Source: Actinomycetota bacterium
GTDB lineage: Bacteria > Actinomycetota > Geothermincolia > Geothermincolales > RBG-13-55-18
DNA length: 54,861 nt
NCBI GenBank assembly: GCA_028697145.1
Contig: JAQVFR010000021.1
Location: 1-54,861 of the forward strand
Direction of reading: 5' to 3'
Shown: one piece after another, positions 1-54,861 of the stretch
Position numbering within the stretch: position 1 is the stretch's first letter
Layout of the letters: each line of letters begins with the position of its first letter
Notes under the pieces: generated by a model
Database searches by the model: none
Told to the model about the DNA's origin: nothing
Seen by the model: only the letters and a program-made list of their open reading frames with translations
Position numbers and translations under genes: made by a program

Positions 1-82
1 CAACAGTCGCCATTACCTCAGACAAGCGTGTCGAAAGCCAAGGGTGTCACGTTTTGCACGAACGCGACAAAACCCCAGTTGC

Positions 83-122
83 CAACAGGCAACATACCGC
101 GGTATGCAAAAAACAAGACCTG
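83..122 (+). repeat. 40-nt dispersed palindromic repeat, copy 1
   Basis: This intergenic element matches 49191-49230 at 39 of 40 positions, in the opposite orientation. Its centre is a perfect 14-nt palindrome (CATACCGCGGTATG, 93-106) followed by an A-rich stretch and CAAGACCTG. The form, a short palindrome confined to spacers, resembles REP-type elements mobilised by REP-associated tyrosine transposases. No transposase lies in the window, so that origin is inferred. Confidence 0.75.
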
Positions 123-212
123 ACCCCGCAAATAGCATTCGGTTCTCAAGGGTTTGATGATAGGCTGTCGAAATAGAATGAAGCCATGAGGAAGAAGGAG
201 GGAAAGGCCGGG

Positions 213-2456
213 ATGAGAGCGGATCCTGCGTGCGTTCGCGCAGCTGTACCGGGACGCGTGAGCGCGGCGGCGCGGGGCATTGCAGCCCTGGTCCTGTTGT
301 GCATGTGCACATCGGCACTGGTCCTTGTTGCGGCATCGAAGGACAAAGCAGTGGGCGGCGGGCTCTCGGGCTGGAAGTTCTGCGTGGACGCCGGCCACGG
401 TGGCACGGAGCCGGGGGCGGTCGGCCCCACCGGCTTGCTGGAGAAGGACGTAAACCTGCTGGTGGCATACTCCCTAAAGGGCCTCCTTGAATCACAGGGC
501 GCCGAGGTGCTGATGACCCGCAGCGACGACTCCACCGTGAGCATCACCCAGAGGTGGCAGATGGCCAACGCCTGGGGGGCAGACCGCTTCATCAGCATCC
601 ACCACAACGCCATGTTGAATCAACCTGGAGTAAATGGGACCGAAACATGGGTGCATTATTATGCAAGCCAGGAATCGCTCGAACTCGCCAACGCCGTGCA
701 GGCGGAGCTGGTTGGTGAATTCGGCCTCCCAAACAGAGGTGTGCAGAGGACGAACCCAGATCCAAGGTATGATTTTGGTGTTTTAAGAAACACTTATATG
801 CCGGCAATACTCACGGAGGCGTCGTTTATCTCAAATCCCGAGGAGGAGCAGAGGCTGCGGGATCCGGCTTACTTAGAGCGCGAGGCCATGGCCATCATGC
901 GCGGCATCCACATGCCCTCCAGCGTCAGCTTCGTCCTGCCCCAGAGCAACCGCGTGTCCTGGGGGCCGGTTGACGTGGAGCTGCAGATGCTGGGCGAGGC
1001 CGACGTCAGCCGCGTGGACCTGACCATGAACGGTAACATGGTCGAGAGCGCATACGCGGGGCCCTTCTCCTTCGAACTGGACACCACCGGCTTCGAGGAC
1101 GGCACCTATACCCTGGAGGCGGTGGCGTACTACGAGAGCGGCAGCAGCGCCTCCGTTTCGCGGGACCTCATCGTGGCCAACGCGGCCAGGCAATGGTATT
1201 TCGCCGAGGGGACGACCCGCGAGGGCTTCGAGGAGTGGCTCACCGTCCTCAACCCCAACGTGGAGCCGGTGGAGTTTACCGTGACCTATTCCTTCCCGGG
1301 GAGCGAGGTGCGGAAACGCACGTACCATGTCGCCGAGGAGAGCCGTCTCTCCATCGAGGTCGCCAACGAAGCGGGGAAAGACAAGGACGTCAGCGTGAGC
1401 GTGGAATCGCCGCTCCCTATCGTGGTCGAGCGCCCGATGTATTTCCTCTACGGCGAGAGATGGGCCGGCGGCCACGTCTCCGGCGGCGTCAACCAGCCCT
1501 TGACCAACTGGCTCTTCGCCGAGGGCTTCACCGGCGAGGGATTCGAGGAATGGCTGTGCCTGCTCAACCCCGGGGACCAGCCCGCCAACGTGAAGATAGA
1601 GTACCTGTCGCAGGGGGGGCTGCTGGAGCAGGAGGAGAGGACAGTGCAGCCGTCGCGGCGGGATACGATTTTCGTCAACGAGGTGGTAGGGCCGGACGAG
1701 GAGATATCGCTGCGGGTGACCTCCGACCAGCCCATCGTGGCGGAGCGCCCCATCTATTTTCTCTACCACGACCGCTGGGAGGGAGGTCATGTCTCGGCCG
1801 GGGCTAACCATCCCTCCGACAGGTGGTTTTTCGCCGAGGGCTACACCGGCCCGGGTTTCGAGGAATGGCTGTGCTTGTTCAACCCCAACCCCGAGCCCAA
1901 CCTCATTACCATAACATACCAGACGCTGGAGGGCGCGAACACAACGGACCAGGAGCTTGTACCCCCTCTGTCCCGGCGGACGGTGGACGTCAACCTGCGC
2001 GCGGGCAGGAACCTGCAGGTCTCCATCGTGGCTGTCGGGGAGAAGCCCTTCGTGGCGGAACGGCCCGTCTATCACGATTACCACGACTGGTGCGTGGGGG
2101 GCGACGTGGGCGAGGGGGTGAGCAGGCCCTCGCGGCACTGGTACTTCGCCGAGGGCTACACAGGCCCCGGATTCGAGGACTGGCTGTGCCTGCAGAATCC
2201 CGGGGACCAGCCGGTGGAGGCGGAGATGCGCTTTCACCTGGAGAGCGGGGAAGTGCTGTGGGAGGACGTCTACCTCAACCCGCGCAGCCGTACCACCTTC
2301 TATGCCAATGCCATGACGCCCTACCAGGAGGGCATGGCCTTCTCGATACATGCCAGCGGCGACATCGTCGTGGAGAGGCCCATCTATTTCAGCTATCGCG
2401 GCAAATGGACGGGAGGGCACGTCTCCACCGGCTATGCTCCCGGAGAGGACCGTTGA
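213..2456 (+). CDS. Secreted N-acetylmuramoyl-L-alanine amidase with four C-terminal ~105-residue repeats
   Basis: This is a 747-residue cell-wall hydrolase of the Amidase_3 (AmiC/CwlD) family, which cleaves the bond between MurNAc and the stem peptide. A basic N terminus and a hydrophobic segment (about residues 22-42) form a signal peptide or anchor. The catalytic domain follows, with zinc-ligand motifs DAGHGG (His62) and SIHHNA, and the catalytic Glu in LTEASFISN. A beta-sandwich domain (about 230-325) comes next. Four tandem repeats start near residues 328, 433, 538 and 643, each opening W-[YLF]-FAEG...GFE[ED]WL and closing with ERP-x-Y and GG-[HD]-V. I chose the ATG at 213 because AAGGAGGGAAAGG lies just upstream; an in-frame ATG at 186 lacks a Shine-Dalgarno sequence. 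The repeats probably bind wall or surface polymers (inference). Confidence 0.93.
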   Translation: MRADPACVRAAVPGRVSAAARGIAALVLLCMCTSALVLVAASKDKAVGGGLSGWKFCVDAGHGGTEPGAVGPTGLLEKDVNLLVAYSLKGLLESQGAEVLMTRSDDSTVSITQRWQMANAWGADRFISIHHNAMLNQPGVNGTETWVHYYASQESLELANAVQAELVGEFGLPNRGVQRTNPDPRYDFGVLRNTYMPAILTEASFISNPEEEQRLRDPAYLEREAMAIMRGIHMPSSVSFVLPQSNRVSWGPVDVELQMLGEADVSRVDLTMNGNMVESAYAGPFSFELDTTGFEDGTYTLEAVAYYESGSSASVSRDLIVANAARQWYFAEGTTREGFEEWLTVLNPNVEPVEFTVTYSFPGSEVRKRTYHVAEESRLSIEVANEAGKDKDVSVSVESPLPIVVERPMYFLYGERWAGGHVSGGVNQPLTNWLFAEGFTGEGFEEWLCLLNPGDQPANVKIEYLSQGGLLEQEERTVQPSRRDTIFVNEVVGPDEEISLRVTSDQPIVAERPIYFLYHDRWEGGHVSAGANHPSDRWFFAEGYTGPGFEEWLCLFNPNPEPNLITITYQTLEGANTTDQELVPPLSRRTVDVNLRAGRNLQVSIVAVGEKPFVAERPVYHDYHDWCVGGDVGEGVSRPSRHWYFAEGYTGPGFEDWLCLQNPGDQPVEAEMRFHLESGEVLWEDVYLNPRSRTTFYANAMTPYQEGMAFSIHASGDIVVERPIYFSYRGKWTGGHVSTGYAPGEDR

Positions 2457-2941
2457 GCGGGGCCGTCCTGGTGGGGGTCGTCTCCGATACCCATCTCTAC
2501 CGCAAACACGTTCCCGCGGAGGTGCTGCGTGCGCTGCAGGGGACGGAGCTCATCCTCCACGCCGGAGACATCCTGGAGATGGCGGTGCTGGAGGAGCTCG
2601 AGGGCATCGCCCCGGTGGTCGCCGTGGCGGGCAATATGGACCTCAGCGACGTCACCAGCATCCTGCCGGTGAAAAGGGTGGTGGAGGTGGCGGGACGGCG
2701 CATCGGCCTCATACACGGCTCGGGCCCCCCGCACGGGATCATCGCCCGCCTGCGCAGGGAGTTCGACGAGGTCGACGCGATCGTCTTCGGGCATACCCAC
2801 CAGCCTTACCGCGGCGACGAGGACGGCATATATTTTTTCAATCCAGGCAGCCCCACGGACAAGATGTACGCGCCTTACAGGTCGGTGGGGCTCCTTGAGG
2901 TCGCGGAACCGATCGAGGGCAGGGTGGTGGTGCTGGGCTGA
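2453..2941 (+). CDS. YfcE/MJ0936-family metallophosphoesterase
   Basis: This 162-residue protein belongs to the calcineurin-like phosphodiesterase superfamily, small cytoplasmic YfcE/MJ0936 branch, which hydrolyses phosphodiesters with two metal ions. The metal-binding motifs appear in the canonical order: SDTH near the N terminus, HAGDI, AGNMD, LIHGSG and GHTHQP, then FNPGS. Length fits the family (about 160-180). The start is a TTG at 2453 that overlaps the TGA of the amidase gene (TTGA) and follows GGAGAGGA, which suggests translational coupling to the upstream gene. The physiological substrate is unknown. Confidence 0.9.
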   Translation: MSGAVLVGVVSDTHLYRKHVPAEVLRALQGTELILHAGDILEMAVLEELEGIAPVVAVAGNMDLSDVTSILPVKRVVEVAGRRIGLIHGSGPPHGIIARLRREFDEVDAIVFGHTHQPYRGDEDGIYFFNPGSPTDKMYAPYRSVGLLEVAEPIEGRVVVLG

Positions 2942-3058
2942 TCGAGCGAGGGCGGGCGGGAGCGGCGGGGGGTTGCCGCAAAGCTCGCAGGAGAACGTAA
3001 GTTAGGGATAGAATACACATGGGAGACGGTATTTCAGATACAGATAAAGGAGGTTACG

Positions 3059-4246
3059 ATGAAGGGGTTGACCAGCAAGATCCTCATAGCGCTGGGCATA
3101 GTCCTCATACTGGGCGCCATTTTGTGGTGGGCCATAGCGGTGAACGCCCTCGTGAAACTGCCTGACGATATCGACTCCGAAAGCGCCTACGACGGCGAGA
3201 TCACCTACTACCTTGACCCGGGGACGCAGGAACCGCTGCCGGCCGGGGAGGAAATAACCATGCCCATGAAGGTGGACCGCACCGTCAAGTCCCTGAAGGA
3301 CGAGTACGATTCCTCCCGGGCGGTCATAGAGGAAAAGGTGGTGGTCGAGGTGGCCGGCATGCAGAATCCGCCCGGCGGCACCACGTCTGTTTACGTCCTC
3401 GACCGCAAGAGCTCGGAGAACGTAGATGACGACAGGGCGTTCGACTTCGAAGAGGGCAACAAGGTGAACCGCCAGGGCAGCTATTACCCCCTGTTCCCCT
3501 TCGATACCTCCAGCGACGATACCTACCCGGTCTGGAAGCCCGAGATCATCGAGGCCAAAGATGCGGAGTTCGTGGAGGAGAAAGAACTGGAGGGCATCAC
3601 GGTATATAATTTCAGCGGTGGCGGCACCATCGACGAGAGAAAAGCGGTCTCCCCGGCTTACGTCAAAATGCTGGGCGTGCCGGAGGAAGTGAGCTTCGAT
3701 CAGCTCAAGCCCCAACTGGCGGCCATGGGGGTGGACGCCGACGCGCTCATCGCCACCGCCTCCCAGGTGATCGGGGCGAGGTCACCCGAGGACCTGCAGG
3801 CCTTGAACGCGGCCCTGCAGAAGAGCATCCCGGTGAAATATTACTGGGCCGCCGAGCTCGAGGTTTCCGTGGAGCCGAAGACCGGGTCCCCGGTGAACTC
3901 GTATAAGGACGTCGAGGCCCTTTACATGGAGCTGGACACCTCCGGACTGTTGGAGGTCTTCACCATCCTCTCCAAGTATTCCGACGTGCTGGGGCCGGAG
4001 CTGACCCAGCTGGCAGGGCTGCAGGACCAGATGGGGGAGATGGAGCCCACCAAGGTGTTCGAGTACAGCATCGTACAGACCGAGGATTCGGTCAAGGCGG
4101 CTGTCGAGGAAGCCAAGGACGGCGCCGGGAGGATAAACCTGGTCAAGGTATACATCCCCTGGGCGCTGCTGATCGTGGGCGCCCTCATCCTCATCATAGG
4201 GCTGCTGGCGGGGGGCGGCCAGGCTCCCGTGCAGCTGGAGGAATAG
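3059..4246 (+). CDS. DUF3068 (PorA-family) membrane-anchored protein
   Basis: This 395-residue protein has one N-terminal transmembrane segment (about residues 7-28), a long hydrophilic extracytoplasmic region and a second hydrophobic segment near the C terminus (about 360-385). It ends in a short charged cytoplasmic tail. The pattern, with a YPLFPFDTSS stretch and a YPVWKPEI-like region, matches DUF3068, an actinobacterial envelope family sometimes annotated as porin PorA-like. The start is unambiguous: AAAGGAGGT sits about seven bases before the ATG. The gene is followed by a strong terminator, so it is probably monocistronic or last in its unit. The molecular role is unknown. Confidence 0.75.
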   Translation: MKGLTSKILIALGIVLILGAILWWAIAVNALVKLPDDIDSESAYDGEITYYLDPGTQEPLPAGEEITMPMKVDRTVKSLKDEYDSSRAVIEEKVVVEVAGMQNPPGGTTSVYVLDRKSSENVDDDRAFDFEEGNKVNRQGSYYPLFPFDTSSDDTYPVWKPEIIEAKDAEFVEEKELEGITVYNFSGGGTIDERKAVSPAYVKMLGVPEEVSFDQLKPQLAAMGVDADALIATASQVIGARSPEDLQALNAALQKSIPVKYYWAAELEVSVEPKTGSPVNSYKDVEALYMELDTSGLLEVFTILSKYSDVLGPELTQLAGLQDQMGEMEPTKVFEYSIVQTEDSVKAAVEEAKDGAGRINLVKVYIPWALLIVGALILIIGLLAGGGQAPVQLEE

Positions 4247-4273
4247 AGCGCGGCGACTCGAGCGCGTGGCTTG

Positions 4274-4302
4274 AAGGGGGGGCTCCGGAGCCCCCCCTTT
4301 AT
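4274..4302 (+). terminator. Rho-independent terminator
   Basis: A perfect inverted repeat, seven G then CTCCGGAG then seven C (4276-4297), extended by an AA/TT pair, is followed by TTTATT. It lies 28 nt after the stop of the DUF3068 gene and is the clearest terminator in the window. Confidence 0.85.
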
Positions 4303-4393
4303 TACCGCATATACGACGACCGGGCGGCGGCAGGGCCAGTGCGCGGGCGCTGCGGAGGATCATTGCCCGCGCCGTGCGCACGGGGCATAATTC

Positions 4394-4756
4394 ATGGAGA
4401 GGAGAGAAGTTTTGGCGCCGCGAGCGGGAGAAGAGCTCCACTGCCCCATGTGCAACGGGATAATGGTGCAGGAGGGCGGCAAGGATTCGTACACGTGCAC
4501 GCGCTGCAGGTCCGAGGCCCGCTTCCGCGGAGAGGAACTGCTGGCCATGAAGATACCCGGCTACGAGCTGAGGATCGAAGAGCTGCGGAGGCGCCACGCG
4601 GAGATCCTTTCCCTCATAGAGGCGGAGAGTGGCAGGGGCGGCGAGCGGGATATACGTACCCTGCGTTCGCTGCACGAGGAAAGGCAGCGGGTGCTGTCGG
4701 AGTTCTCGTTCATGGGATATTTCCGCCAGTTCGTGGAGAGATGGGGGGAACGGTGA
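4394..4756 (+). CDS. Small zinc-ribbon protein with C-terminal coiled coil
   Basis: This is a 120-residue protein of unknown function. Two CxxC pairs (Cys17/Cys20 and Cys35/Cys38) separated by 14 residues form a typical zinc ribbon. The remaining two thirds is charged and heptad-like (EELRRRHAEIL..., LHEERQRVLSE), consistent with a coiled coil. An in-frame TTG at 4412 is the better start by ribosome binding site, since GGAGAGGAGAG falls at 4397-4407 inside the ATG-initiated version; the first six residues may therefore not be made. It lies just upstream of the L,D-transpeptidase gene, on the same strand. A nucleic-acid-binding or protein-scaffolding role is possible but unsupported. Confidence 0.65.
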   Translation: MERREVLAPRAGEELHCPMCNGIMVQEGGKDSYTCTRCRSEARFRGEELLAMKIPGYELRIEELRRRHAEILSLIEAESGRGGERDIRTLRSLHEERQRVLSEFSFMGYFRQFVERWGER

Positions 4757-4817
4757 TGAGCGCCGCTTCGTCTCATTTCCGGAGGGCGGAGGACAAACCG
4801 GGAGGCGGAAGGATAGG

Positions 4818-6017
4818 ATGACCAGGAAGAGACTGAACAACTGGGGCAAATTCAAGTCCATGCTCCTGCCCCGCAGCGGCCTGGTGCGCTGGGCGCTGAT
4901 CGTCATGGGTTTCGTAGTGGCGTTCTTCATCCTTGCGTCCTCGGTGATCGTTTACGCGGATTCCCGCCACCGCGGCGAGATGTTCCCCAACACCACGGTG
5001 CTGGGGGTCGACATAACGGGTATGACCAGGGAGGAGGCCGCTGAAGCTATCACCGAGCAGGCCGTCAAGCCCCTGATGATGCCGTTCATCCTCACTTTCC
5101 GGGGCGTGCAGTGGTCCCTCAACCCCGCGGAGCTGGGCCTGCAGGTCGACGTCGAGGCACTGGTGGAACAGGCTTACGACGAGGGCTGGGGGAATTCGGT
5201 CTTCGAGCGCGCCTTCCGGCGCGCCTTCGACCTCCCCAGGAACATCGAGATAGGCCTGGAATGCTTCATGAACAACGAGGCCGTCATGCAGCGCCTCGAC
5301 GCCATAGCGGCCGAGATAAACCAGGAGGTCAGGAACGCATCGCTCTCGTTCGATTTTCAGACCGGGGAGCTCGACTTCCATCCCTCGCAGGATGGGCTGT
5401 GGATGGACGTCGAGGCCACGCTGCAGGCCCTGCAGGCGTCCCTGTGCTCGGACGACCGAAGCCTGGAGCCGGTGGTGGCGGTGACGCCGCCGAGCCTGTC
5501 CAGCGATGACGTCAAGACCGTGCTCGTGGTGGATATCATGGGCAACACGCTGAAGTGGTACAACCAGGACACCCTGGTCAACACCTACTACGTGGCCACC
5601 GGAGAGCCCAAGTACCCCACGCCGCTGGGCAAGTTCTATATCACCCGCAAGGACGAGAACCCGGTCTGGATCAATCCCAACGTGGAATGGTCCAAGGACA
5701 TGCCGCCGCGCATCGAGCCCGGGCCCGGCAATCCACTGGGAGTGCGCGCGCTTGTGACCAGCGCCGCTGGCGGGACGGTGCTCATCCACGGCACGGCTAA
5801 CCTCACGCCGGGGTTGTACTCGCACGGGTGCATCCGCATGGCCAACTGGGCTGTTCTCGAGCTGTTCGACAACGTTAACGTGGGCACACCCGTGTTCATC
5901 TGGACCTCGCGGCCGGTGCCGCCTCCGCCTCCCGAAGAGGGAGAGCCAGTCGGCCCCGAGGATCCCGGCCTGGGGAACGGCGGTAGCGAGCCCGCGCCCG
6001 TCGATAACGGCACCTAG
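4818..6017 (+). CDS. L,D-transpeptidase (YkuD domain) with peptidoglycan-binding module
   Basis: This 399-residue membrane-anchored enzyme forms 3-3 cross-links in peptidoglycan or attaches ligands to it. One transmembrane segment (about residues 23-48) is followed by a VanW-type/PG_binding_4 region and then the YkuD catalytic domain from about residue 235. His324 (IHGTANL) and the SHGCIRMAN motif with nucleophile Cys338 complete the active site. The C-terminal tail is rich in Pro, Glu and Gly. The ATG at 4818 is preceded by GGAGGCGGAAGGATAG; the upstream extension of the open frame lacks a better start. It belongs to the envelope group with the amidase at 213-2456. Confidence 0.9.
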   Translation: MTRKRLNNWGKFKSMLLPRSGLVRWALIVMGFVVAFFILASSVIVYADSRHRGEMFPNTTVLGVDITGMTREEAAEAITEQAVKPLMMPFILTFRGVQWSLNPAELGLQVDVEALVEQAYDEGWGNSVFERAFRRAFDLPRNIEIGLECFMNNEAVMQRLDAIAAEINQEVRNASLSFDFQTGELDFHPSQDGLWMDVEATLQALQASLCSDDRSLEPVVAVTPPSLSSDDVKTVLVVDIMGNTLKWYNQDTLVNTYYVATGEPKYPTPLGKFYITRKDENPVWINPNVEWSKDMPPRIEPGPGNPLGVRALVTSAAGGTVLIHGTANLTPGLYSHGCIRMANWAVLELFDNVNVGTPVFIWTSRPVPPPPPEEGEPVGPEDPGLGNGGSEPAPVDNGT

Positions 6018-6220
6018 GCGACGCCGGGCGGCGGCCACGGGGCCGGGTACCAGGACCGCTTGATACCTGCGGGAAAGGCTGCATTCAGCGCCCGTATCCG
6101 CTGCGCGGAGGCCGATCTCTCCATCCCACCGCCGGGCTGCGCCCGCGCCCGCGCGTGGTTTCGCTCCCAGCGGGAAGAATATACTGATGCAGTTCGCGGC
6201 GATGCGAAAGGAGAAGCGCA

Positions 6221-7192
6221 ATGAGGGTAGCGGTCATCGGAGCCGGGGCCATGGGGGCCCTGGTTGCCATGCTGTTGTGCGACGCCGGCGAGGATGTGGT
6301 CGTCTACGACGCCGACGAGGAGAAGGCCGCCGCCATAGGGAGGAGCGGGATTACCGTCCGCGGGGACATCGGCGGCGGCGCGATGCCGGAGGTCGGCCGC
6401 AAGGGGGAGGCGGGGAGGCCTTTCGACGCCGTGGTCGTGGCGGTGAGTGCCGTGGAGTCCGGCAACGCCCTGCGGCCCCTCAGCCCCTTCGTCCACCGCG
6501 ACACCAGCTACATATCCCTGCAGGAGGGGGCCGCCGTATCCGCCCTCACCGGGCTGGTCGGCGAGGAGCGCGCTTTCGCCGCCCTGGCCCGCGTCTCCGC
6601 GCGCGAGGTCGGCCACGGGGAGATCGAGGTGGAGGAATTCCGTTCCCTGTCGCTGGCGGCATGCGTTCCCGGAAGGGAAGAGGCGCTGGCGGAGTTGGAG
6701 CATGCCCTGCAGAGCGCCCTCCCGGGCAAGGCCGCCGTGAGCGGGGATCTCGAGGGAGAGATATGGCGCCGGCTCGAGGCGGCGGCGGCGGTGAGCGGGC
6801 TGTGCGCCGTGGCGGGGATGGCGCCGGCGGAGGCGCGGGAACTGCGGGGACTCGACGCACTATGCGGGGAGGCGGCCCTGGAATGCAAGCGCGCGGCCGC
6901 CCCGTCGGGAAGCGGAGACCAGGCCCAGCCCACGCCCTGGGAGGATGCCGTGTGGAGCCGGGTGAAGCCCCCCATGCTGATCGACGTCGAGGCCGGCAGG
7001 AAAACGGAGATAGACCATATGAGCGGGCACATCGTCACGCATGCGCGTGCCAGGGGGATCGCGGTGCCCGTGCACGGCGCCATCCTCACCCTGGTCAGGG
7101 AGATGGAATCGGGCCGTCACCGTCCGGGCGAGGGCGCCGTCAAGGAGTTGAAGCGCCGCGTAGACGAGGAGAAGGGCATGTCGCTCCTCTAG
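6221..7192 (+). CDS. Ketopantoate reductase (ApbA/PanE) family protein
   Basis: This 323-residue NADPH-dependent oxidoreductase has the N-terminal Rossmann motif GAGAMG (residues 7-12), then the central VVVAVSAVES region and a C-terminal helical ApbA_C domain. The closing part (SRVKPPMLIDVEAGRKTEID...) carries the family's characteristic K-P-[SP]-M-x-x-D and E-I-D elements. Known members reduce 2-dehydropantoate in coenzyme A synthesis, but many paralogues act on other 2-oxo acids. No other pan genes are nearby, so the substrate is open. AAAGGAGAAG precedes the ATG. The stop shares a CTAG with the convergent ligase gene. Confidence 0.82.
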   Translation: MRVAVIGAGAMGALVAMLLCDAGEDVVVYDADEEKAAAIGRSGITVRGDIGGGAMPEVGRKGEAGRPFDAVVVAVSAVESGNALRPLSPFVHRDTSYISLQEGAAVSALTGLVGEERAFAALARVSAREVGHGEIEVEEFRSLSLAACVPGREEALAELEHALQSALPGKAAVSGDLEGEIWRRLEAAAAVSGLCAVAGMAPAEARELRGLDALCGEAALECKRAAAPSGSGDQAQPTPWEDAVWSRVKPPMLIDVEAGRKTEIDHMSGHIVTHARARGIAVPVHGAILTLVREMESGRHRPGEGAVKELKRRVDEEKGMSLL

Positions 7193-8709
7193 CGCCGCGT
7201 GAGCCGGTCACGCAGGTCGCGGCGCGAGGGCTTGCCGAGAAAGGTATGGGGCAGCTCGTCGAGGAAGGTCACGTGGTGAGGGCACTTGTAATAGACAAGT
7301 GAACCGCGGGCGAAATCCATCAACTCCCTTTCCGTCACCTCCATGCCCTCGTTGAGCACCACGAAGGCGTGCACGACCTCGCCCCGGATGGGGTCGGGCT
7401 CGCCGACGACGGCCGACTCCGCCACGGCGGGATGCCTCGCGAGGACCTCCTCGACCTCCGAGGGATAGAGGTTGAAACCTCCGGATATTATCAGGTCCTT
7501 CTTACGCTCGACGATGAAGAGGTAGCCGTCCTCGTCGAGGTAGCCGATGTCCCCGGTATGCAGCCAGCCCGCCCGCAGAGCCCTCTCGGTCTGCTCCGGG
7601 TCATCCAGATAACCCTTCATCACCGAGAGGCCGCGCACCGTTATCTCACCAGGGCTTCCGGGGGGGAGCTCGCGCTCGAACTCATCCCTTATCCTGACCT
7701 CTATACCGTCGAGTGGAGGCCCGACCGAGCCCGGCTTGAAGGGGAGGTGAGGGCTCTGGCAGCTCACCACCGGCGCGGCTTCGGTGAGACCGTATCCCTC
7801 GTAGAGGTTGACCCCGAACTTGTCGCGGAAGGCCTTCAGCACCTCATCCGGCAGGGGAGCCGCCCCGCTCTGCAGCCTCTTCCAGCTCCTCACGTTGTAC
7901 TGGGGAGCGCGCGGGTGATTGAGGAGCTGTATGAACATGGCCGGCACGCCGGCGATGGAGCGCACGTGAAAGCGCTCGGTGTATGCGAAGACCTCCGCCG
8001 GGCTGAACCAGCGCATGAGGATGGAGCTCAAGCCGCAGACCGCCGGGAGCAGGGCGGTGGTCAGGCCGTAGGAATGGGACAGGGGCAGGGAAGACAGCGC
8101 CACCTCGTCCCTGGTTATGCGCGTGGTGTACGCGAGAGCGCGCACGTTGCTCCCCAGGTTGCCGTGGGTGAGCAGGACGCCCTTGGGGCGACCGGTGGTC
8201 CCGGCCGTGTACAGCAGGGCGGCCACGTCGTCGTCGCTCAAGTCCGGGCTGGTCGCGAGCTCGTCGCTCTGCTCGGCGCAGATCTCCTCCAGATCGATGG
8301 TCCCCGGTTCGGGACTCCCGCCCGCCATGATGACGCGGCCCCTCTCGAACATTTCCGGGCAGGCCAGCCGCACCTTGGAGAGCAGGTTCGGGGTGGTGAC
8401 GAGATATGCGGCCCGCGAGTGCCCCGCGATCCAGGAAAGCTCCTCCGCGCTGAGCAGAAACATGGTGGGGCAGAATATGATGCCCGTTTTGGCGCAGGCG
8501 GCGAGGAGATGCATCGCGTCAGGGCAGTTCTCCATGTGGGCCAGGAGGATGTCCCCGGGCTGCAATCCCAGCGCGAGCAGCGCGTTACCGAGGCGGCATC
8601 CCCTCCTGAAGGCATCGAGGTTCGTGTACGTCCTCTCCTCGAAGAAAAGCAGTTCGTACTCAGGGTATATGCGTATGGAGTCATCCATGATGCTCGTGAG
8701 CCTGGTCAC
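7189..8709 (-). CDS. AMP-dependent acyl-CoA synthetase/ligase
   Basis: This 506-residue member of the ANL superfamily activates a carboxylic acid with ATP and transfers it to CoA. The P-loop YTAGTTGRPKGV, the YEGYGLTEAAPV motif, the GWLHTGDIGYLDEDG core and the C-terminal catalytic Lys in GKPSRRDLR are all present. Overall similarity is to medium- or long-chain fatty acyl-CoA ligases. The start is a GTG at 8709; an ATG eight codons in is possible, and neither has a strong Shine-Dalgarno. It faces the RND exporter divergently across a 198-nt spacer and ends on a CTAG shared with the convergent ketopantoate-reductase-like gene. It could supply CoA esters to the beta-oxidation-type genes at 16-20 kb. 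Confidence 0.92.
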   Translation of the reverse strand: MTRLTSIMDDSIRIYPEYELLFFEERTYTNLDAFRRGCRLGNALLALGLQPGDILLAHMENCPDAMHLLAACAKTGIIFCPTMFLLSAEELSWIAGHSRAAYLVTTPNLLSKVRLACPEMFERGRVIMAGGSPEPGTIDLEEICAEQSDELATSPDLSDDDVAALLYTAGTTGRPKGVLLTHGNLGSNVRALAYTTRITRDEVALSSLPLSHSYGLTTALLPAVCGLSSILMRWFSPAEVFAYTERFHVRSIAGVPAMFIQLLNHPRAPQYNVRSWKRLQSGAAPLPDEVLKAFRDKFGVNLYEGYGLTEAAPVVSCQSPHLPFKPGSVGPPLDGIEVRIRDEFERELPPGSPGEITVRGLSVMKGYLDDPEQTERALRAGWLHTGDIGYLDEDGYLFIVERKKDLIISGGFNLYPSEVEEVLARHPAVAESAVVGEPDPIRGEVVHAFVVLNEGMEVTERELMDFARGSLVYYKCPHHVTFLDELPHTFLGKPSRRDLRDRLTRR

Positions 8710-8853
8710 TTCGCACCCCCATGCCCGCAGGATCGCGTATCACCGATCTTATTCTACCAGATGACCGCGGACGGTTTCTCCCGCAGCGCGTTTGCGACGG
8801 CCGCGCCATTTGCCCGCTGCCGCGAAGGATAGTAACCTACGAAGGACGAAAGT

Positions 8854-8883
8854 TTTATAAAATTCGGAGCCTGGTGGGAACAA
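8854..8883 (-). promoter_or_regulatory. Possible promoter for the acyl-CoA ligase gene
   Basis: Read on the minus strand, TTGTTC (8878-8883) and TATAAA (8854-8859) are 18 nt apart. The -10 box lies within a TTTTATAAAA palindrome, so it could also serve the plus-strand exporter gene, although no good plus-strand -35 is visible. Confidence 0.35.
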
Positions 8884-8907
8884 CAAGTCCTCGGGAGGGA
8901 TGTATCG

Positions 8908-11427
8908 GTGTCTTTCTTCGCCCGACTGTGCCGTGACCATGCCCGGGCCGTCGTGCTCGTATGCGTGCTGCTGACCATACCGGTGGCGGTGGGAATGACC
9001 TTCCTCGAGGTCAAGGCTGGCCAGAAGGACCTCATCCCCACCAAATACGAGACCGCGCGCACCCTGGAGGAGGTGGACCGGCTTTTCGGCGGTACCACCA
9101 ACGAGTACCTCATGGTGGAGAGCGACGCCCTCCTCACCTACCCCATGATCAAGAAGTTCATGCTGCTCGAGGGGGAGATGGTTGAAGCCCTGGGCGAGGA
9201 TGACTACGTCTATATGCAGCATTATCTGAGCGCCTTCGGTCCCAACATGCTTGACCAGGCGAGGCAGAGGGCCATGGAGGACTACGGCATAAACGAGGAG
9301 GAAGCGCAGCTCATCCTCGCCGACGTGCCTACCCTGTTCAAACTGGGCGAGGGCATGATGCAGGAGGACCCGTTCAACCCCGGTGTGGTCAAGCCCTTCG
9401 AGCAGATAATCGAGGAAGGTGTTGATTTCTTTCTCGCGAACCCCGTCGGCTACAAGTGGACGGTGGAGAAAAAGGGCGCGGGCCTGTTCTCCGAGGATGG
9501 CCGCTACGCCAAGATCCTCATCAAGGTCGATCCCGCCCTTGACTCGTCGCAGCGCAAAGCATACGCCACACGGGTCGAGGAGTTCTTCCGCTCCTACTTC
9601 GAGGGCGGAGAGGCCCCGGCGACGGTCTACATCACCGGAGACCCCTCCATCGACAAGGACCTGGAGGACTATGTGGTATCCAGCACCGTGATCATGGCGT
9701 TCATCGCCCTGGCCATGCTCATGCTCCTGCTCTTCCTCACCTTCCAGAGGTTCACCGACGTGCTGCTGCCGCTGGCGGTCATCGTCCTCACCGCCGCCTG
9801 GATCTACGGCCTCATGGGCTGGTTTCGCCTGCCCTTCACCCTTGTCTCGGTGATCATCGGCCCCCTTGTCCTCGGGATCACCCTCGGCAACCTGGTGTAC
9901 ATGATGGGGCGGTTCTACGAGGAGTTCGGGATGAGCAGGGAGCCCCGCCAGGCGGCGCACAAGGCCGTGCTCACCGTGGGGGTGGCCATATTCCTCGCCT
10001 GCATAACAACCTTCTTCGGCTTTGCATCCTTCGGTTTCTCCGACTTCGACGTGCTGCAGGAATTCGGCTACATGGCGGCCGCGGGCATCGGGATCTGCTT
10101 TATCTTCAGCGTCACCTTCCTGCCCGCCATGATGATCCGGCGCGAGGAAAGGAGGATGCGCAAGGGCACCAGCAGGACGCCACGCGGGGTTAAGATATTC
10201 TCCGTGGACGCCCGATCGCGCATCGACCGCTTCCTGGGCAGGATCGCGGACATCTCCCAGGGGAGCCCGGTGGCGGTGGTAGTGGTCTACGGCTTCGTCT
10301 TGCTCATCTGCGTCATGGGCGCCTTCCGGCTCACCACCACCCCCGACCTGAGGAAGCTCGCACCCCAGGACATACCTTCCCTGCAGGCCCAGTACAAGCA
10401 GGAGGAGATCTTCGGGGGCATACAGCAGGACCTGGTATTGCTCACCGGAGACGTGCTCGAGCCCGAGGTCATGGAAGCCATGTACGCTTTCCAGGAGGAG
10501 ATAGCGCAGGCGCCCTACTTCGGCGAGAACACCACCTCGAGCATCGGCGAGCTCATCAGCGATTACCGCGTGCAGTTCGGAAAGGCCGCACCGGGGGGTG
10601 ATTTCGCGTCCACGCTTCCCGCGACCAGGGCGGAGGCCGAAGAGGACCTGGCGTCCAGCAGGCCGATCATGGGCTCCCAGGAAGGAAAGCTCATCTCCGA
10701 GGACCACCAGGCCGCCCTGGTCACCGTGTTCAGCGAGGGTGCCAGCAGCAACTCGGAGATGATGGAAAAGGACCGCATCCTGAGCGAGGCGGCCGACACC
10801 GCCTTCGGCGGACTGGACATCGAATACAGGATAGCGGGGATCACGCCGCTCACCGCGGACATGCTGGGCAACCTGGTTCCCACCCAGATCAAGACGTCAA
10901 TACTGGCCCTGTGCCTCTCGGGGCTGTTCCTCATCCTCGTCTTCCGCTCCCTCACTTATGGCCTGGCCACCCTGAGCGTGCTGGTGGCCGGGATAACGGT
11001 GGAGCTGGGCTTCATCTCGCTCATGGGCTGGACTCTGGACATGCTCACCGTGCTCATCGTCTCCCTCATCATCGGCATGGGCATCGATTACGGTATCCAT
11101 ATCACCCACCGTTTCCTGGAGGAACATAAGCCGGGCGAGGTGAGCGTGGCGGAGGCCTTGAACATCTGCGTCACCAGGGTGGGCAAACCCCTCGTCGCCA
11201 GCTCGATATGCACGTCCGGGGCCTTCCTGGTCATAGCCTTCTCGAAGATGCAGCCTATCCGCCGCTTCGGGCTGATAACCGCCCTCTCGCTGGCGGTATC
11301 CCTGCTGGCCAGCCTGCTGGTGCTGCCCTCCATCATCACCCTTATCGCGCGGCGCCGCCAGCGCGTGGAGGAGAGGGCCGCGGCAGAGGCGGGGGAGTTG
11401 AAGCCGGTCGAGGCCAAAAACGCCTGA
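8908..11427 (+). CDS. RND superfamily (MMPL/HpnN-like) exporter
   Basis: This 839-residue inner-membrane transporter has the duplicated RND layout: one N-terminal transmembrane helix, a large periplasmic loop (about residues 30-255), a five-helix bundle, a second single helix (about 450-475), a second loop and a final five-helix bundle. The second bundle carries GMGIDYGIHITHRFLEE, the family's conserved TM4-type GxxxD motif; the first carries GPLVLGITLGNLVYMMGRFYEE, where the usual Asp is Asn. MMPL and HpnN proteins move lipids or hopanoids using the proton gradient. The GTG start follows GGGAGGGA at 7 nt. Its divergent neighbour, a fatty-acyl-type ligase, hints at a lipid substrate (inference). 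Confidence 0.88.
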   Translation: MSFFARLCRDHARAVVLVCVLLTIPVAVGMTFLEVKAGQKDLIPTKYETARTLEEVDRLFGGTTNEYLMVESDALLTYPMIKKFMLLEGEMVEALGEDDYVYMQHYLSAFGPNMLDQARQRAMEDYGINEEEAQLILADVPTLFKLGEGMMQEDPFNPGVVKPFEQIIEEGVDFFLANPVGYKWTVEKKGAGLFSEDGRYAKILIKVDPALDSSQRKAYATRVEEFFRSYFEGGEAPATVYITGDPSIDKDLEDYVVSSTVIMAFIALAMLMLLLFLTFQRFTDVLLPLAVIVLTAAWIYGLMGWFRLPFTLVSVIIGPLVLGITLGNLVYMMGRFYEEFGMSREPRQAAHKAVLTVGVAIFLACITTFFGFASFGFSDFDVLQEFGYMAAAGIGICFIFSVTFLPAMMIRREERRMRKGTSRTPRGVKIFSVDARSRIDRFLGRIADISQGSPVAVVVVYGFVLLICVMGAFRLTTTPDLRKLAPQDIPSLQAQYKQEEIFGGIQQDLVLLTGDVLEPEVMEAMYAFQEEIAQAPYFGENTTSSIGELISDYRVQFGKAAPGGDFASTLPATRAEAEEDLASSRPIMGSQEGKLISEDHQAALVTVFSEGASSNSEMMEKDRILSEAADTAFGGLDIEYRIAGITPLTADMLGNLVPTQIKTSILALCLSGLFLILVFRSLTYGLATLSVLVAGITVELGFISLMGWTLDMLTVLIVSLIIGMGIDYGIHITHRFLEEHKPGEVSVAEALNICVTRVGKPLVASSICTSGAFLVIAFSKMQPIRRFGLITALSLAVSLLASLLVLPSIITLIARRRQRVEERAAAEAGELKPVEAKNA

Positions 11428-11476
11428 TCAGTCACGAAGGATCAGACGATAGTCGTTGCGTTCCATCGCGACCCTC

Positions 11477-12409
11477 CTATAATCCCATCAGGCGGGCGAA
11501 GGCCTGGCCCATGATTATCTCCGTCTCCTCGGGCGTAAAGGAGACCTCGGGGCACGAGCCGAGGTCGGGCTCGGTGATGGCCTTGGCCCAGGTCTCCAGC
11601 GGGCACAGCACGTTGAGATAAGGACCGTCCGTGCCGAAGAGAACGCGCCAGGGTCCCACGTGGTCTATGACCGTGCGCAGCATGCGGTAGAAGTCCTGGG
11701 GATGGCTGTTGAAGGCTATCTGCCACCCGGAGAAATCGAAATAGATGTTGGTCTTCACGCTGGCCACGAGGAGGGCCTCCTGCCACAGCTCGTGGGCCAC
11801 GTGGGCCATGATGATCGGCACGTCCGGGAAGTCGGCCGCCACGTCGTCAACATAGATAGGCTGGGTGAAACGGAACTTCATGGGGGCGGGCTGGCTGCCG
11901 GTATGAAACAGGATCGGTATATCGTATTCCCGGCACTTCTCGTAGAAAGGATAGGCCACGGGATCGTAGGGGTAGTAGCCGGAGGTGGGATGGAGCTTCA
12001 GCCCCCTCATGCCCCATTCCTCCACGGCGCGCATGAACAACTCCAGGCCGCCGGGGCGCCGGGGGTCGATGGTGAAGAAGGGTATGAGCCGGTCCGGGAA
12101 GCGCTGCGCCGCCTCCGCGATAAGGCGGTTCTGCTCGTCGATGGAGACGGCCGGCTCACCGGCGGCCAGGCCGGTGTCCTGGGGGAATATGCAGCTCCTG
12201 TCCACGCCCGCGGCATCCATGCTCGCCACCAGCTTCTCGCCGGTGGTGTCCGCAAGGGCGGGCAGCAGGCTGTCTATCAAGGCGCCCGCGTCGGCGCGTT
12301 CGCCCGTCTGCTTCCCCATCATTGCCGTGACCATGTTCGCCTGCCCGAGGAAGAAACTGCGGTCGTGCCAGCCTTCCCCCACGAGATGCACGTGGCTGTC
12401 GATGATCAT
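11477..12409 (-). CDS. Amidohydrolase family (TIM-barrel, amidohydrolase 2) protein
   Basis: This 310-residue metal-dependent hydrolase or decarboxylase belongs to the ACMSD-like amidohydrolase 2 group. Visible metal and active-site elements are IDSHVHL at the N terminus, GLKLHP, LFHTGS, AHVAHELW and the late Asp in FGTDGPY. The ATG at 12409 is preferred because GAAAGGGTG precedes it; a GTG six codons earlier (12427) lacks a site. The substrate is unknown: family members act on cyclic amides, aromatic acids and phosphoesters. It is divergently oriented to the zinc alcohol dehydrogenase. Confidence 0.85.
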   Translation of the reverse strand: MIIDSHVHLVGEGWHDRSFFLGQANMVTAMMGKQTGERADAGALIDSLLPALADTTGEKLVASMDAAGVDRSCIFPQDTGLAAGEPAVSIDEQNRLIAEAAQRFPDRLIPFFTIDPRRPGGLELFMRAVEEWGMRGLKLHPTSGYYPYDPVAYPFYEKCREYDIPILFHTGSQPAPMKFRFTQPIYVDDVAADFPDVPIIMAHVAHELWQEALLVASVKTNIYFDFSGWQIAFNSHPQDFYRMLRTVIDHVGPWRVLFGTDGPYLNVLCPLETWAKAITEPDLGSCPEVSFTPEETEIIMGQAFARLMGL

Positions 12410-12724
12410 GCCGTAACACCCTTTCACTCATCTGGACGCATAAGCCGTTATGGCCAGTATATTCAAATCCACTGCGGGCAGGAAGAGCTTCTCCGTCCAC
12501 GGGCTGCCCGGTCCTCCCCCGGAGGATGGAGGGAACCGCCATGTTCCAACATGTCCATGGCAGGGTATTATGAAATTAGGTTCAAGGCAGGCCCGAAAGG
12601 CATCGATAGGTTTATGGAGAAAGGCGGATCGCCGGGCGATGACCGCGGCGCAGGCAAGGCGCGGGCACGCTACTGCGGGCGGTCCACCGGGAGGAAATGA
12701 GGCCAGAGAGAGGAGAAGTCGGCG
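12410..12724. promoter_or_regulatory. Divergent intergenic region with two dyads
   Basis: This 315-nt spacer separates two divergently transcribed genes. It holds a perfect inverted repeat CATGTT-CC-AACATG (12540-12553), a plausible operator, and TCCTCC-CCC-GGAGGA (12512-12526), a small hairpin. No convincing -35/-10 pair was found. A 49-codon open frame (12551-12700) is judged spurious. Confidence 0.35.
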
Positions 12725-13738
12725 ATGCTCGGTTTGTACTACGACGGAGGGCTCGAGTTGCGCAGGGACCTGCCGGTGCCCGAACCGGGGCCTGGCGAGG
12801 CATTGATCAAGGTCATGGCCGCGGGTATCTGCAATACCGACAAGGAGATCGCCAGGGGCTACATGGACTTCAAGGGGATACCCGGCCACGAGTTCGTGGG
12901 GGTCGTGACCGCGGCGGACGACCCCGACCTGGTAGGCAAGAGGGTGGTGGGGGAGATCAACTGCCCGTGCGGGATCTGTTACCTTTGCCTGGGTGGAAAG
13001 GAAAACCACTGTCGCGAGCGCAATACCCTCGGTATAAGCGGACGCGACGGGGCGTTTGCGGAGTATATGACCCTTCCCGTCTCCAATCTGCACGTGGTCC
13101 CCGACACCATGCCCTTGTACTCCGCCGTATTCGTGGAGCCCCTGGCGGCGTGTTTCCGCATCACCGAGCAGGTGCACATAAGTCCCAGCCATAGGGTGGC
13201 TGTGCTCGGCGCCGGCAAGCTGGGCCTGATGGCGGCGCAGGTAATACGGTTGAACGGCTGCGCCGTGCTGGCGGTCGGACGCCATGCCCACAAGCTCAAG
13301 ATCCTCGACCGCCTGGGGATAAAGACGGTCATGGAGAAGGACCTCGATATCAGGGAGCGTTTCGACGTGGTCATAGAGTCGAGCGGCAGCCCGGACGGAT
13401 TCAATCTCGCGCGCTCCCTGGTCGAACCGGGCGGGACCATCGTGCAGAAAAGCACGTTCGTGGAGCCGTTGAGCGTGGATATCTCCTCCCTGGTGGTGGA
13501 CGAGATCAGGGTCGTCGGGTCGCGCTGCGGGCCTTTCGAGCCGGCCATACGCGCCTTGATGCGGGGGCTGGTTCACGTGCAGGAACTCATCGACCGCAGG
13601 TTTCCCCTGGAGATGGGGATGCAGGCCTTCGAATACGCCATGCGCGACGAGGCCTTGAAGGTCATCCTGGAGATGAAGACGTATCCTGCCGAGGGGCTCA
13701 GGCAGCCCGGTGAACTCGCGGAGGACTCGATTATCTAG
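12725..13738 (+). CDS. Zinc-dependent MDR-family alcohol dehydrogenase
   Basis: This 337-residue medium-chain dehydrogenase/reductase has the catalytic zinc ligands in AGICNTD (Cys) and GHEFVG (His-Glu), and a structural-zinc lobe of four Cys between CPCGICYLC and NHC. The Rossmann domain carries GAGKLG. It oxidises or reduces an alcohol/aldehyde or polyol using NAD(P). The ATG is preceded by GAGAGGAGAAG. Adenine deaminase follows 39 nt downstream on the same strand, suggesting a shared transcript without an obvious metabolic link. The exact substrate (threonine, sorbitol or other) cannot be read. Confidence 0.9.
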   Translation: MLGLYYDGGLELRRDLPVPEPGPGEALIKVMAAGICNTDKEIARGYMDFKGIPGHEFVGVVTAADDPDLVGKRVVGEINCPCGICYLCLGGKENHCRERNTLGISGRDGAFAEYMTLPVSNLHVVPDTMPLYSAVFVEPLAACFRITEQVHISPSHRVAVLGAGKLGLMAAQVIRLNGCAVLAVGRHAHKLKILDRLGIKTVMEKDLDIRERFDVVIESSGSPDGFNLARSLVEPGGTIVQKSTFVEPLSVDISSLVVDEIRVVGSRCGPFEPAIRALMRGLVHVQELIDRRFPLEMGMQAFEYAMRDEALKVILEMKTYPAEGLRQPGELAEDSII

Positions 13739-13777
13739 CACGTCTGCCTGCGGCTGCGCGGACGAAGGGAGCGAATA

Positions 13778-15478
13778 ATGGCGTTCGAGGATTTCCTGGC
13801 TGTGGCGCGGGGCGAGGACGAGGCCGAGCTGCTTCTCACCGGGGCCAGGATCGTGGACGTGTTCGAGGGGGTCGTGGAGGAGGGCTCGGTCGCGATAAGC
13901 GGCGGCAGGATCGCCGGATTCGGCGAGCGCCCGGCGAAACGCAAGGTTGACCTGGCGGGCGCCTACCTCTGCCCGGGTTTCATCGACGGCCACGTGCATA
14001 TAGAATCCTCCATGGTCAGCTTGCCGGAATACGCGCGCGCAGTGGTCCCGTCCGGCACGACCGCGGTGGTGACCGACTACCACGAGATCGCCAACGTCCT
14101 GGGCATAGAGGGCATCCGGTACATGATGAGCCTGGGTGAGGGGCTTCCCCTGGAGGTGTTCGTGATGCTCCCCTCGTGCGTCCCGGCCACGCCGGTGGAG
14201 ACCGCCGGAGCGGTACTGGAGGCGGAGGACCTCATCCCGCTGCTGCGCGAGGAGAGCGTTATAGGGCTGGGGGAGGTCATGAACTTCCCCGGGGTGATAA
14301 ACGGCGACCCCTCCGTAATGGCCAAGATCGCCGCCTGCGAGGGGCTCCCCGTCGACGGCCATGCGCCGGGCCTCACGGGGAGGGGGCTGGACGCCTATAT
14401 CGCTGCCGGCGTGGAGTCGGACCACGAGTGCGTGACTGCCGACGAGGCGGCGGAAAAACTGGCCAAGGGCATGTTCATATATATCAGGGAGGGCTCAACG
14501 GCCAGGAACATGGAGGCGCTCCTTCCCATCGTCGCCCCCGCGAGCGCGGGGCGCTGCATCTTCGTCGACGACGACCGCCAGCCCAAGGACCTGTTGGACG
14601 AGGGTCACATGGACTCCATCCTGCGCAAGGCGGTCCGGCTCGGGCTGGACCCCATAACCGCCGTGCGCATGGTCACCCTGAACACGGCGCGCCGCTTCGG
14701 CCTGCGCCGGAGGGGCGGTATAGTGCCCGGGTGGCGGGCGGACCTGGCGGTGCTCGAGGACCTCGAGGACTTCAGGGTGCTCCAGGTGTACGCGGGCGGA
14801 GAGTTGGTGGCGTCGGGCGGAAGGCTGGAGATGGATTTGCGCCCGGGAGGGCCTGCGCCCGCGGCGATGAGGATAGCGTGGGAGAAGATCGCGGGGATAG
14901 AGATGCGGGCGGAAGGGAAAGAAATGCTGGTCATCGGGGTCGTGCCGGAACAGATCGTCACCAGGAAGCTGGTCGAGAAGGCCACGGTGAAAAGTGGCCT
15001 GGCGGTCTGCGACCCCTCCCGCGACCTGCTCAAGATCTGCGTGTTCGAGAGGCATAGCGGCACCGGCAACGTCGGCGTGGGATTTATCCGTGGATTCGGG
15101 CTGCGCGAGGGGGCGATCGCCTCCACAGTGGCGCACGACTCGCATAACCTGGTGGTGGTGGGAGCTTCGGACCGGGACGTCATCGCCGCCGCCCGGGCGG
15201 TGGAGGAGATGGGCGGGGGTCAGGTGGTGGTGAGCGGGGGAGGGGTGCTGGCGGAGTTGCCGTTGGACGTGGCGGGCCTGATGTCCTCCCTACCCCTGCA
15301 GGAGGTGAGGGACCGCGTGCAGCAGCTCCAGGAGGCGGCGCGGCGGCTGGGCTGCCCGCTCGGCGACCCCTTCATGGCCCTGTCCTTCATGGCCTTGCCG
15401 GTGATCCCGGAGCTGAAGATGACCGACCGGGGACTGTTCGATACCGGCACGTTCTCCCACGTCCCCCCGTTCGTCTAG
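13778..15478 (+). CDS. ade: Adenine deaminase
   Basis: This 566-residue enzyme converts adenine to hypoxanthine plus ammonia in purine salvage. It has the family's consecutive landmarks: GFIDGHVHIESS (metal ligands), the DYHEIANVLGIEGI block, PSCVPATPVE, GLGEVMNFPGV, DGHAPGLTGRGLDAYI, SDHECVTADEA and IREGSTARN. The late region with the usual Asp reads FVDDDRQPKDL. The C-terminal adenine-deaminase domain is complete. Length matches bacterial Ade (about 550-600). AAGGGAGCG precedes the ATG. Confidence 0.95.
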   Translation: MAFEDFLAVARGEDEAELLLTGARIVDVFEGVVEEGSVAISGGRIAGFGERPAKRKVDLAGAYLCPGFIDGHVHIESSMVSLPEYARAVVPSGTTAVVTDYHEIANVLGIEGIRYMMSLGEGLPLEVFVMLPSCVPATPVETAGAVLEAEDLIPLLREESVIGLGEVMNFPGVINGDPSVMAKIAACEGLPVDGHAPGLTGRGLDAYIAAGVESDHECVTADEAAEKLAKGMFIYIREGSTARNMEALLPIVAPASAGRCIFVDDDRQPKDLLDEGHMDSILRKAVRLGLDPITAVRMVTLNTARRFGLRRRGGIVPGWRADLAVLEDLEDFRVLQVYAGGELVASGGRLEMDLRPGGPAPAAMRIAWEKIAGIEMRAEGKEMLVIGVVPEQIVTRKLVEKATVKSGLAVCDPSRDLLKICVFERHSGTGNVGVGFIRGFGLREGAIASTVAHDSHNLVVVGASDRDVIAAARAVEEMGGGQVVVSGGGVLAELPLDVAGLMSSLPLQEVRDRVQQLQEAARRLGCPLGDPFMALSFMALPVIPELKMTDRGLFDTGTFSHVPPFV

Positions 15479-15758
15479 TTGTGCGGAGCCGGGTGCGGCT
15501 GACGCTGAGCCAGCCGCGTAGGTAGTTCAGGAGGGCGGCCGTCGCGATGATCGCGGCCGCCGTGCGAGCGACCTTGCGGCTGTCGGAGAGGAAGCGCTGC
15601 AGGCCCTCCAGCCAGTCGCGCAACCCGGCCGCGGAATGCTCCATGTCTTCTCCCATATGCGCGAGGGTCCCGAACTGGTAACGCGCCGTTTTCACCACGT
15701 CCAGAGCATCCCCGATGAACGGGAGATCATCGTCGCGATGGGCTTGGGGAAACACCAT
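15479..15758 (-). CDS. Possible small single-TM protein (uncertain ORF)
   Basis: An open frame on the minus strand begins ATG at 15758, or GTG at 15755 with CTGAGGAT just upstream, and reads through this spacer. It continues into the antisense of ade, ending at 15387. The part in the spacer encodes an amphipathic start, then a hydrophobic helix (AAAIIATAALLNYLRGWL) and a basic tail. Only the spacer part is given here. The extension over ade looks non-native, so either the 3' end has frameshifted or the frame is chance. No homologue is recognised. Confidence 0.25.
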
Positions 15759-15863
15759 ATCCTCAGGCTATCACAAATATCATGCCTTGGCGGAGGGTCT
15801 CGCCCTCCCCGGGGCCAGCGGGAGCGGCCGCGACAGGGCTTGTACAAACGGCGTGCTCTTTCG

Positions 15864-15872
15864 TGATATACT
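15864..15872 (+). promoter_or_regulatory. Extended -10 promoter for the acyl-CoA gene block
   Basis: TG-A-TATACT forms an extended -10; a TTGTAC 21 nt upstream is too far for a standard -35. The roughly 95-nt leader before the next start codon contains two short hairpins, GCGCC-GTT-GGCGC (15876-15888) and CGACA-GGT-TGTCG (about 15945-15957). The rest of the 15759-15974 spacer shows nothing recognisable. Confidence 0.4.
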
Positions 15873-15974
15873 TTTAGCGCCGTTGGCGCAGTCGGCATGT
15901 GCTTAACGGGAAAACCCAGGATATCAGGCTTTTCAGCCAAATACGACAGGTTGTCGGACTATCAGGAGGTCATC

Positions 15975-16859
15975 ATGGAGATCAAGAACGTTTTCGTGGT
16001 CGGGTCAGGATTGATGGGCGGCGGCATCGCCCAGGTGTCCGCCGTCGCCGGCTATAAGGTCAAGATGCATGACGTCAAGGAGGAGTTCACGGCCAAGGGA
16101 CTGGAGGCGATCAAGGGGTCCCTGGGCAAGTTCCTCTCCAAGGAAAAGATGTCGCAGGAGCAGCACGACGCCGCCCTGGCCAACCTCTCCACCACCACCG
16201 ACCTGGCGGACGCTTCGGACGCGGACCTGGTGGTGGAGGCGGTCTTCGAGAACCTGGACGTCAAGAAAGAAGTGTTCGGCAAGCTCGACGAGGTATGTCC
16301 GCCCCACACCATCCTGGCCTCCAACACCTCGGCCATACCCATCTCGTCCATAGCCGCAGCCACCAAGCGCCCGGACAAGGTGGTGGGCACCCACTTCTTC
16401 AGCCCGGTTCCCCTCATGCGCCTGTGCGAGATCATCCGCGGGCTGCAGACCTCGGACGAGACCATGACCGCCGCGGAGACCTGGGCGAAGTCGGTGGGAA
16501 AGGAGACGGTCAGGGTGCTCAAGGACCACGCCGGTTTCATCTGCAACCGGCTCTATCTCGCCATGGGGGTCGAGGCGGCCAAGATGCTGGAGGCGGGAGT
16601 GGCATCCCCCGAGGACATCGATAAGGCCATGCGCCTCGGGTTCAACTTTCCCATGGGTCCCCTGGAGCTGGCGGACATGACCGGCATCGACGTCCTCTCC
16701 AATGCCTGCATCGCCATCTACAACGACACCGGAGACCCCAAGTACAATCCGGCACCGTTGATGAAGCGCATGGTTGCCGCGGGGCTGCTGGGCAGGAAGA
16801 CGGGAAAGGGCTACTACGATTATCCCGGCGGCAAACAGGAGAGCTACTGGAAGCTGTAG
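15975..16859 (+). CDS. hbd: 3-hydroxybutyryl-CoA (3-hydroxyacyl-CoA) dehydrogenase
   Basis: This 294-residue NAD-dependent dehydrogenase oxidises 3-hydroxyacyl-CoA to 3-ketoacyl-CoA, or runs in reverse during fermentation. It has the Rossmann motif GSGLMGGG, the SNTSAIPIS segment, the catalytic His in GTHFFSPVP, and the C-terminal domain with [12 protein letters not shown] and [12 protein letters not shown]. Length matches Hbd/PaaH (about 282-300). AGGAGGT lies four bases before the ATG at 15975; the frame opens earlier but has no comparable site. It is first in a co-directional run with two crotonases and two acyl-CoA dehydrogenases. Confidence 0.93.
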
Positions 16860-16889
16860 GCCCCGCGCGGTGTTAAAGGCAGGCAACGT

Positions 16890-17819
16890 ATGGTCGAAGA
16901 CAGCGAGACGGTCTTCTTCGAGAAAAGTAACATGGCGGGCTGGATATACCTGTCCCGCCCCGGGCGCATGAACGCGCTCTCCGCGCAATCCGTGCGCGAC
17001 ATATGGAAACAACTGGCAAGAGCCGAGGCAGACCCGGAGGTGCGGGCGCTGGTTTTCACGGGGAGGGGCGAGGCCTTCTGCGCGGGCATGGATATGGCCG
17101 GCCTCGAGAGCGCCAATCCTATGAACGCCCGCCGCCGCTCCCGCGAGATCCAGATGCTGACCTGCCGCATAGCCGAGCTTCCCCTGCCGACGGTGGCGGC
17201 GGTGAACGGGGTCGCCATGGGAGCGGGCCTGGAGATCTGCCTGGCCTGCGACCTGGTGCTGGCCTCGCGCGCGGCGCGCTTCGCCTTTCCCGAAGCAAGG
17301 CTGGGGATGATACCCTGCGGCGGAGGCACCCAGAGGCTGGCGCGGCTGATCGGCCTGCGGCGGGCGCGCGACATGATCTTCACCGGCAGGATAGTGGACG
17401 CGGAGCAGGCGGCGAAGTGGGGGCTGGCGAACGAGGTCGTGGAGGCGGATGAGCTCACCGGCGCGGTGGAGGCGCTCGTCGGCAAGCTGGCCATGGGCGG
17501 AAGGGTGGCCCTTTATCAGGCTAAACGCTGCCTCAGCCACGCGCTGGACGTAGAGCTGGGCCGGGGCCTGGAATTCGAGGCCGAGTGCTTCACCACCTGC
17601 TTCTCGAGCGGAGAACCGGCGGCGGCGTTGAAGCGTTTTGCGGAACGCGAGGCGGAGCCGCCCCAGCCAGAGGGCGGGGAGAAAGCGTTCCCGGCGGAGG
17701 CGCGGGAGGCGGCAACCGGGCAGGAGCCGGGGGAGCAGGCGCAAGACCGGGAGGAGAAGGCGCAGGCGGAAGAAGAGGTCCCGGAGCCGGACGACGCGGA
17801 GGACGATATTTTCGAATGA
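16890..17819 (+). CDS. Enoyl-CoA hydratase/isomerase with acidic C-terminal tail
   Basis: This 309-residue crotonase-superfamily protein has the oxyanion-hole region AFCAGMDMAG and GVAMGAGLE, and both classic hydratase glutamates (Glu in GAGLEIC and in FPEARLGMIP). Hydration of a 2-enoyl-CoA is therefore plausible. Residues after about 255 form a roughly 55-residue low-complexity tail rich in Glu, Gln, Ala and Pro, ending DDAEDDIFE. Ordinary crotonases end near 260, as the neighbour at 17927 does. The tail is in frame and uses the same GC-rich codons as the domain, so it does not look like a sequencing artefact. AAAGGCAGG precedes the ATG. Confidence 0.88.
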   Translation: MVEDSETVFFEKSNMAGWIYLSRPGRMNALSAQSVRDIWKQLARAEADPEVRALVFTGRGEAFCAGMDMAGLESANPMNARRRSREIQMLTCRIAELPLPTVAAVNGVAMGAGLEICLACDLVLASRAARFAFPEARLGMIPCGGGTQRLARLIGLRRARDMIFTGRIVDAEQAAKWGLANEVVEADELTGAVEALVGKLAMGGRVALYQAKRCLSHALDVELGRGLEFEAECFTTCFSSGEPAAALKRFAEREAEPPQPEGGEKAFPAEAREAATGQEPGEQAQDREEKAQAEEEVPEPDDAEDDIFE

Positions 17820-17926
17820 AGGCCGGAGGGGATCGGTGCCCGCCGCTCGCGGCGAGGAACCGCCTCAAACGGCATGGCACATGGAGAAGCTTCCCTGGGA
17901 GGGGACATCATAGACGAGGAGGCTGT

Positions 17927-18709
17927 ATGGAGTTCAAGTACCTGGTCGTGGAGACGGACGAGGAGGGGATCGCCGTCCTTCGCCTCAACCGCCCCGAAGC
18001 CAAGAATGCCCTGAACCTCGAGCTCATCGCGGAGCTGGGCGATGCCGCAGATATGCTGGCCAGGGACGATAAGGTGAGGGCGGTCATCGTCAACGGCGGA
18101 GAAGGGGATTTCGCCGCCGGGGGCGACATCAAGGAGATGTCGGGAAAATACGCCCCGGACATGCTCACCGCCTACGGCGCGGACCTCTCCGGCTTCGAGA
18201 AGATCGAACGCATCCCCAAGCCGGTCATCGCCGCGGTAAACGGGTACGCCCTTGGAGGCGGCACCGAGCTCGCCCTGGTCTGCGACATGATCGTGGCCTC
18301 GGAGACGGCCGTCTTCGGCATGCCCGAGATCACCCTGGGCATCATCCCCGGGGCGGGAGGAACGCAGCGGTTGCCCCGGCTGGTGGGCCCGAACCGCGCC
18401 AAGGAGTTCATCTTCACCGGCGGCTTCTATGATGCCCGGGCCTGCAGCGAGATGGGCCTGGTGAACAAGGTAGTTCCGGTTGAAGACCTCATGGACGAGG
18501 CGAAAAAACTCGCCCGCAAGTGCATACGCAACGGGGCGGTCGCCCTCGCATGCGCCAAGGCATGCGTGAACGACGGGCTCAACACCGACCTCTATTCCGG
18601 CCTGTCCCTCGAGCGCAAGTGTTTCTCCCTGCTCTTTTCCACCGAGGACCAGAAGGAGGGCATGGCGGCTTTCAAGGAGAAGCGCAAGGCCGACTTCAGG
18701 GGCAGATGA
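17927..18709 (+). CDS. Enoyl-CoA hydratase (crotonase)
   Basis: This 260-residue enzyme hydrates 2-enoyl-CoA, giving 3-hydroxyacyl-CoA for the dehydrogenase encoded at 15975. Crotonase landmarks are RPEAKNALN, FAAGGDIKEM (oxyanion hole), NGYALGGGTELALVCDM (first catalytic Glu) and MPEITLGIIPGAGGTQRLPR (second catalytic Glu). Length is standard. GAGGAGG is five bases before the ATG at 17927. It differs clearly from the tandem crotonase upstream, so the two are probably not a recent duplication. Confidence 0.93.
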   Translation: MEFKYLVVETDEEGIAVLRLNRPEAKNALNLELIAELGDAADMLARDDKVRAVIVNGGEGDFAAGGDIKEMSGKYAPDMLTAYGADLSGFEKIERIPKPVIAAVNGYALGGGTELALVCDMIVASETAVFGMPEITLGIIPGAGGTQRLPRLVGPNRAKEFIFTGGFYDARACSEMGLVNKVVPVEDLMDEAKKLARKCIRNGAVALACAKACVNDGLNTDLYSGLSLERKCFSLLFSTEDQKEGMAAFKEKRKADFRGR

Positions 18710-18782
18710 TCGTGCGCATCGCGAGGTCGGCGGCGTCATCCGTTGCGGTGATCCCGATGAGGCGGCAGGGAGGTATGAGCCA

Positions 18783-19925
18783 GTGATATCTTTCGAGTTG
18801 AGCGAAGAACAGAAGGCCATCCAGAAAGTGGCCCGTGAGTTCGCGGAAAAAGAGATACGGCCCGTTGCCCCGGAGTACGATGAGGAGGAGAAGTACCCGG
18901 AGCGTTTCGTCGAGACCGCCTTCAAGGCGGGCATGACCTACCTGTACGTCCCCGAGGAATACGGTGGCCAGGGCATGGACTTCCTCACCGCCTGCATCGT
19001 CGGGGAGGAGATCGCCTGGGGGTGCTGCGGTTTCGCCACCATCCTGGGCGCCAACAACCTGGGGACGACCCCGCTGCTGGTGGCGGGCACGGAGGAGCAG
19101 AAGGCGAAGTACTTCGGCGCGCTGACCTCGCGGCCTTCTCTGGCGGCCATGGCCCTCACCGAGCCGGGGGCGGGCTCGGACGCGGCGGGGGTGAAGACCA
19201 CGGCGGTGCGCGATGGGGATGAATATGTCCTCAACGGGACCAAGTGCTTCATCTCCAACGGCGGCATCGCCGACCTCACCACCGTGTTCGCCTCCACCGA
19301 CACATCAGCCGGGGTGCGCGGCCTCTCCTGCTTCCTGGTCCCGAAGGAAAACCCGGGTATCAGCGGGGGCAAGAAGGAGCGCAAGATGGGGGTGCGGGCC
19401 TCCCAGACATCGGAGGTCATCCTCTCCGACTGCCGCGTGCCGGCGGGAGACCTCCTCGGCGAGGAGGGCAAGGGTTTCAAGATCGCCATGATCACCCTGG
19501 ACAAGGCGAGGGTCAGCGTGGCCTGCAACTCGGTGGGCATCGCCAGGGCGGCCATGGAGGCGGCGGTGGAGTACGCCAGGGAGAGGGTGCAGTTCGGCAG
19601 GCCCATCGCCGAGAACCAGGCCGTGCAGTTCATGCTGGCGGACATGGCCATGGAGATAGAAGCGGCCAGGCTCATGTACATGAAGGCGGCCTGGATGGAG
19701 ACGCAGGGGTTGCCCTTCTCCACCGAGGCGGCGTATGCCAAGACCTTCTGCTCGGACATGGCCATGCGCGTGACCACCGACGTGGTGCAGGTCTTCGGGG
19801 GATACGGCTACATGCGGGACTACCCGGTGGAGAAGTACATGCGCGACGCCAAGATAAACCAGATCTGGGACGGCACCAACCAGATCCAGCGCATCGTCAT
19901 GGCTCGTTCCCTGCTTGGCCGCTGA
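18783..19925 (+). CDS. Acyl-CoA dehydrogenase with Asp at the catalytic-base position
   Basis: This 380-residue FAD enzyme introduces a 2,3 double bond in an acyl-CoA and passes electrons to ETF. Family motifs are the N-terminal LSEEQKAIQKVAREFAEKEI, ALTEPGAGSDAAGVKT (FAD/substrate), KCFISNG and YGYMRDYPVEKYMRDAK. Short-chain and medium-chain enzymes use a Glu in an IYEGT motif; here the motif reads IWDGT (Asp363). The alternative base on helix G is also absent, since the helix reads LDKARVS. Asp363 is thus the likely base or the chemistry differs. The GTG start follows GGGAGG. Confidence 0.92.
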   Translation: MISFELSEEQKAIQKVAREFAEKEIRPVAPEYDEEEKYPERFVETAFKAGMTYLYVPEEYGGQGMDFLTACIVGEEIAWGCCGFATILGANNLGTTPLLVAGTEEQKAKYFGALTSRPSLAAMALTEPGAGSDAAGVKTTAVRDGDEYVLNGTKCFISNGGIADLTTVFASTDTSAGVRGLSCFLVPKENPGISGGKKERKMGVRASQTSEVILSDCRVPAGDLLGEEGKGFKIAMITLDKARVSVACNSVGIARAAMEAAVEYARERVQFGRPIAENQAVQFMLADMAMEIEAARLMYMKAAWMETQGLPFSTEAAYAKTFCSDMAMRVTTDVVQVFGGYGYMRDYPVEKYMRDAKINQIWDGTNQIQRIVMARSLLGR

Positions 19926-20057
19926 AACGGGCATGGCGGAGGAGCGGAGAGGCCGCCGGGAACGGGTTTCGTCCCCGGATGCAGGAGGCGTAGTAGGATA
20001 GGATGGAAGGGAGAGGGTTCTCACAAGAGGATCGGATGAGGTAAGAGGAGGTAAGAA

Positions 20058-21212
20058 ATGGACTTCGAGCTCTCTCAGGAACAGAAGGCCTTCTTCAAGG
20101 AGGTAAAGGACTTCGCGGAGAAGGAGATCGCGCCCTTCACCGAGGAGTACGACCGCAACAGCGAGTTCTTCTGGGACGGATGGAAGAAGATGGGAGACAT
20201 GGGGCTGCTCGGGCTGCCCTTTCCCGAGGAATACGGCGGCTCGGGCGCCGGCGCCCTCGATACTGCCATCGCCATGGACGCGTTCTGCGCCGGCGGGGGA
20301 GACGCGGGCGTTTCGCTCTCCTGGGGCGCGCACACCATCATCGGCGCGGTGCCAATCTGGGTGATGGGGAACGAGGAGCAGAAGAAAAAGTACCTTCCTG
20401 CTATCAGCACGGGGGAGAAGATCAGTTGTTTCGGTCTCACCGAGCCGGACGCGGGCTCGGACGCCGCCTCGGTGAAGACCACGGCGGTGAGGGACGGCGA
20501 CGACTACGTCATCAACGGCTCCAAGATGTTCATCACCAACGGTCCCATCTGCGACCTGTGCATCGTGGTGGCGGTCACTGACAAGGAGAAGGGCGCCGCG
20601 GGTATCAGCACCTTCATCGTGGACCGTGAGACCCCCGGCTTCGAGGTCAGCCGCGAGCTGGACAAGATGGGCAACCGCACCTCGCCCACGGCGGAGCTGG
20701 CCTTCAACGACTGCCGCGTGCCGGCCTCCGCCATGCTCGGGGCCGAGGGCGAGGGTTTCTACGGCGTGGGCAAAGCCACCCTGGAGTGGGAGCGCGCCAT
20801 CATGGTGGCGCCCGCCGTCGGGGGCATGGAGTGCAACATCGACCGCTGCATCGAGTACGCCAAGGAGAGGAAGCAGTTCGGGCGCCCCATAGGCAAGTTC
20901 CAGGCGGTGGCCTTCAAGATAGCGGAGATGAAATGCCTGCTCGACGCCTCGCGCCTGCTCGTCTACCGCGTGGCGTGGATGAAGGATCAGGGCATCCCGG
21001 CGATGCTGGAGGCCTGCGTGTGCAAGCTCAGCGTCACCGAGAACGCGGTCAAGGTAGCCAACGAGGCGGTGCAGATCTTCGGCGGTTACGGCTACATCCG
21101 TGAGTACCCGGTGGAGCGCACGCTCAGGGACGCCAAGCTGGGCACCATCGGGGCCGGGACCAGCGAGATACAGAAGATGATCATCAGCCGCCTGCTCATG
21201 GGCAAGTTCTAG
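20058..21212 (+). CDS. Acyl-CoA dehydrogenase (isovaleryl-type active site)
   Basis: This 384-residue flavoprotein dehydrogenase has FGLTEPDAGSDAASVKT, KMFITNG, KQFGRPIGKFQAV and YGYIREYPVERTLRDAKL. The C-terminal base position is Ala366 (IGAGTSEIQ), but Glu245 in LEWERA lies where isovaleryl-CoA and long-chain enzymes carry their base. Branched-chain or similar substrates are therefore more likely than butyryl-CoA. AAGAGGAGGTAAGAA precedes the ATG. It shares the 16-21 kb transcript direction with hbd and the crotonases, with a MoaD-like gene 8 nt downstream. No etfAB genes occur in the window. Confidence 0.93.
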   Translation: MDFELSQEQKAFFKEVKDFAEKEIAPFTEEYDRNSEFFWDGWKKMGDMGLLGLPFPEEYGGSGAGALDTAIAMDAFCAGGGDAGVSLSWGAHTIIGAVPIWVMGNEEQKKKYLPAISTGEKISCFGLTEPDAGSDAASVKTTAVRDGDDYVINGSKMFITNGPICDLCIVVAVTDKEKGAAGISTFIVDRETPGFEVSRELDKMGNRTSPTAELAFNDCRVPASAMLGAEGEGFYGVGKATLEWERAIMVAPAVGGMECNIDRCIEYAKERKQFGRPIGKFQAVAFKIAEMKCLLDASRLLVYRVAWMKDQGIPAMLEACVCKLSVTENAVKVANEAVQIFGGYGYIREYPVERTLRDAKLGTIGAGTSEIQKMIISRLLMGKF

Positions 21213-21220
21213 AAGGAGAC

Positions 21221-21499
21221 ATGCGGGTAAAGGCGCGTTTCACCGGCATCTTCAGGCACTATGCCGGGGAAAAGGAGAGGGACTACGAGCTGCCCGAGGG
21301 CTCGAAGGTCAGCGACCTCCTCCTGCGCATTGGAAGGGAGTTCTCGGCGCGCCTGCCAGAGAACATGTGGGACGCGCGCGAGGAGCGCTTCCATCCCCTG
21401 ATCAAGGTGGGGAGGAAGGGTACCCCGTTCGCCGACGACGAAGAGGAACTGCGGGACGGAGACGAGGTCTTCATCCTCTCCCGCATGGCCGGCGGGTAG
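21221..21499 (+). CDS. MoaD/ThiS-family ubiquitin-like protein
   Basis: This 92-residue beta-grasp protein ends in Gly-Gly, the feature used for adenylation and thiocarboxylate formation in sulfur carriers. The order VKARFTGIFRHYAG..., LPEGSKVSDLL, PLIKVGRKG and LRDGDEVFILSRMAGG follows MoaD-like proteins. It starts 9 nt after the acyl-CoA dehydrogenase stop with AAGGAG, so it is probably co-transcribed. No MoaE, MoeB/ThiF-type E1 or tungsten oxidoreductase gene is nearby, so its partner is unknown. It could serve molybdopterin or tungstopterin synthesis in trans, or another sulfur transfer. Confidence 0.85.
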   Translation: MRVKARFTGIFRHYAGEKERDYELPEGSKVSDLLLRIGREFSARLPENMWDAREERFHPLIKVGRKGTPFADDEEELRDGDEVFILSRMAGG

Positions 21500-21581
21500 G
21501 GCGCCCGAGCGCGTGCCGCCGCATGCGGGAGGGGGCGGTGGAAGATATTCCTGGGAGGGGTGCGAGATTCAGGGAGGCGGG

Positions 21582-22955
21582 ATGAGCGACTACGACGCGA
21601 TTGTGGTGGGAGCGGGCATCGCCGGCCTGGGGGTGGCTTCGCAGCTGCAGCAGGCGGGGAAAAAGACCCTGCTGCTGGAGATGTACCCCAGGGCGGGAGG
21701 GCGCATGCAGTCATACGACATGCCGGGCGGCTACCGCACGGACATCGGCCTGCACATGATTGAGATGGGGAAGAAGGGCTACTGCCACGAACTCGGCGCC
21801 CGCGTGGGCAAGGAGTTCGAGTGGGCCGGCTTCTCCGTGACCCTCGACCTCTACGAGGACGGCGCCTGGCACGACATGCAGACCTTCATCCGGCTCACCG
21901 ACGAGGAGAAGGCGAGCTTCATCGAGGTGATGAAGAAGATCGCGGTGATGGACGAGCCGGACTTCAAGGCCTGGGACAACCGCTCCTTCGGGGAATGGCT
22001 GGACGCGGGCGGCATGGCCGGCAACCTGCGCGAGGTGTGGGAGAACATGAGCATGATCATGACCACCATACCGGACGCGGGAGAGCAGTCCGCGGGCGAA
22101 TGCCTCTATATCGCCAGGGAGGCCCTGGTAAAAGGGAGAGCGGTGCTCATCGCCGCCTATCCCCGCGGCGGCATGTGGGGGGTCATCGGTCCCCTGGTGG
22201 AGGCCTTCCAGGAACTGGGAGGAGAGCTGAGGCTGGGCGCCCGGGTGGAGCAGGTGGCCTGCGAGGGCAACAGGGTGGTGGGGGTCAAGGTGGCGCGCAA
22301 GGGCGCCAGCCCCATCGCTAAGGAATGGCGCTTCGTCTCCACCGACCTGGTCACCGCCCCGCTGGTGGTCCTGGCCCTGCCCATCTGGCACCTGGACAAG
22401 GTATTGGACTTCGACCGGCGCTACTCACCCCTGCCGGGGTGGTGGCTGAAGCGCATCGAGGACATCCGGGGAGAGCGGACGGGGCTGCTGGGATACATCA
22501 TCGCCACGCGGCGCCCCCTCTACGAGCGGCAGGTGTTCATGTCCCTGCTGAAGTCGCCCCGCACCGGGCTGCCCCTGCAGGCCTTCACCCCCACCGCCTT
22601 CGATCCCGGGGTCGCGCCCGAAGGCCGTTACCTCCTGGTCACCGACAACGTGGCCGAGCCCTGGGAGCTGGAGGACAAGTTCAACCTGGAGCGCCTCATG
22701 GAGCAGCACTGGGAGGACGTCAAAGAGCTGTATTCCTTCAGCGATGACGAGGTGGAATTCGCGCTGCCCTACTTCACCACCGGCTGCGACGGCCTGGCCC
22801 GCAAGCCCGGCCTCACCGGTGACTTCAAGCCGGACGTGCGGGCCCCCGGGGTGAACGGACTGTTCTTCGCGGGCGATACCTACCTGGGACGGGGCCTGGC
22901 CATCGAAGGCGCCTCGCGCTCGGCCATCCTCTGCGTGGAGAGTATACTGGGGTGA
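21582..22955 (+). CDS. FAD-dependent oxidoreductase, phytoene desaturase-like
   Basis: This 457-residue flavoprotein has an N-terminal dinucleotide-binding motif VVGAGIAGLG with acidic end LLLEMYPRAGGR, and a C-terminal FAD-contact motif NGLFFAGDTYLGRG followed by GASRSAI. It belongs to the amino-oxidase/phytoene desaturase superfamily, which desaturates, isomerises or saturates hydrophobic substrates. GGGAGGCGGG precedes the ATG. Its TGA overlaps the GTG start of the radical SAM gene, indicating coupling. A distant relative is encoded at 52339-53661. Substrate unknown. Confidence 0.85.
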   Translation: MSDYDAIVVGAGIAGLGVASQLQQAGKKTLLLEMYPRAGGRMQSYDMPGGYRTDIGLHMIEMGKKGYCHELGARVGKEFEWAGFSVTLDLYEDGAWHDMQTFIRLTDEEKASFIEVMKKIAVMDEPDFKAWDNRSFGEWLDAGGMAGNLREVWENMSMIMTTIPDAGEQSAGECLYIAREALVKGRAVLIAAYPRGGMWGVIGPLVEAFQELGGELRLGARVEQVACEGNRVVGVKVARKGASPIAKEWRFVSTDLVTAPLVVLALPIWHLDKVLDFDRRYSPLPGWWLKRIEDIRGERTGLLGYIIATRRPLYERQVFMSLLKSPRTGLPLQAFTPTAFDPGVAPEGRYLLVTDNVAEPWELEDKFNLERLMEQHWEDVKELYSFSDDEVEFALPYFTTGCDGLARKPGLTGDFKPDVRAPGVNGLFFAGDTYLGRGLAIEGASRSAILCVESILG

Positions 22956-24490
22956 CGATTGCGTTCGTATACGAGGAGAAAAAGGGGGGCCGAGGTCGGT
23001 GCGACATGACGGTTAAGCTGCCCAAGGCGGCGATCATCTCCGACGCCTGGGGTTTCGGCCTCATGGAGACCAAGCCCTTCCCCCTGTGGCAGGTGCGTTA
23101 CTGGGCCATACGCAACAAGGCGCTTGTGGTGCCGGAATACGGCGCCATGTACATCGCCGCCTTCCTCAAGTCGCGGGGGGTGGACCTGGAGGTCCTCAAC
23201 CTCATGGCCGACGTCTTCGACGGCGAGGAGTGGTTCCGGGAGACCGAGGAGGGGCTCCCGGACGAAGCAATCTCCAGCGCTCCCATCGGCGGGGAAGAGG
23301 CGCTGCGCCTCATGCGCGAGAACCTGGAGGCGTCCCTCGCTCGCGCCCGACCTGACGTGGTATTATTTCCCATCTCAATCTATTACGTCGCCCTGCACGC
23401 CCGGGAACTGCTGCGGCGCATAAAGGAGATGGCGCCCGGGGTGCTGCTGGTGGCGGGGGGCGTCTATTCCACCATGCACCCGCGGGAGATCATGGAGGAC
23501 GGGGCGGCCGACTTCGTGGTGCGCGGCGAGGGCGAGTGGACGGCCCTGGAACTGCTGCAGGCCCTGGGCCGGGGAGAGAGCGATTTCTCGTCGATCCCCG
23601 GTCTCACCTGGCGCGACGGCGCGGGCAGGGTCGTAGGCAACCCCGAGCGCGAGCGCGAGCGCGAGCTGGACCTCTTCCCCCACATCTACACCGTGGCGGA
23701 CGAGTTCAGGATAGGCAGGCGCCACCGGCTGCTCAAGGCCCTCAATCCCCTCGACGACTACATACCCGGCGCGGGCTTCCTCACCTCGCGCGGCTGCCCC
23801 GAGGAATGCACCTTCTGCCTCGATCCCGCGGTGTGGAAGAGAAAGGTACGCTTCCATTCCCCCGCCTACGTGCGCGAGGTGCTCGACTACTGCTGGGAGA
23901 ACTTCACAGAGGGCGAGCGCTCCTTCTTTTTCGGGGATGCCACCTTCGCCCTCAACCGCCCCCGTCTGCGCGCGCTGCTGGCCACGGTCAAAGAGGTCCC
24001 CTACACGTACCACATCCAGACCCGCGCCGATTCCCTCACGCCGGAGGTGCTGGAAGGCCTGCGCGACAGCGGATTCGGCAGCGTGGCCCTGGGGGCGGAG
24101 TCCCTCGACGACCGCATCCTGCGCGAGGTGGTGAAGAAGAGGACCACCAGCGAGGAGATCCTGGGGGCGGTGCGGGCGGCGCGCTCTTGCGGGCTCAACC
24201 CCATTCTAACCTTCATCGCCGGCCTGCCGGGGGAGAGCCGCGCATCCCTGGAGCGCACGGTGGAGATCCTGCGCGCCGAGGGCATCAGGGAGGCCACCTT
24301 CTTCCCCCTGGTGGTCTTCCGCGGCACCGAGCTCTACCAGACCTTCCTGCGCACATTCCCGGAGGAGGAGAGGGAGAGCATGCGCCTCAACCACTGGTCG
24401 GAGGAGTTCTGCTTCGCCAGCGACGAGTTCGGCTCCATGCGGGAACTCATCGAGTACACAGAGTGCCTCAACGACGCCATCCGCGCCTGA
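22952..24490 (+). CDS. B12-binding-type radical SAM protein
   Basis: This 512-residue protein combines an N-terminal B12-binding-like alpha/beta domain (MYIAAFLKSRG, DVVLFPISIYYVALHARELL, LLVAGGVYST) with a radical SAM domain. Its cluster motif is RGCPEECTFC (Cys282, Cys286, Cys289), and FFFGDATFALN, TRADSLTPE and IAGLPGESR follow as in methylthiotransferase- and BchE-like enzymes. The B12 domain lacks an obvious DxHxxG motif, so cobalamin may not be bound. A GTG at 22952 overlaps the upstream stop; an in-frame ATG at 23006 with GAGGT upstream is an alternative. No substrate is recognisable. Confidence 0.87.
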   Translation: MTIAFVYEEKKGGRGRCDMTVKLPKAAIISDAWGFGLMETKPFPLWQVRYWAIRNKALVVPEYGAMYIAAFLKSRGVDLEVLNLMADVFDGEEWFRETEEGLPDEAISSAPIGGEEALRLMRENLEASLARARPDVVLFPISIYYVALHARELLRRIKEMAPGVLLVAGGVYSTMHPREIMEDGAADFVVRGEGEWTALELLQALGRGESDFSSIPGLTWRDGAGRVVGNPERERERELDLFPHIYTVADEFRIGRRHRLLKALNPLDDYIPGAGFLTSRGCPEECTFCLDPAVWKRKVRFHSPAYVREVLDYCWENFTEGERSFFFGDATFALNRPRLRALLATVKEVPYTYHIQTRADSLTPEVLEGLRDSGFGSVALGAESLDDRILREVVKKRTTSEEILGAVRAARSCGLNPILTFIAGLPGESRASLERTVEILRAEGIREATFFPLVVFRGTELYQTFLRTFPEEERESMRLNHWSEEFCFASDEFGSMRELIEYTECLNDAIRA

Positions 24491-24694
24491 CGATCCGCTG
24501 ATATAAAGGCTGAAGCAGTATCGGTATTGCGCCCGATCTCCGCATTGCCCATGATATCGAATCGAAATCGTGGCCACAAAGATACCATCACGGCCGGTTT
24601 GCGGCGACTTCGGCGCGACGGCTATTATAGGAGAGAGGCCGTGGGCTTACCGTCCCGGTGCCGCAGGAAGTGAAAACGCGAGAGATGAGATGAC

Positions 24695-25771
24695 ATGAAC
24701 GCGGAGGAGCTTACCGCTTTCGCGCGCGACAGGGTGTTCCCGACCCGCGAGGAGAGGAGCGGCGGCGGCTTCGACCGTTCCCTGTGGAGGGAGATGGCGG
24801 AACTCGGGCTCACCGGCCAGGCCGTCGACGGGGAATACGGCGGAGGGGGGACGGGGACGGGCGATTTCACCCGGGGCGTTTCCCTGCTGGCGGGTGAGGG
24901 CCTGGACCTGGGCCTCGTCCTCAGCCTGGTGGATCACGTCATGCTCTGCGCTTACCCGCTGCAGGCCTTCGGCTCCCGTGCCCTTAAAAAGCGCTATCTT
25001 CCCCCTTTGTGCAGCGGCGAGCTCATCGGCGCGGCCGCCATATCGGAGCCGGGGAGCGGCGGGGACCCGTCGCGCATGGCCGCAACCGCGACGGAGGAGC
25101 AGGGCGGGTACAGGATAAACGGCGTCAAGGGGCCGATCACCAACGCTCCGGCAGCGGATCTTTTCCTGGTCATCGCCTCCACTGACGCTGCTGCCGGCAA
25201 GGAAGGGCTGTCCGCCTTCCTGGTGGAGAGGACGCGGGGCGTGGAGGTCGAGGAGATCGAATTGGGTTACCTCGCCACCTCTCCCCACGGCAAGGTCGTC
25301 TTCGACGGAGTGCTGGTGCCCGCGGGCAACCTCGTCGGCGAGAAGGGATGGGGCCACGAGCGCGTCTCGCGTTCCGTGTTCATGTGGGAGAGGGCGGTGC
25401 TCATACCGGCCCTCGTCTGCTTCATGGAGCGCTGGCACCAGCTCATAGTCTCCAGCCTGGAGCCCGCGGATATCGCGCCGGATCTGAGGGTGCTCATGGC
25501 CAAGAGGAAGGTGGAGACGACCGCCTACCGCATCCTGGGCGAGCGCCTGCTGGAGCTGACCTTCGGGAGGGCAGAAAACGGCAGGGAGCGCATGGAGCTC
25601 CTGCTCTTCTTCGGCAAGGCCCTCTCGGACTGGGTGTATTCCATGCGCGGCATCATCGCGGACGCGGGTCTGCCCATGCGTGGCAGGACCGGGGCCATGG
25701 ACGGAGACCTGCGCCTGCTGGAGGTGGGGAGTTCCATGCTCGACTGGCAGTTCCAGAAGCTCCCGTTCTAG
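24695..25771 (+). CDS. Divergent acyl-CoA dehydrogenase-like protein
   Basis: This 358-residue protein is shorter and more divergent than the two dehydrogenases upstream. Preserved parts are AISEPGSGGDPSRM, INGVKGPITNAP and a helix-G segment with Glu232 (MWERAV), the isovaleryl-type base position. The C-terminal region lacks the usual R-D-x-x-x-x-x-I-x-E/A-G-T signature; it ends LLEVGSSMLDWQFQKL. It may be a specialised dehydrogenase or a non-catalytic relative. Upstream is a 204-nt spacer with nothing clear; downstream, 182 nt away, is the glycyl radical enzyme, which it may accompany functionally. Confidence 0.8.
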   Translation: MNAEELTAFARDRVFPTREERSGGGFDRSLWREMAELGLTGQAVDGEYGGGGTGTGDFTRGVSLLAGEGLDLGLVLSLVDHVMLCAYPLQAFGSRALKKRYLPPLCSGELIGAAAISEPGSGGDPSRMAATATEEQGGYRINGVKGPITNAPAADLFLVIASTDAAAGKEGLSAFLVERTRGVEVEEIELGYLATSPHGKVVFDGVLVPAGNLVGEKGWGHERVSRSVFMWERAVLIPALVCFMERWHQLIVSSLEPADIAPDLRVLMAKRKVETTAYRILGERLLELTFGRAENGRERMELLLFFGKALSDWVYSMRGIIADAGLPMRGRTGAMDGDLRLLEVGSSMLDWQFQKLPF

Positions 25772-25863
25772 AAAGTCGGGACGGGGTATGCGGGAAGCCG
25801 CGGAGCTGGCCCACGACCTCGAGGAGCGGGAATGGGCCTCGAGTTCGGTGGTGACGGCGATCA

Positions 25864-25949
25864 TTCACTTGAGTATGCAGGTAGCATAACCTGAAGGTGA
25901 GGTATAGAGAAGGACAAGGCCGGACCTCCAAGGTCCGGGAGGAGGGATA
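25864..25949 (+). promoter_or_regulatory. Leader of the glycyl radical enzyme gene with stem-loop
   Basis: A perfect 8-bp stem with a 3-nt loop (CCGGACCT-CCA-AGGTCCGG, 25920-25938) abuts the Shine-Dalgarno GGGAGGAGGGA of the downstream gene. Upstream is a small dyad, CAGGT...ACCTG (about 25879-25893), and a weak TTCACT/TAACCT promoter-like pair 17 nt apart. There is no U-run after the stem, so control of initiation or mRNA stability is likelier than termination. Confidence 0.4.
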
Positions 25950-25953
25950 GAGG

Positions 25954-28353
25954 ATGAACGGCACGGAAGTCATTACCCCCCAGAAGATCTGGAACGCGTC
26001 GGAGCGCCTCTCGCCGCGGGTGAAGAGGCTGCGCGAGGAATATTACTCCATCGCCGACCGCCCCTATTTCCGCAACGAGGTCATGCCCTTCACCACCGGC
26101 ACGGACTGGGACGTGGTATGGTCCCCCGTTAACTGGGGCATCATCCCGGAGATGGTGCCGTTCATGGACGCATTCGCCGAATCCCTGCTGGTGATGGCGC
26201 GCGAGGTGGAGCTGCCGCCGGGTTTCTGGGACCAGTCCCTGATCATGCGCCGGGCCCTCTTCTTCCGCGAGTTATGCCGCAAGTACCTGCCGGTGCAGGT
26301 CCTCGAGGGCGAGCTCATCGTGGGAGGCCAGTTCAACACCGCCCTCTCCAAGTGCCACAACCGCAGGGAGAGCAAGCGCTGGTCGAAGGATACGGGCAAG
26401 TGGTGGGAGAAGGGGAAGAAGATAAACGAGCTGGGCATCGGCAACGCCGGCGCCGTGCCCGGGCACCTCATCCCCGATTATCCCCGCGTGCTGCGCGATG
26501 GTTTCAAGGGCATATATGCCGAGCTGGATGAATTGCGGGGCGAGGCCGGGAACGCGAAGACCGCCGACTTCCTCGCGGCCCTGATGGTGTGCTGCGAGGG
26601 CGCCCGGGACGTGGCCGCCCGCTACGCTGACGAAGCGGAGAGGCTGGCGGCGGAGGAGGAGGACGGGGAGCGCGCCGCCGAGCTGCACGAGATAGCCCGC
26701 ATATGCCGCAAGGTGCCCTGGGAGCCGGCGGAGACCTTCCACGAGGCGCTGCAGTCGCTGTGGCTCACCCACATGCTGATCATGACCGCGGAGTCCTATC
26801 CGGGGGCCGGCCTCTCCCACGGCCGTTTCGACCAGTACATGCTCCCGTATTTCCAGGCCGATATGGACAGCGGCAGGCTCGACGAGGGATGGGCCAAGGA
26901 ACTGCTGGAGTGTTACTGGATAAAGCACAACTACGCCTACGATTTCCAGTGCCGGGTTATGACCAACCAGGGCATCAACTCCGGCTTCGGCCAGCTGGTG
27001 ACCATCGGGGGCATCGACGCCGGGGGCAACGACGCCTCCAACCGCCTCACCTGGCTCATCCTGGACGTCATCGAGGAGATGAACATGCTGGAGCCCAAGC
27101 CCAATATCCGCCTGCATGCCGGCACGCCGGAGCCGCTTCTGCGCCGCGTGGCCGAGATGGTGGCGAGGACCCAGGGCTCGCCCTTCCTCATGAACTTCGA
27201 CGAGAACTCCATACGCGGCCTGGCGTGGCAGGGCCTCCCGCAGGAGAGGCTGTGGGATTATGCCCCCGTCGGCTGCCTGGAGAACACCCTGCAGGGGGAC
27301 GACCGCTCCGGCACGGTCGACGTCAATTTCAACCTGGCCAAGGCGGTCGAGCTGGTGTTCAGCCGCGGCCGCGACGCGGCCACGGGGAAGCGCCTCGGCC
27401 CCGATACCGGCAGGCCCGAGGAGATGGGGTCCTGGGAGGACTTCAGGGCCGCCTTCGAGACCCAGCTCGAAGCGCTACTGGACCACATGCTCGCCATCAG
27501 CGACGAGGCCGACCGCATCCGGGCGGAGTTCGAGCCCACTCCGTATCTCTCCACCCTGGTCGGGGGATGCGCAGAGAAGGGCAGGGACGTGACCCAGGGC
27601 GGGGCGCGCCACGGTTATATCACCGTGGAGGGGGTGGCCTTCGCCACGGCCGCGGACTCCCTGGCAGCGGTGAAGAGACTGGTGTACGAGGACGGCAAGG
27701 TCAGAATGGCGGACCTGGCGAGAGCCCTGCGCGACGATTACGAGGGGCACGAGCCGCTGCGCCAGACCATGCTCAACAAAGCGCCCAAGTACGGCAACGA
27801 CGACGACTACGCCGACGAGATCGCCCGCTACCTCTCCCAGCTGTGGACGCGCGCGGTCGCCAGGCGCGTCTCTCCAGCCACCGGCAGGCGTTACCGGGCC
27901 GGCTATCTCTCATGGAACTATTGGATCGCCTTCGCGCCCTTCACCGCGGCCACGCCGGATGGACGCAAGAAGGGCACCTTCCTCTCCAACGCCATCGGCC
28001 CCGTTAACGGCGCGGACCGCAACGGCCCCACGGCGGAGATACTCTCGGTGGGAAAGATGGGTCTGGAGACGGCCCCCAACGGTTCCTCCCATACCATGAG
28101 CTTCAGCCCGTCCCTGCTGCGGGACTCGGAGCACGTCGACAAGCTCATGGCCTTCCTGCGCGCCTACGGCGAAAGGGGAGGTACAGCCCTGCAGATAAAC
28201 GTCCTCGATCCGGAGACCCTGCGCGAGGCCCAGCGCAGGCCCGACGAGTACCGCAACCTGCTGGTGAGGGTCACCGGCTACAACGCCTATTTCGTGATGC
28301 TGGGCAAGGAGATGCAGGACGAGATCATCGCCAGGGAGTCCCATGACCTCTGA
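25954..28353 (+). CDS. Glycyl radical enzyme (pyruvate formate-lyase family)
   Basis: This 799-residue oxygen-sensitive radical enzyme carries the thiyl-radical loop VGCLENT (Cys441 and Glu443, a CxE arrangement) and the C-terminal glycyl radical loop RVTGYNAYF (Gly775). Pyruvate formate-lyase itself has two adjacent Cys, so this is not PFL. CxE occurs in dehydratases and C-N, C-S or C-C lyases such as glycerol, hydroxyproline and choline enzymes, but the residues after it (LQGDDRSGTVDVNFNLAK) differ from the GCVEP type. The subfamily is therefore left open. The activase gene overlaps the 3' end by 11 nt. Length and both loops are complete. Confidence 0.93.
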   Translation: MNGTEVITPQKIWNASERLSPRVKRLREEYYSIADRPYFRNEVMPFTTGTDWDVVWSPVNWGIIPEMVPFMDAFAESLLVMAREVELPPGFWDQSLIMRRALFFRELCRKYLPVQVLEGELIVGGQFNTALSKCHNRRESKRWSKDTGKWWEKGKKINELGIGNAGAVPGHLIPDYPRVLRDGFKGIYAELDELRGEAGNAKTADFLAALMVCCEGARDVAARYADEAERLAAEEEDGERAAELHEIARICRKVPWEPAETFHEALQSLWLTHMLIMTAESYPGAGLSHGRFDQYMLPYFQADMDSGRLDEGWAKELLECYWIKHNYAYDFQCRVMTNQGINSGFGQLVTIGGIDAGGNDASNRLTWLILDVIEEMNMLEPKPNIRLHAGTPEPLLRRVAEMVARTQGSPFLMNFDENSIRGLAWQGLPQERLWDYAPVGCLENTLQGDDRSGTVDVNFNLAKAVELVFSRGRDAATGKRLGPDTGRPEEMGSWEDFRAAFETQLEALLDHMLAISDEADRIRAEFEPTPYLSTLVGGCAEKGRDVTQGGARHGYITVEGVAFATAADSLAAVKRLVYEDGKVRMADLARALRDDYEGHEPLRQTMLNKAPKYGNDDDYADEIARYLSQLWTRAVARRVSPATGRRYRAGYLSWNYWIAFAPFTAATPDGRKKGTFLSNAIGPVNGADRNGPTAEILSVGKMGLETAPNGSSHTMSFSPSLLRDSEHVDKLMAFLRAYGERGGTALQINVLDPETLREAQRRPDEYRNLLVRVTGYNAYFVMLGKEMQDEIIARESHDL

Positions 28354-29299
28354 AAACGGCGCCATACGCGGCGTGGTGTTCAACCTGCAGCGCTACTCCA
28401 CGGAGGACGGACCGGGGATTCGCACCACCGTGTTCCTCAAGGGCTGCCCCATGCGCTGTCCCTGGTGCCATAATCCCGAGGGCCTGAGGAAGAAGCCGGA
28501 ACTGATGTGGTACGAGGTACGCTGCATCGGGGCCCGCGACTGCCTGTCCGCGTGTCCCGCCGGCGCCCTGGCCCTCACGCCGCGGGGGATGGTAATCGAC
28601 CGCGGGCTATGCGACGCCTGCGGCAGGTGCGAGGAGGCATGTCCCGCGGCGGCCCTGGAGGTCATCGGGAGAGAGCGCACCGTGGAAGACGTGGCTGGCG
28701 AGGCCCTGCGTGACCGCGTCTTCTATGAGAAATCGGGGGGAGGGGTCACCCTCTCCGGGGGCGAGCCCGCCCTGCAGTTCGAGTTCTCTCGCGCCCTCAT
28801 GCGGGCCATCCGCGACGAGGGGGTGCACCTGGCCCTGGACACCTGTGGCGGGGTGGGAAGGGAAAGGCTGGAGCCCCTGGTGGACCTGGCCAACCTGGTC
28901 CTCTTCGACCTCAAGATAATGGACCCGGAGGCACACCTGGAGCACACGGGGATACCGCTCGCGCAGGTGCTGGACAACGCGCGCATGGTGGCCGGCAAGC
29001 GCAAGCCGATGTGGGTGCGCACGCCGGTCATACCCGGCTATACCGATACGGAGGAGAACGTGCGGCAGATCGCCCGTTTCATCCGGGATGAGCTGCCGGG
29101 CGTGGAGAGGTACGACCTGCTGGCCTTCAACAACACCTGCGACGCCAAGTACCGGCGTCTGGACATGCTCTTTCCACTGGCGGGGGAGGGACTGCTCGCG
29201 GAGGAGAAGATGATAACATTGGCGGAGGCCGCGGAGGAGGAGGGGCTCACGGTGGCCCGCTGGTCCGGCGCCACCGCGAGGGCAGATAAGGGAGGTTGA
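28343..29299 (+). CDS. Glycyl radical enzyme activating protein (radical SAM)
   Basis: This 318-residue activase installs the glycyl radical on the enzyme encoded immediately upstream. The radical SAM cluster motif is GCPMRCPWCHNPE (Cys35, Cys39, Cys42). A ferredoxin-like insert follows with two further cluster motifs, CIGARDCLSACP and CDACGRCEEACP, as in activases of glycerol dehydratase- and hydroxyphenylacetate decarboxylase-type enzymes rather than PFL. GGVTLSGGEP and LDTCGG are the usual SAM-binding segments. Start ATG at 28343 is inside the 3' end of the GRE gene, so the two are coupled. Confidence 0.94.
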   Translation: MTSENGAIRGVVFNLQRYSTEDGPGIRTTVFLKGCPMRCPWCHNPEGLRKKPELMWYEVRCIGARDCLSACPAGALALTPRGMVIDRGLCDACGRCEEACPAAALEVIGRERTVEDVAGEALRDRVFYEKSGGGVTLSGGEPALQFEFSRALMRAIRDEGVHLALDTCGGVGRERLEPLVDLANLVLFDLKIMDPEAHLEHTGIPLAQVLDNARMVAGKRKPMWVRTPVIPGYTDTEENVRQIARFIRDELPGVERYDLLAFNNTCDAKYRRLDMLFPLAGEGLLAEEKMITLAEAAEEEGLTVARWSGATARADKGG

Positions 29300-29302
29300 G
29301 CG

Positions 29303-30112
29303 ATGGAGCTTCCGCAGGAAGTACGAGACCTGTTCGCCGAGGAGATGGCCGCGAAATTCCTGGCCACCGTCGATCCCGAGGGGAAACCGAACGTCGCCCT
29401 CATCGTGACCCTGCAGCCGCCGCCTGACGGCCGCAAGGACCGCCTCATCTTCGGTGAATTCCTCATGTGGAAGACAAGGGAATACCTGGAGGGCAACCCG
29501 CGCGTGGCCGCGGCGGTGGTCAACACCAAGCTGCGCATGGCCACCCTCACCGGCGACTTCGTGGGTTTCGAGAAGACGGGACCGTACAAGCAGGCCCTCG
29601 ATGCCTCCAACCTCATGCGCTACAACGCCTATTCCGGCATGCGTGCGGCAGGCGTCATCGACGTGCGCGAGGCGTCCCCGGCGCGCCGCGCGTCCATGGC
29701 GGCGGTCCCCCTGGATTTCCTCAAGGCGCGCATGCACCGCGCGGGCGACGGATCCGGAGCGGTGGCGGTTCCCGCCATGGTCAAGGAGAAGTTCGTGAAG
29801 CTCACTTCGGTGAAGGCACTTGCCGTCATGGGCGACGACGCATACCCCCGCATCCACCCGGTGATGGCCGCCGCGCCGGCGGGAGACAGCGCCTTCGTGC
29901 TGCAGATAACCGCATACAACCGCGAGCTGGCGCAGGTGAGAGTGCCCTGCCCGGCGGCCCTTTGCGTGCTCACCTTCGATATCAAGAGCTACAAGGTGAA
30001 AGGCGAACTTGCCCCGCTAGGCCCGCATGCGGTGCTCTTCAAGGTAAATGAGGTCTACAACGCCATGCCGCCCCTGGCCGGCGACCTCATCAGTAGTTGC
30101 CGATCGAGCTGA
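29303..30112 (+). CDS. Pyridoxamine 5'-phosphate oxidase-like flavin split-barrel protein
   Basis: This 269-residue protein appears to contain two split-barrel parts. The first opens with KFLATVDPEGKPNVALIV and continues LIFGEFLMWKTREYLEGNPRVAAAVV, typical of PNPOx-like FMN- or F420-binding proteins. The second half (VKALAVMGDDAYPRIHPVMA...) looks like a degenerate repeat. AAGGGAGGTTGAGCG precedes the ATG, 3 nt after the activase stop, so it belongs to the GRE operon. Family members reduce or bind flavin-linked substrates; its role with a GRE is unknown. The 3' end overlaps the convergent FAD gene by 23 nt. Confidence 0.78.
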   Translation: MELPQEVRDLFAEEMAAKFLATVDPEGKPNVALIVTLQPPPDGRKDRLIFGEFLMWKTREYLEGNPRVAAAVVNTKLRMATLTGDFVGFEKTGPYKQALDASNLMRYNAYSGMRAAGVIDVREASPARRASMAAVPLDFLKARMHRAGDGSGAVAVPAMVKEKFVKLTSVKALAVMGDDAYPRIHPVMAAAPAGDSAFVLQITAYNRELAQVRVPCPAALCVLTFDIKSYKVKGELAPLGPHAVLFKVNEVYNAMPPLAGDLISSCRSS

Positions 30113-31193
30113 ACCCGGGCACGTTGAAGGGGAAGTGGGCGCCCCGGCCCAAGGCGCCGCCGACCGCCCTGGAGAGGAGATCGGGCCTGGTCAGGCCGAG
30201 CGCATGGCCTATGCGCAGCTGCCTCTCCATGAGCCCGACGTGGGGGCGTATCCTGTACCATACCTTGTTCTTGAAGGCGAAGCCCTGCCGGAAGCCGCGG
30301 TTGAAGCGCTCGAAATCCTCCACCGCCCGGGCGCGGTCGTAAACGGCCATGGCCGCGGTCTTCCCCGTCACCAGCGCTCCCAGGATGCCGAACCAGAAGA
30401 AGGGGTCCATGGCGCCGCTGATGGTGCCGCACATGATGAGGCCGTTGTGGACGAGGCGGGGATTGTCCGGGCTGGCGATCGGGACGGCGCCCGATACGTA
30501 CTCCCATTCGTCGTGCTCCACTCCCTCGTGTCTGACCATGAACTCCTTGTATTTATCCAGGGCGGCGCGCTCGATATGGCGTATGGAGAAGAGCAGGTTG
30601 AAGTAGTAGTTGTTGCAGCTGCTGAGGTAGCCGTATTCGCTGATGACCTCGTCGATCCATATCCATGATATGTTGCTGAAACCTATCTCCCCGCGCGATA
30701 TCCATCCGTGCCAGCGCAGGTAGGGGATGTCAAGCATCTCGTATGCGCTGGGCGTGAGCCCGCACGCAACGATGGTGTTCTCAGGCAGGCCCGGTATGTC
30801 CTCCTTGCGCAGGGGGGAATCGAATTCGAAGCGTACCCCGAGGTCCCGGGCCTCCTTGTAGAGGAGGGAATCCAGGCTGGTCGGCCGGTTCCCCCTCTCC
30901 ACCGTGTACATGTCCATGACCTCGAGGGGCGGCTCCAGGACGGTGTCGTGGAAGTAAAAGGGACAGCGCAGCAGGGGATGGAAGACAGCCGAGAGGTCGA
31001 TGCCGAGATACTCGGACGTGCGCTGCACGTTGATGCCGGTGGTGTGGGTCGAGGGGTTGTAGATGGAATCGCCGCCGAATCCCTTCTCGCGATCGTGCAC
31101 CACCACCTCGTAGCCGTTCCGGGCCAGGTCGATGGCGGCGACGAGGCCGGACATGCCAGCCCCGTAGATGGTTGCCTCTCCGTTGCGTGACAA
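30090..31193 (-). CDS. FAD-dependent oxidoreductase, geranylgeranyl reductase-like
   Basis: This 367-residue flavoprotein has the dinucleotide-binding motif YGAGMSGLVAAIDLARNG at residues 10-27 and a later LIMCGTISGAMDPFFWFGI segment that resembles the FAD-contact GDAAG region of geranylgeranyl-reductase-type enzymes. The start is a TTG at 31193 supported by a strong site (AAAGGAGGAGACG, five bases before). Family enzymes reduce or hydroxylate isoprenoid and other lipids. It is convergent to the GRE operon and divergent from the unknown gene at 31365. Confidence 0.8.
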   Translation of the reverse strand: MSRNGEATIYGAGMSGLVAAIDLARNGYEVVVHDREKGFGGDSIYNPSTHTTGINVQRTSEYLGIDLSAVFHPLLRCPFYFHDTVLEPPLEVMDMYTVERGNRPTSLDSLLYKEARDLGVRFEFDSPLRKEDIPGLPENTIVACGLTPSAYEMLDIPYLRWHGWISRGEIGFSNISWIWIDEVISEYGYLSSCNNYYFNLLFSIRHIERAALDKYKEFMVRHEGVEHDEWEYVSGAVPIASPDNPRLVHNGLIMCGTISGAMDPFFWFGILGALVTGKTAAMAVYDRARAVEDFERFNRGFRQGFAFKNKVWYRIRPHVGLMERQLRIGHALGLTRPDLLSRAVGGALGRGAHFPFNVPGFSSIGNY

Positions 31194-31364
31194 CGTCTCC
31201 TCCTTTCGGTCATCCCCTCCCAGGCTCCCGTTAGGTCGCGCCGTTCATATAGTACCATCTTTTTCTGTCTAGGGGCCGGGGCAACGAATGAACTTGAAAC
31301 AGGGTACGCGGCGGCGACGGAGGCTATAATAAGCGGGACGGCTTTAAGGGAAGAAAGGGAGGCA

Positions 31365-32543
31365 GTGAAGGAGGAAGAACGTTACCGGCTGCCGCGGCGC
31401 CGCGAAAAAAGGACGTTGGCCGAGGAGATATCCAAGTTCTCCATGTGCTACGCCCTCTCCGAGCACCGGCGGGCGCTTGATGCCAGGGGCAGGAGCAAGA
31501 CCGCTTCGGGCATGGATGTCGCGTCCATAAAGGCGGGAATCCTTGGGGGGGCTATCCGCGCCGGGGACGAGGTGGAGGGAGAGGCACTGGCCAGCCCCTT
31601 CACCGCCATATACCAGCCCCGGGCTTATTATCCACCCTACCTGCTGGGGGAGATGAGGGCCGCCCTGCGCAGGGGAGAGAGCCCTCCTTCCGCCTCACCG
31701 CACTACCTGCCGGTGAGCGAGCTGCCGCCTCTCCCCGACGGCTGGCGTATCATCTTCCTCTACCAGGGTGACAAGACGGCCTTCGACAGGCCGGATTTTC
31801 CCGCCCACGTGCGGGATGTCTTCACCCGTGACTACCTGCGCATCCCGTTGTTGTTGCCGCCGGAGCAGGACGCTCTCCAGGGAAGGGTGCGCTTTCGCGC
31901 CCGCCTGCTGCGCCTGGACAGGGAATCGGCCTTCCGCCTCGCCGGCATCGGGGACAACTCCTACGACAGCTATTCGGCCCGGGGGCTTACCTTCTTCCTC
32001 AAGCCCCTGGAGCTGGAAGCGGCGGACGAGGGAAAAGGCCTGCGCGGCTCGCTTTTCGCGGAACTCTCCCTCGCGCGCGAGCCCGCGTGGGAAAATGCGA
32101 CGCAGGGACTGGAGCACGCGGTGCGCGCCGTGGTGGAAGAGGTCTTCCCGCCGTGCGAGCGCGGCGAACGCGAGGAACCCGGTTGCTACCTGCCCCACAG
32201 CGGCTTCCACGTCACCCGCTTCCGGCGCAGGTTTTTCGCCCTGGTCTATGACCCCGTGGTCGTCGTGTTCCGGGCGCCCGATCTGCTGGGGCTGTACTTG
32301 CCCAGCGAACTCATTGGCGGGGTGGAGGAGCTGGCCGCCCCGTTCGAGCGTTTCGTGCGGCTGCTGTCGTCGTCCCTCGAGGAAGGGCCGGGCCACACCC
32401 CTCCCGTGCGCGTGGAGATGGCCTACGACAGCCGCCTTTCCTGGGCCAGGGAAGGCGGCGTGCTGCGCGGGCCTTCCTTCGAGAGCCTGGTCGGAGATTA
32501 CCCTTTCCTCGGGCCTACGATTGAATGGTTGAGGGGGGGCTAG
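31365..32543 (+). CDS. Conserved-looking protein of unknown function
   Basis: I do not recognise this 392-residue soluble protein. It has a basic N terminus (RLPRRREKR), no signal peptide or transmembrane helix, several aromatic patches (FTAIYQPRAYYPPYLLG, RRFFALVYDPVVVVFRAPD) and no Cys-based metal motif. The GTG start is well supported by AAAGGGAGG. A TATAAT (31325-31330) lies 35 nt upstream but without a correctly spaced -35. The stop codon shares a CTAG with the convergent rnfB stop. Codon use is similar to the neighbours, so it is probably a genuine resident gene. Confidence 0.7.
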   Translation: MKEEERYRLPRRREKRTLAEEISKFSMCYALSEHRRALDARGRSKTASGMDVASIKAGILGGAIRAGDEVEGEALASPFTAIYQPRAYYPPYLLGEMRAALRRGESPPSASPHYLPVSELPPLPDGWRIIFLYQGDKTAFDRPDFPAHVRDVFTRDYLRIPLLLPPEQDALQGRVRFRARLLRLDRESAFRLAGIGDNSYDSYSARGLTFFLKPLELEAADEGKGLRGSLFAELSLAREPAWENATQGLEHAVRAVVEEVFPPCERGEREEPGCYLPHSGFHVTRFRRRFFALVYDPVVVVFRAPDLLGLYLPSELIGGVEELAAPFERFVRLLSSSLEEGPGHTPPVRVEMAYDSRLSWAREGGVLRGPSFESLVGDYPFLGPTIEWLRGG

Positions 32544-33427
32544 CTCGCTTCCACGGCGGCTTCCGGCTCCCTTTTCTTTTTGCCCTCGGGAAGCGCGAAC
32601 TCTCCGCCCTCGGGATGACCCTCTCCCTCGGTCCAGATCTGGATGCTTCCGGTGGGACAGGCCATGGCGCACTCGCCGCAATCGGTGCACTTATCGTAGT
32701 CTATGGTCGCGAAGCCGTTCTCCACGTGAATGGCGTCGCTGGGACATACTTTCTCACATTTCTTGCAGCCTATGCATGCCACCTTGCACACGCTCAAGGC
32801 TTTCTTGCCGGTGTACTGGCATTTGCAGCGCACGAAGACGTGCGCGTGGGCCGGCACGATCTCTATGAGTCCGCGCGGGCACACGTCCGCGCACAACCCG
32901 CAGCCGGTGCATTTTCTGACGTTGACGCGGCGTATTCCCTCTTCGTCGTATTCGATGGCGCTGACCGGGCATATATTGGCGCAGTCCATGAGGCCGATAC
33001 ACCCGTAAGGGCAGGCCTTGCCGCCCCCCATAGCCACCTCGGAAGCGCGGCACGAGTTCACCCCCTGGTAAATGGCCTTCAACGGTGACAAGGACTTGCC
33101 ACCACGGCAGTGGATGTGGGCCACCATGGGGGTAGTGGACTCCACCTCGATCCCCATCACCTTTCCCAACTCTGCCGCTACGTCCGGGCCGCCCGCCTTG
33201 CAGATCGTGGGCGGCGCCTCGCCCGCCGCCACCGCTTCCGCCGCGGCCTCGCATCCCGGCAGGCCGCAGGCGCCGCAGTTGGAGCCCGGGAGGACTTTCA
33301 GGATCTCCTCCACCCGGGGATCTATCTCAACGCGGAATCGCCTGGAGGCGACGGCAAGGACGATGCCCAGGACGATGGCCGCCCCCGCCAGGGCCACGGC
33401 CGCTTTCCATACCAGGGACCAGTCCAA
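32540..33427 (-). CDS. rnfB: Rnf complex subunit B (ferredoxin-like)
   Basis: This 295-residue iron-sulfur subunit of the Rnf ferredoxin:NAD oxidoreductase receives electrons from ferredoxin. An N-terminal helix (about residues 7-27) anchors it. The Fe4S4 domain motif NCGACGLPGC follows (Cys51, Cys54, Cys59, with Cys76). Several ferredoxin motifs come next: CPYGCIGLMDCANICP, CTGCGLCADVCP, CIGCKKCEKVCP and CTDCGECAMACP. The start is a TTG at 33427, with GGAGG overlapping the rnfA stop region; the frame is open further upstream but only as antisense-like sequence. It is the last gene of the rnfCDGEAB operon. Confidence 0.95.
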   Translation of the reverse strand: MDWSLVWKAAVALAGAAIVLGIVLAVASRRFRVEIDPRVEEILKVLPGSNCGACGLPGCEAAAEAVAAGEAPPTICKAGGPDVAAELGKVMGIEVESTTPMVAHIHCRGGKSLSPLKAIYQGVNSCRASEVAMGGGKACPYGCIGLMDCANICPVSAIEYDEEGIRRVNVRKCTGCGLCADVCPRGLIEIVPAHAHVFVRCKCQYTGKKALSVCKVACIGCKKCEKVCPSDAIHVENGFATIDYDKCTDCGECAMACPTGSIQIWTEGEGHPEGGEFALPEGKKKREPEAAVEAS

Positions 33428-33437
33428 AGGGGCCTCC

Positions 33438-34058
33438 TCACAGTCCGAACATGCCCTGGAAACCCATGAAAGCGAGGGAATACAGGGCGGCGGCGATGAA
33501 GGCGATGGGCGCTCCCCGGAAGAACTTGGGGATGGGCGCCATGTCAAGCCGTTCCCTCATGGCCGCGAACAGCACCAGCACTATGGCGAACCCCACCGAG
33601 ACCCCTATGGTGAAGATAAGGGCCTCGAGGAATGTGTATCCGTATTCGATGTTCAATTTCATGAAACCGGGGCGCGTGCTCTCGATCACCGCCGCGAGCA
33701 CTGCGCAGTTGGTGGTTATAAGGGGGAGGTAGATGCCCATGGCCTTGTACAGGGGGGGGCTGGTCTTCTTGATCACCATCTCCACGAACTGCACCAGGCT
33801 GGCGATGACGAGTATATAGGCGGGAATGTAGAGGAATTCCTCGACCCCCAGGGGAGAGAGCACGTAACTCCTCAGAACCCAGCAGACCGAGCTGGCCATG
33901 ACCATGACGAAGATCACCGATATGCTCATGCCGAGGGAGGTCTCCAGACGGTTGGAGATGCCGAAGAAAGGACAAAGCCCTATGAAGCGGATGAGGAGGA
34001 AGTTGTATACGAAGGCCGCCCCGAAGAACAGGAGGAAGTAGCGCCATGCTTCATTCAT
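33438..34058 (-). CDS. rnfA: Rnf complex subunit A
   Basis: This 206-residue integral membrane protein has six predicted helices. RnfA and RnfE are homologous, inverted in the membrane, and together hold an intramembrane iron-sulfur centre. Typical RnfA segments are FVYNFLLIRFIGLCPFFG near the N terminus, with its Cys, and LITTNCAVL in the middle. Length fits the family (about 190-205). It overlaps rnfE by 8 nt and lies 10 nt upstream of rnfB, consistent with one tightly coupled operon. Confidence 0.96.
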   Translation of the reverse strand: MNEAWRYFLLFFGAAFVYNFLLIRFIGLCPFFGISNRLETSLGMSISVIFVMVMASSVCWVLRSYVLSPLGVEEFLYIPAYILVIASLVQFVEMVIKKTSPPLYKAMGIYLPLITTNCAVLAAVIESTRPGFMKLNIEYGYTFLEALIFTIGVSVGFAIVLVLFAAMRERLDMAPIPKFFRGAPIAFIAAALYSLAFMGFQGMFGL

Positions 34059-34695
34059 TTCCCGCTGCCCCCTTTCCCTTGGGCTTGCGGCGGTCCTGGT
34101 ACCATTGCAGGCAAGCCAGGAGCAGGGCGAAGGTTATGAAGGCACCGGGGAACATGATCAGTATCTTGGGCATGGCGTCCACCTTGAGGTCTATTAAGGT
34201 CGTGTTGAAGAGCACGATCTTGCCGGTGCCGAACAGCTCCCGGAAAACGCTCATGATGAGTATAACCACGGTATAGCCCAGCCCTATACCCAGCCCGTCC
34301 ATGAAGGAGCGATAAACCCCGGAGCCCGAGGCGAAACCCTCGGCGCGAGCAAGGATGAGGCAGTTGACCACGATAAGCGGTATCCATACGCCCAGCCTTT
34401 CGTAGATCGCCGGCTGGGTCTTCAGGGTCAGGTCGACGATGGTCACGAAGGATGCGATGACCACGATGAATATGGGGATGCGTATCTGGTCCGGTATGAA
34501 GCCGCGGATAAGGGAGATGATAACGTTGGAACATACGGTCACGAAGATGACCGCGGCCCCCATGAAGATACAGCTCTCCACCCGGGTGGATATCGCCAGG
34601 GCCGAACAGAGACCGACCATGAGGACGAGGAGAGGGTTCGTCCTGACGATCCCCTTGGTGAGCTCGCGCCCGGCGCCTTTGCCTCTATCCCTCAT
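34051..34695 (-). CDS. rnfE: Rnf complex subunit E
   Basis: This 214-residue membrane protein is homologous to RnfA. Landmarks include KGIVRTNPLLVLMVGLCSALA at the N terminus, with its conserved Cys, and WIPLIVVNCLILARAE mid-sequence, which matches the second conserved Cys. The ATG at 34695 falls 11 nt inside rnfG; an in-frame TTG at 34719 would add eight residues and is less likely. The basic tail (DRRKPKGKG) follows the last helix. Confidence 0.95.
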   Translation of the reverse strand: MRDRGKGAGRELTKGIVRTNPLLVLMVGLCSALAISTRVESCIFMGAAVIFVTVCSNVIISLIRGFIPDQIRIPIFIVVIASFVTIVDLTLKTQPAIYERLGVWIPLIVVNCLILARAEGFASGSGVYRSFMDGLGIGLGYTVVILIMSVFRELFGTGKIVLFNTTLIDLKVDAMPKILIMFPGAFITFALLLACLQWYQDRRKPKGKGAAGNE

Positions 34696-35266
34696 CTCGC
34701 ACCTGCCGCCTCTTTCCAATATGTTCCCATATCTCCAGGGCCGCGTTCACTCCGTCCGCGATGCCCTTGGAGGTGAAGGTTGCCCCGCTCACCGCGTCGA
34801 CATCCACCCCCAGCATGACCGGCTCGGGACCCTCGCCGTTGAACTGCTCGAGGAACGCCGGGTCCTCCGCGACAACCGACCCCAGGCCGGGCGTTTCCTC
34901 GTTCGTGACCACCTCGATGCCGGTGACGGCGCCGCCTGAGTCCACGCCCACGGCCATGGTGATGAAGTTATAGCCCTTGCTCCTCACCACGAAGGCATAG
35001 CCTACGGTGTTTCCCGTCCCGTCAAGGCCGTCGAAGACGCCGGTAAGGTCCGGAAATTCCTCCTGCAGGGAATCCAGCAACTCCGGATCCTCCTCAGGCG
35101 CCGCGCCGATGGAGGAGAGCACCTCCTGCCCCGCCTCCTCCCTCTGCTTCCGTTCCTGCTCGTCTATGCGCTTTTCCACCAGGGAGTAGGTAAAACCCAG
35201 GGCTACCGCCGCCACCAGGCAGACCAGGGTCAGGCGCAGGCCCAGGTTGATTATCGTGCGCAGCAT
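34685..35266 (-). CDS. rnfG: Rnf complex subunit G (covalent FMN)
   Basis: This 193-residue subunit has one N-terminal transmembrane helix and an extracytoplasmic FMN-binding domain. The flavinylation motif DAVSGAT is present with Thr163 as the expected phosphoester attachment residue; the attachment is normally made by ApbE, which is not encoded in this window. ETPGLGS is the other family landmark. The ATG at 35266 has AAGGGGGT about nine bases upstream; a TTG two codons earlier overlaps the rnfD stop and is possible. Confidence 0.95.
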   Translation of the reverse strand: MLRTIINLGLRLTLVCLVAAVALGFTYSLVEKRIDEQERKQREEAGQEVLSSIGAAPEEDPELLDSLQEEFPDLTGVFDGLDGTGNTVGYAFVVRSKGYNFITMAVGVDSGGAVTGIEVVTNEETPGLGSVVAEDPAFLEQFNGEGPEPVMLGVDVDAVSGATFTSKGIADGVNAALEIWEHIGKRRQVRDEG

Positions 35267-35268
35267 GA

Positions 35269-36306
35269 TCAATCGACCCCCTTTGCCTTTGCCGTTTTGC
35301 CGTACCTGTGGGGGAGGATATAGCGGTCTATGAGTGGAACCGTGGCGTTCATGAAGAGGATCGCGAACATCACGCCCTCGGGATTGTTTGACCAGAAGCG
35401 GAGCAGCCAGGTTACGAGCCCGAGGCCGGCGCCGTAGATATACCTGCCCTTTCGTGCCAGCGGGCTGGTGGTGTAGTCGGTTGCCATATAAATGGCGCCG
35501 ATGAGCAGGCCTCCCGCCAGGGTGTAGAAAAGTGGATCCCGCCCGGTGATGGCGGTGAGCGCGGCGACGGTCGCTACGTAGGTGACGGGGATCCTCCAGT
35601 CTATGATCCTGGCGGCGACGAGATATATGCCTCCCAGGATGAGCAGCAGCGCCGACACCTCGCCCAGGCAGCCCCAGGGGTTGGCGAAGAGCAGGGGCCT
35701 GTAGTAGCTGGATCCCTGGAGACCCTGGGGGATGCCCGCCGGTCCTATCGGGCTGGAGGAGGGGTCGTAGACGATCTTCATGGCCGCCAGCGGGCTCGCA
35801 CCGCTGGCCACGTCTACGGCCGCCTCGATGGTCTTGTGCGTCGCCGTATTGGCGATGGAGATCGCCGCTGATTTTGCGTAACTCTGCGTCATGTAGGCCG
35901 TCCAGGACACGAAGACCACGGCCCTTCCGACCAGGGCGGGATTGAACAGGTTATGGCCCAGCCCCCCGAATATCTGCTTGCCCAGTACGGTCGCCATAAG
36001 CCCTGCGACCGCGGCGACCCACCAGGGAAGCAGGGGCGGCAGGGTGAGAGCCAGCAGCAGTCCCGTGAGCAGGGCGCTGCAGTCATCCAGCGTAACCTTC
36101 TGGCGGCGCCCCTTGACCACGAGGAACTCTCCGAGCAGGGCGCCGGTTATAGATGAGAGGAGCACCCAGAAGGCCGAGAGGCCATGGATGACGACGCCCC
36201 AGACGGTCACCGGCACCAGCGCGACGATGACATGGCACATTATTCTGCGGGTGTTGATGCTGTCCCTGATATGCGGTGACGTCGAGATTATCAGCTGGTT
36301 ATCCAT
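35269..36306 (-). CDS. rnfD: Rnf complex subunit D (covalent FMN), Ser at the attachment site
   Basis: This 345-residue polytopic subunit forms the ion-translocating membrane core with RnfA, E and G. Landmarks are STSPHIRDSINTRRIM at the N terminus, the LDDCSALLTGLLLALTLPP helix, the GGLGHNLFNPALVGRA loop and MATDYTTSP near the C terminus. The flavinylation site reads DVASGASPL (Ser171), where many RnfD and NqrB proteins have SGAT. Ser may still accept FMN through ApbE, but this is not shown. The ATG at 36306 is preferred over a GTG three codons earlier; both lie within or next to the rnfC 3' end. Confidence 0.94.
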   Translation of the reverse strand: MDNQLIISTSPHIRDSINTRRIMCHVIVALVPVTVWGVVIHGLSAFWVLLSSITGALLGEFLVVKGRRQKVTLDDCSALLTGLLLALTLPPLLPWWVAAVAGLMATVLGKQIFGGLGHNLFNPALVGRAVVFVSWTAYMTQSYAKSAAISIANTATHKTIEAAVDVASGASPLAAMKIVYDPSSSPIGPAGIPQGLQGSSYYRPLLFANPWGCLGEVSALLLILGGIYLVAARIIDWRIPVTYVATVAALTAITGRDPLFYTLAGGLLIGAIYMATDYTTSPLARKGRYIYGAGLGLVTWLLRFWSNNPEGVMFAILFMNATVPLIDRYILPHRYGKTAKAKGVD

Positions 36307-37696
36307 CTCCGCCACCGCCCTTGGCTTCCGCGCTGCCGGAAGCCTCCCTGCCCTTCTCTGATCTGTCCCTGAGGCGCGCCAGCTCAGCCTTCCCCATTTT
36401 GATGAGTTGGACCATGGGGTTCTTGGTCGGGCAGGTATAGTTGCAGCAACCGCACTCTATGCAGTCCGCAATGTCCAGCCGTCTCAGCTCATCCCATTTC
36501 TCGTTGTAGGCGTAGGAGGCGAGGTAAGTCGGGATCAGGCCCATGGGGCAAGCTTCCACGCATCGACCGCAGCGGATGCATACCGGCTCCGAGGGCTCGG
36601 CGTAATCCGTTTCTTTATGGGAGAGTGCCAGGATACCCGAGGTGCCCTTGATCACCGGGACGTCGAGGGTATACTGGGCCAGACCCATCATGGGCCCCCC
36701 CATGAGCACCTTGCCCGGGGGTTCCGTGAAACCTCCGCAGGCCTCGATGGCATGCGCGAAACTGGTCCCCAGGGGCACCATTAGATTGGAGGGCTCGCGC
36801 ACGATGGAACCGGTCACCGTCACCACGCGCTTGATCAGCGGCATGCCCGTGGAAAAATAAGTGGCTATGGCGAAAGCGGTGCCCACGTTGTTGACCACCA
36901 CGCCGACGTGCATGGGCAGCCCCCCCGAGGGCACCTCCCGCCCCAGCAGGCCGGTGATGAGGACTTTCTCGGCTCCCTGAGGGTAGCGGGTGCGCAGGTG
37001 GGAGACCTCGATGTCCGTGTCCTTGCTCGCCGCGGCCATCTTTTTCAGCGCCTGGGGTTTGTTGTCCTCTATGGCGATGATGCCCCTGGCGGCGCCCACG
37101 ACCCGCATGATGATGAGCAAGCCCTCGAGCACGACATCCGGTTGCTCCAGCATCAGCCGGTAATCCGAGGTGAGGAAGGGCTCGCATTCCGCCCCGTTGA
37201 GGATCACCGTGTCTATGGGATATTCCCGGGGAGGGTTGAGCTTGACGTGGGTGGGGAATGCCGCCCCTCCCAATCCCACTATTCCCGCGGCGCGTATGGC
37301 CTCGCGTATGGCGTTCCCGTTCATGTCCTCCCAGGACCCAGGGGGTGACAGAGAGGGATCGCTGCGGTACTCGCCGTCGTTCTCGACGATCACCGCGAGG
37401 ATCTCTCCTCCCGCGGGGTGGGGTTGGGGCGCGACCTGTGCCACCTTGCCGGACACGCTGCTGTGGATGGGGGCGGATACGAATGATTCGCAGTCACCGA
37501 TCACCATGCCCATCGCGACCTCGTCGCCCTTTTTAACGCGGGGGACGCACGGCGCTCCCAGGTGCTGGCGCATGGGTATGGTCAGCAGCGACGGCGCCTC
37601 TATCTCTCTGATGGGTTTTGCGGCCGTGAAGTCCTTGCTGCCGGGAGGATGCACGCCTCCCCTCACCCTGACCCTCAATCGCGAAGCAATGCTCAT
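36299..37696 (-). CDS. rnfC: Rnf complex subunit C (NADH-binding)
   Basis: This 465-residue peripheral subunit carries the NADH/FMN site and two Fe4S4 clusters. It has the N-terminal RGGVHPPGSKDFTA barrel-sandwich region, the nucleotide-binding loop IVGLGGAAFPTHVKL, and NGAECEPFLTSDYRLM as in complex I NuoF. Cluster motifs are CIRCGRCVEACP (about 373-384) and CIECGCCNYTCP (about 412-423). I chose the ATG at 37696 because homology begins there; the frame is open upstream. It is the first gene of the rnf operon, with a promoter-like pair about 75-100 nt upstream. Confidence 0.95.
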   Translation of the reverse strand: MSIASRLRVRVRGGVHPPGSKDFTAAKPIREIEAPSLLTIPMRQHLGAPCVPRVKKGDEVAMGMVIGDCESFVSAPIHSSVSGKVAQVAPQPHPAGGEILAVIVENDGEYRSDPSLSPPGSWEDMNGNAIREAIRAAGIVGLGGAAFPTHVKLNPPREYPIDTVILNGAECEPFLTSDYRLMLEQPDVVLEGLLIIMRVVGAARGIIAIEDNKPQALKKMAAASKDTDIEVSHLRTRYPQGAEKVLITGLLGREVPSGGLPMHVGVVVNNVGTAFAIATYFSTGMPLIKRVVTVTGSIVREPSNLMVPLGTSFAHAIEACGGFTEPPGKVLMGGPMMGLAQYTLDVPVIKGTSGILALSHKETDYAEPSEPVCIRCGRCVEACPMGLIPTYLASYAYNEKWDELRRLDIADCIECGCCNYTCPTKNPMVQLIKMGKAELARLRDRSEKGREASGSAEAKGGGGDG

Positions 37697-37768
37697 GTTC
37701 CAGGCCTTCGTAAACAGGTCCGATATTCCGTCATATTCTACGACTTTGCGGACATGAAAACCAGCAAG

Positions 37769-37798
37769 AATATATACCCTGCATAACATGTATGTCCA
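37769..37798 (-). promoter_or_regulatory. Promoter for the rnf operon
   Basis: On the minus strand, TGGACA (37793-37798) and TATATT (37769-37774) are 18 nt apart, each one mismatch from the sigma-70-type consensus, in an AT-rich block unusual for this window. Transcription would start near 37762, giving a leader of about 65 nt to the rnfC ATG. Confidence 0.5.
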
Positions 37799-37813
37799 TG
37801 ATATTCGAAATAA

Positions 37814-37842
37814 TTGTCAAGGTCTCTCGAAATATATCTTAT
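37814..37842 (+). promoter_or_regulatory. Possible promoter for the rseC-like operon
   Basis: TTGTCA (37814-37819) and TCTTAT (37837-37842) are 17 nt apart on the plus strand, about 110 nt before the RseC-like start codon and back-to-back with the rnf promoter. The -10 box is only a moderate match. Confidence 0.35.
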
Positions 37843-37953
37843 GAAAGCCCGTCATCAGGTTGGTTATGATCCTCCTGGGGGTATCGCCCGCCTTGGGCAG
37901 GTGCGGGTAAAGACGGTGGCCCGCTTGCGGGGTTTCGGGGGTACACTGGTGTT

Positions 37954-38412
37954 ATGATCTGCAGGGCGAAGGTAGTAGAGAAGAATGGCAGCCACGCGCT
38001 GGTGCGCGTGGCCCGGGTCAACTGTGCCGAATGCGGCGGGTGCGGCCTGCTCGCACGCGACCGCGAACATACCATGGAGTTCGACGCCGTCGACCGCATC
38101 GGCGCCAGGGAAGGCGACGAGGTCCTCCTCAAGGTGCCCTCGCGGCGGCTGACACTGTCCTATCTCGCCGTCTTCGGGCTCCCCTTGCTGGTGATGGCGG
38201 CGACGTTCTTCGCCGCTGCGGCGGTATACGGCGCCGTCTCCGGTGGCGACGGCACCGCGGTGGGCATCTTGGTGGCGGTGGCGAGCGCCCTGCTGGCCCT
38301 CTACGGCGGGGTGAAGCTGGCCGATCGCATGGGTCTTTCCCCGGTGATCGTGGAGGTTATCGCGGCAGAGGATGCAGGTTGCGACGATGAGTACAAAGGC
38401 AAGGTGCTCTGA
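37954..38412 (+). CDS. RseC/MucC-like protein (SoxR-reducing system family)
   Basis: This 152-residue membrane protein has an N-terminal soluble part with clustered cysteines (Cys24, Cys27, Cys30 in NCAECGGC) and two transmembrane helices (about 68-90 and 100-120). The arrangement matches RseC/MucC, which in proteobacteria assists the Rsx (Rnf-like) complex in reducing SoxR. Here it is divergent from the rnf operon across a shared 257-nt promoter region, so an Rnf-linked redox or assembly role is likely (inference). It may be co-transcribed with the DUF2752 and DUF4234 genes that follow. Confidence 0.85.
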   Translation: MICRAKVVEKNGSHALVRVARVNCAECGGCGLLARDREHTMEFDAVDRIGAREGDEVLLKVPSRRLTLSYLAVFGLPLLVMAATFFAAAAVYGAVSGGDGTAVGILVAVASALLALYGGVKLADRMGLSPVIVEVIAAEDAGCDDEYKGKVL

Positions 38413-38443
38413 CTATGGCGCGAACAGGCGAGAAAGAGGGGCT

Positions 38444-38914
38444 ATGACCTTGGAGGATACCGGAATCGCCGGCGGCGCCCCGGAAGCGGCGGCCGCGAAG
38501 CCGAGGCTGGGCGGCGGGCTTTCCCGGGAAGCGGGGATGTTGGTGGCGGGGCTGTTCGTAATCGCGGGGGCCTTCCTTTATCCATACGTCGAGGGGATCG
38601 CTGACGCGGTCATGCCGGGATGCCTTTTTCACCGCGTGACGGGCATCCCGTGTCTTCTGTGCGGCATGACCCGGAGCTTCGCCGCCGCGGCCCACGGACA
38701 CCTGCTGGAGGCCTTCAGGCTGCACCTGCTCGGTCCGCCCTTCTTCATCCTCGTTCTGCTCTTGACCGCGCTGCTCATCGCCGAGTACGCGTTGTCTCGC
38801 CGCATCCTGCCGCGGCCAGGCACGAGGGTGTGGAGGCACCTCGGCTGGGGGACGCTCGGGTTGCTGGCAGCAGCGTGGGTGGCACGCCTTATCGCTTTCG
38901 GGGTGAACGTATAG
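38444..38914 (+). CDS. DUF2752 membrane protein
   Basis: This 156-residue protein has a hydrophilic N-terminal 28 residues and then three hydrophobic segments. The DUF2752 signature is clear: CLFHRVTGIPCLLCGMTRSF with its paired cysteines, followed by HGHLLEAFRLHLLGPPFF. The function of this family is unknown. AAAGAGGGG precedes the ATG, which lies 31 nt after the RseC-like gene. The Cys-rich loop beside two redox membrane genes is notable. Confidence 0.85.
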   Translation: MTLEDTGIAGGAPEAAAAKPRLGGGLSREAGMLVAGLFVIAGAFLYPYVEGIADAVMPGCLFHRVTGIPCLLCGMTRSFAAAAHGHLLEAFRLHLLGPPFFILVLLLTALLIAEYALSRRILPRPGTRVWRHLGWGTLGLLAAAWVARLIAFGVNV

Positions 38915-38953
38915 CAGCGGTCTCGTGGGGACGGAAAACGGAAAGGAGGCAGT

Positions 38954-39610
38954 ATGGAAGGGGTACAGCAGGACGCCCAAGCGGGCACGGCGCTGCATTA
39001 CAACGTGTCCGCGCGAGCCAGCACCGATTTCATCACGGATCCCGGAACGGCCATCCTTCTCTCCATCATCACCTGCGGCATCTACGGGCTGTACATCCTG
39101 TACAAGCTGGTGGAGAGGAGGGACGGACATTTCAAGCGCATGGCGGCGGTGGTGGACGCCTCCATCGCGCAGCTCAGGGCGAAGGCCCGGGGCAGGGAGG
39201 AGGTGATCGCCGGCGAACTCGCCCAGCTGGAGCAGATCCGCATGAGGATGGCCACCATGTCGGCCGAGAGGGGCGCGGTGATCTGGCTGCTTATCTGCAT
39301 CTTCACCAACATGGTGGGTTACGTCATCCTCTACTACCTGCTCATGCAGGATTACGTGGAGCACGACGGGATGGAATCGCAGTTCTTCACCGTGATGAGC
39401 AGTGCCCTGGCCAAACTCGGCCTGTCGGAACAGGCGGGACAGGCCGTCCCATCCGTGCCTCGGAGGGATTTCGTGACCTTCCTGCTCCTGACCATCGTCA
39501 CCTGCGGCATCTACGGCATCTACTGGATGTACGTGATGATCAAGGACTTCAACGATCACTTCATGGCCCAGGTCCCCTGGGAGGATTTCCTCCTCCAGGC
39601 ACTGCGCTGA
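38954..39610 (+). CDS. DUF4234 membrane protein with internal duplication
   Basis: This 218-residue protein has two similar units: a hydrophobic segment with TAILLSIITCGIYGLYILYK followed by a charged stretch ending DGHFK (about 33-62), and TFLLLTIVTCGIYGIYWMY followed by DFNDHFM near the C terminus. This T-C-G-I-Y-x-[LI]-Y signature is DUF4234. A coiled-coil-like segment (RAKARGREEVIAGELAQLEQ) and a further hydrophobic helix lie between them. AAAGGAGG lies a few bases before the ATG. Function unknown. Confidence 0.83.
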   Translation: MEGVQQDAQAGTALHYNVSARASTDFITDPGTAILLSIITCGIYGLYILYKLVERRDGHFKRMAAVVDASIAQLRAKARGREEVIAGELAQLEQIRMRMATMSAERGAVIWLLICIFTNMVGYVILYYLLMQDYVEHDGMESQFFTVMSSALAKLGLSEQAGQAVPSVPRRDFVTFLLLTIVTCGIYGIYWMYVMIKDFNDHFMAQVPWEDFLLQALR

Positions 39611-39618
39611 GCGGCGGG

Positions 39619-40419
39619 TCAGACCGGCAGCCAGACGGCCAGGGCGATGGCGGCGGCCACGACGACGAGCGCCAGCAAGTCAGCGGCGCCGAAGCGAGCG
39701 GCGCGGTAGCGGGTGCGCCCCTTGCCGCCCCGGTATCCCCGCGAGGCGAGGGCCGTTCCCAGCTCCTCGGCGTCGCGGAAGCAGACGCCGAAGAGGGGCA
39801 CGAAAAGCGGCAGCAGGGACCTCGCCCGGCGCAGGAGCCTGCCGCCCGAGAAATCGGCGCCGCGCGCCTCCTGGACCCGCGCTATCTCGCCGGAGCGGGA
39901 GAGCATAGCGGGCAGAAAACGCAGGGCTGTCGTGAGGATCATCGCCGTCTCCTGCACGGGGAAACGCAGCAGGCGCAGTGGAGACATCAGGCCCTCCAGC
40001 CCCACCAGGAGCTCCACCGGGTTGGTGGTCATGGCGAGAACGCACATGACGATCACCGCCATGGCCAGGCGCAGCGAGTAGAGGATACCGTTCTGTACCC
40101 CGGTGTTGGTTATAGTGAACGGCCCCCATTCCCACAGCACCCTCCCCGGAGAGAAGAGAAACTGCGCCAGGGCGGTGATGAGCAGGAGCACGAGCACGGT
40201 GCGCAGGGCAGAGAGCACCTGCAGGGGCGGGAGCTTGGCGGCATATATCACCAGCAGAGCGAAGAGGAACAGGAGCAGTACGCCCGCGGCGCTGTCGGCC
40301 ACGAAAGCCCCGATGATCAGGGCCAGGGCGCAGACGATCTTGGCGCGCGCGTCCAGGCTGTGGACGGGGGAGTCCATGGGGTAGTGCTGGCCGATGCTTA
40401 TGCGGTTGAGGTCTCTCAT
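39619..40419 (-). CDS. ecfT: ECF transporter transmembrane subunit EcfT
   Basis: This 266-residue membrane subunit couples ATP hydrolysis by the two EcfA proteins to an S component. Transmembrane helices fill the first two thirds. The two coupling-helix signatures are present: ARGADFSG and, further on, ASRGYRGGKGRT (Ala-Arg-Gly-type motifs). The start overlaps the stop of the adjacent ATPase gene by 4 nt (ATGA), so the cluster is one operon. Its direction is opposite to the DUF4234 gene; the two end 8 nt apart. Confidence 0.92.
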   Translation of the reverse strand: MRDLNRISIGQHYPMDSPVHSLDARAKIVCALALIIGAFVADSAAGVLLLFLFALLVIYAAKLPPLQVLSALRTVLVLLLITALAQFLFSPGRVLWEWGPFTITNTGVQNGILYSLRLAMAVIVMCVLAMTTNPVELLVGLEGLMSPLRLLRFPVQETAMILTTALRFLPAMLSRSGEIARVQEARGADFSGGRLLRRARSLLPLFVPLFGVCFRDAEELGTALASRGYRGGKGRTRYRAARFGAADLLALVVVAAAIALAVWLPV

Positions 40420-41270
40420 CGCCCCGCCCCCTTCAGGGCGCCGTCGATGAGGCGGGCGGCCTCCGCCGGGGAGGGAAGGCAGGCGGGGAAGACGAGGCCG
40501 CGGCGGCGCAGTTCCGCGAGGACCGCGACCATGGCCGGAGGCCTCAGCCCGGCCGCCTCGAGCTCGCCGGCGGCCGCAAGCACCGCCTCCTTTTCGCCCT
40601 GGAGCGGGATACGTCCCTGCGAGAGCACGGCGACCCGGTCCGCCAGCAGCTCCACCTCGTCCCAGTCATGGGTCACCAGCAATATCCCCACCCCCTGCTC
40701 CCGCTGCTTCTCCAGGATGCCGTAGAGCAGCCTGCGGCCCGGCAGGTCCAGACCGGAGGATGGTTCGTCCATGAGAAGATAGCGCGGCCGCATGGCCAGC
40801 ACCCCGGCAAGGGCGGCACGGCGCATCTCGCCTCCGCTGAGCGAGAAGGGCGGGCGGAATGCGTATTCTTCCGGGTCCAGGCCCGCCGAGGCAAGGGCTC
40901 CGCGCACCGCTGCCGCCAGGTCTTCGCCGCGCACGCCCCGGTTGCGGGGGCCGAAGGCCACGTCCTTTTCCACCGTCTCCGCGAAGAGCTGCCTCTCCGG
41001 GGACTGCATCAATACCCCTACGGCGCTCCTCAGCGCACGCATCCCGCCCCGCCCGTCAAGGCTCTTGCCGTCGAGCGCCATCTCGCCGCAGGTGGCCGGC
41101 AGGAGTCCGCCCATGATATGGACGAGGGTGGATTTTCCCGCCCCCGTCCTGCCCACGAGGCACAGGATCTCGCCGGCTTCCAGCTCGAGGTCTATGCACG
41201 ACAGCACCTCCCTGGACATGGGAGTGCCGGGCAGATAGGTGAGAGCAACGTCCCTCAGCAGGATGCCCAC
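40416..41270 (-). CDS. ECF transporter ATP-binding subunit EcfA (second copy)
   Basis: This 284-residue ABC ATPase has Walker A GRTGAGKST, signature LSGGEMRRAALAG, Walker B YLLMDEPSSGLD and the switch His in VTHDWDE. All residues needed for ATP hydrolysis look intact. The GTG start at 41270 lies inside the 3' end of the other ATPase gene; an AAGGAGGTG sits about 11 nt upstream. With the neighbouring EcfA it should form the heterodimeric motor. Confidence 0.92.
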   Translation of the reverse strand: MGILLRDVALTYLPGTPMSREVLSCIDLELEAGEILCLVGRTGAGKSTLVHIMGGLLPATCGEMALDGKSLDGRGGMRALRSAVGVLMQSPERQLFAETVEKDVAFGPRNRGVRGEDLAAAVRGALASAGLDPEEYAFRPPFSLSGGEMRRAALAGVLAMRPRYLLMDEPSSGLDLPGRRLLYGILEKQREQGVGILLVTHDWDEVELLADRVAVLSQGRIPLQGEKEAVLAAAGELEAAGLRPPAMVAVLAELRRRGLVFPACLPSPAEAARLIDGALKGAGR

Positions 41271-42100
41271 AGCCGTTCCGCCACCTCCTTCGGCTCGAGT
41301 GGCGCGTCGCCGAGCGCGCGGCCCAGGCGCTCAAGCTCGCGGGCGAGAAGGTACACGGAGGGAGGGCCGAGGCCGTTGCGCGCGCACAGCTCGCCGTCGT
41401 CGAAGAGCTCGCGGGGAGAGCCGGAGAACATCAGGCGGCCGCCCTCTAACAGAAGAACGCGGTCGGCGGCCAGCATCTCCTCGGGCCGGTGGGTGGCGTG
41501 GAACACGACGACACCCAGTTCATCCCGCAGCCGCCGGTAGAGGGCCATGGTCTCCGAACGCGTGGGGGCGTCCAGCATTGAAGTGGACTCGTCCGATACC
41601 AGTACCTGGGGCCGCATGGCCAGGACCCCCGCCACCGCCAGGCGCTTTCTCTCCCCGATGGAGAGGAGGTGCGGTTCACGTCGCCGCAGCGATGAGAGGC
41701 CCATGGCTTCCAGGGCATCCTGCACCCTGGAGAGCATCTCCTCCCGCGGCAGCCCGAGGTTCTCCAGCCCGAAGGCCACGTCATCCTCCACCGTAGGGCC
41801 GACGATCTGGTTGTCGGGGTTCTGCATGATCAGCCCCACGCGGCTGCGTATGCCGGCGAGGTTTTCGGGCAGCGCCGTGTCCAGGCCGCAGGATACCACC
41901 TTACCCCGCGTCGGCAGGATGAGGGCGTTTAGGAGCCTGCACAGCGTGGATTTGCCCGAGCCGTTCATCCCCGCCAGCGCAACGAACTCGCCCTGCCTTA
42001 CCTCCAGCGAGACCCCGTCCAGGGCGGTTATGCCATCCCCCGGGTAGGTGAAGGAAACGTCCTCGCAAAGCACGGGCGCGATATCCGTGTGCGCGCTCAC
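41255..42100 (-). CDS. ECF transporter ATP-binding subunit EcfA (first copy), degenerate signature
   Basis: This 281-residue ABC ATPase has Walker A GMNGSGKST (residues 44-52), the Q-loop MQNPDNQ and the switch His in FHATHRPEE. The ABC signature reads LSIGERKRL instead of LSGGQ, and Walker B reads VLVSDESTSMLD, where Asp-Glu are kept but Pro is Ser. One of the two composite ATP sites may therefore be weak, as in some heterodimeric ABC motors (inference). The GTG start follows GGGGAGCGG at 7 nt. Confidence 0.91.
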   Translation of the reverse strand: MSAHTDIAPVLCEDVSFTYPGDGITALDGVSLEVRQGEFVALAGMNGSGKSTLCRLLNALILPTRGKVVSCGLDTALPENLAGIRSRVGLIMQNPDNQIVGPTVEDDVAFGLENLGLPREEMLSRVQDALEAMGLSSLRRREPHLLSIGERKRLAVAGVLAMRPQVLVSDESTSMLDAPTRSETMALYRRLRDELGVVVFHATHRPEEMLAADRVLLLEGGRLMFSGSPRELFDDGELCARNGLGPPSVYLLARELERLGRALGDAPLEPKEVAERLWASC

Positions 42101-42101
42101 T

Positions 42102-42668
42102 TCAATCCGCTCCCCCGGGGATGCCGCGGCCCAGGGACAGGGTCAGCCTGCGCGCGGCGATACCTATGAAGAAACCGGTGGGCAGGGCGACGAGGAGAAG
42201 GTACGGTAGATAGTGCTTCAAGCCCGGGAACCCCACCAGCCACATGGCCACGGCGAGCTGCACGGCGTTGTGGGTGACAGCTCCAGCGATGCTCACCCCG
42301 GTCAGGCTGAGGGCACGGGGCCCGAGGCCGTAGAGGGCGGCCATTACCAGGGTGGCCGCGGTCCCCGCCGTGAGGCTCAGGGTGAGGCCGATGAAGCTGC
42401 CTCGCAGCAGGCCTCCCAGCAGGCAGCGCAGAACGTTCACCGCCAGGGCCTCCCAGGGCCCCAGGGTGACCAGGGCTATGACCGTGGCCAGGTTGGCCAG
42501 GCCGAGCCTGGCCCCGGGAAGGGGGAGGATCGGGGGTATGGTCCCCTCGACGATCTGGAGCACCAGGCCCAGGGCTACCAGCAGCCCTATACGGCTGACC
42601 ACGTAAGCGCGGCGGTCCGCGGCGGGGAAGGATGCGTCCCACCCGGCGCGTTTACTGGTTGACAACAT
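42102..42668 (-). CDS. Gx-type ECF substrate-binding (S) component
   Basis: This 188-residue protein with about six hydrophobic segments belongs to the Gx transporter family (COG4769), sometimes annotated heptaprenyl diphosphate synthase component I. Landmarks are PGARLGLANLATVIALVTLG and LLRGSFIGLTLSLTAG. The substrate is not established; family context in other bacteria points to isoprenoid or quinone-related compounds. It neighbours the EcfA, EcfT and NusG-II genes. ATG 42668 has GGAGGG just upstream; a GTG at 42683 is an alternative start. Confidence 0.82.
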   Translation of the reverse strand: MLSTSKRAGWDASFPAADRRAYVVSRIGLLVALGLVLQIVEGTIPPILPLPGARLGLANLATVIALVTLGPWEALAVNVLRCLLGGLLRGSFIGLTLSLTAGTAATLVMAALYGLGPRALSLTGVSIAGAVTHNAVQLAVAMWLVGFPGLKHYLPYLLLVALPTGFFIGIAARRLTLSLGRGIPGGAD

Positions 42669-43092
42669 CCGGCCCTCCGTCACCGCTGACGACCTCGATC
42701 ACCACCCGGTTGGGGAGACAGACGATGCTCTCCCCCGGGCTGGATACCCACCCGCTTTTCACGCACAGTTTGTCGGGACAGGCGGAGTCGACCATGCGCA
42801 CCCTGCCTCCGGAGATCTCCAGGTAGCTCGTGCCCGCGAAACCTGTCACCTTCAACTCCCCGGAGTCCTCGTGCAGGGGACGGGTCAGGACCTCCTCGCC
42901 TCCGGCGGTCACCCTCACCTCCAGGTGGGGGCCGGCGCCGGCGCCGGCCACGCCGCGCGATATGAGGAACACGCTCAGGGCGACCACGGCCAGCACGAGA
43001 ACGACGTCCCCGGGGACCCACCAGCGTCCCGGCATGGAGCGACGGTCCGCGCGTCCGCGGCCGCCCGCCCCCGCCTTCCTTTCCTCCTCCAT
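42652..43092 (-). CDS. NusG domain II-containing membrane-anchored protein
   Basis: This 146-residue protein has a charged N terminus, one transmembrane segment (about 28-48) and a C-terminal extracytoplasmic NusG-II domain (PF07009 type). Its markers are VRMVDSACPDKLCVKSGWV, with two Cys four residues apart, and SIVCLPNRVVIEV. Such proteins commonly sit beside Gx transporters and Rnf-like or ApbE genes. A role as an electron or substrate-handling partner of the Gx/ECF system is inferred. GGGAG precedes the ATG; the gene leads the ECF operon. An AT-rich block (43126-43139) upstream probably holds the promoter. Confidence 0.85.
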   Translation of the reverse strand: MEEERKAGAGGRGRADRRSMPGRWWVPGDVVLVLAVVALSVFLISRGVAGAGAGPHLEVRVTAGGEEVLTRPLHEDSGELKVTGFAGTSYLEISGGRVRMVDSACPDKLCVKSGWVSSPGESIVCLPNRVVIEVVSGDGGPDVVNQ

Positions 43093-43205
43093 GGGATGTC
43101 TCCCTGACCTCGCGAGCTTTTCCTTCCTATATATATTAAAGGTTCGCGGGCGATATGTGCTTGACGGGGTGGCGAGAACGGCCGCCCTTCCCTCATGCAG
43201 GTCCC

Positions 43206-44129
43206 ATGCATATAATCATGGCTATGGATATCAAGGAAGCGAACCTGGTCTTCCACGACGAGACCAGCCGCGAGTACGACAAGAAATGGGCCATACGCTT
43301 CGACGCGGACATGGCGGAGTTCGTGCTCTCCAAGTTCGAACTGGGATTGAGAGGACCTTTCCCGCGCGACGTGCGCATCATGGAGATAGGGTGCGGCACC
43401 GGATACGCCATGCTCAACCTGGGGCTGGCCGGGGTGCTGGACGAGGCCTGGGGATGCGACATCTCCCAGGGGATGCTGGACGTGTGCCGGGACAACGCGA
43501 AGGACCTCGGTATAAAGGTGCATCTGCAGCAGGCGGACGCTGAACATCTGCCTTACGAGGATGAATGCTTCGACCTTGTGATAGGCCATGCCGTCCTGCA
43601 CCACCTGCCCGACCTGGACGCGTCGTTCCGGGAGATACAGCGCGTGCTCAAGGCGGGCGGCAGGTGCGTGGTGGCGGGCGAGCCCACGGTGGTGGGGCAC
43701 CGCCTTGCCAGGGTGGCAAAAGCCATAGCTTCCTTCGCCATCAAGTGCTATGCACGCCTGGGTGGCAGGCTGGGCAAGAAGAGGATCACGCTGCGGCGCT
43801 ACGACGCCTCGGGATCGCCCGAGGACCACGAGCTGCAGGAGCTGGAATTCATGGTGGATATCCATAATTTCCGCCCGCGGCAGCTGTGCGATATGGCGCG
43901 CAGGGCGGGCTTCTCCATGGTGCGGTTCGAGTCCGAGGAGCTCATCTCCAGCTTTATCGGGTGGATGATACGCACGGTGGAGGGAAGCGTGAGCGAGGAG
44001 AACATCAGCGACCGCTGGCGCTGGGGGGCGTACAACACCTACAAGCGCGTCAGGAGATGGGACCAGAAGCTGTACCCATACCTGCCTCGCGGCTGGTTCT
44101 ACAACCTCATCGTCTACCTGGAGAAGTGA
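43206..44129 (+). CDS. Class I SAM-dependent methyltransferase
   Basis: This 307-residue enzyme has the SAM-binding motif IMEIGCGTGYAMLNLG, acidic end-of-strand-2 GCDIS, and motif III-like DLVIGHAVLHHLPDL, as in Methyltransf_11. The substrate is unknown; the C-terminal half (HNFRPRQLCDMARRAGF...) resembles methyltransferases of polyketide, quinone or polyprenyl-linked sugars. Three in-frame ATGs (43206, 43218, 43224) could be the start and none has a strong Shine-Dalgarno; the true start is probably one of these. The acyltransferase gene lies downstream. Confidence 0.83.
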   Translation: MHIIMAMDIKEANLVFHDETSREYDKKWAIRFDADMAEFVLSKFELGLRGPFPRDVRIMEIGCGTGYAMLNLGLAGVLDEAWGCDISQGMLDVCRDNAKDLGIKVHLQQADAEHLPYEDECFDLVIGHAVLHHLPDLDASFREIQRVLKAGGRCVVAGEPTVVGHRLARVAKAIASFAIKCYARLGGRLGKKRITLRRYDASGSPEDHELQELEFMVDIHNFRPRQLCDMARRAGFSMVRFESEELISSFIGWMIRTVEGSVSEENISDRWRWGAYNTYKRVRRWDQKLYPYLPRGWFYNLIVYLEK

Positions 44130-44265
44130 GGCCCGCTCGGTGGGATGCGGCCCGCGGGCGCGGGGGAACGTGATGGCGGGACAGGTGCCTCGGGGCCGGG
44201 CGGTATGCCGGATCGGATATCCAGGGTAAGCTTCGATACCCCCGTTTGCGGAACGGAAGGTGGTC

Positions 44266-45006
44266 ATGGACAACGGGACGACCGAAGCCCTGCGCGAGGT
44301 CGAGAAGGGGGCCGCGAGCGACGCGGGTCTGGAGCAGAGGCCACGCGGTTGGACCTGGCTGGTGCGCACCTACCGCTTCGTGCGCGAAAAGCGCATGTAC
44401 GGGCCCCGTTACTGGCGCTGGCTCTACCGCTTTATCCGTTTCAAGATACTGCACCCGCGCGTCAAGACGGAGGGGTTTATCTTCCTGCCTCGGCGCTACC
44501 AGGTGGTGGTGAAGAGGGGCGCCACCATCCGCATCGGGCGCTGGGTATGGATCGGGACCAACAATGCCCTGCGCTGTCATGAAGGGGAGCTATACGTCGG
44601 CGACAACACCATCTTCGGCACCGACAACACCGTGAACTGTTACGCCGGCGTGTACATAGGTCCGGAATGCCTGTTCGCCGACTCCGTGTATATCGTCGAC
44701 TTCGACCATAATTACTGGGACCCGGTCATCGCCATCCGCTCCCAGGGCATCACCAAGAAACCCGTTCGCCTCGAGGGGGATATCTGGGTGGGCGAGAAGA
44801 CCTCCATCCTGCGCGGCGTGACCGTGGGCAGGGGCTCGGTGATAGGCGCCATGAGCCTGGTGAACCGCGACGTCCCTCCCTACGCCGTGGTCGGGGGCGT
44901 TCCCGCCAGGGTGCTGGGGTGGAGGCCGCGGCCACTCGCGCCCGGGGGGGAAGGGGAGGCAGGGGAGGAGGAGAACCCTCTCGGTGAGGAATGCTACCCG
45001 CGGTGA
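44266..45006 (+). CDS. Hexapeptide (left-handed beta-helix) acyltransferase
   Basis: This 246-residue protein has repeated hexapeptide units (VVVKRGATIRIGRWVWIG, LYVGDNTIFG, GVYIGPECLFADSVYIVD, IWVGEKTSILRGVTVGRGSVIGA) and the typical C-terminal SLVNRDVPPYAVVGGVPARV ending. It should transfer an acetyl or acyl group from CoA to a sugar or small molecule. FDHNYWD contains the conserved His. A charged, low-complexity tail follows. ATG 44266 has GGAAGG six bases upstream. Confidence 0.9.
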   Translation: MDNGTTEALREVEKGAASDAGLEQRPRGWTWLVRTYRFVREKRMYGPRYWRWLYRFIRFKILHPRVKTEGFIFLPRRYQVVVKRGATIRIGRWVWIGTNNALRCHEGELYVGDNTIFGTDNTVNCYAGVYIGPECLFADSVYIVDFDHNYWDPVIAIRSQGITKKPVRLEGDIWVGEKTSILRGVTVGRGSVIGAMSLVNRDVPPYAVVGGVPARVLGWRPRPLAPGGEGEAGEEENPLGEECYPR

Positions 45007-45114
45007 GAGGACCCCGGATGGGAGATGCGCGCCGCGCCCCGGCCTCCCGGCGGAGTGCGGGCATCGGCCGACGGGTGCGAGGCACAGGGTTCCTGGCGAG
45101 AAGAGGAGGGCACG

Positions 45115-46128
45115 ATGAACACGAACGAAGGGCAGCCGGAGTTCGCTTATCCGGAGATACGGCGCGACGAGGTAACGGGGGTATGGTCCATCCTGGCGGT
45201 GGGACGCTCGCGCAGGCCCGGTGCCGTTCCCGGGCAGGTCGGCACCGGGCCATCCTGCCCCTTCTGCCCCGGCGGCGAATCCCTCACCCCGCCGGAGACG
45301 TGGGCAGCGGGAAGGGACGGCGGGCCGCCCGACTCCCCCGGTTGGAAAGTGCGGGCGGTGCCCAACCTCTACCCGGCCTTCATGCCTGAGGCGGGACCGC
45401 GGGGCTGGAGGCGCGGCGGCAGGGTCGGCCGCCCCGCACGCGGCGACCACGAGGTGATCGTGAACTCGCCCGATCACGAGCTTTCCCTGGGAGACATGGG
45501 CGCGGAGGCGGCGGCGCTCCTCGTGGATGCCTGGCTGCGGCGATACCGGCATTTCGCGTCGCGGGACGAGGTCAGGCAGGTGCAGATCATCATCAACCAC
45601 AAGAGAGAGGCCGGCGCCTCTCTCGACCACCCCCACACGCAGGTCTTCGTGCTGCCCATGGTCACGAGGACCATCGCGGACGAGCTGCGCGAGTTCCGCC
45701 GGGCGGGTGACCGCGGCTGCCCCCTCTGCCGGGCCGTCGAGGAGGCGCACGAGGATGGCAGGGTGGTGGCGGAGAACGGGGGCTGGACCGCCCTCGTCCC
45801 ATACGCGGCGCGCGCCCCCTTCGAGATGCGCTTCGTCCCCCGCCGCCACGGATCCGATTTCGGCTCCATCGGCGAAGACGGGCTCACGGCCATGGCCGAC
45901 ATCCTCGCCCGTTCACTGAAGTCCCTGTCCGACCTGCTGGGAAACCCCGCGTACAACCTCTGGGTGCACACCGCGCCGTGTGACGGCAAGGATCACGGCT
46001 ACTACCACTGGCACGTGGAGATGGTCCCGCGTATCATCGTCAGCGCCGGTTTCGAGATGGCGACGGGCATGCACCTCAACATCCTCGCTCCCGGGGAAGC
46101 GGCCCGCCAGCTGCGCGAGACGCTATAG
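45115..46128 (+). CDS. Galactose-1-phosphate uridylyltransferase-like protein (HIT superfamily)
   Basis: This 337-residue protein is related to GalT, which exchanges UMP or other NMPs between hexose 1-phosphates. The CPFC pair (Cys48/Cys51) matches the zinc site, the active-site motif is HPHTQ (His172, His174, Gln176), and a second HWHVEMVPR occurs near the C terminus. CPLC lies between the two halves. Length is typical. AAGAGGAGGG precedes the ATG. No galK or galE is nearby; the GT4 and GH57 genes on the opposite strand suggest alpha-glucan or sugar-phosphate metabolism. Confidence 0.9.
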   Translation: MNTNEGQPEFAYPEIRRDEVTGVWSILAVGRSRRPGAVPGQVGTGPSCPFCPGGESLTPPETWAAGRDGGPPDSPGWKVRAVPNLYPAFMPEAGPRGWRRGGRVGRPARGDHEVIVNSPDHELSLGDMGAEAAALLVDAWLRRYRHFASRDEVRQVQIIINHKREAGASLDHPHTQVFVLPMVTRTIADELREFRRAGDRGCPLCRAVEEAHEDGRVVAENGGWTALVPYAARAPFEMRFVPRRHGSDFGSIGEDGLTAMADILARSLKSLSDLLGNPAYNLWVHTAPCDGKDHGYYHWHVEMVPRIIVSAGFEMATGMHLNILAPGEAARQLRETL

Positions 46129-46199
46129 CGGGCACGCGAGTCCGGGCTCGTATGGCGGTGGATTGACGCGCATGAACCCATGCGGCCGCCTCTGCGCCG

Positions 46200-47618
46200 T
46201 CACTCCGCCGTTCCCGCCCCTTCACCGGCCTGACGGTGGAAATCCAGGTAGGCGCGGAGGGCGAAGCAGGCGGCGGTGGGGGTGGTGTACGCGGGGATCC
46301 CGGCGGCATGCAGCTTGGCCATGTGGGTGGAGGTGAAGGCGCTGGGGAAGAGCACCGACACCAGCGGTTTGGAGATGACGCTGCGGGCCTCCAGCATCTC
46401 GTCGGTGATGGCGGCGATGAGGCCTATGTCGCCGTCGCGGGAGGCGGGCGCGGTGCCCACGGTTATCATCACGTCCACCGTGGGGTCCCCGTCCAGTATC
46501 CTGAGGGCCTTGAGGTAATTGCCCGGGATGACGGCGCCGAAGCCCAGGTCCACGGGGTTGGAGAAAGAGGTGCCCTCCGCGGGAAGGAAGCCCGCGAGCT
46601 CCTCGCGGGTCTCGTCACGGAGCGACGCCAGCTCCAGGCCATGCCACTCAACCGCGTCGGCGCAGTTCACCGCGAGGCCCCCGGGAGCGCTGACGATGGC
46701 CACCCTTCCGCCCGCGCAGGGCGGCAGGTGATAGAGGGCGGTGGCGCAGTCGAGCATCTCCGCGAGGTCGTGCACGAGGATCATCCCCGCCTGGCGCGCC
46801 GCTCCCGCTAAGACCTCGGCGCTGCCCCCCATGGCCGCGGTGTGGCTGGCGGCCGCACTGCTCCCCGATGCCGTCAGCCCGGACTTGAACACGATCAGGG
46901 GTTTCCGCCCCCTGATCTTCACGGCCTTGTCCAGGAAACGGCGGGCGTCCCTTACTTCCTCGAGGTAGGCCAGGATGATGCCGGTGTGGTCGTCTTCGGC
47001 CAGGTATGCGAGGTAGTCCGAGCAGTTGAGGTCGAGCTCGTTGCCGCTGGAGACGATCTTGTCGAAGTAGAGGCCGCGCTCCAGGGCGGTCACGTAGGTG
47101 ATACTGGAGAGGCTGCCGCTCTGGGATATCATGCTCGCGCGGCCCGGCGTCGGGAACATTCCCGCGAAAAGCGCGGTTTTTCCCCGCGACGAGAAGATAC
47201 CCATGCAGTTCGGGCCGACCAGCCTCAGGCCGCTACCGCGCCGCGCCTGCATGATCTCCAGCTCCAGGCGGCGGCCCTCCTCCCTTCCCGTCTCCGAGAA
47301 GCCCGCGGTGTTGATGACGCACACCCCCACCCCCGAGGCGGCGCACTCACGCACCAGCCCCGGCACCGCGGCGGGGGGGACGGCGAGTATCACCAGGTCC
47401 AGGCCCTCCGGGACCGAGCCGATATCGGGATAGCAGCGCAGGCCCATGATCTCGCCGTGACGTGGGTTTACGGGATAGAGCCTCCCCTCGAAACCCATAT
47501 CCTGAAAGGCGCGGAGAAAGAGGGTGCCGGGGTTGTCCATGCGTTCGGAGACGCCCACGATGGCCGCTGACGCGGGATGGAAAACGCGGTCGAGGCTACG
47601 CTTGAGATCCGGATCCAC
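46200..47618 (-). CDS. NDP-forming acyl-CoA synthetase alpha subunit-type protein
   Basis: This 472-residue protein has an N-terminal CoA-binding Rossmann domain (PASAAIVGVSERMDNPG, LVILAVPPAAVPGLVREC) and two ligase-CoA domains with LVGPNCMGIFS, SQSGSLSS and SHTAAMGGS; the last contains the phospho-accepting His. Such subunits convert acyl-CoA plus ADP to acid plus ATP. The ATP-grasp beta subunit is not encoded next to it, so it must be elsewhere or this is a variant. The GTG at 47618 is preferred; an earlier GTG at 47675 would add 19 residues. Confidence 0.86.
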   Translation of the reverse strand: MDPDLKRSLDRVFHPASAAIVGVSERMDNPGTLFLRAFQDMGFEGRLYPVNPRHGEIMGLRCYPDIGSVPEGLDLVILAVPPAAVPGLVRECAASGVGVCVINTAGFSETGREEGRRLELEIMQARRGSGLRLVGPNCMGIFSSRGKTALFAGMFPTPGRASMISQSGSLSSITYVTALERGLYFDKIVSSGNELDLNCSDYLAYLAEDDHTGIILAYLEEVRDARRFLDKAVKIRGRKPLIVFKSGLTASGSSAAASHTAAMGGSAEVLAGAARQAGMILVHDLAEMLDCATALYHLPPCAGGRVAIVSAPGGLAVNCADAVEWHGLELASLRDETREELAGFLPAEGTSFSNPVDLGFGAVIPGNYLKALRILDGDPTVDVMITVGTAPASRDGDIGLIAAITDEMLEARSVISKPLVSVLFPSAFTSTHMAKLHAAGIPAYTTPTAACFALRAYLDFHRQAGEGAGTAE

Positions 47619-47757
47619 TCTCTCACATCCCAATGTATACGCATCAGGCCATGACACCCTGAAGCGCCGAGGCACTGGACGCCGCCGCGCCGAAGCCGGC
47701 GCTGTCGCCTACGCGATGCAGGCTATCGAATGATGGAACTCCCAACCGTTTTCTGCG

Positions 47758-49002
47758 CTAGCTTCCTTCGGCGCGCTGTGGGATAGGCGGGCACACGCTG
47801 AGTACGCGGGGACGGTATTCGTACTCCTTTATGGAACGCTGGTAAACGTCCATGGTATGGCGGGCGATACGCCCCCAGTTGTACTTCTCGCCGATGAACT
47901 TCTGCGCGTCGCTGGTGAGGCGCTGCGCCAGGCCCTCGTCACGCAGCACCCTGATCATCGCCTGTGCCAGCGATTCCGGGTTGCCGGGCTTGAAGCACAG
48001 GCCGGTCTCCTCGTGTACCACGATCTCCTTGAGGCCGCCGGTATCCGCCACGATCACCGGACATCCTGCCACCATGGCCTCGAGCACCACCATGCCGAAG
48101 GGCTCGTAGATGCTGGGGACAACGGTGATGTCGGCACATTTGTAGAACATGGGCAGCTTCTCCGCGTCCACGAAGCCGAGGAGCTTGATCTTCTCGCCCA
48201 GGCCGAACTCATCTATCATCACCTGCAGGGCCCTGACATGGGCCCCCGTGCCTGCCACCAGGAAGCGCAGGTCCGGAAATTCCTGCAGCACCCGGGGCAT
48301 GGCCTCGATGACCGTCTGCACCCCCTTCTCGTAGACCAGGCGTCCCACGAAGAAGATCATGCGCGAGTCGGGTTCGACGAACTGCCTGCGGATGCGCTCC
48401 GTGTCGGCGTCGCTGCGGAAGAGCTCGTATTCTATGCCGTTGGGGATGACGGTGATCTTGTCGCCGGGTAGCTCGAAGATGCGCGCCACCTCGTCCCGCA
48501 TGTAGTTGCTGCAGGTTATGGTGCGTACGCTCTCGAAAGTCAGCCACCATTCTATCTGGTGGATTATGCGCGACATGCCCTCGGGGATGTATCCCTGGTG
48601 CCGGCCGTATTCCGTGGCATGGATGGTGGCCACCAGCGGGATGCGGTAGGCGTGTTTGAGGGAGATGGCCGCATGCGCCACAAGCCAGTCGTGGGCGTGC
48701 AGCACGTGTACCTTGCCTATCCTCTCGTTGATGAGGGGGATCGCCCGCTCCAGCAGAGCCACGTTGAACTGCAGGGTCCAGGGGACCCATTCCTCCTGGG
48801 GTATCTCGGGGGCGTAAAGGGGGACGCGGTGGATCTGAACGCCCTCCGCGACCTCGAAGTCAGGGGCGTCGGGGGCGTCCTTGGTCACCACGTGTATGTT
48901 TATCCCCGCCCGGGCAAGGTTAACGGCCAGCTGATGCACATGGGTGCCGAGGCCGCCGATGATCCTGGGCGGGTATTCCCAGGAGAGGATCACGACGTTC
49001 AT
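47758..49002 (-). CDS. GT4-family glycosyltransferase (glycogen synthase-like)
   Basis: This 414-residue GT-B enzyme uses a nucleotide sugar (probably ADP- or UDP-glucose). It has the N-terminal GGLGTHVHQLAVNLA loop, HAHDWLVAHAA, and the C-terminal donor site FVGRLVYEKGVQ plus VPSIYEPFGMVVLEAM with the E-x7-E pattern. The fold and neighbour resemble maltose-1-phosphate synthase or glycogen synthase partners of GH57 branching enzymes. The ATG at 49002 has ACGGGG upstream. A 244-nt gap with the 40-nt repeat separates it from the branching enzyme gene. Confidence 0.9.
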   Translation of the reverse strand: MNVVILSWEYPPRIIGGLGTHVHQLAVNLARAGINIHVVTKDAPDAPDFEVAEGVQIHRVPLYAPEIPQEEWVPWTLQFNVALLERAIPLINERIGKVHVLHAHDWLVAHAAISLKHAYRIPLVATIHATEYGRHQGYIPEGMSRIIHQIEWWLTFESVRTITCSNYMRDEVARIFELPGDKITVIPNGIEYELFRSDADTERIRRQFVEPDSRMIFFVGRLVYEKGVQTVIEAMPRVLQEFPDLRFLVAGTGAHVRALQVMIDEFGLGEKIKLLGFVDAEKLPMFYKCADITVVPSIYEPFGMVVLEAMVAGCPVIVADTGGLKEIVVHEETGLCFKPGNPESLAQAMIRVLRDEGLAQRLTSDAQKFIGEKYNWGRIARHTMDVYQRSIKEYEYRPRVLSVCPPIPQRAEGS

Positions 49003-49190
49003 TATCAACCCCGTTCTCGCGCAGCGCGGCGATGCCGGACGATCGCCGCGTGTCTGTTTCTTATGACATCCCTAAAGGCAACGACAAGCACAAATATTCT
49101 ATAGAAACGGGCCATATATATCAACCAACACTTGATAGTCTGCATCAAGAGAGCCAGGTTTCCGCATCCTGCGCGGATCACCGAATGGAC

Positions 49191-49230
49191 CAGGTCTTGT
49201 TTTCTGCATACCGCGGTATGTTGCCTGTTG
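49191..49230 (-). repeat. 40-nt dispersed palindromic repeat, copy 2
   Basis: This is the reverse complement of 83-122 with one mismatch, centred on the same palindrome CATACCGCGGTATG. It lies in the gap between the GH57 and GT4 genes and ends 17 nt from the GH57 stop codon. Beyond the core, similarity decays apart from a shared ACCGAATG on the outer side. Confidence 0.75.
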
Positions 49231-49246
49231 GGCAGACGGGTGCGTG

Positions 49247-50782
49247 TCAATCCCAGTAGCGCGGGGTAAGCCAGGGGAAGAGGTTGTCCGTGTCCTCGAG
49301 GGAGGCAAGGGAGGCGGTATCGATCTCCCCGCGGTCCAGCATGCCCGTCACGGCGAGGAAACGGGAACGGTGGGAGCTGAAACGGTCGCGGGCATAGCCG
49401 GCGGCCTCCCCCCTGGTGATCATGAACGTCCAGTCACTGGACTCCATGAGCAACAGCTCGCGCGCCGCCTGGGTCAGTGCGCGCTTTGCCACCTCGTCTC
49501 CGCGACCGGTCTCGATGTGGCGAAGGCAGGCTTCCTCGGCGAGGTGCGTCTCGCGCCATATATCCGCCGTACCCGCGTTCACCCAGGTGGAAAAGGTGCC
49601 GTCCGCGTTCCAGGCGGTCATGGCGGGGGAGATCACCGTCGGTTCTCCGGACAGGGCCCGGGCGGCTACGGGCCCCGGTAGAGAGGACTTGTCGCCCAGC
49701 TCTGACAGGACCCCCCGCAGCCACAGCGGGCCTTCGCGCCACCAGTGTCCGAGCAGCTCGGTGTCGTAGGCGGCGAGTACGAGGCCGGCAGCGCCGCCCA
49801 GGGTCCCCGCGGCGGCTATCTCCTCGCCACGGCGGGATAACCTGGCCGCGAAATTCCTCGCATCTTCATCCGCGCGCGCCGCGGCGCGGGCGGGGTGATA
49901 GATGTCCTTTTCGTCCAGGGGAGTGTTCTGCGAGGTGATCCTCCAGTACTGGAAACCCCACCCGTCGTAATCGCGCTTGGAGAACTCCCGGTAGTCGTGG
50001 CCGCAGGGATATCCCCGCATGGTCCATACGAGATCGTGGGCGAGCCTGTCGCGAAGGAGGGCGACGAGGGGAGTCGAGCCGAGCCGGCGCGGCTCCCAGG
50101 TGGAGGCGTTCTCGCTTGCCCCGCCCGCGGCGCTGAAGTCCAGGACGGCGTAGGAGAGAGGAGGGGAGAAACGCTCCAGGACCCCGTCCAGGTCGGGGGA
50201 ATAGGAGCACTCCGGGAGCCAGAAGCCCCGCGGCTCGCGCCCGAAACAGCGGCGGTAGCTCTCCAGGCCTATCTCGATCTGCGCTTTCACGCTGCGCTCG
50301 TCGCCCAGGGAAGGGAGGTGGGCATGGGTGGCCGCACTTGCCAGGACCTCTATCACGCCGGCGTCCATCGCTTCCGCGAGCACCCCCATCATCCTGCCCC
50401 GGTAGCGGTCCTCGAAGTCCGCCAGCAGGCCGCGGTAGAGGTCGCCGAAAAAGGCGGCCAGGTTCTTTCTCGGCCCGTCCCCCATGGCCTCGAGGCGTTC
50501 CATCTCCCGCTCCGTGTGACCTATCTTGTTCCTGAGATACCAGTCCAGCCGTTCCTCCATGTACTCGTCCTGGAGCTGTTCCGCCAGCACCGGCGTCATG
50601 GTGAGGGAGAGTCTCCCAGGGAGGGTACCAGCCGACAGGTCCTCGATTATCCTCCAGATGGGAAGATAGCTCTCCGCCCATGCTTCCAGGAGCCACTCCT
50701 CGCCAACGGGCCAGTCTCCGTTGCGGCGGACATACGGCATGTGGGTGTGCAGCAGGATGGCGATGTCGGCTGAGGCCATCAT
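49247..50782 (-). CDS. GH57 1,4-alpha-glucan branching enzyme-type glycosidase
   Basis: This 511-residue enzyme of glycoside hydrolase family 57 introduces alpha-1,6 branches into alpha-glucan. Catalytic candidates are the nucleophile Glu191 in GFWLPECSYSP and acid/base Asp340 in LAAYDTELLGHWW. HTHMPYVRR at the N terminus and the C-terminal helical DUF1957 region, with SPAMTAWNADGTFSTWVN and SSDWTFMI, match bacterial branching enzymes. The start overlaps the upstream methyltransferase stop by 4 nt. With the GT4 synthase it forms a glycogen-type module. Confidence 0.93.
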   Translation of the reverse strand: MMASADIAILLHTHMPYVRRNGDWPVGEEWLLEAWAESYLPIWRIIEDLSAGTLPGRLSLTMTPVLAEQLQDEYMEERLDWYLRNKIGHTEREMERLEAMGDGPRKNLAAFFGDLYRGLLADFEDRYRGRMMGVLAEAMDAGVIEVLASAATHAHLPSLGDERSVKAQIEIGLESYRRCFGREPRGFWLPECSYSPDLDGVLERFSPPLSYAVLDFSAAGGASENASTWEPRRLGSTPLVALLRDRLAHDLVWTMRGYPCGHDYREFSKRDYDGWGFQYWRITSQNTPLDEKDIYHPARAAARADEDARNFAARLSRRGEEIAAAGTLGGAAGLVLAAYDTELLGHWWREGPLWLRGVLSELGDKSSLPGPVAARALSGEPTVISPAMTAWNADGTFSTWVNAGTADIWRETHLAEEACLRHIETGRGDEVAKRALTQAARELLLMESSDWTFMITRGEAAGYARDRFSSHRSRFLAVTGMLDRGEIDTASLASLEDTDNLFPWLTPRYWD

Positions 50783-51588
50783 CCCCCTCCCCGTTCTCCT
50801 CCGGCGGAGCTCTTCCTGCCGATGGCGATGAAGTCGACCGCCTCGTGGAATCCGCTGTCGCGCAGGCGAAAATCTCGTGTCCGGATGGAGGGGATGAAGA
50901 GGGGCCGGTAGAACAGCCGCTCCAGTCGCGGCGGCATGTCCAGGCAGAACTGGGAGAAGTTGCGCCCGGACAGGATATCGTGCAGGCGCAGTTTGCGGGC
51001 GTGGAAAACGCCGAGCATGTTCACGCCGGCGTAGAACGAACGCATGAAGTCCGCGAGCTGGCGCGCGTCGTATTCGATGATGTGAAAGGGATTGAGCGGC
51101 TCATCCCGTCCGGGTGAGATGAGCAGCCGGTTGGGGGTGGTGATGACGCAGAGGCCGCCGGGCGCCAGCACCCGTCGCGCCTCCCTCATGAAAACCTCGG
51201 GGTGGTGCAGGTGCTCTATCACCTGGAGGGAACAGACAAGGTCGAACGACGAGTCCTCCAGTCCGAGGTCGTACAGGTCGGAGTACACGAAGCGCAGGTT
51301 CGGGCGCCGGTATGTCCTGCGCGCGTGGTATATGGCCTCCGGGGCCAGGTCAACGCCCACCGCGAGGCCGGCGCGGGTGGCCAGCAGGTCGGTGCCGTAA
51401 CCCTCACCGCTGCCCAGGTCCAGGACCCTGCGGCCGGGGGCGAACTCGAGCAGGTACTCGTAGGCGACGAGGTGCCTCTGGAACCAGTAGTTCTCGTCCC
51501 GGATGCCGGGAAGCGTCCTCTCCCCGGTGAGGATGAGGTCCGGGTAGGAGTCCTGCGGAAGGTCGGATGTGTCGATGTCTTCTCTCAC
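50779..51588 (-). CDS. Class I SAM-dependent methyltransferase
   Basis: This 269-residue protein has motif I VLDLGSGEGYGTDLL, acidic VGVDLAPEAI and DLVCSLQVIEHLHHPEVFM, typical of Methyltransf_11/23 enzymes; substrate unknown. The GTG at 51588 is chosen because GGAG lies six bases upstream and homology starts just after it; the open frame extends to 51690 without support. It is part of a minus-strand run of closely packed genes (53661 to 49247) containing an FAD enzyme, an isochorismatase-like hydrolase and a small membrane protein. Confidence 0.85.
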   Translation of the reverse strand: MREDIDTSDLPQDSYPDLILTGERTLPGIRDENYWFQRHLVAYEYLLEFAPGRRVLDLGSGEGYGTDLLATRAGLAVGVDLAPEAIYHARRTYRRPNLRFVYSDLYDLGLEDSSFDLVCSLQVIEHLHHPEVFMREARRVLAPGGLCVITTPNRLLISPGRDEPLNPFHIIEYDARQLADFMRSFYAGVNMLGVFHARKLRLHDILSGRNFSQFCLDMPPRLERLFYRPLFIPSIRTRDFRLRDSGFHEAVDFIAIGRKSSAGGERGGG

Positions 51589-51601
51589 GGGCAGCTCCGT
51601 C

Positions 51602-51766
51602 TCAGGGCATTGTGGGCATGGGCATGGAAAGCCAGGACAGGCTGGCGGCAACGACCACGGCCCCCGCGGTAACAAGGTAGAAATTGGCAAAGCTCCAGCC
51701 CAGGCCCATGAGCACCAGGCCCAGGAGACCTCCGCTGGCCGTGTAATAAAGGCGCTTTCTTCTCAT
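51602..51766 (-). CDS. 54-residue membrane protein
   Basis: This tiny gene starts with an ATG overlapping the TGA of the isochorismatase-like gene (ATGA) and ends 13 nt before the methyltransferase start, so it fills the gap exactly. The protein begins MRRKRLYYTAS and has two closely spaced hydrophobic segments (about residues 12-28 and 30-46) with a short tail. No family is recognised. Translational coupling and position are the main support. Confidence 0.55.
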   Translation of the reverse strand: MRRKRLYYTASGGLLGLVLMGLGWSFANFYLVTAGAVVVAASLSWLSMPMPTMP

Positions 51767-52320
51767 TTCACAAGATCCAGTACCTTTTTGAACTCCTCTC
51801 CGTCCGCCCGGCAGGTCACCTCGTAGATGAGGGACTCCGAGGTAGTGACGACCGCTCCCTCGCTGCGCATCCTCGCCAGGGCCGTCTCGTGGTCCTCGCG
51901 CTTGCGCGTGCCCGTCCCGTCCGCCACGACTTGTACCCGGAAGCCGCGGTGGAGGGCGTCGTGTACCGTCTGGCATACGCAGATATGCGTCTCTATGCCG
52001 GTTACCAGCAGGCGGTTTCTCCCCGTTGCGGCGAGCGCGTCCGCGAACTCGGGAACCCCGAAACAGCTGAAGATACGCTTGATGACGGGGTCGTATTCCG
52101 TCAAGGCCTCCTTGACCTCCTCCACACTATAGCCAAGCCCCTGGGGATAGTGCTCCGTGAGAACCACCGGTATCCCGAAGATGGCGGCGAATCTGAGCAG
52201 CCGGGTGATGGTCGAGACCACCTCTTCGCGGTTGTGGATCATCTTGACCAGCTTCTCCTGGGGGTCGATGACCACCAGCACGCTGTCGTCGGCGTTGGCT
52301 AGGGAAGGGTGCCTGTTCAT
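51763..52320 (-). CDS. Isochorismatase-family cysteine hydrolase
   Basis: This 185-residue hydrolase has the catalytic triad expected of the family: Asp19 in VVIDPQ, Lys81 (VIKRIFSCF) and Cys114 in GIETHICV. Relatives hydrolyse isochorismate, nicotinamide, carbamates or similar amides; no specific substrate can be named. AAAGGA precedes the ATG. It lies 18 nt after the upstream FAD-dependent oxidoreductase and is coupled to the 54-residue gene. Confidence 0.9.
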   Translation of the reverse strand: MNRHPSLANADDSVLVVIDPQEKLVKMIHNREEVVSTITRLLRFAAIFGIPVVLTEHYPQGLGYSVEEVKEALTEYDPVIKRIFSCFGVPEFADALAATGRNRLLVTGIETHICVCQTVHDALHRGFRVQVVADGTGTRKREDHETALARMRSEGAVVTTSESLIYEVTCRADGEEFKKVLDLVK

Positions 52321-52338
52321 GCTCGTTCCTTTCCGGTC

Positions 52339-53661
52339 TCAGTCCTCGTCCTCTTCCTCCTCGGTTATCTCCTCGAGGTAGTCGTCAACCAGTCCGGAGA
52401 CGTGTATGGCGGAGTTGAAGGCGGTGTCCCCGCCGGTGCCCTCCGCACGGGTAGTGTCCCCGCAGATGAAGAAGTTGTCGAGGGAGGGGATGGTGAAATC
52501 GGGACGGTCGGCCCGCGTCTGGCCGGGACGCGGGAGGAAGCCGTCTACCATGGAGAGCCTGAGGGTGCGCTCCCAGTCCACGGCATCCCAGATGCCGGGG
52601 AACATCTCGCCGAGCACTCCCCTCAGTCGCTGTTCCTCGCGCCCCATCTTATCGGCGTTCTTCACCCAGGGAAGGGGAAGCGGGTAGTACCAGGAAAGCA
52701 GCTGACGGCCCGCGGGCGCCATTCCCGGGTCTATATTGGAGGTGAACTGCCCCATGCTCAGGGGCTCGGAGGTCACCAGGAGCCCGTTCTTGTCCGTGAC
52801 CGGCTCCTTGAGGCCGACGTCCAGGGATATCCCGGCGGTGGGCACGAGCTCCCGCGCTCTCTTCGCGAACTTGATGGGGAGGTCCTTTCCCCCGAAGAGG
52901 TCGGGGAGGTCCTGGACCGGCATAGCGCTTACCACCGCGTAGGCGGTATAGGAGGACGTCTCCGTTTTCACCTGGTTTACCAGGCCTTTCTTCAGCATCA
53001 GCCGTGTGACCTTGTTGCCCGTCATGATCTGGCCGTTCTTCTCCAGTTCCTCCCGCAGGCCGCCGATGATGCTGGGAGTGCCACCCCTCGGGTATCCAAC
53101 TTTCACCTTGGAGCGCAGGGCTTTCTTCAGATAGGCGGCCAGCTCACCGGCGGACGCGTTGGCCGGTTCGGGCGCGATTATGCCGATGCCGGAGATAACG
53201 CGCAGGATCTCCAGCGTCTCCTGCGACTTGCAGCTGGCCGTCAGGTCCTCGAGGGAGAGCTGATACTTCTTCGCCGGATTTCCCGCGACCAGCTTGACCA
53301 GGTAGCGCGCGGCGCTGATCTTCGCCGGCAGGGGGAGCATGGAGGACCTGAAGATCTTCCCCACGTTGTTGGGCAGCGGCACAAATCCGCCCTCGCGCCA
53401 TAGCTCCGGCTCGCCGGGCGCGATGAACTCCAGTTCGCGGCCGAGGCGCCGGAAGACGGCGGCGGCGGCGCCGTCCGATGCGTTGCGGTTGGCGTGCAGG
53501 CCGTATTCCACGATATATCCGTCCTTCTCCATGAATCCGGCCCTGCCCCCCAGGGACCTGGACTTCTCCAGCAGAAGGACCTCGTATCCCCTGTGTGCCA
53601 GCAGGGCTCCCGCCGAGAGTCCGGCATATCCACCACCGATGACGATGACGTCGCAGTCCAT
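52339..53661 (-). CDS. FAD-dependent oxidoreductase, phytoene desaturase-like
   Basis: This 440-residue flavoprotein opens with MDCDVIVIGGGYAGLSAGAL and LLLEKSRSLGGRAGF, the FAD-binding motifs of the crtI-like superfamily, and closes with LDNFFICGDTTRAEGTGGDT. The last residues are strongly acidic (ITEEEEDED). It is longer than a bare binding domain and has a substrate domain, so an enzyme acting on isoprenoid or similar hydrophobic compounds is possible; no crt genes are nearby. The ATG at 53661 has AAGGGG upstream; the frame opens earlier at 53802 without support. Confidence 0.85.
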   Translation of the reverse strand: MDCDVIVIGGGYAGLSAGALLAHRGYEVLLLEKSRSLGGRAGFMEKDGYIVEYGLHANRNASDGAAAAVFRRLGRELEFIAPGEPELWREGGFVPLPNNVGKIFRSSMLPLPAKISAARYLVKLVAGNPAKKYQLSLEDLTASCKSQETLEILRVISGIGIIAPEPANASAGELAAYLKKALRSKVKVGYPRGGTPSIIGGLREELEKNGQIMTGNKVTRLMLKKGLVNQVKTETSSYTAYAVVSAMPVQDLPDLFGGKDLPIKFAKRARELVPTAGISLDVGLKEPVTDKNGLLVTSEPLSMGQFTSNIDPGMAPAGRQLLSWYYPLPLPWVKNADKMGREEQRLRGVLGEMFPGIWDAVDWERTLRLSMVDGFLPRPGQTRADRPDFTIPSLDNFFICGDTTRAEGTGGDTAFNSAIHVSGLVDDYLEEITEEEEDED

Positions 53662-54066
53662 GTGTTTCCCCTTTTCCCTTCGGCCATCTCGGGCTGATTT
53701 CTTCAGGCCGTTCGCAGGCGGCCGGAAGGCCCGTCGTACGAAGAATATTAAACCACATTTCCCGCCGTATGAGGCCCGTTCGTCCACTCCCCCACTATCC
53801 ATAATACTCTTGCGAGGCTCATGCTTTGCGTTTCGCGCTTGCGGCGCGAAAAGTCAAGACCGAGCCCTAATCCACGCATCAGGGCGGAGCGACGCGTAAG
53901 CGCTGTGTGCCAGGATTTATCCCGGTACCGATCCCCATTACCTCGAGTTCGACGTTAATGTTCAGCACCGTGCCATCGCCATGCCGTATCGTTGGCTAGA
54001 CGGTCACACGGCTGTTAAAGTAACAAATAGGCAACGGCCGCCGACAGGAGAGAGGAGAACCATCGC
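53662..54066. promoter_or_regulatory. Divergent intergenic region with repeat and promoter-like pair
   Basis: This 405-nt spacer holds repeat copy A (listed separately) and, on the plus strand, TTGGCT (53992-53997) and TAAAGT (54016-54021) 18 nt apart, a weak promoter candidate for the hydrolase gene at 54067. An AT-rich patch at 53743-53758 could serve the minus-strand FAD gene. Nothing else is recognisable. Confidence 0.3.
53824..53925 (+). repeat. ~100-nt direct repeat, copy A
   Basis: Similar in order to copy B: TTTGCGT, then CAAGACCGAGCC, AGCGACGCG, AAGCGCTG and CAGGATTTATCC. Copy A additionally has an 8-bp hairpin (TTTCGCGC/GCGCGAAA, 53831-53851). CAAGACC is also part of the 40-nt repeat, so the families may be related. 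Confidence 0.65.
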
Positions 54067-54711
54067 GTGCGCAAGGAACGGGTGGGTTTCTATGCCGACT
54101 GCGTGGAGCCGATCAGGCTCGAGGGCATACTCGAGATGCCCGAGAAGCCCGAACCGCCCCCGGCGTGCATACTCTGTCACCCCCATCCCATCGGCGGCGG
54201 TTCCATGTACGTGCCGCTGCTCGAGGTGATGGCGCGGAGACTGGCAGAAAGCGGATGGGCGTGCCTTCGCTTCAACTTTCGCGGCGTGGGTCTCAGTAGC
54301 GGCGTACCGACGGGGGGGCTTTGCGAAGTAGAGGACGTCGAGGGAGCGTATCGCTTTCTCGCCGACAGGGAAGATGTCGATTGCGGGGAACTGGCCCTGG
54401 CGGGGTGGTCGTTCGGCGCATGGATCGGACTGAGGTGGGCGGTGGGCAGCGGTAACGTGAGCAGGATAGCCCTGGTCAGCCCCCCCATGGTGGGGTTCGA
54501 TTTCTTCTATTTTCTCGACGCCGACGAAGCAGTGCCGCCCGCCGACGCGCTTATCGTCAGCGGCGGTCGCGACCAGTTCAATGACCCGGATAAATTGCGC
54601 AGGCTATCATCTCGACTTGGGGCCGAACTGCGCATCCTGGAAGACGTAGACCACTTCCTCTTCGGCCACGAGACGGAAGTCGCCGGGATAATCGCCGACC
54701 ACTGGCAATAA
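54067..54711 (+). CDS. Alpha/beta hydrolase
   Basis: This 214-residue protein has the nucleophile elbow GWSFG (Ser115), Asp169 in SGGRDQFND and His196 in DVDHFLFG, giving a complete catalytic triad. CHPHPIGGGSM and FNFRGVGLSSG are typical of the small dienelactone hydrolase/YheT-like group. Substrate unknown. The GTG start follows GAGAGGAGAA at about 8 nt. It is flanked on both sides by the ~100-nt direct repeats. Confidence 0.88.
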   Translation: MRKERVGFYADCVEPIRLEGILEMPEKPEPPPACILCHPHPIGGGSMYVPLLEVMARRLAESGWACLRFNFRGVGLSSGVPTGGLCEVEDVEGAYRFLADREDVDCGELALAGWSFGAWIGLRWAVGSGNVSRIALVSPPMVGFDFFYFLDADEAVPPADALIVSGGRDQFNDPDKLRRLSSRLGAELRILEDVDHFLFGHETEVAGIIADHWQ

Positions 54712-54761
54712 CCCCCCCGCCTGCCCACCCCCGCCCTCTCCATAATCCGCCACACGGGCTC

Positions 54762-54860
54762 GGTTTTGCGTCCGAGCCGCAGGCGAGGAATGACAAGACC
54801 GAGCCTTGCCCACCCCCAAGGCCAGCGACGCGAAGCGCTGCGGGACAGGATTTATCCTGG
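54762..54860 (+). repeat. ~100-nt direct repeat, copy B
   Basis: Second copy in the same orientation, about 938 nt after copy A, ending at the window edge. A GGCTCGG-TTTTGCGT-CCGAGCC hairpin lies at its left side. The best-conserved blocks are CAAGACCGAGCC, AGCGACGCG, AAGCGCTG and CAGGATTTATCC. Confidence 0.65.
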
Positions 54861-54861
54861 C

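Follow-up and report, generated by a model that had tools for sequence, protein, structure and literature searches.

The window analysed here comprises 54,861 nucleotides of an Actinomycetota bacterium (assembly GCA_028697145.1, contig JAQVFR010000021.1, positions 1 to 54,861) and carries, close to its right-hand end, two divergently oriented genes. The first, at 52339-53661 on the minus strand, encodes an FAD-dependent oxidoreductase of the amine-oxidase type, which served as the synteny anchor; its start was set from relatives, the mechanical open reading frame extending to 53802. The second, at 54067-54711 on the plus strand, has a GTG start and encodes an alpha/beta hydrolase of 214 amino acids that matches Pfam Abhydrolase_6 and Abhydrolase_1 above cut-off. 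Two copies of a dispersed repeat, both on the plus strand, accompany these genes. Copy A (53816-53955), recognized from blastn matches across the bacterium's own genome, alignments and a comparison of the spacer with relatives, occupies the divergent spacer between the two genes. Copy B (54721-54861) starts some 10 nt past the stop codon of the hydrolase gene and is cut short by the contig end, at the end of its beta hairpin.

Copies A and B lie in the same orientation and are 76% identical across 83 nt. Their alignment scores 50.9 bits; among 200 dinucleotide-preserving shuffles of A, the highest score was 25.6 bits. Since they are only 76% identical over this length, they are not a recent pair. 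The earlier note had described direct repeats of about 100 nt bracketing a single hydrolase gene; the repeats are real and bracket the gene as it said, but the unit is longer than 100 nt, copy A matching other copies over 53816-53955. The blocks named in that note also recur in the same order in both copies, namely CAAGACCGAGCC at 53855-53866 and 54794-54805 and CAGGATTTATCC at 53911-53922 and 54846-54857, with AGCGACGCG and AAGCGCTG between them in A as in B.

In order, copy A consists of an alpha hairpin, a AGCGACGCG..AGCGCTG block, a beta hairpin, CCATTACCT and the start of a tail. Its alpha hairpin (53816-53866, plus strand) runs from GGCTC to CAAGACCGAGCC around the inner stem TTTCGCGC/GGCGCGAAA; the evidence for it is the sequence, pair counts on an alignment of 16 chosen copies (A1) and a weak single-strand fold of A. 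The beta hairpin (53907-53928, plus strand) reads GTGCCAGGA TTTA TCCCGGTAC, with one A-C mismatch and one G-T pair, and CCATTACCT, the conserved beginning of the tail after the hairpins, follows at 53935-53943 (plus strand). A possible lead of copy A at 53784-53805 (plus strand) bears a weak likeness to the lead of copy B, scoring 22.9 bits, below the best shuffle. In copy B, the alpha hairpin (54757-54805, plus strand) is formed by GGCTCGGTTTTG, 25 nt and CAAGACCGAGCC, with 12 pairs, and the beta hairpin (54843-54861, plus strand), GGACAGGATTTATCCTGGC, is cut by the contig end.

Besides A and B, the window contains two further pieces of the family. The opposite contig end (1-127, plus strand) holds the 3' part of another copy, with CCATTACCT at 10-18 and a delta end at 35-127 that finishes in CAAGACCTGACCCC. 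A 41-nt piece of delta end at 49191-49231 on the minus strand is 98% complementary to 82-122; it stands alone between two genes, which we take from their translations to be glycosyltransferase-like and GH57-like. Two other sites in the window drew attention. At 1416-2248, three tandem 315-nt units, 66-72% alike, probably represent repeated protein domains, and the reading frame before them, at the contig start, is presumably amidase-like. At 19155-20759, two neighbouring paralogous stretches lie 1281 nt apart, and we take them for acyl-CoA dehydrogenase genes.

The repeat is widely dispersed in its own genome (2.98 Mb in 52 contigs). With blastn at E<=1e-5, copy A as a query found 21 places, A and B included, and copy B found at least 26 with 40 of its 58 candidates scored; the matches of both merge into at least 24 places. 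When a longer copy was added as a third query (40 of 110 candidates scored), the number of merged places rose to at least 46, part of which consist of the tail alone or the delta end alone. For this merging, the A and B matches at E<=1e-5 and all 52 matches of the longer copy were joined at 150 nt. Thus, further copies of the repeats do occur throughout the genome, and a palindromic unit with mostly preserved pairing is present in many dispersed places. A and B are two such copies, members of a scattered non-coding repeat family built of several hairpins. For collecting copies with both hairpins, a regular-expression search yielded only 4 and was replaced by anchoring on GGATTTATCC, which gave 19 rows; one of these, at 14968-15124 of the window, was dropped as a likely chance match because no other part of the repeat surrounds it.

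The longest copies reveal the full anatomy of the family, which comprises the alpha hairpin, the AGCGACGCG block, the beta hairpin, a tail of about 100 nt starting from CCATTACCT, and a delta end, GGTATGCAAAAAACAAGACCTGACCCC. The delta end is reached by the longest copies, at C43 and C15, and also by the copy at C50, which lacks the alpha hairpin. In the form found in copy B, the alpha hairpin reads GGCTCGGTTTTG-N25-CAAGACCGAGCC and is followed by the AGCGACGCG..AGCGCTG block. Most copies have a beta hairpin of the form GGGCCAGGA-TTTA-TCCTGGCCC, with the foot GGGYCAGG/CCTGRCCC. In several copies (e.g., C46, C32 and C36), an extra hairpin-like module, GGGGTCTGGTCTTGCG...CAAGACCTGAC, followed by CCATTACCT, occurs instead or additionally, and the family is therefore a mosaic.

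Of 38 relatives searched with copy B, two had a match, both congeners; the whole query was covered by a single match, in G002, the others corresponding to part of the alpha hairpin. The longer copy matched three of 30 relatives in the class, among them G004 and G012 by the delta end only; matches outside the genus were confined to the delta end in both searches (38 relatives with copy B, 30 with the longer copy). G012 has four delta-end matches, two of which flank a RAYT gene. G004 has eight delta-end matches and no Y1_Tnp match in a genome that is 78% complete; a lost transposase or an assembly gap could account for this combination.

Pairing in the hairpins was assessed on alignment A1 and on a second alignment of 19 chosen copies (A2). 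Across the alpha and beta hairpins of the 16 copies, 92.5% of 307 cells are paired, a level reached by none of 500 shuffled controls (mean 89.4) and far from the 30-58% obtained when the structure was slid along the alignment. Two-sided changes number eight cells, against a shuffled mean of 2.9 (0/500 reach eight) and at most two in slid controls. Two further measures are weaker: five pairs show a change on both sides, a number that 14/500 shuffles also reach, and there are nine further pair types, which 122/500 reach. For the beta hairpin alone, with 18 distinct sequences, 95.6% of 160 cells are paired, and one pair reads GC in 13 of 17 sequences and UA in the other 4; its two pairs with a two-sided change (139/500 shuffles) and four further pair types (385/500) do not stand out. 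Copy B supplied the structure and the copies are related to one another, so these counts represent few independent covariation events. Folding as a single strand gave an unexceptional result for copy A (z -0.96, 26 of 200 shuffles folding equally well) and modest ones for copy B (z -1.87) and the first delta end of the window (z -2.37), and strong single-strand folding was dropped as an argument.

Hairpins with mostly preserved pairing could also be expected if the repeats, whatever their origin, were kept as RNA or DNA elements serving neighbouring genes, for example as terminators, for protection of mRNA ends or for protein binding. The position of copy B about 10 nt behind the hydrolase stop would suit such a role, and REPs are reported to lie predominantly downstream of coding regions, according to the available text of PMC3733652. 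Against it, copy A stands upstream of two divergent genes and folds unexceptionally, and among the relatives searched, only the delta end has matches beyond the genus. In addition, the whole window is free of Rfam matches at gathering score, which ruled out a known RNA family, and four loci with copies gave only two sub-threshold matches (Xoo2 and isrD, E 0.095 and 0.13), taken as chance. A regulatory function is therefore an unlikely reason for the presence of these repeats.

The location of copy B raises a different concern. Of the 46 repeat places, at least 13 are no more than 60 nt away from a contig end, including both ends of the window; C20, C33 and C49 were entered without a length, and copies at their far ends would escape this count. 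Copy B breaks off right at the contig end, and 122 nt of it are 100% identical to the copy at C46, as would be seen if reads from other copies had extended the contig, in which case B might not lie beside the hydrolase at all. The comparison with the full copy at C43, to which copy B is 92% identical, speaks for a genuine position, because this match starts about 10 nt past the hydrolase stop with no break in the sequence. Copy A, which lies inside the contig, would be unaffected. We consider an assembly effect at copy B quite improbable. The repeat places at contig ends, in turn, offer a reason for the break points of this draft genome.

In protein searches, the hydrolase was found in 28 of 38 relatives and in 14/14 other genomes of the family, and the divergent, head-to-head order of the FAD and hydrolase genes was present in all 12 family loci compared (12 of the 14 other genomes, G008 and G010 being left out). 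Around these 12 loci, an isochorismatase gene was found in all, a methyltransferase gene in 11 and a GH57 gene in six within the stretches examined. In the two order-level loci compared (G016 and G017), the FAD gene does not directly adjoin the hydrolase gene. The repeat has no more than chance-level matches in the FAD-hydrolase spacer of these loci: across 14 loci of relatives, the best match to it was 22 nt long (E 0.003) and lay outside that spacer, which was touched by two matches 17-18 nt in length, at E 0.46 and E 0.57. The earlier note had named the gene's occurrence in all close relatives without the repeats, with repeats scattered randomly elsewhere, as evidence against its own suggestion, and this is the situation observed at the loci of 12 of the 14 other family genomes. 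The hydrolase is an ordinary inherited gene, conserved in the family and lying outside the repeat element.

The distance from the anchor to the hydrolase start is 309 nt here, against 103 nt in G001 and 130 nt in G002, both congeners, and 152 nt in G009 and 83 nt in G003; it is 348, 275 and 779 nt in G005, G006 and G012, which have no convincing repeat match, and the anchor was not found in three more relatives. Spacer length is not diagnostic, as G005, G006 and G012 show. Outside the anchors, the spacer is not conserved in relatives and is too diverged for an exact empty site or target duplication to be read. In G001 and G002, GTGCCAGGTCTT directly follows the hydrolase gene, roughly where copy B lies here, and in G002 it is accompanied by a matching AAGACCTGGCAC; it is as if the site downstream of the hydrolase repeatedly gained such hairpins.

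On these grounds, a mobile cassette, or a gene inserted between repeats, which the earlier note had listed among its options for two same-orientation copies bracketing the hydrolase, is highly improbable and was rejected on the conserved FAD-hydrolase synteny (14/14 family genomes, 12/12 loci in divergent order, chance-level repeat matches in the spacers). The 76% identity of A and B over 83 nt also speaks against it, as do the inverted ends of the RAYT genes in this genome, seen in a search for inverted repeats.

The family can be tied by sequence to a resident transposase. The genome has three Y1_Tnp genes, at C16, C4 and C41. The protein from C16 passes the NCBIfam model for the REP-associated tyrosine transposase (NF047646) with 83.9 bits at a cut-off of 80, and those from C4 and C41 match it below the cut-off. 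Exact inverted repeats around these genes were sought without using any motif and for inverted ends only, and each of the three is flanked by such repeats of 30-35 nt, the best of which contains GGGGTCA at 3/3 loci. Among 19 RAYT loci of relatives, a subset of a longer match list in which some loci are cut by contig ends, the GGGGTCA repeat was best at nine; at the remaining 10, a different repeat was best or no repeat was seen. The genome thus holds RAYT-like genes with long flanking inverted repeats, as TIRYTs have. Their TIRs carry the motif GGGGWSAS, which appears as GGGGTCAG in the TIRs of C16 and C4 and as its complement at the delta end; the C41 TIR reads GGGGTCAA, an incomplete fit.

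The identity between TIR and repeat can be read directly from the alignments. The right TIR of C16 is identical at 27/27 positions to the delta end, both in the window and in C43, and the left TIR agrees at 97% with the delta end of each of the four copies tested, over 37-38 nt. Dispersed copies therefore share sequence with a transposase TIR, and full copies join the alpha and beta hairpins to this delta end. Copies A and B themselves contain neither the GGGGWSAS motif nor a delta end. Their alpha foot is GGCTC or GGCTCGG, and their beta foot is GTGCCAGG in A and GGACAGG in B, a sister copy (C26d) having GGGGTCAGGATTTATCCTGACCCC. As judged from sequence, the link of A and B to the RAYT TIR runs via the longer copies.

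The TIR end is not confined to this genome. A 22-mer of the delta end, ATGCAAAAAACAAGACCTGACC, was found in 39 stretches of other genomes, ranging from Actinomycetota and Aminicenantes through to Vibrio halioticoli. A RAYT homologue lies within 200 nt of the motif in seven of these 39 loci and is absent from the examined stretch in 32. In one of the seven, from 'Candidatus Solincola daggyaiensis', the RAYT is 82% identical to that of C16 and has the motif at both ends. An identical 22-nt RAYT TIR end across several phyla suggests horizontal spread or a strong constraint on the end sequence.

RAYT and TIRYT transposases are HUH Y1 enzymes of the IS200/IS605 superfamily. Taken together, the evidence makes it likely that A and B are dispersed hairpin repeats tied to RAYT/TIRYT TIRs, that they were mobilized in trans, and that the hydrolase lies between them by coincidence. 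Their spread would probably be the work of a resident transposase. In such a scheme, the RAYT would recognize a hairpin or an end as single-stranded DNA and would copy or move the recognized repeat to new sites in trans. Gene conversion and partial copying could then give rise to mosaic and truncated copies, and alpha-beta pieces such as A and B may have spread as parts of longer copies. In what the enzyme does, in the single-stranded nature of the intermediates and in what would move as a unit, this scheme follows the IS200/IS605 superfamily (see also PMC2817692). A more specific proposal is offered tentatively, and we would sooner doubt it than rely on it: a TIR-type RAYT might drive a long composite element that is itself non-autonomous. 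Several different hairpins and the conserved tail of about 100 nt would move together in it, and just one of its ends would be a borrowed TIR. Such an element would stand between a REP mosaic and a MITE and would have expanded in one lineage of the genus.

From the perspective of annotation, the locus settles a tempting misreading, as a gene between two repeats is here not a cassette. It also extends the TIR branch of REP/RAYT systems by a further repeat family, one with a sequence link to a single resident transposase. This branch (TIRtron/TIRYT) had few matches by name in the literature, and the TIR end described here recurs across phyla.

Several known systems invite comparison. Palindrome-associated transposable elements (PATEs) and other MITEs derived from IS200/IS605 are non-autonomous elements with hairpin ends, whose movement is attributed to a Y1 transposase, and the ends of PATEs follow IS200/IS605 elements rather than RAYT TIRs. 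The present repeats would resemble them as non-autonomous hairpin elements and differ from them in the RAYT-TIR end of the longest copies. REPs, BIMEs and their RAYTs have been described as dispersed palindromes, composites of these, and a Y1 transposase gene with inverted flanking copies (PMC2817692). The family shares with them dispersed palindromes, composite arrangements and an associated Y1 transposase gene. However, its units exceed the 20-40 nt of REP palindromes, and inspection by eye of the 16 and 19 aligned copies found neither GTAG nor GTGG nor CGTC as a tag next to either hairpin. The conserved flank is instead CCATTACCT (AGGTAATGG on the other strand), about 7 nt from the beta foot. 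The earlier suggestion of dispersed REP-like DNA therefore holds for the dozens of copies, the hairpins and the RAYT link through the longest copies, but not for the GTAG/CGTC tag. Because A and B have neither GGGGWSAS nor a GTAG tag, they were filed in a TIR-linked composite family and not as REPs.

In a 2018 survey of the HuH superfamily (PMC6006769), 20 of 26 described TIRYTs are reported to fall into TnpA-REP subclass 2.1, every one with a helix-turn-helix domain at its C-terminus. In comparison, the protein from C4 weakly matches the C-terminal part of DnaA, at 24 bits and far below cut-off, and those from C16 and C41 have no DnaA match. In the text of the literature searched, figures excluded, the two exact TIR strings had no match, and GGGGWSAS occurred only in PMC3733652. 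There, Di Nocera et al. (2013) describe TIRYTs, or 'TIRtrons', as RAYT-like genes between long TIRs that share GGGGWSAS, and TIR families that are moderately abundant, with extra copies that are dispersed and partly clustered (PMC3733652, available text). The family reported here differs from those TIR families in that its longest copies are mosaics of alpha, beta, tail and delta end, and in that the TIR motif is missing from many copies, among them A and B. It has in common with them a RAYT-like gene with GGGGWSAS TIRs (GGGGTCAG in C16 and C4) and dispersed copies. By its delta end and the resident transposases, the repeat family fits the TIR repeats of RAYT/TIRYT transposases as its closest known kind.
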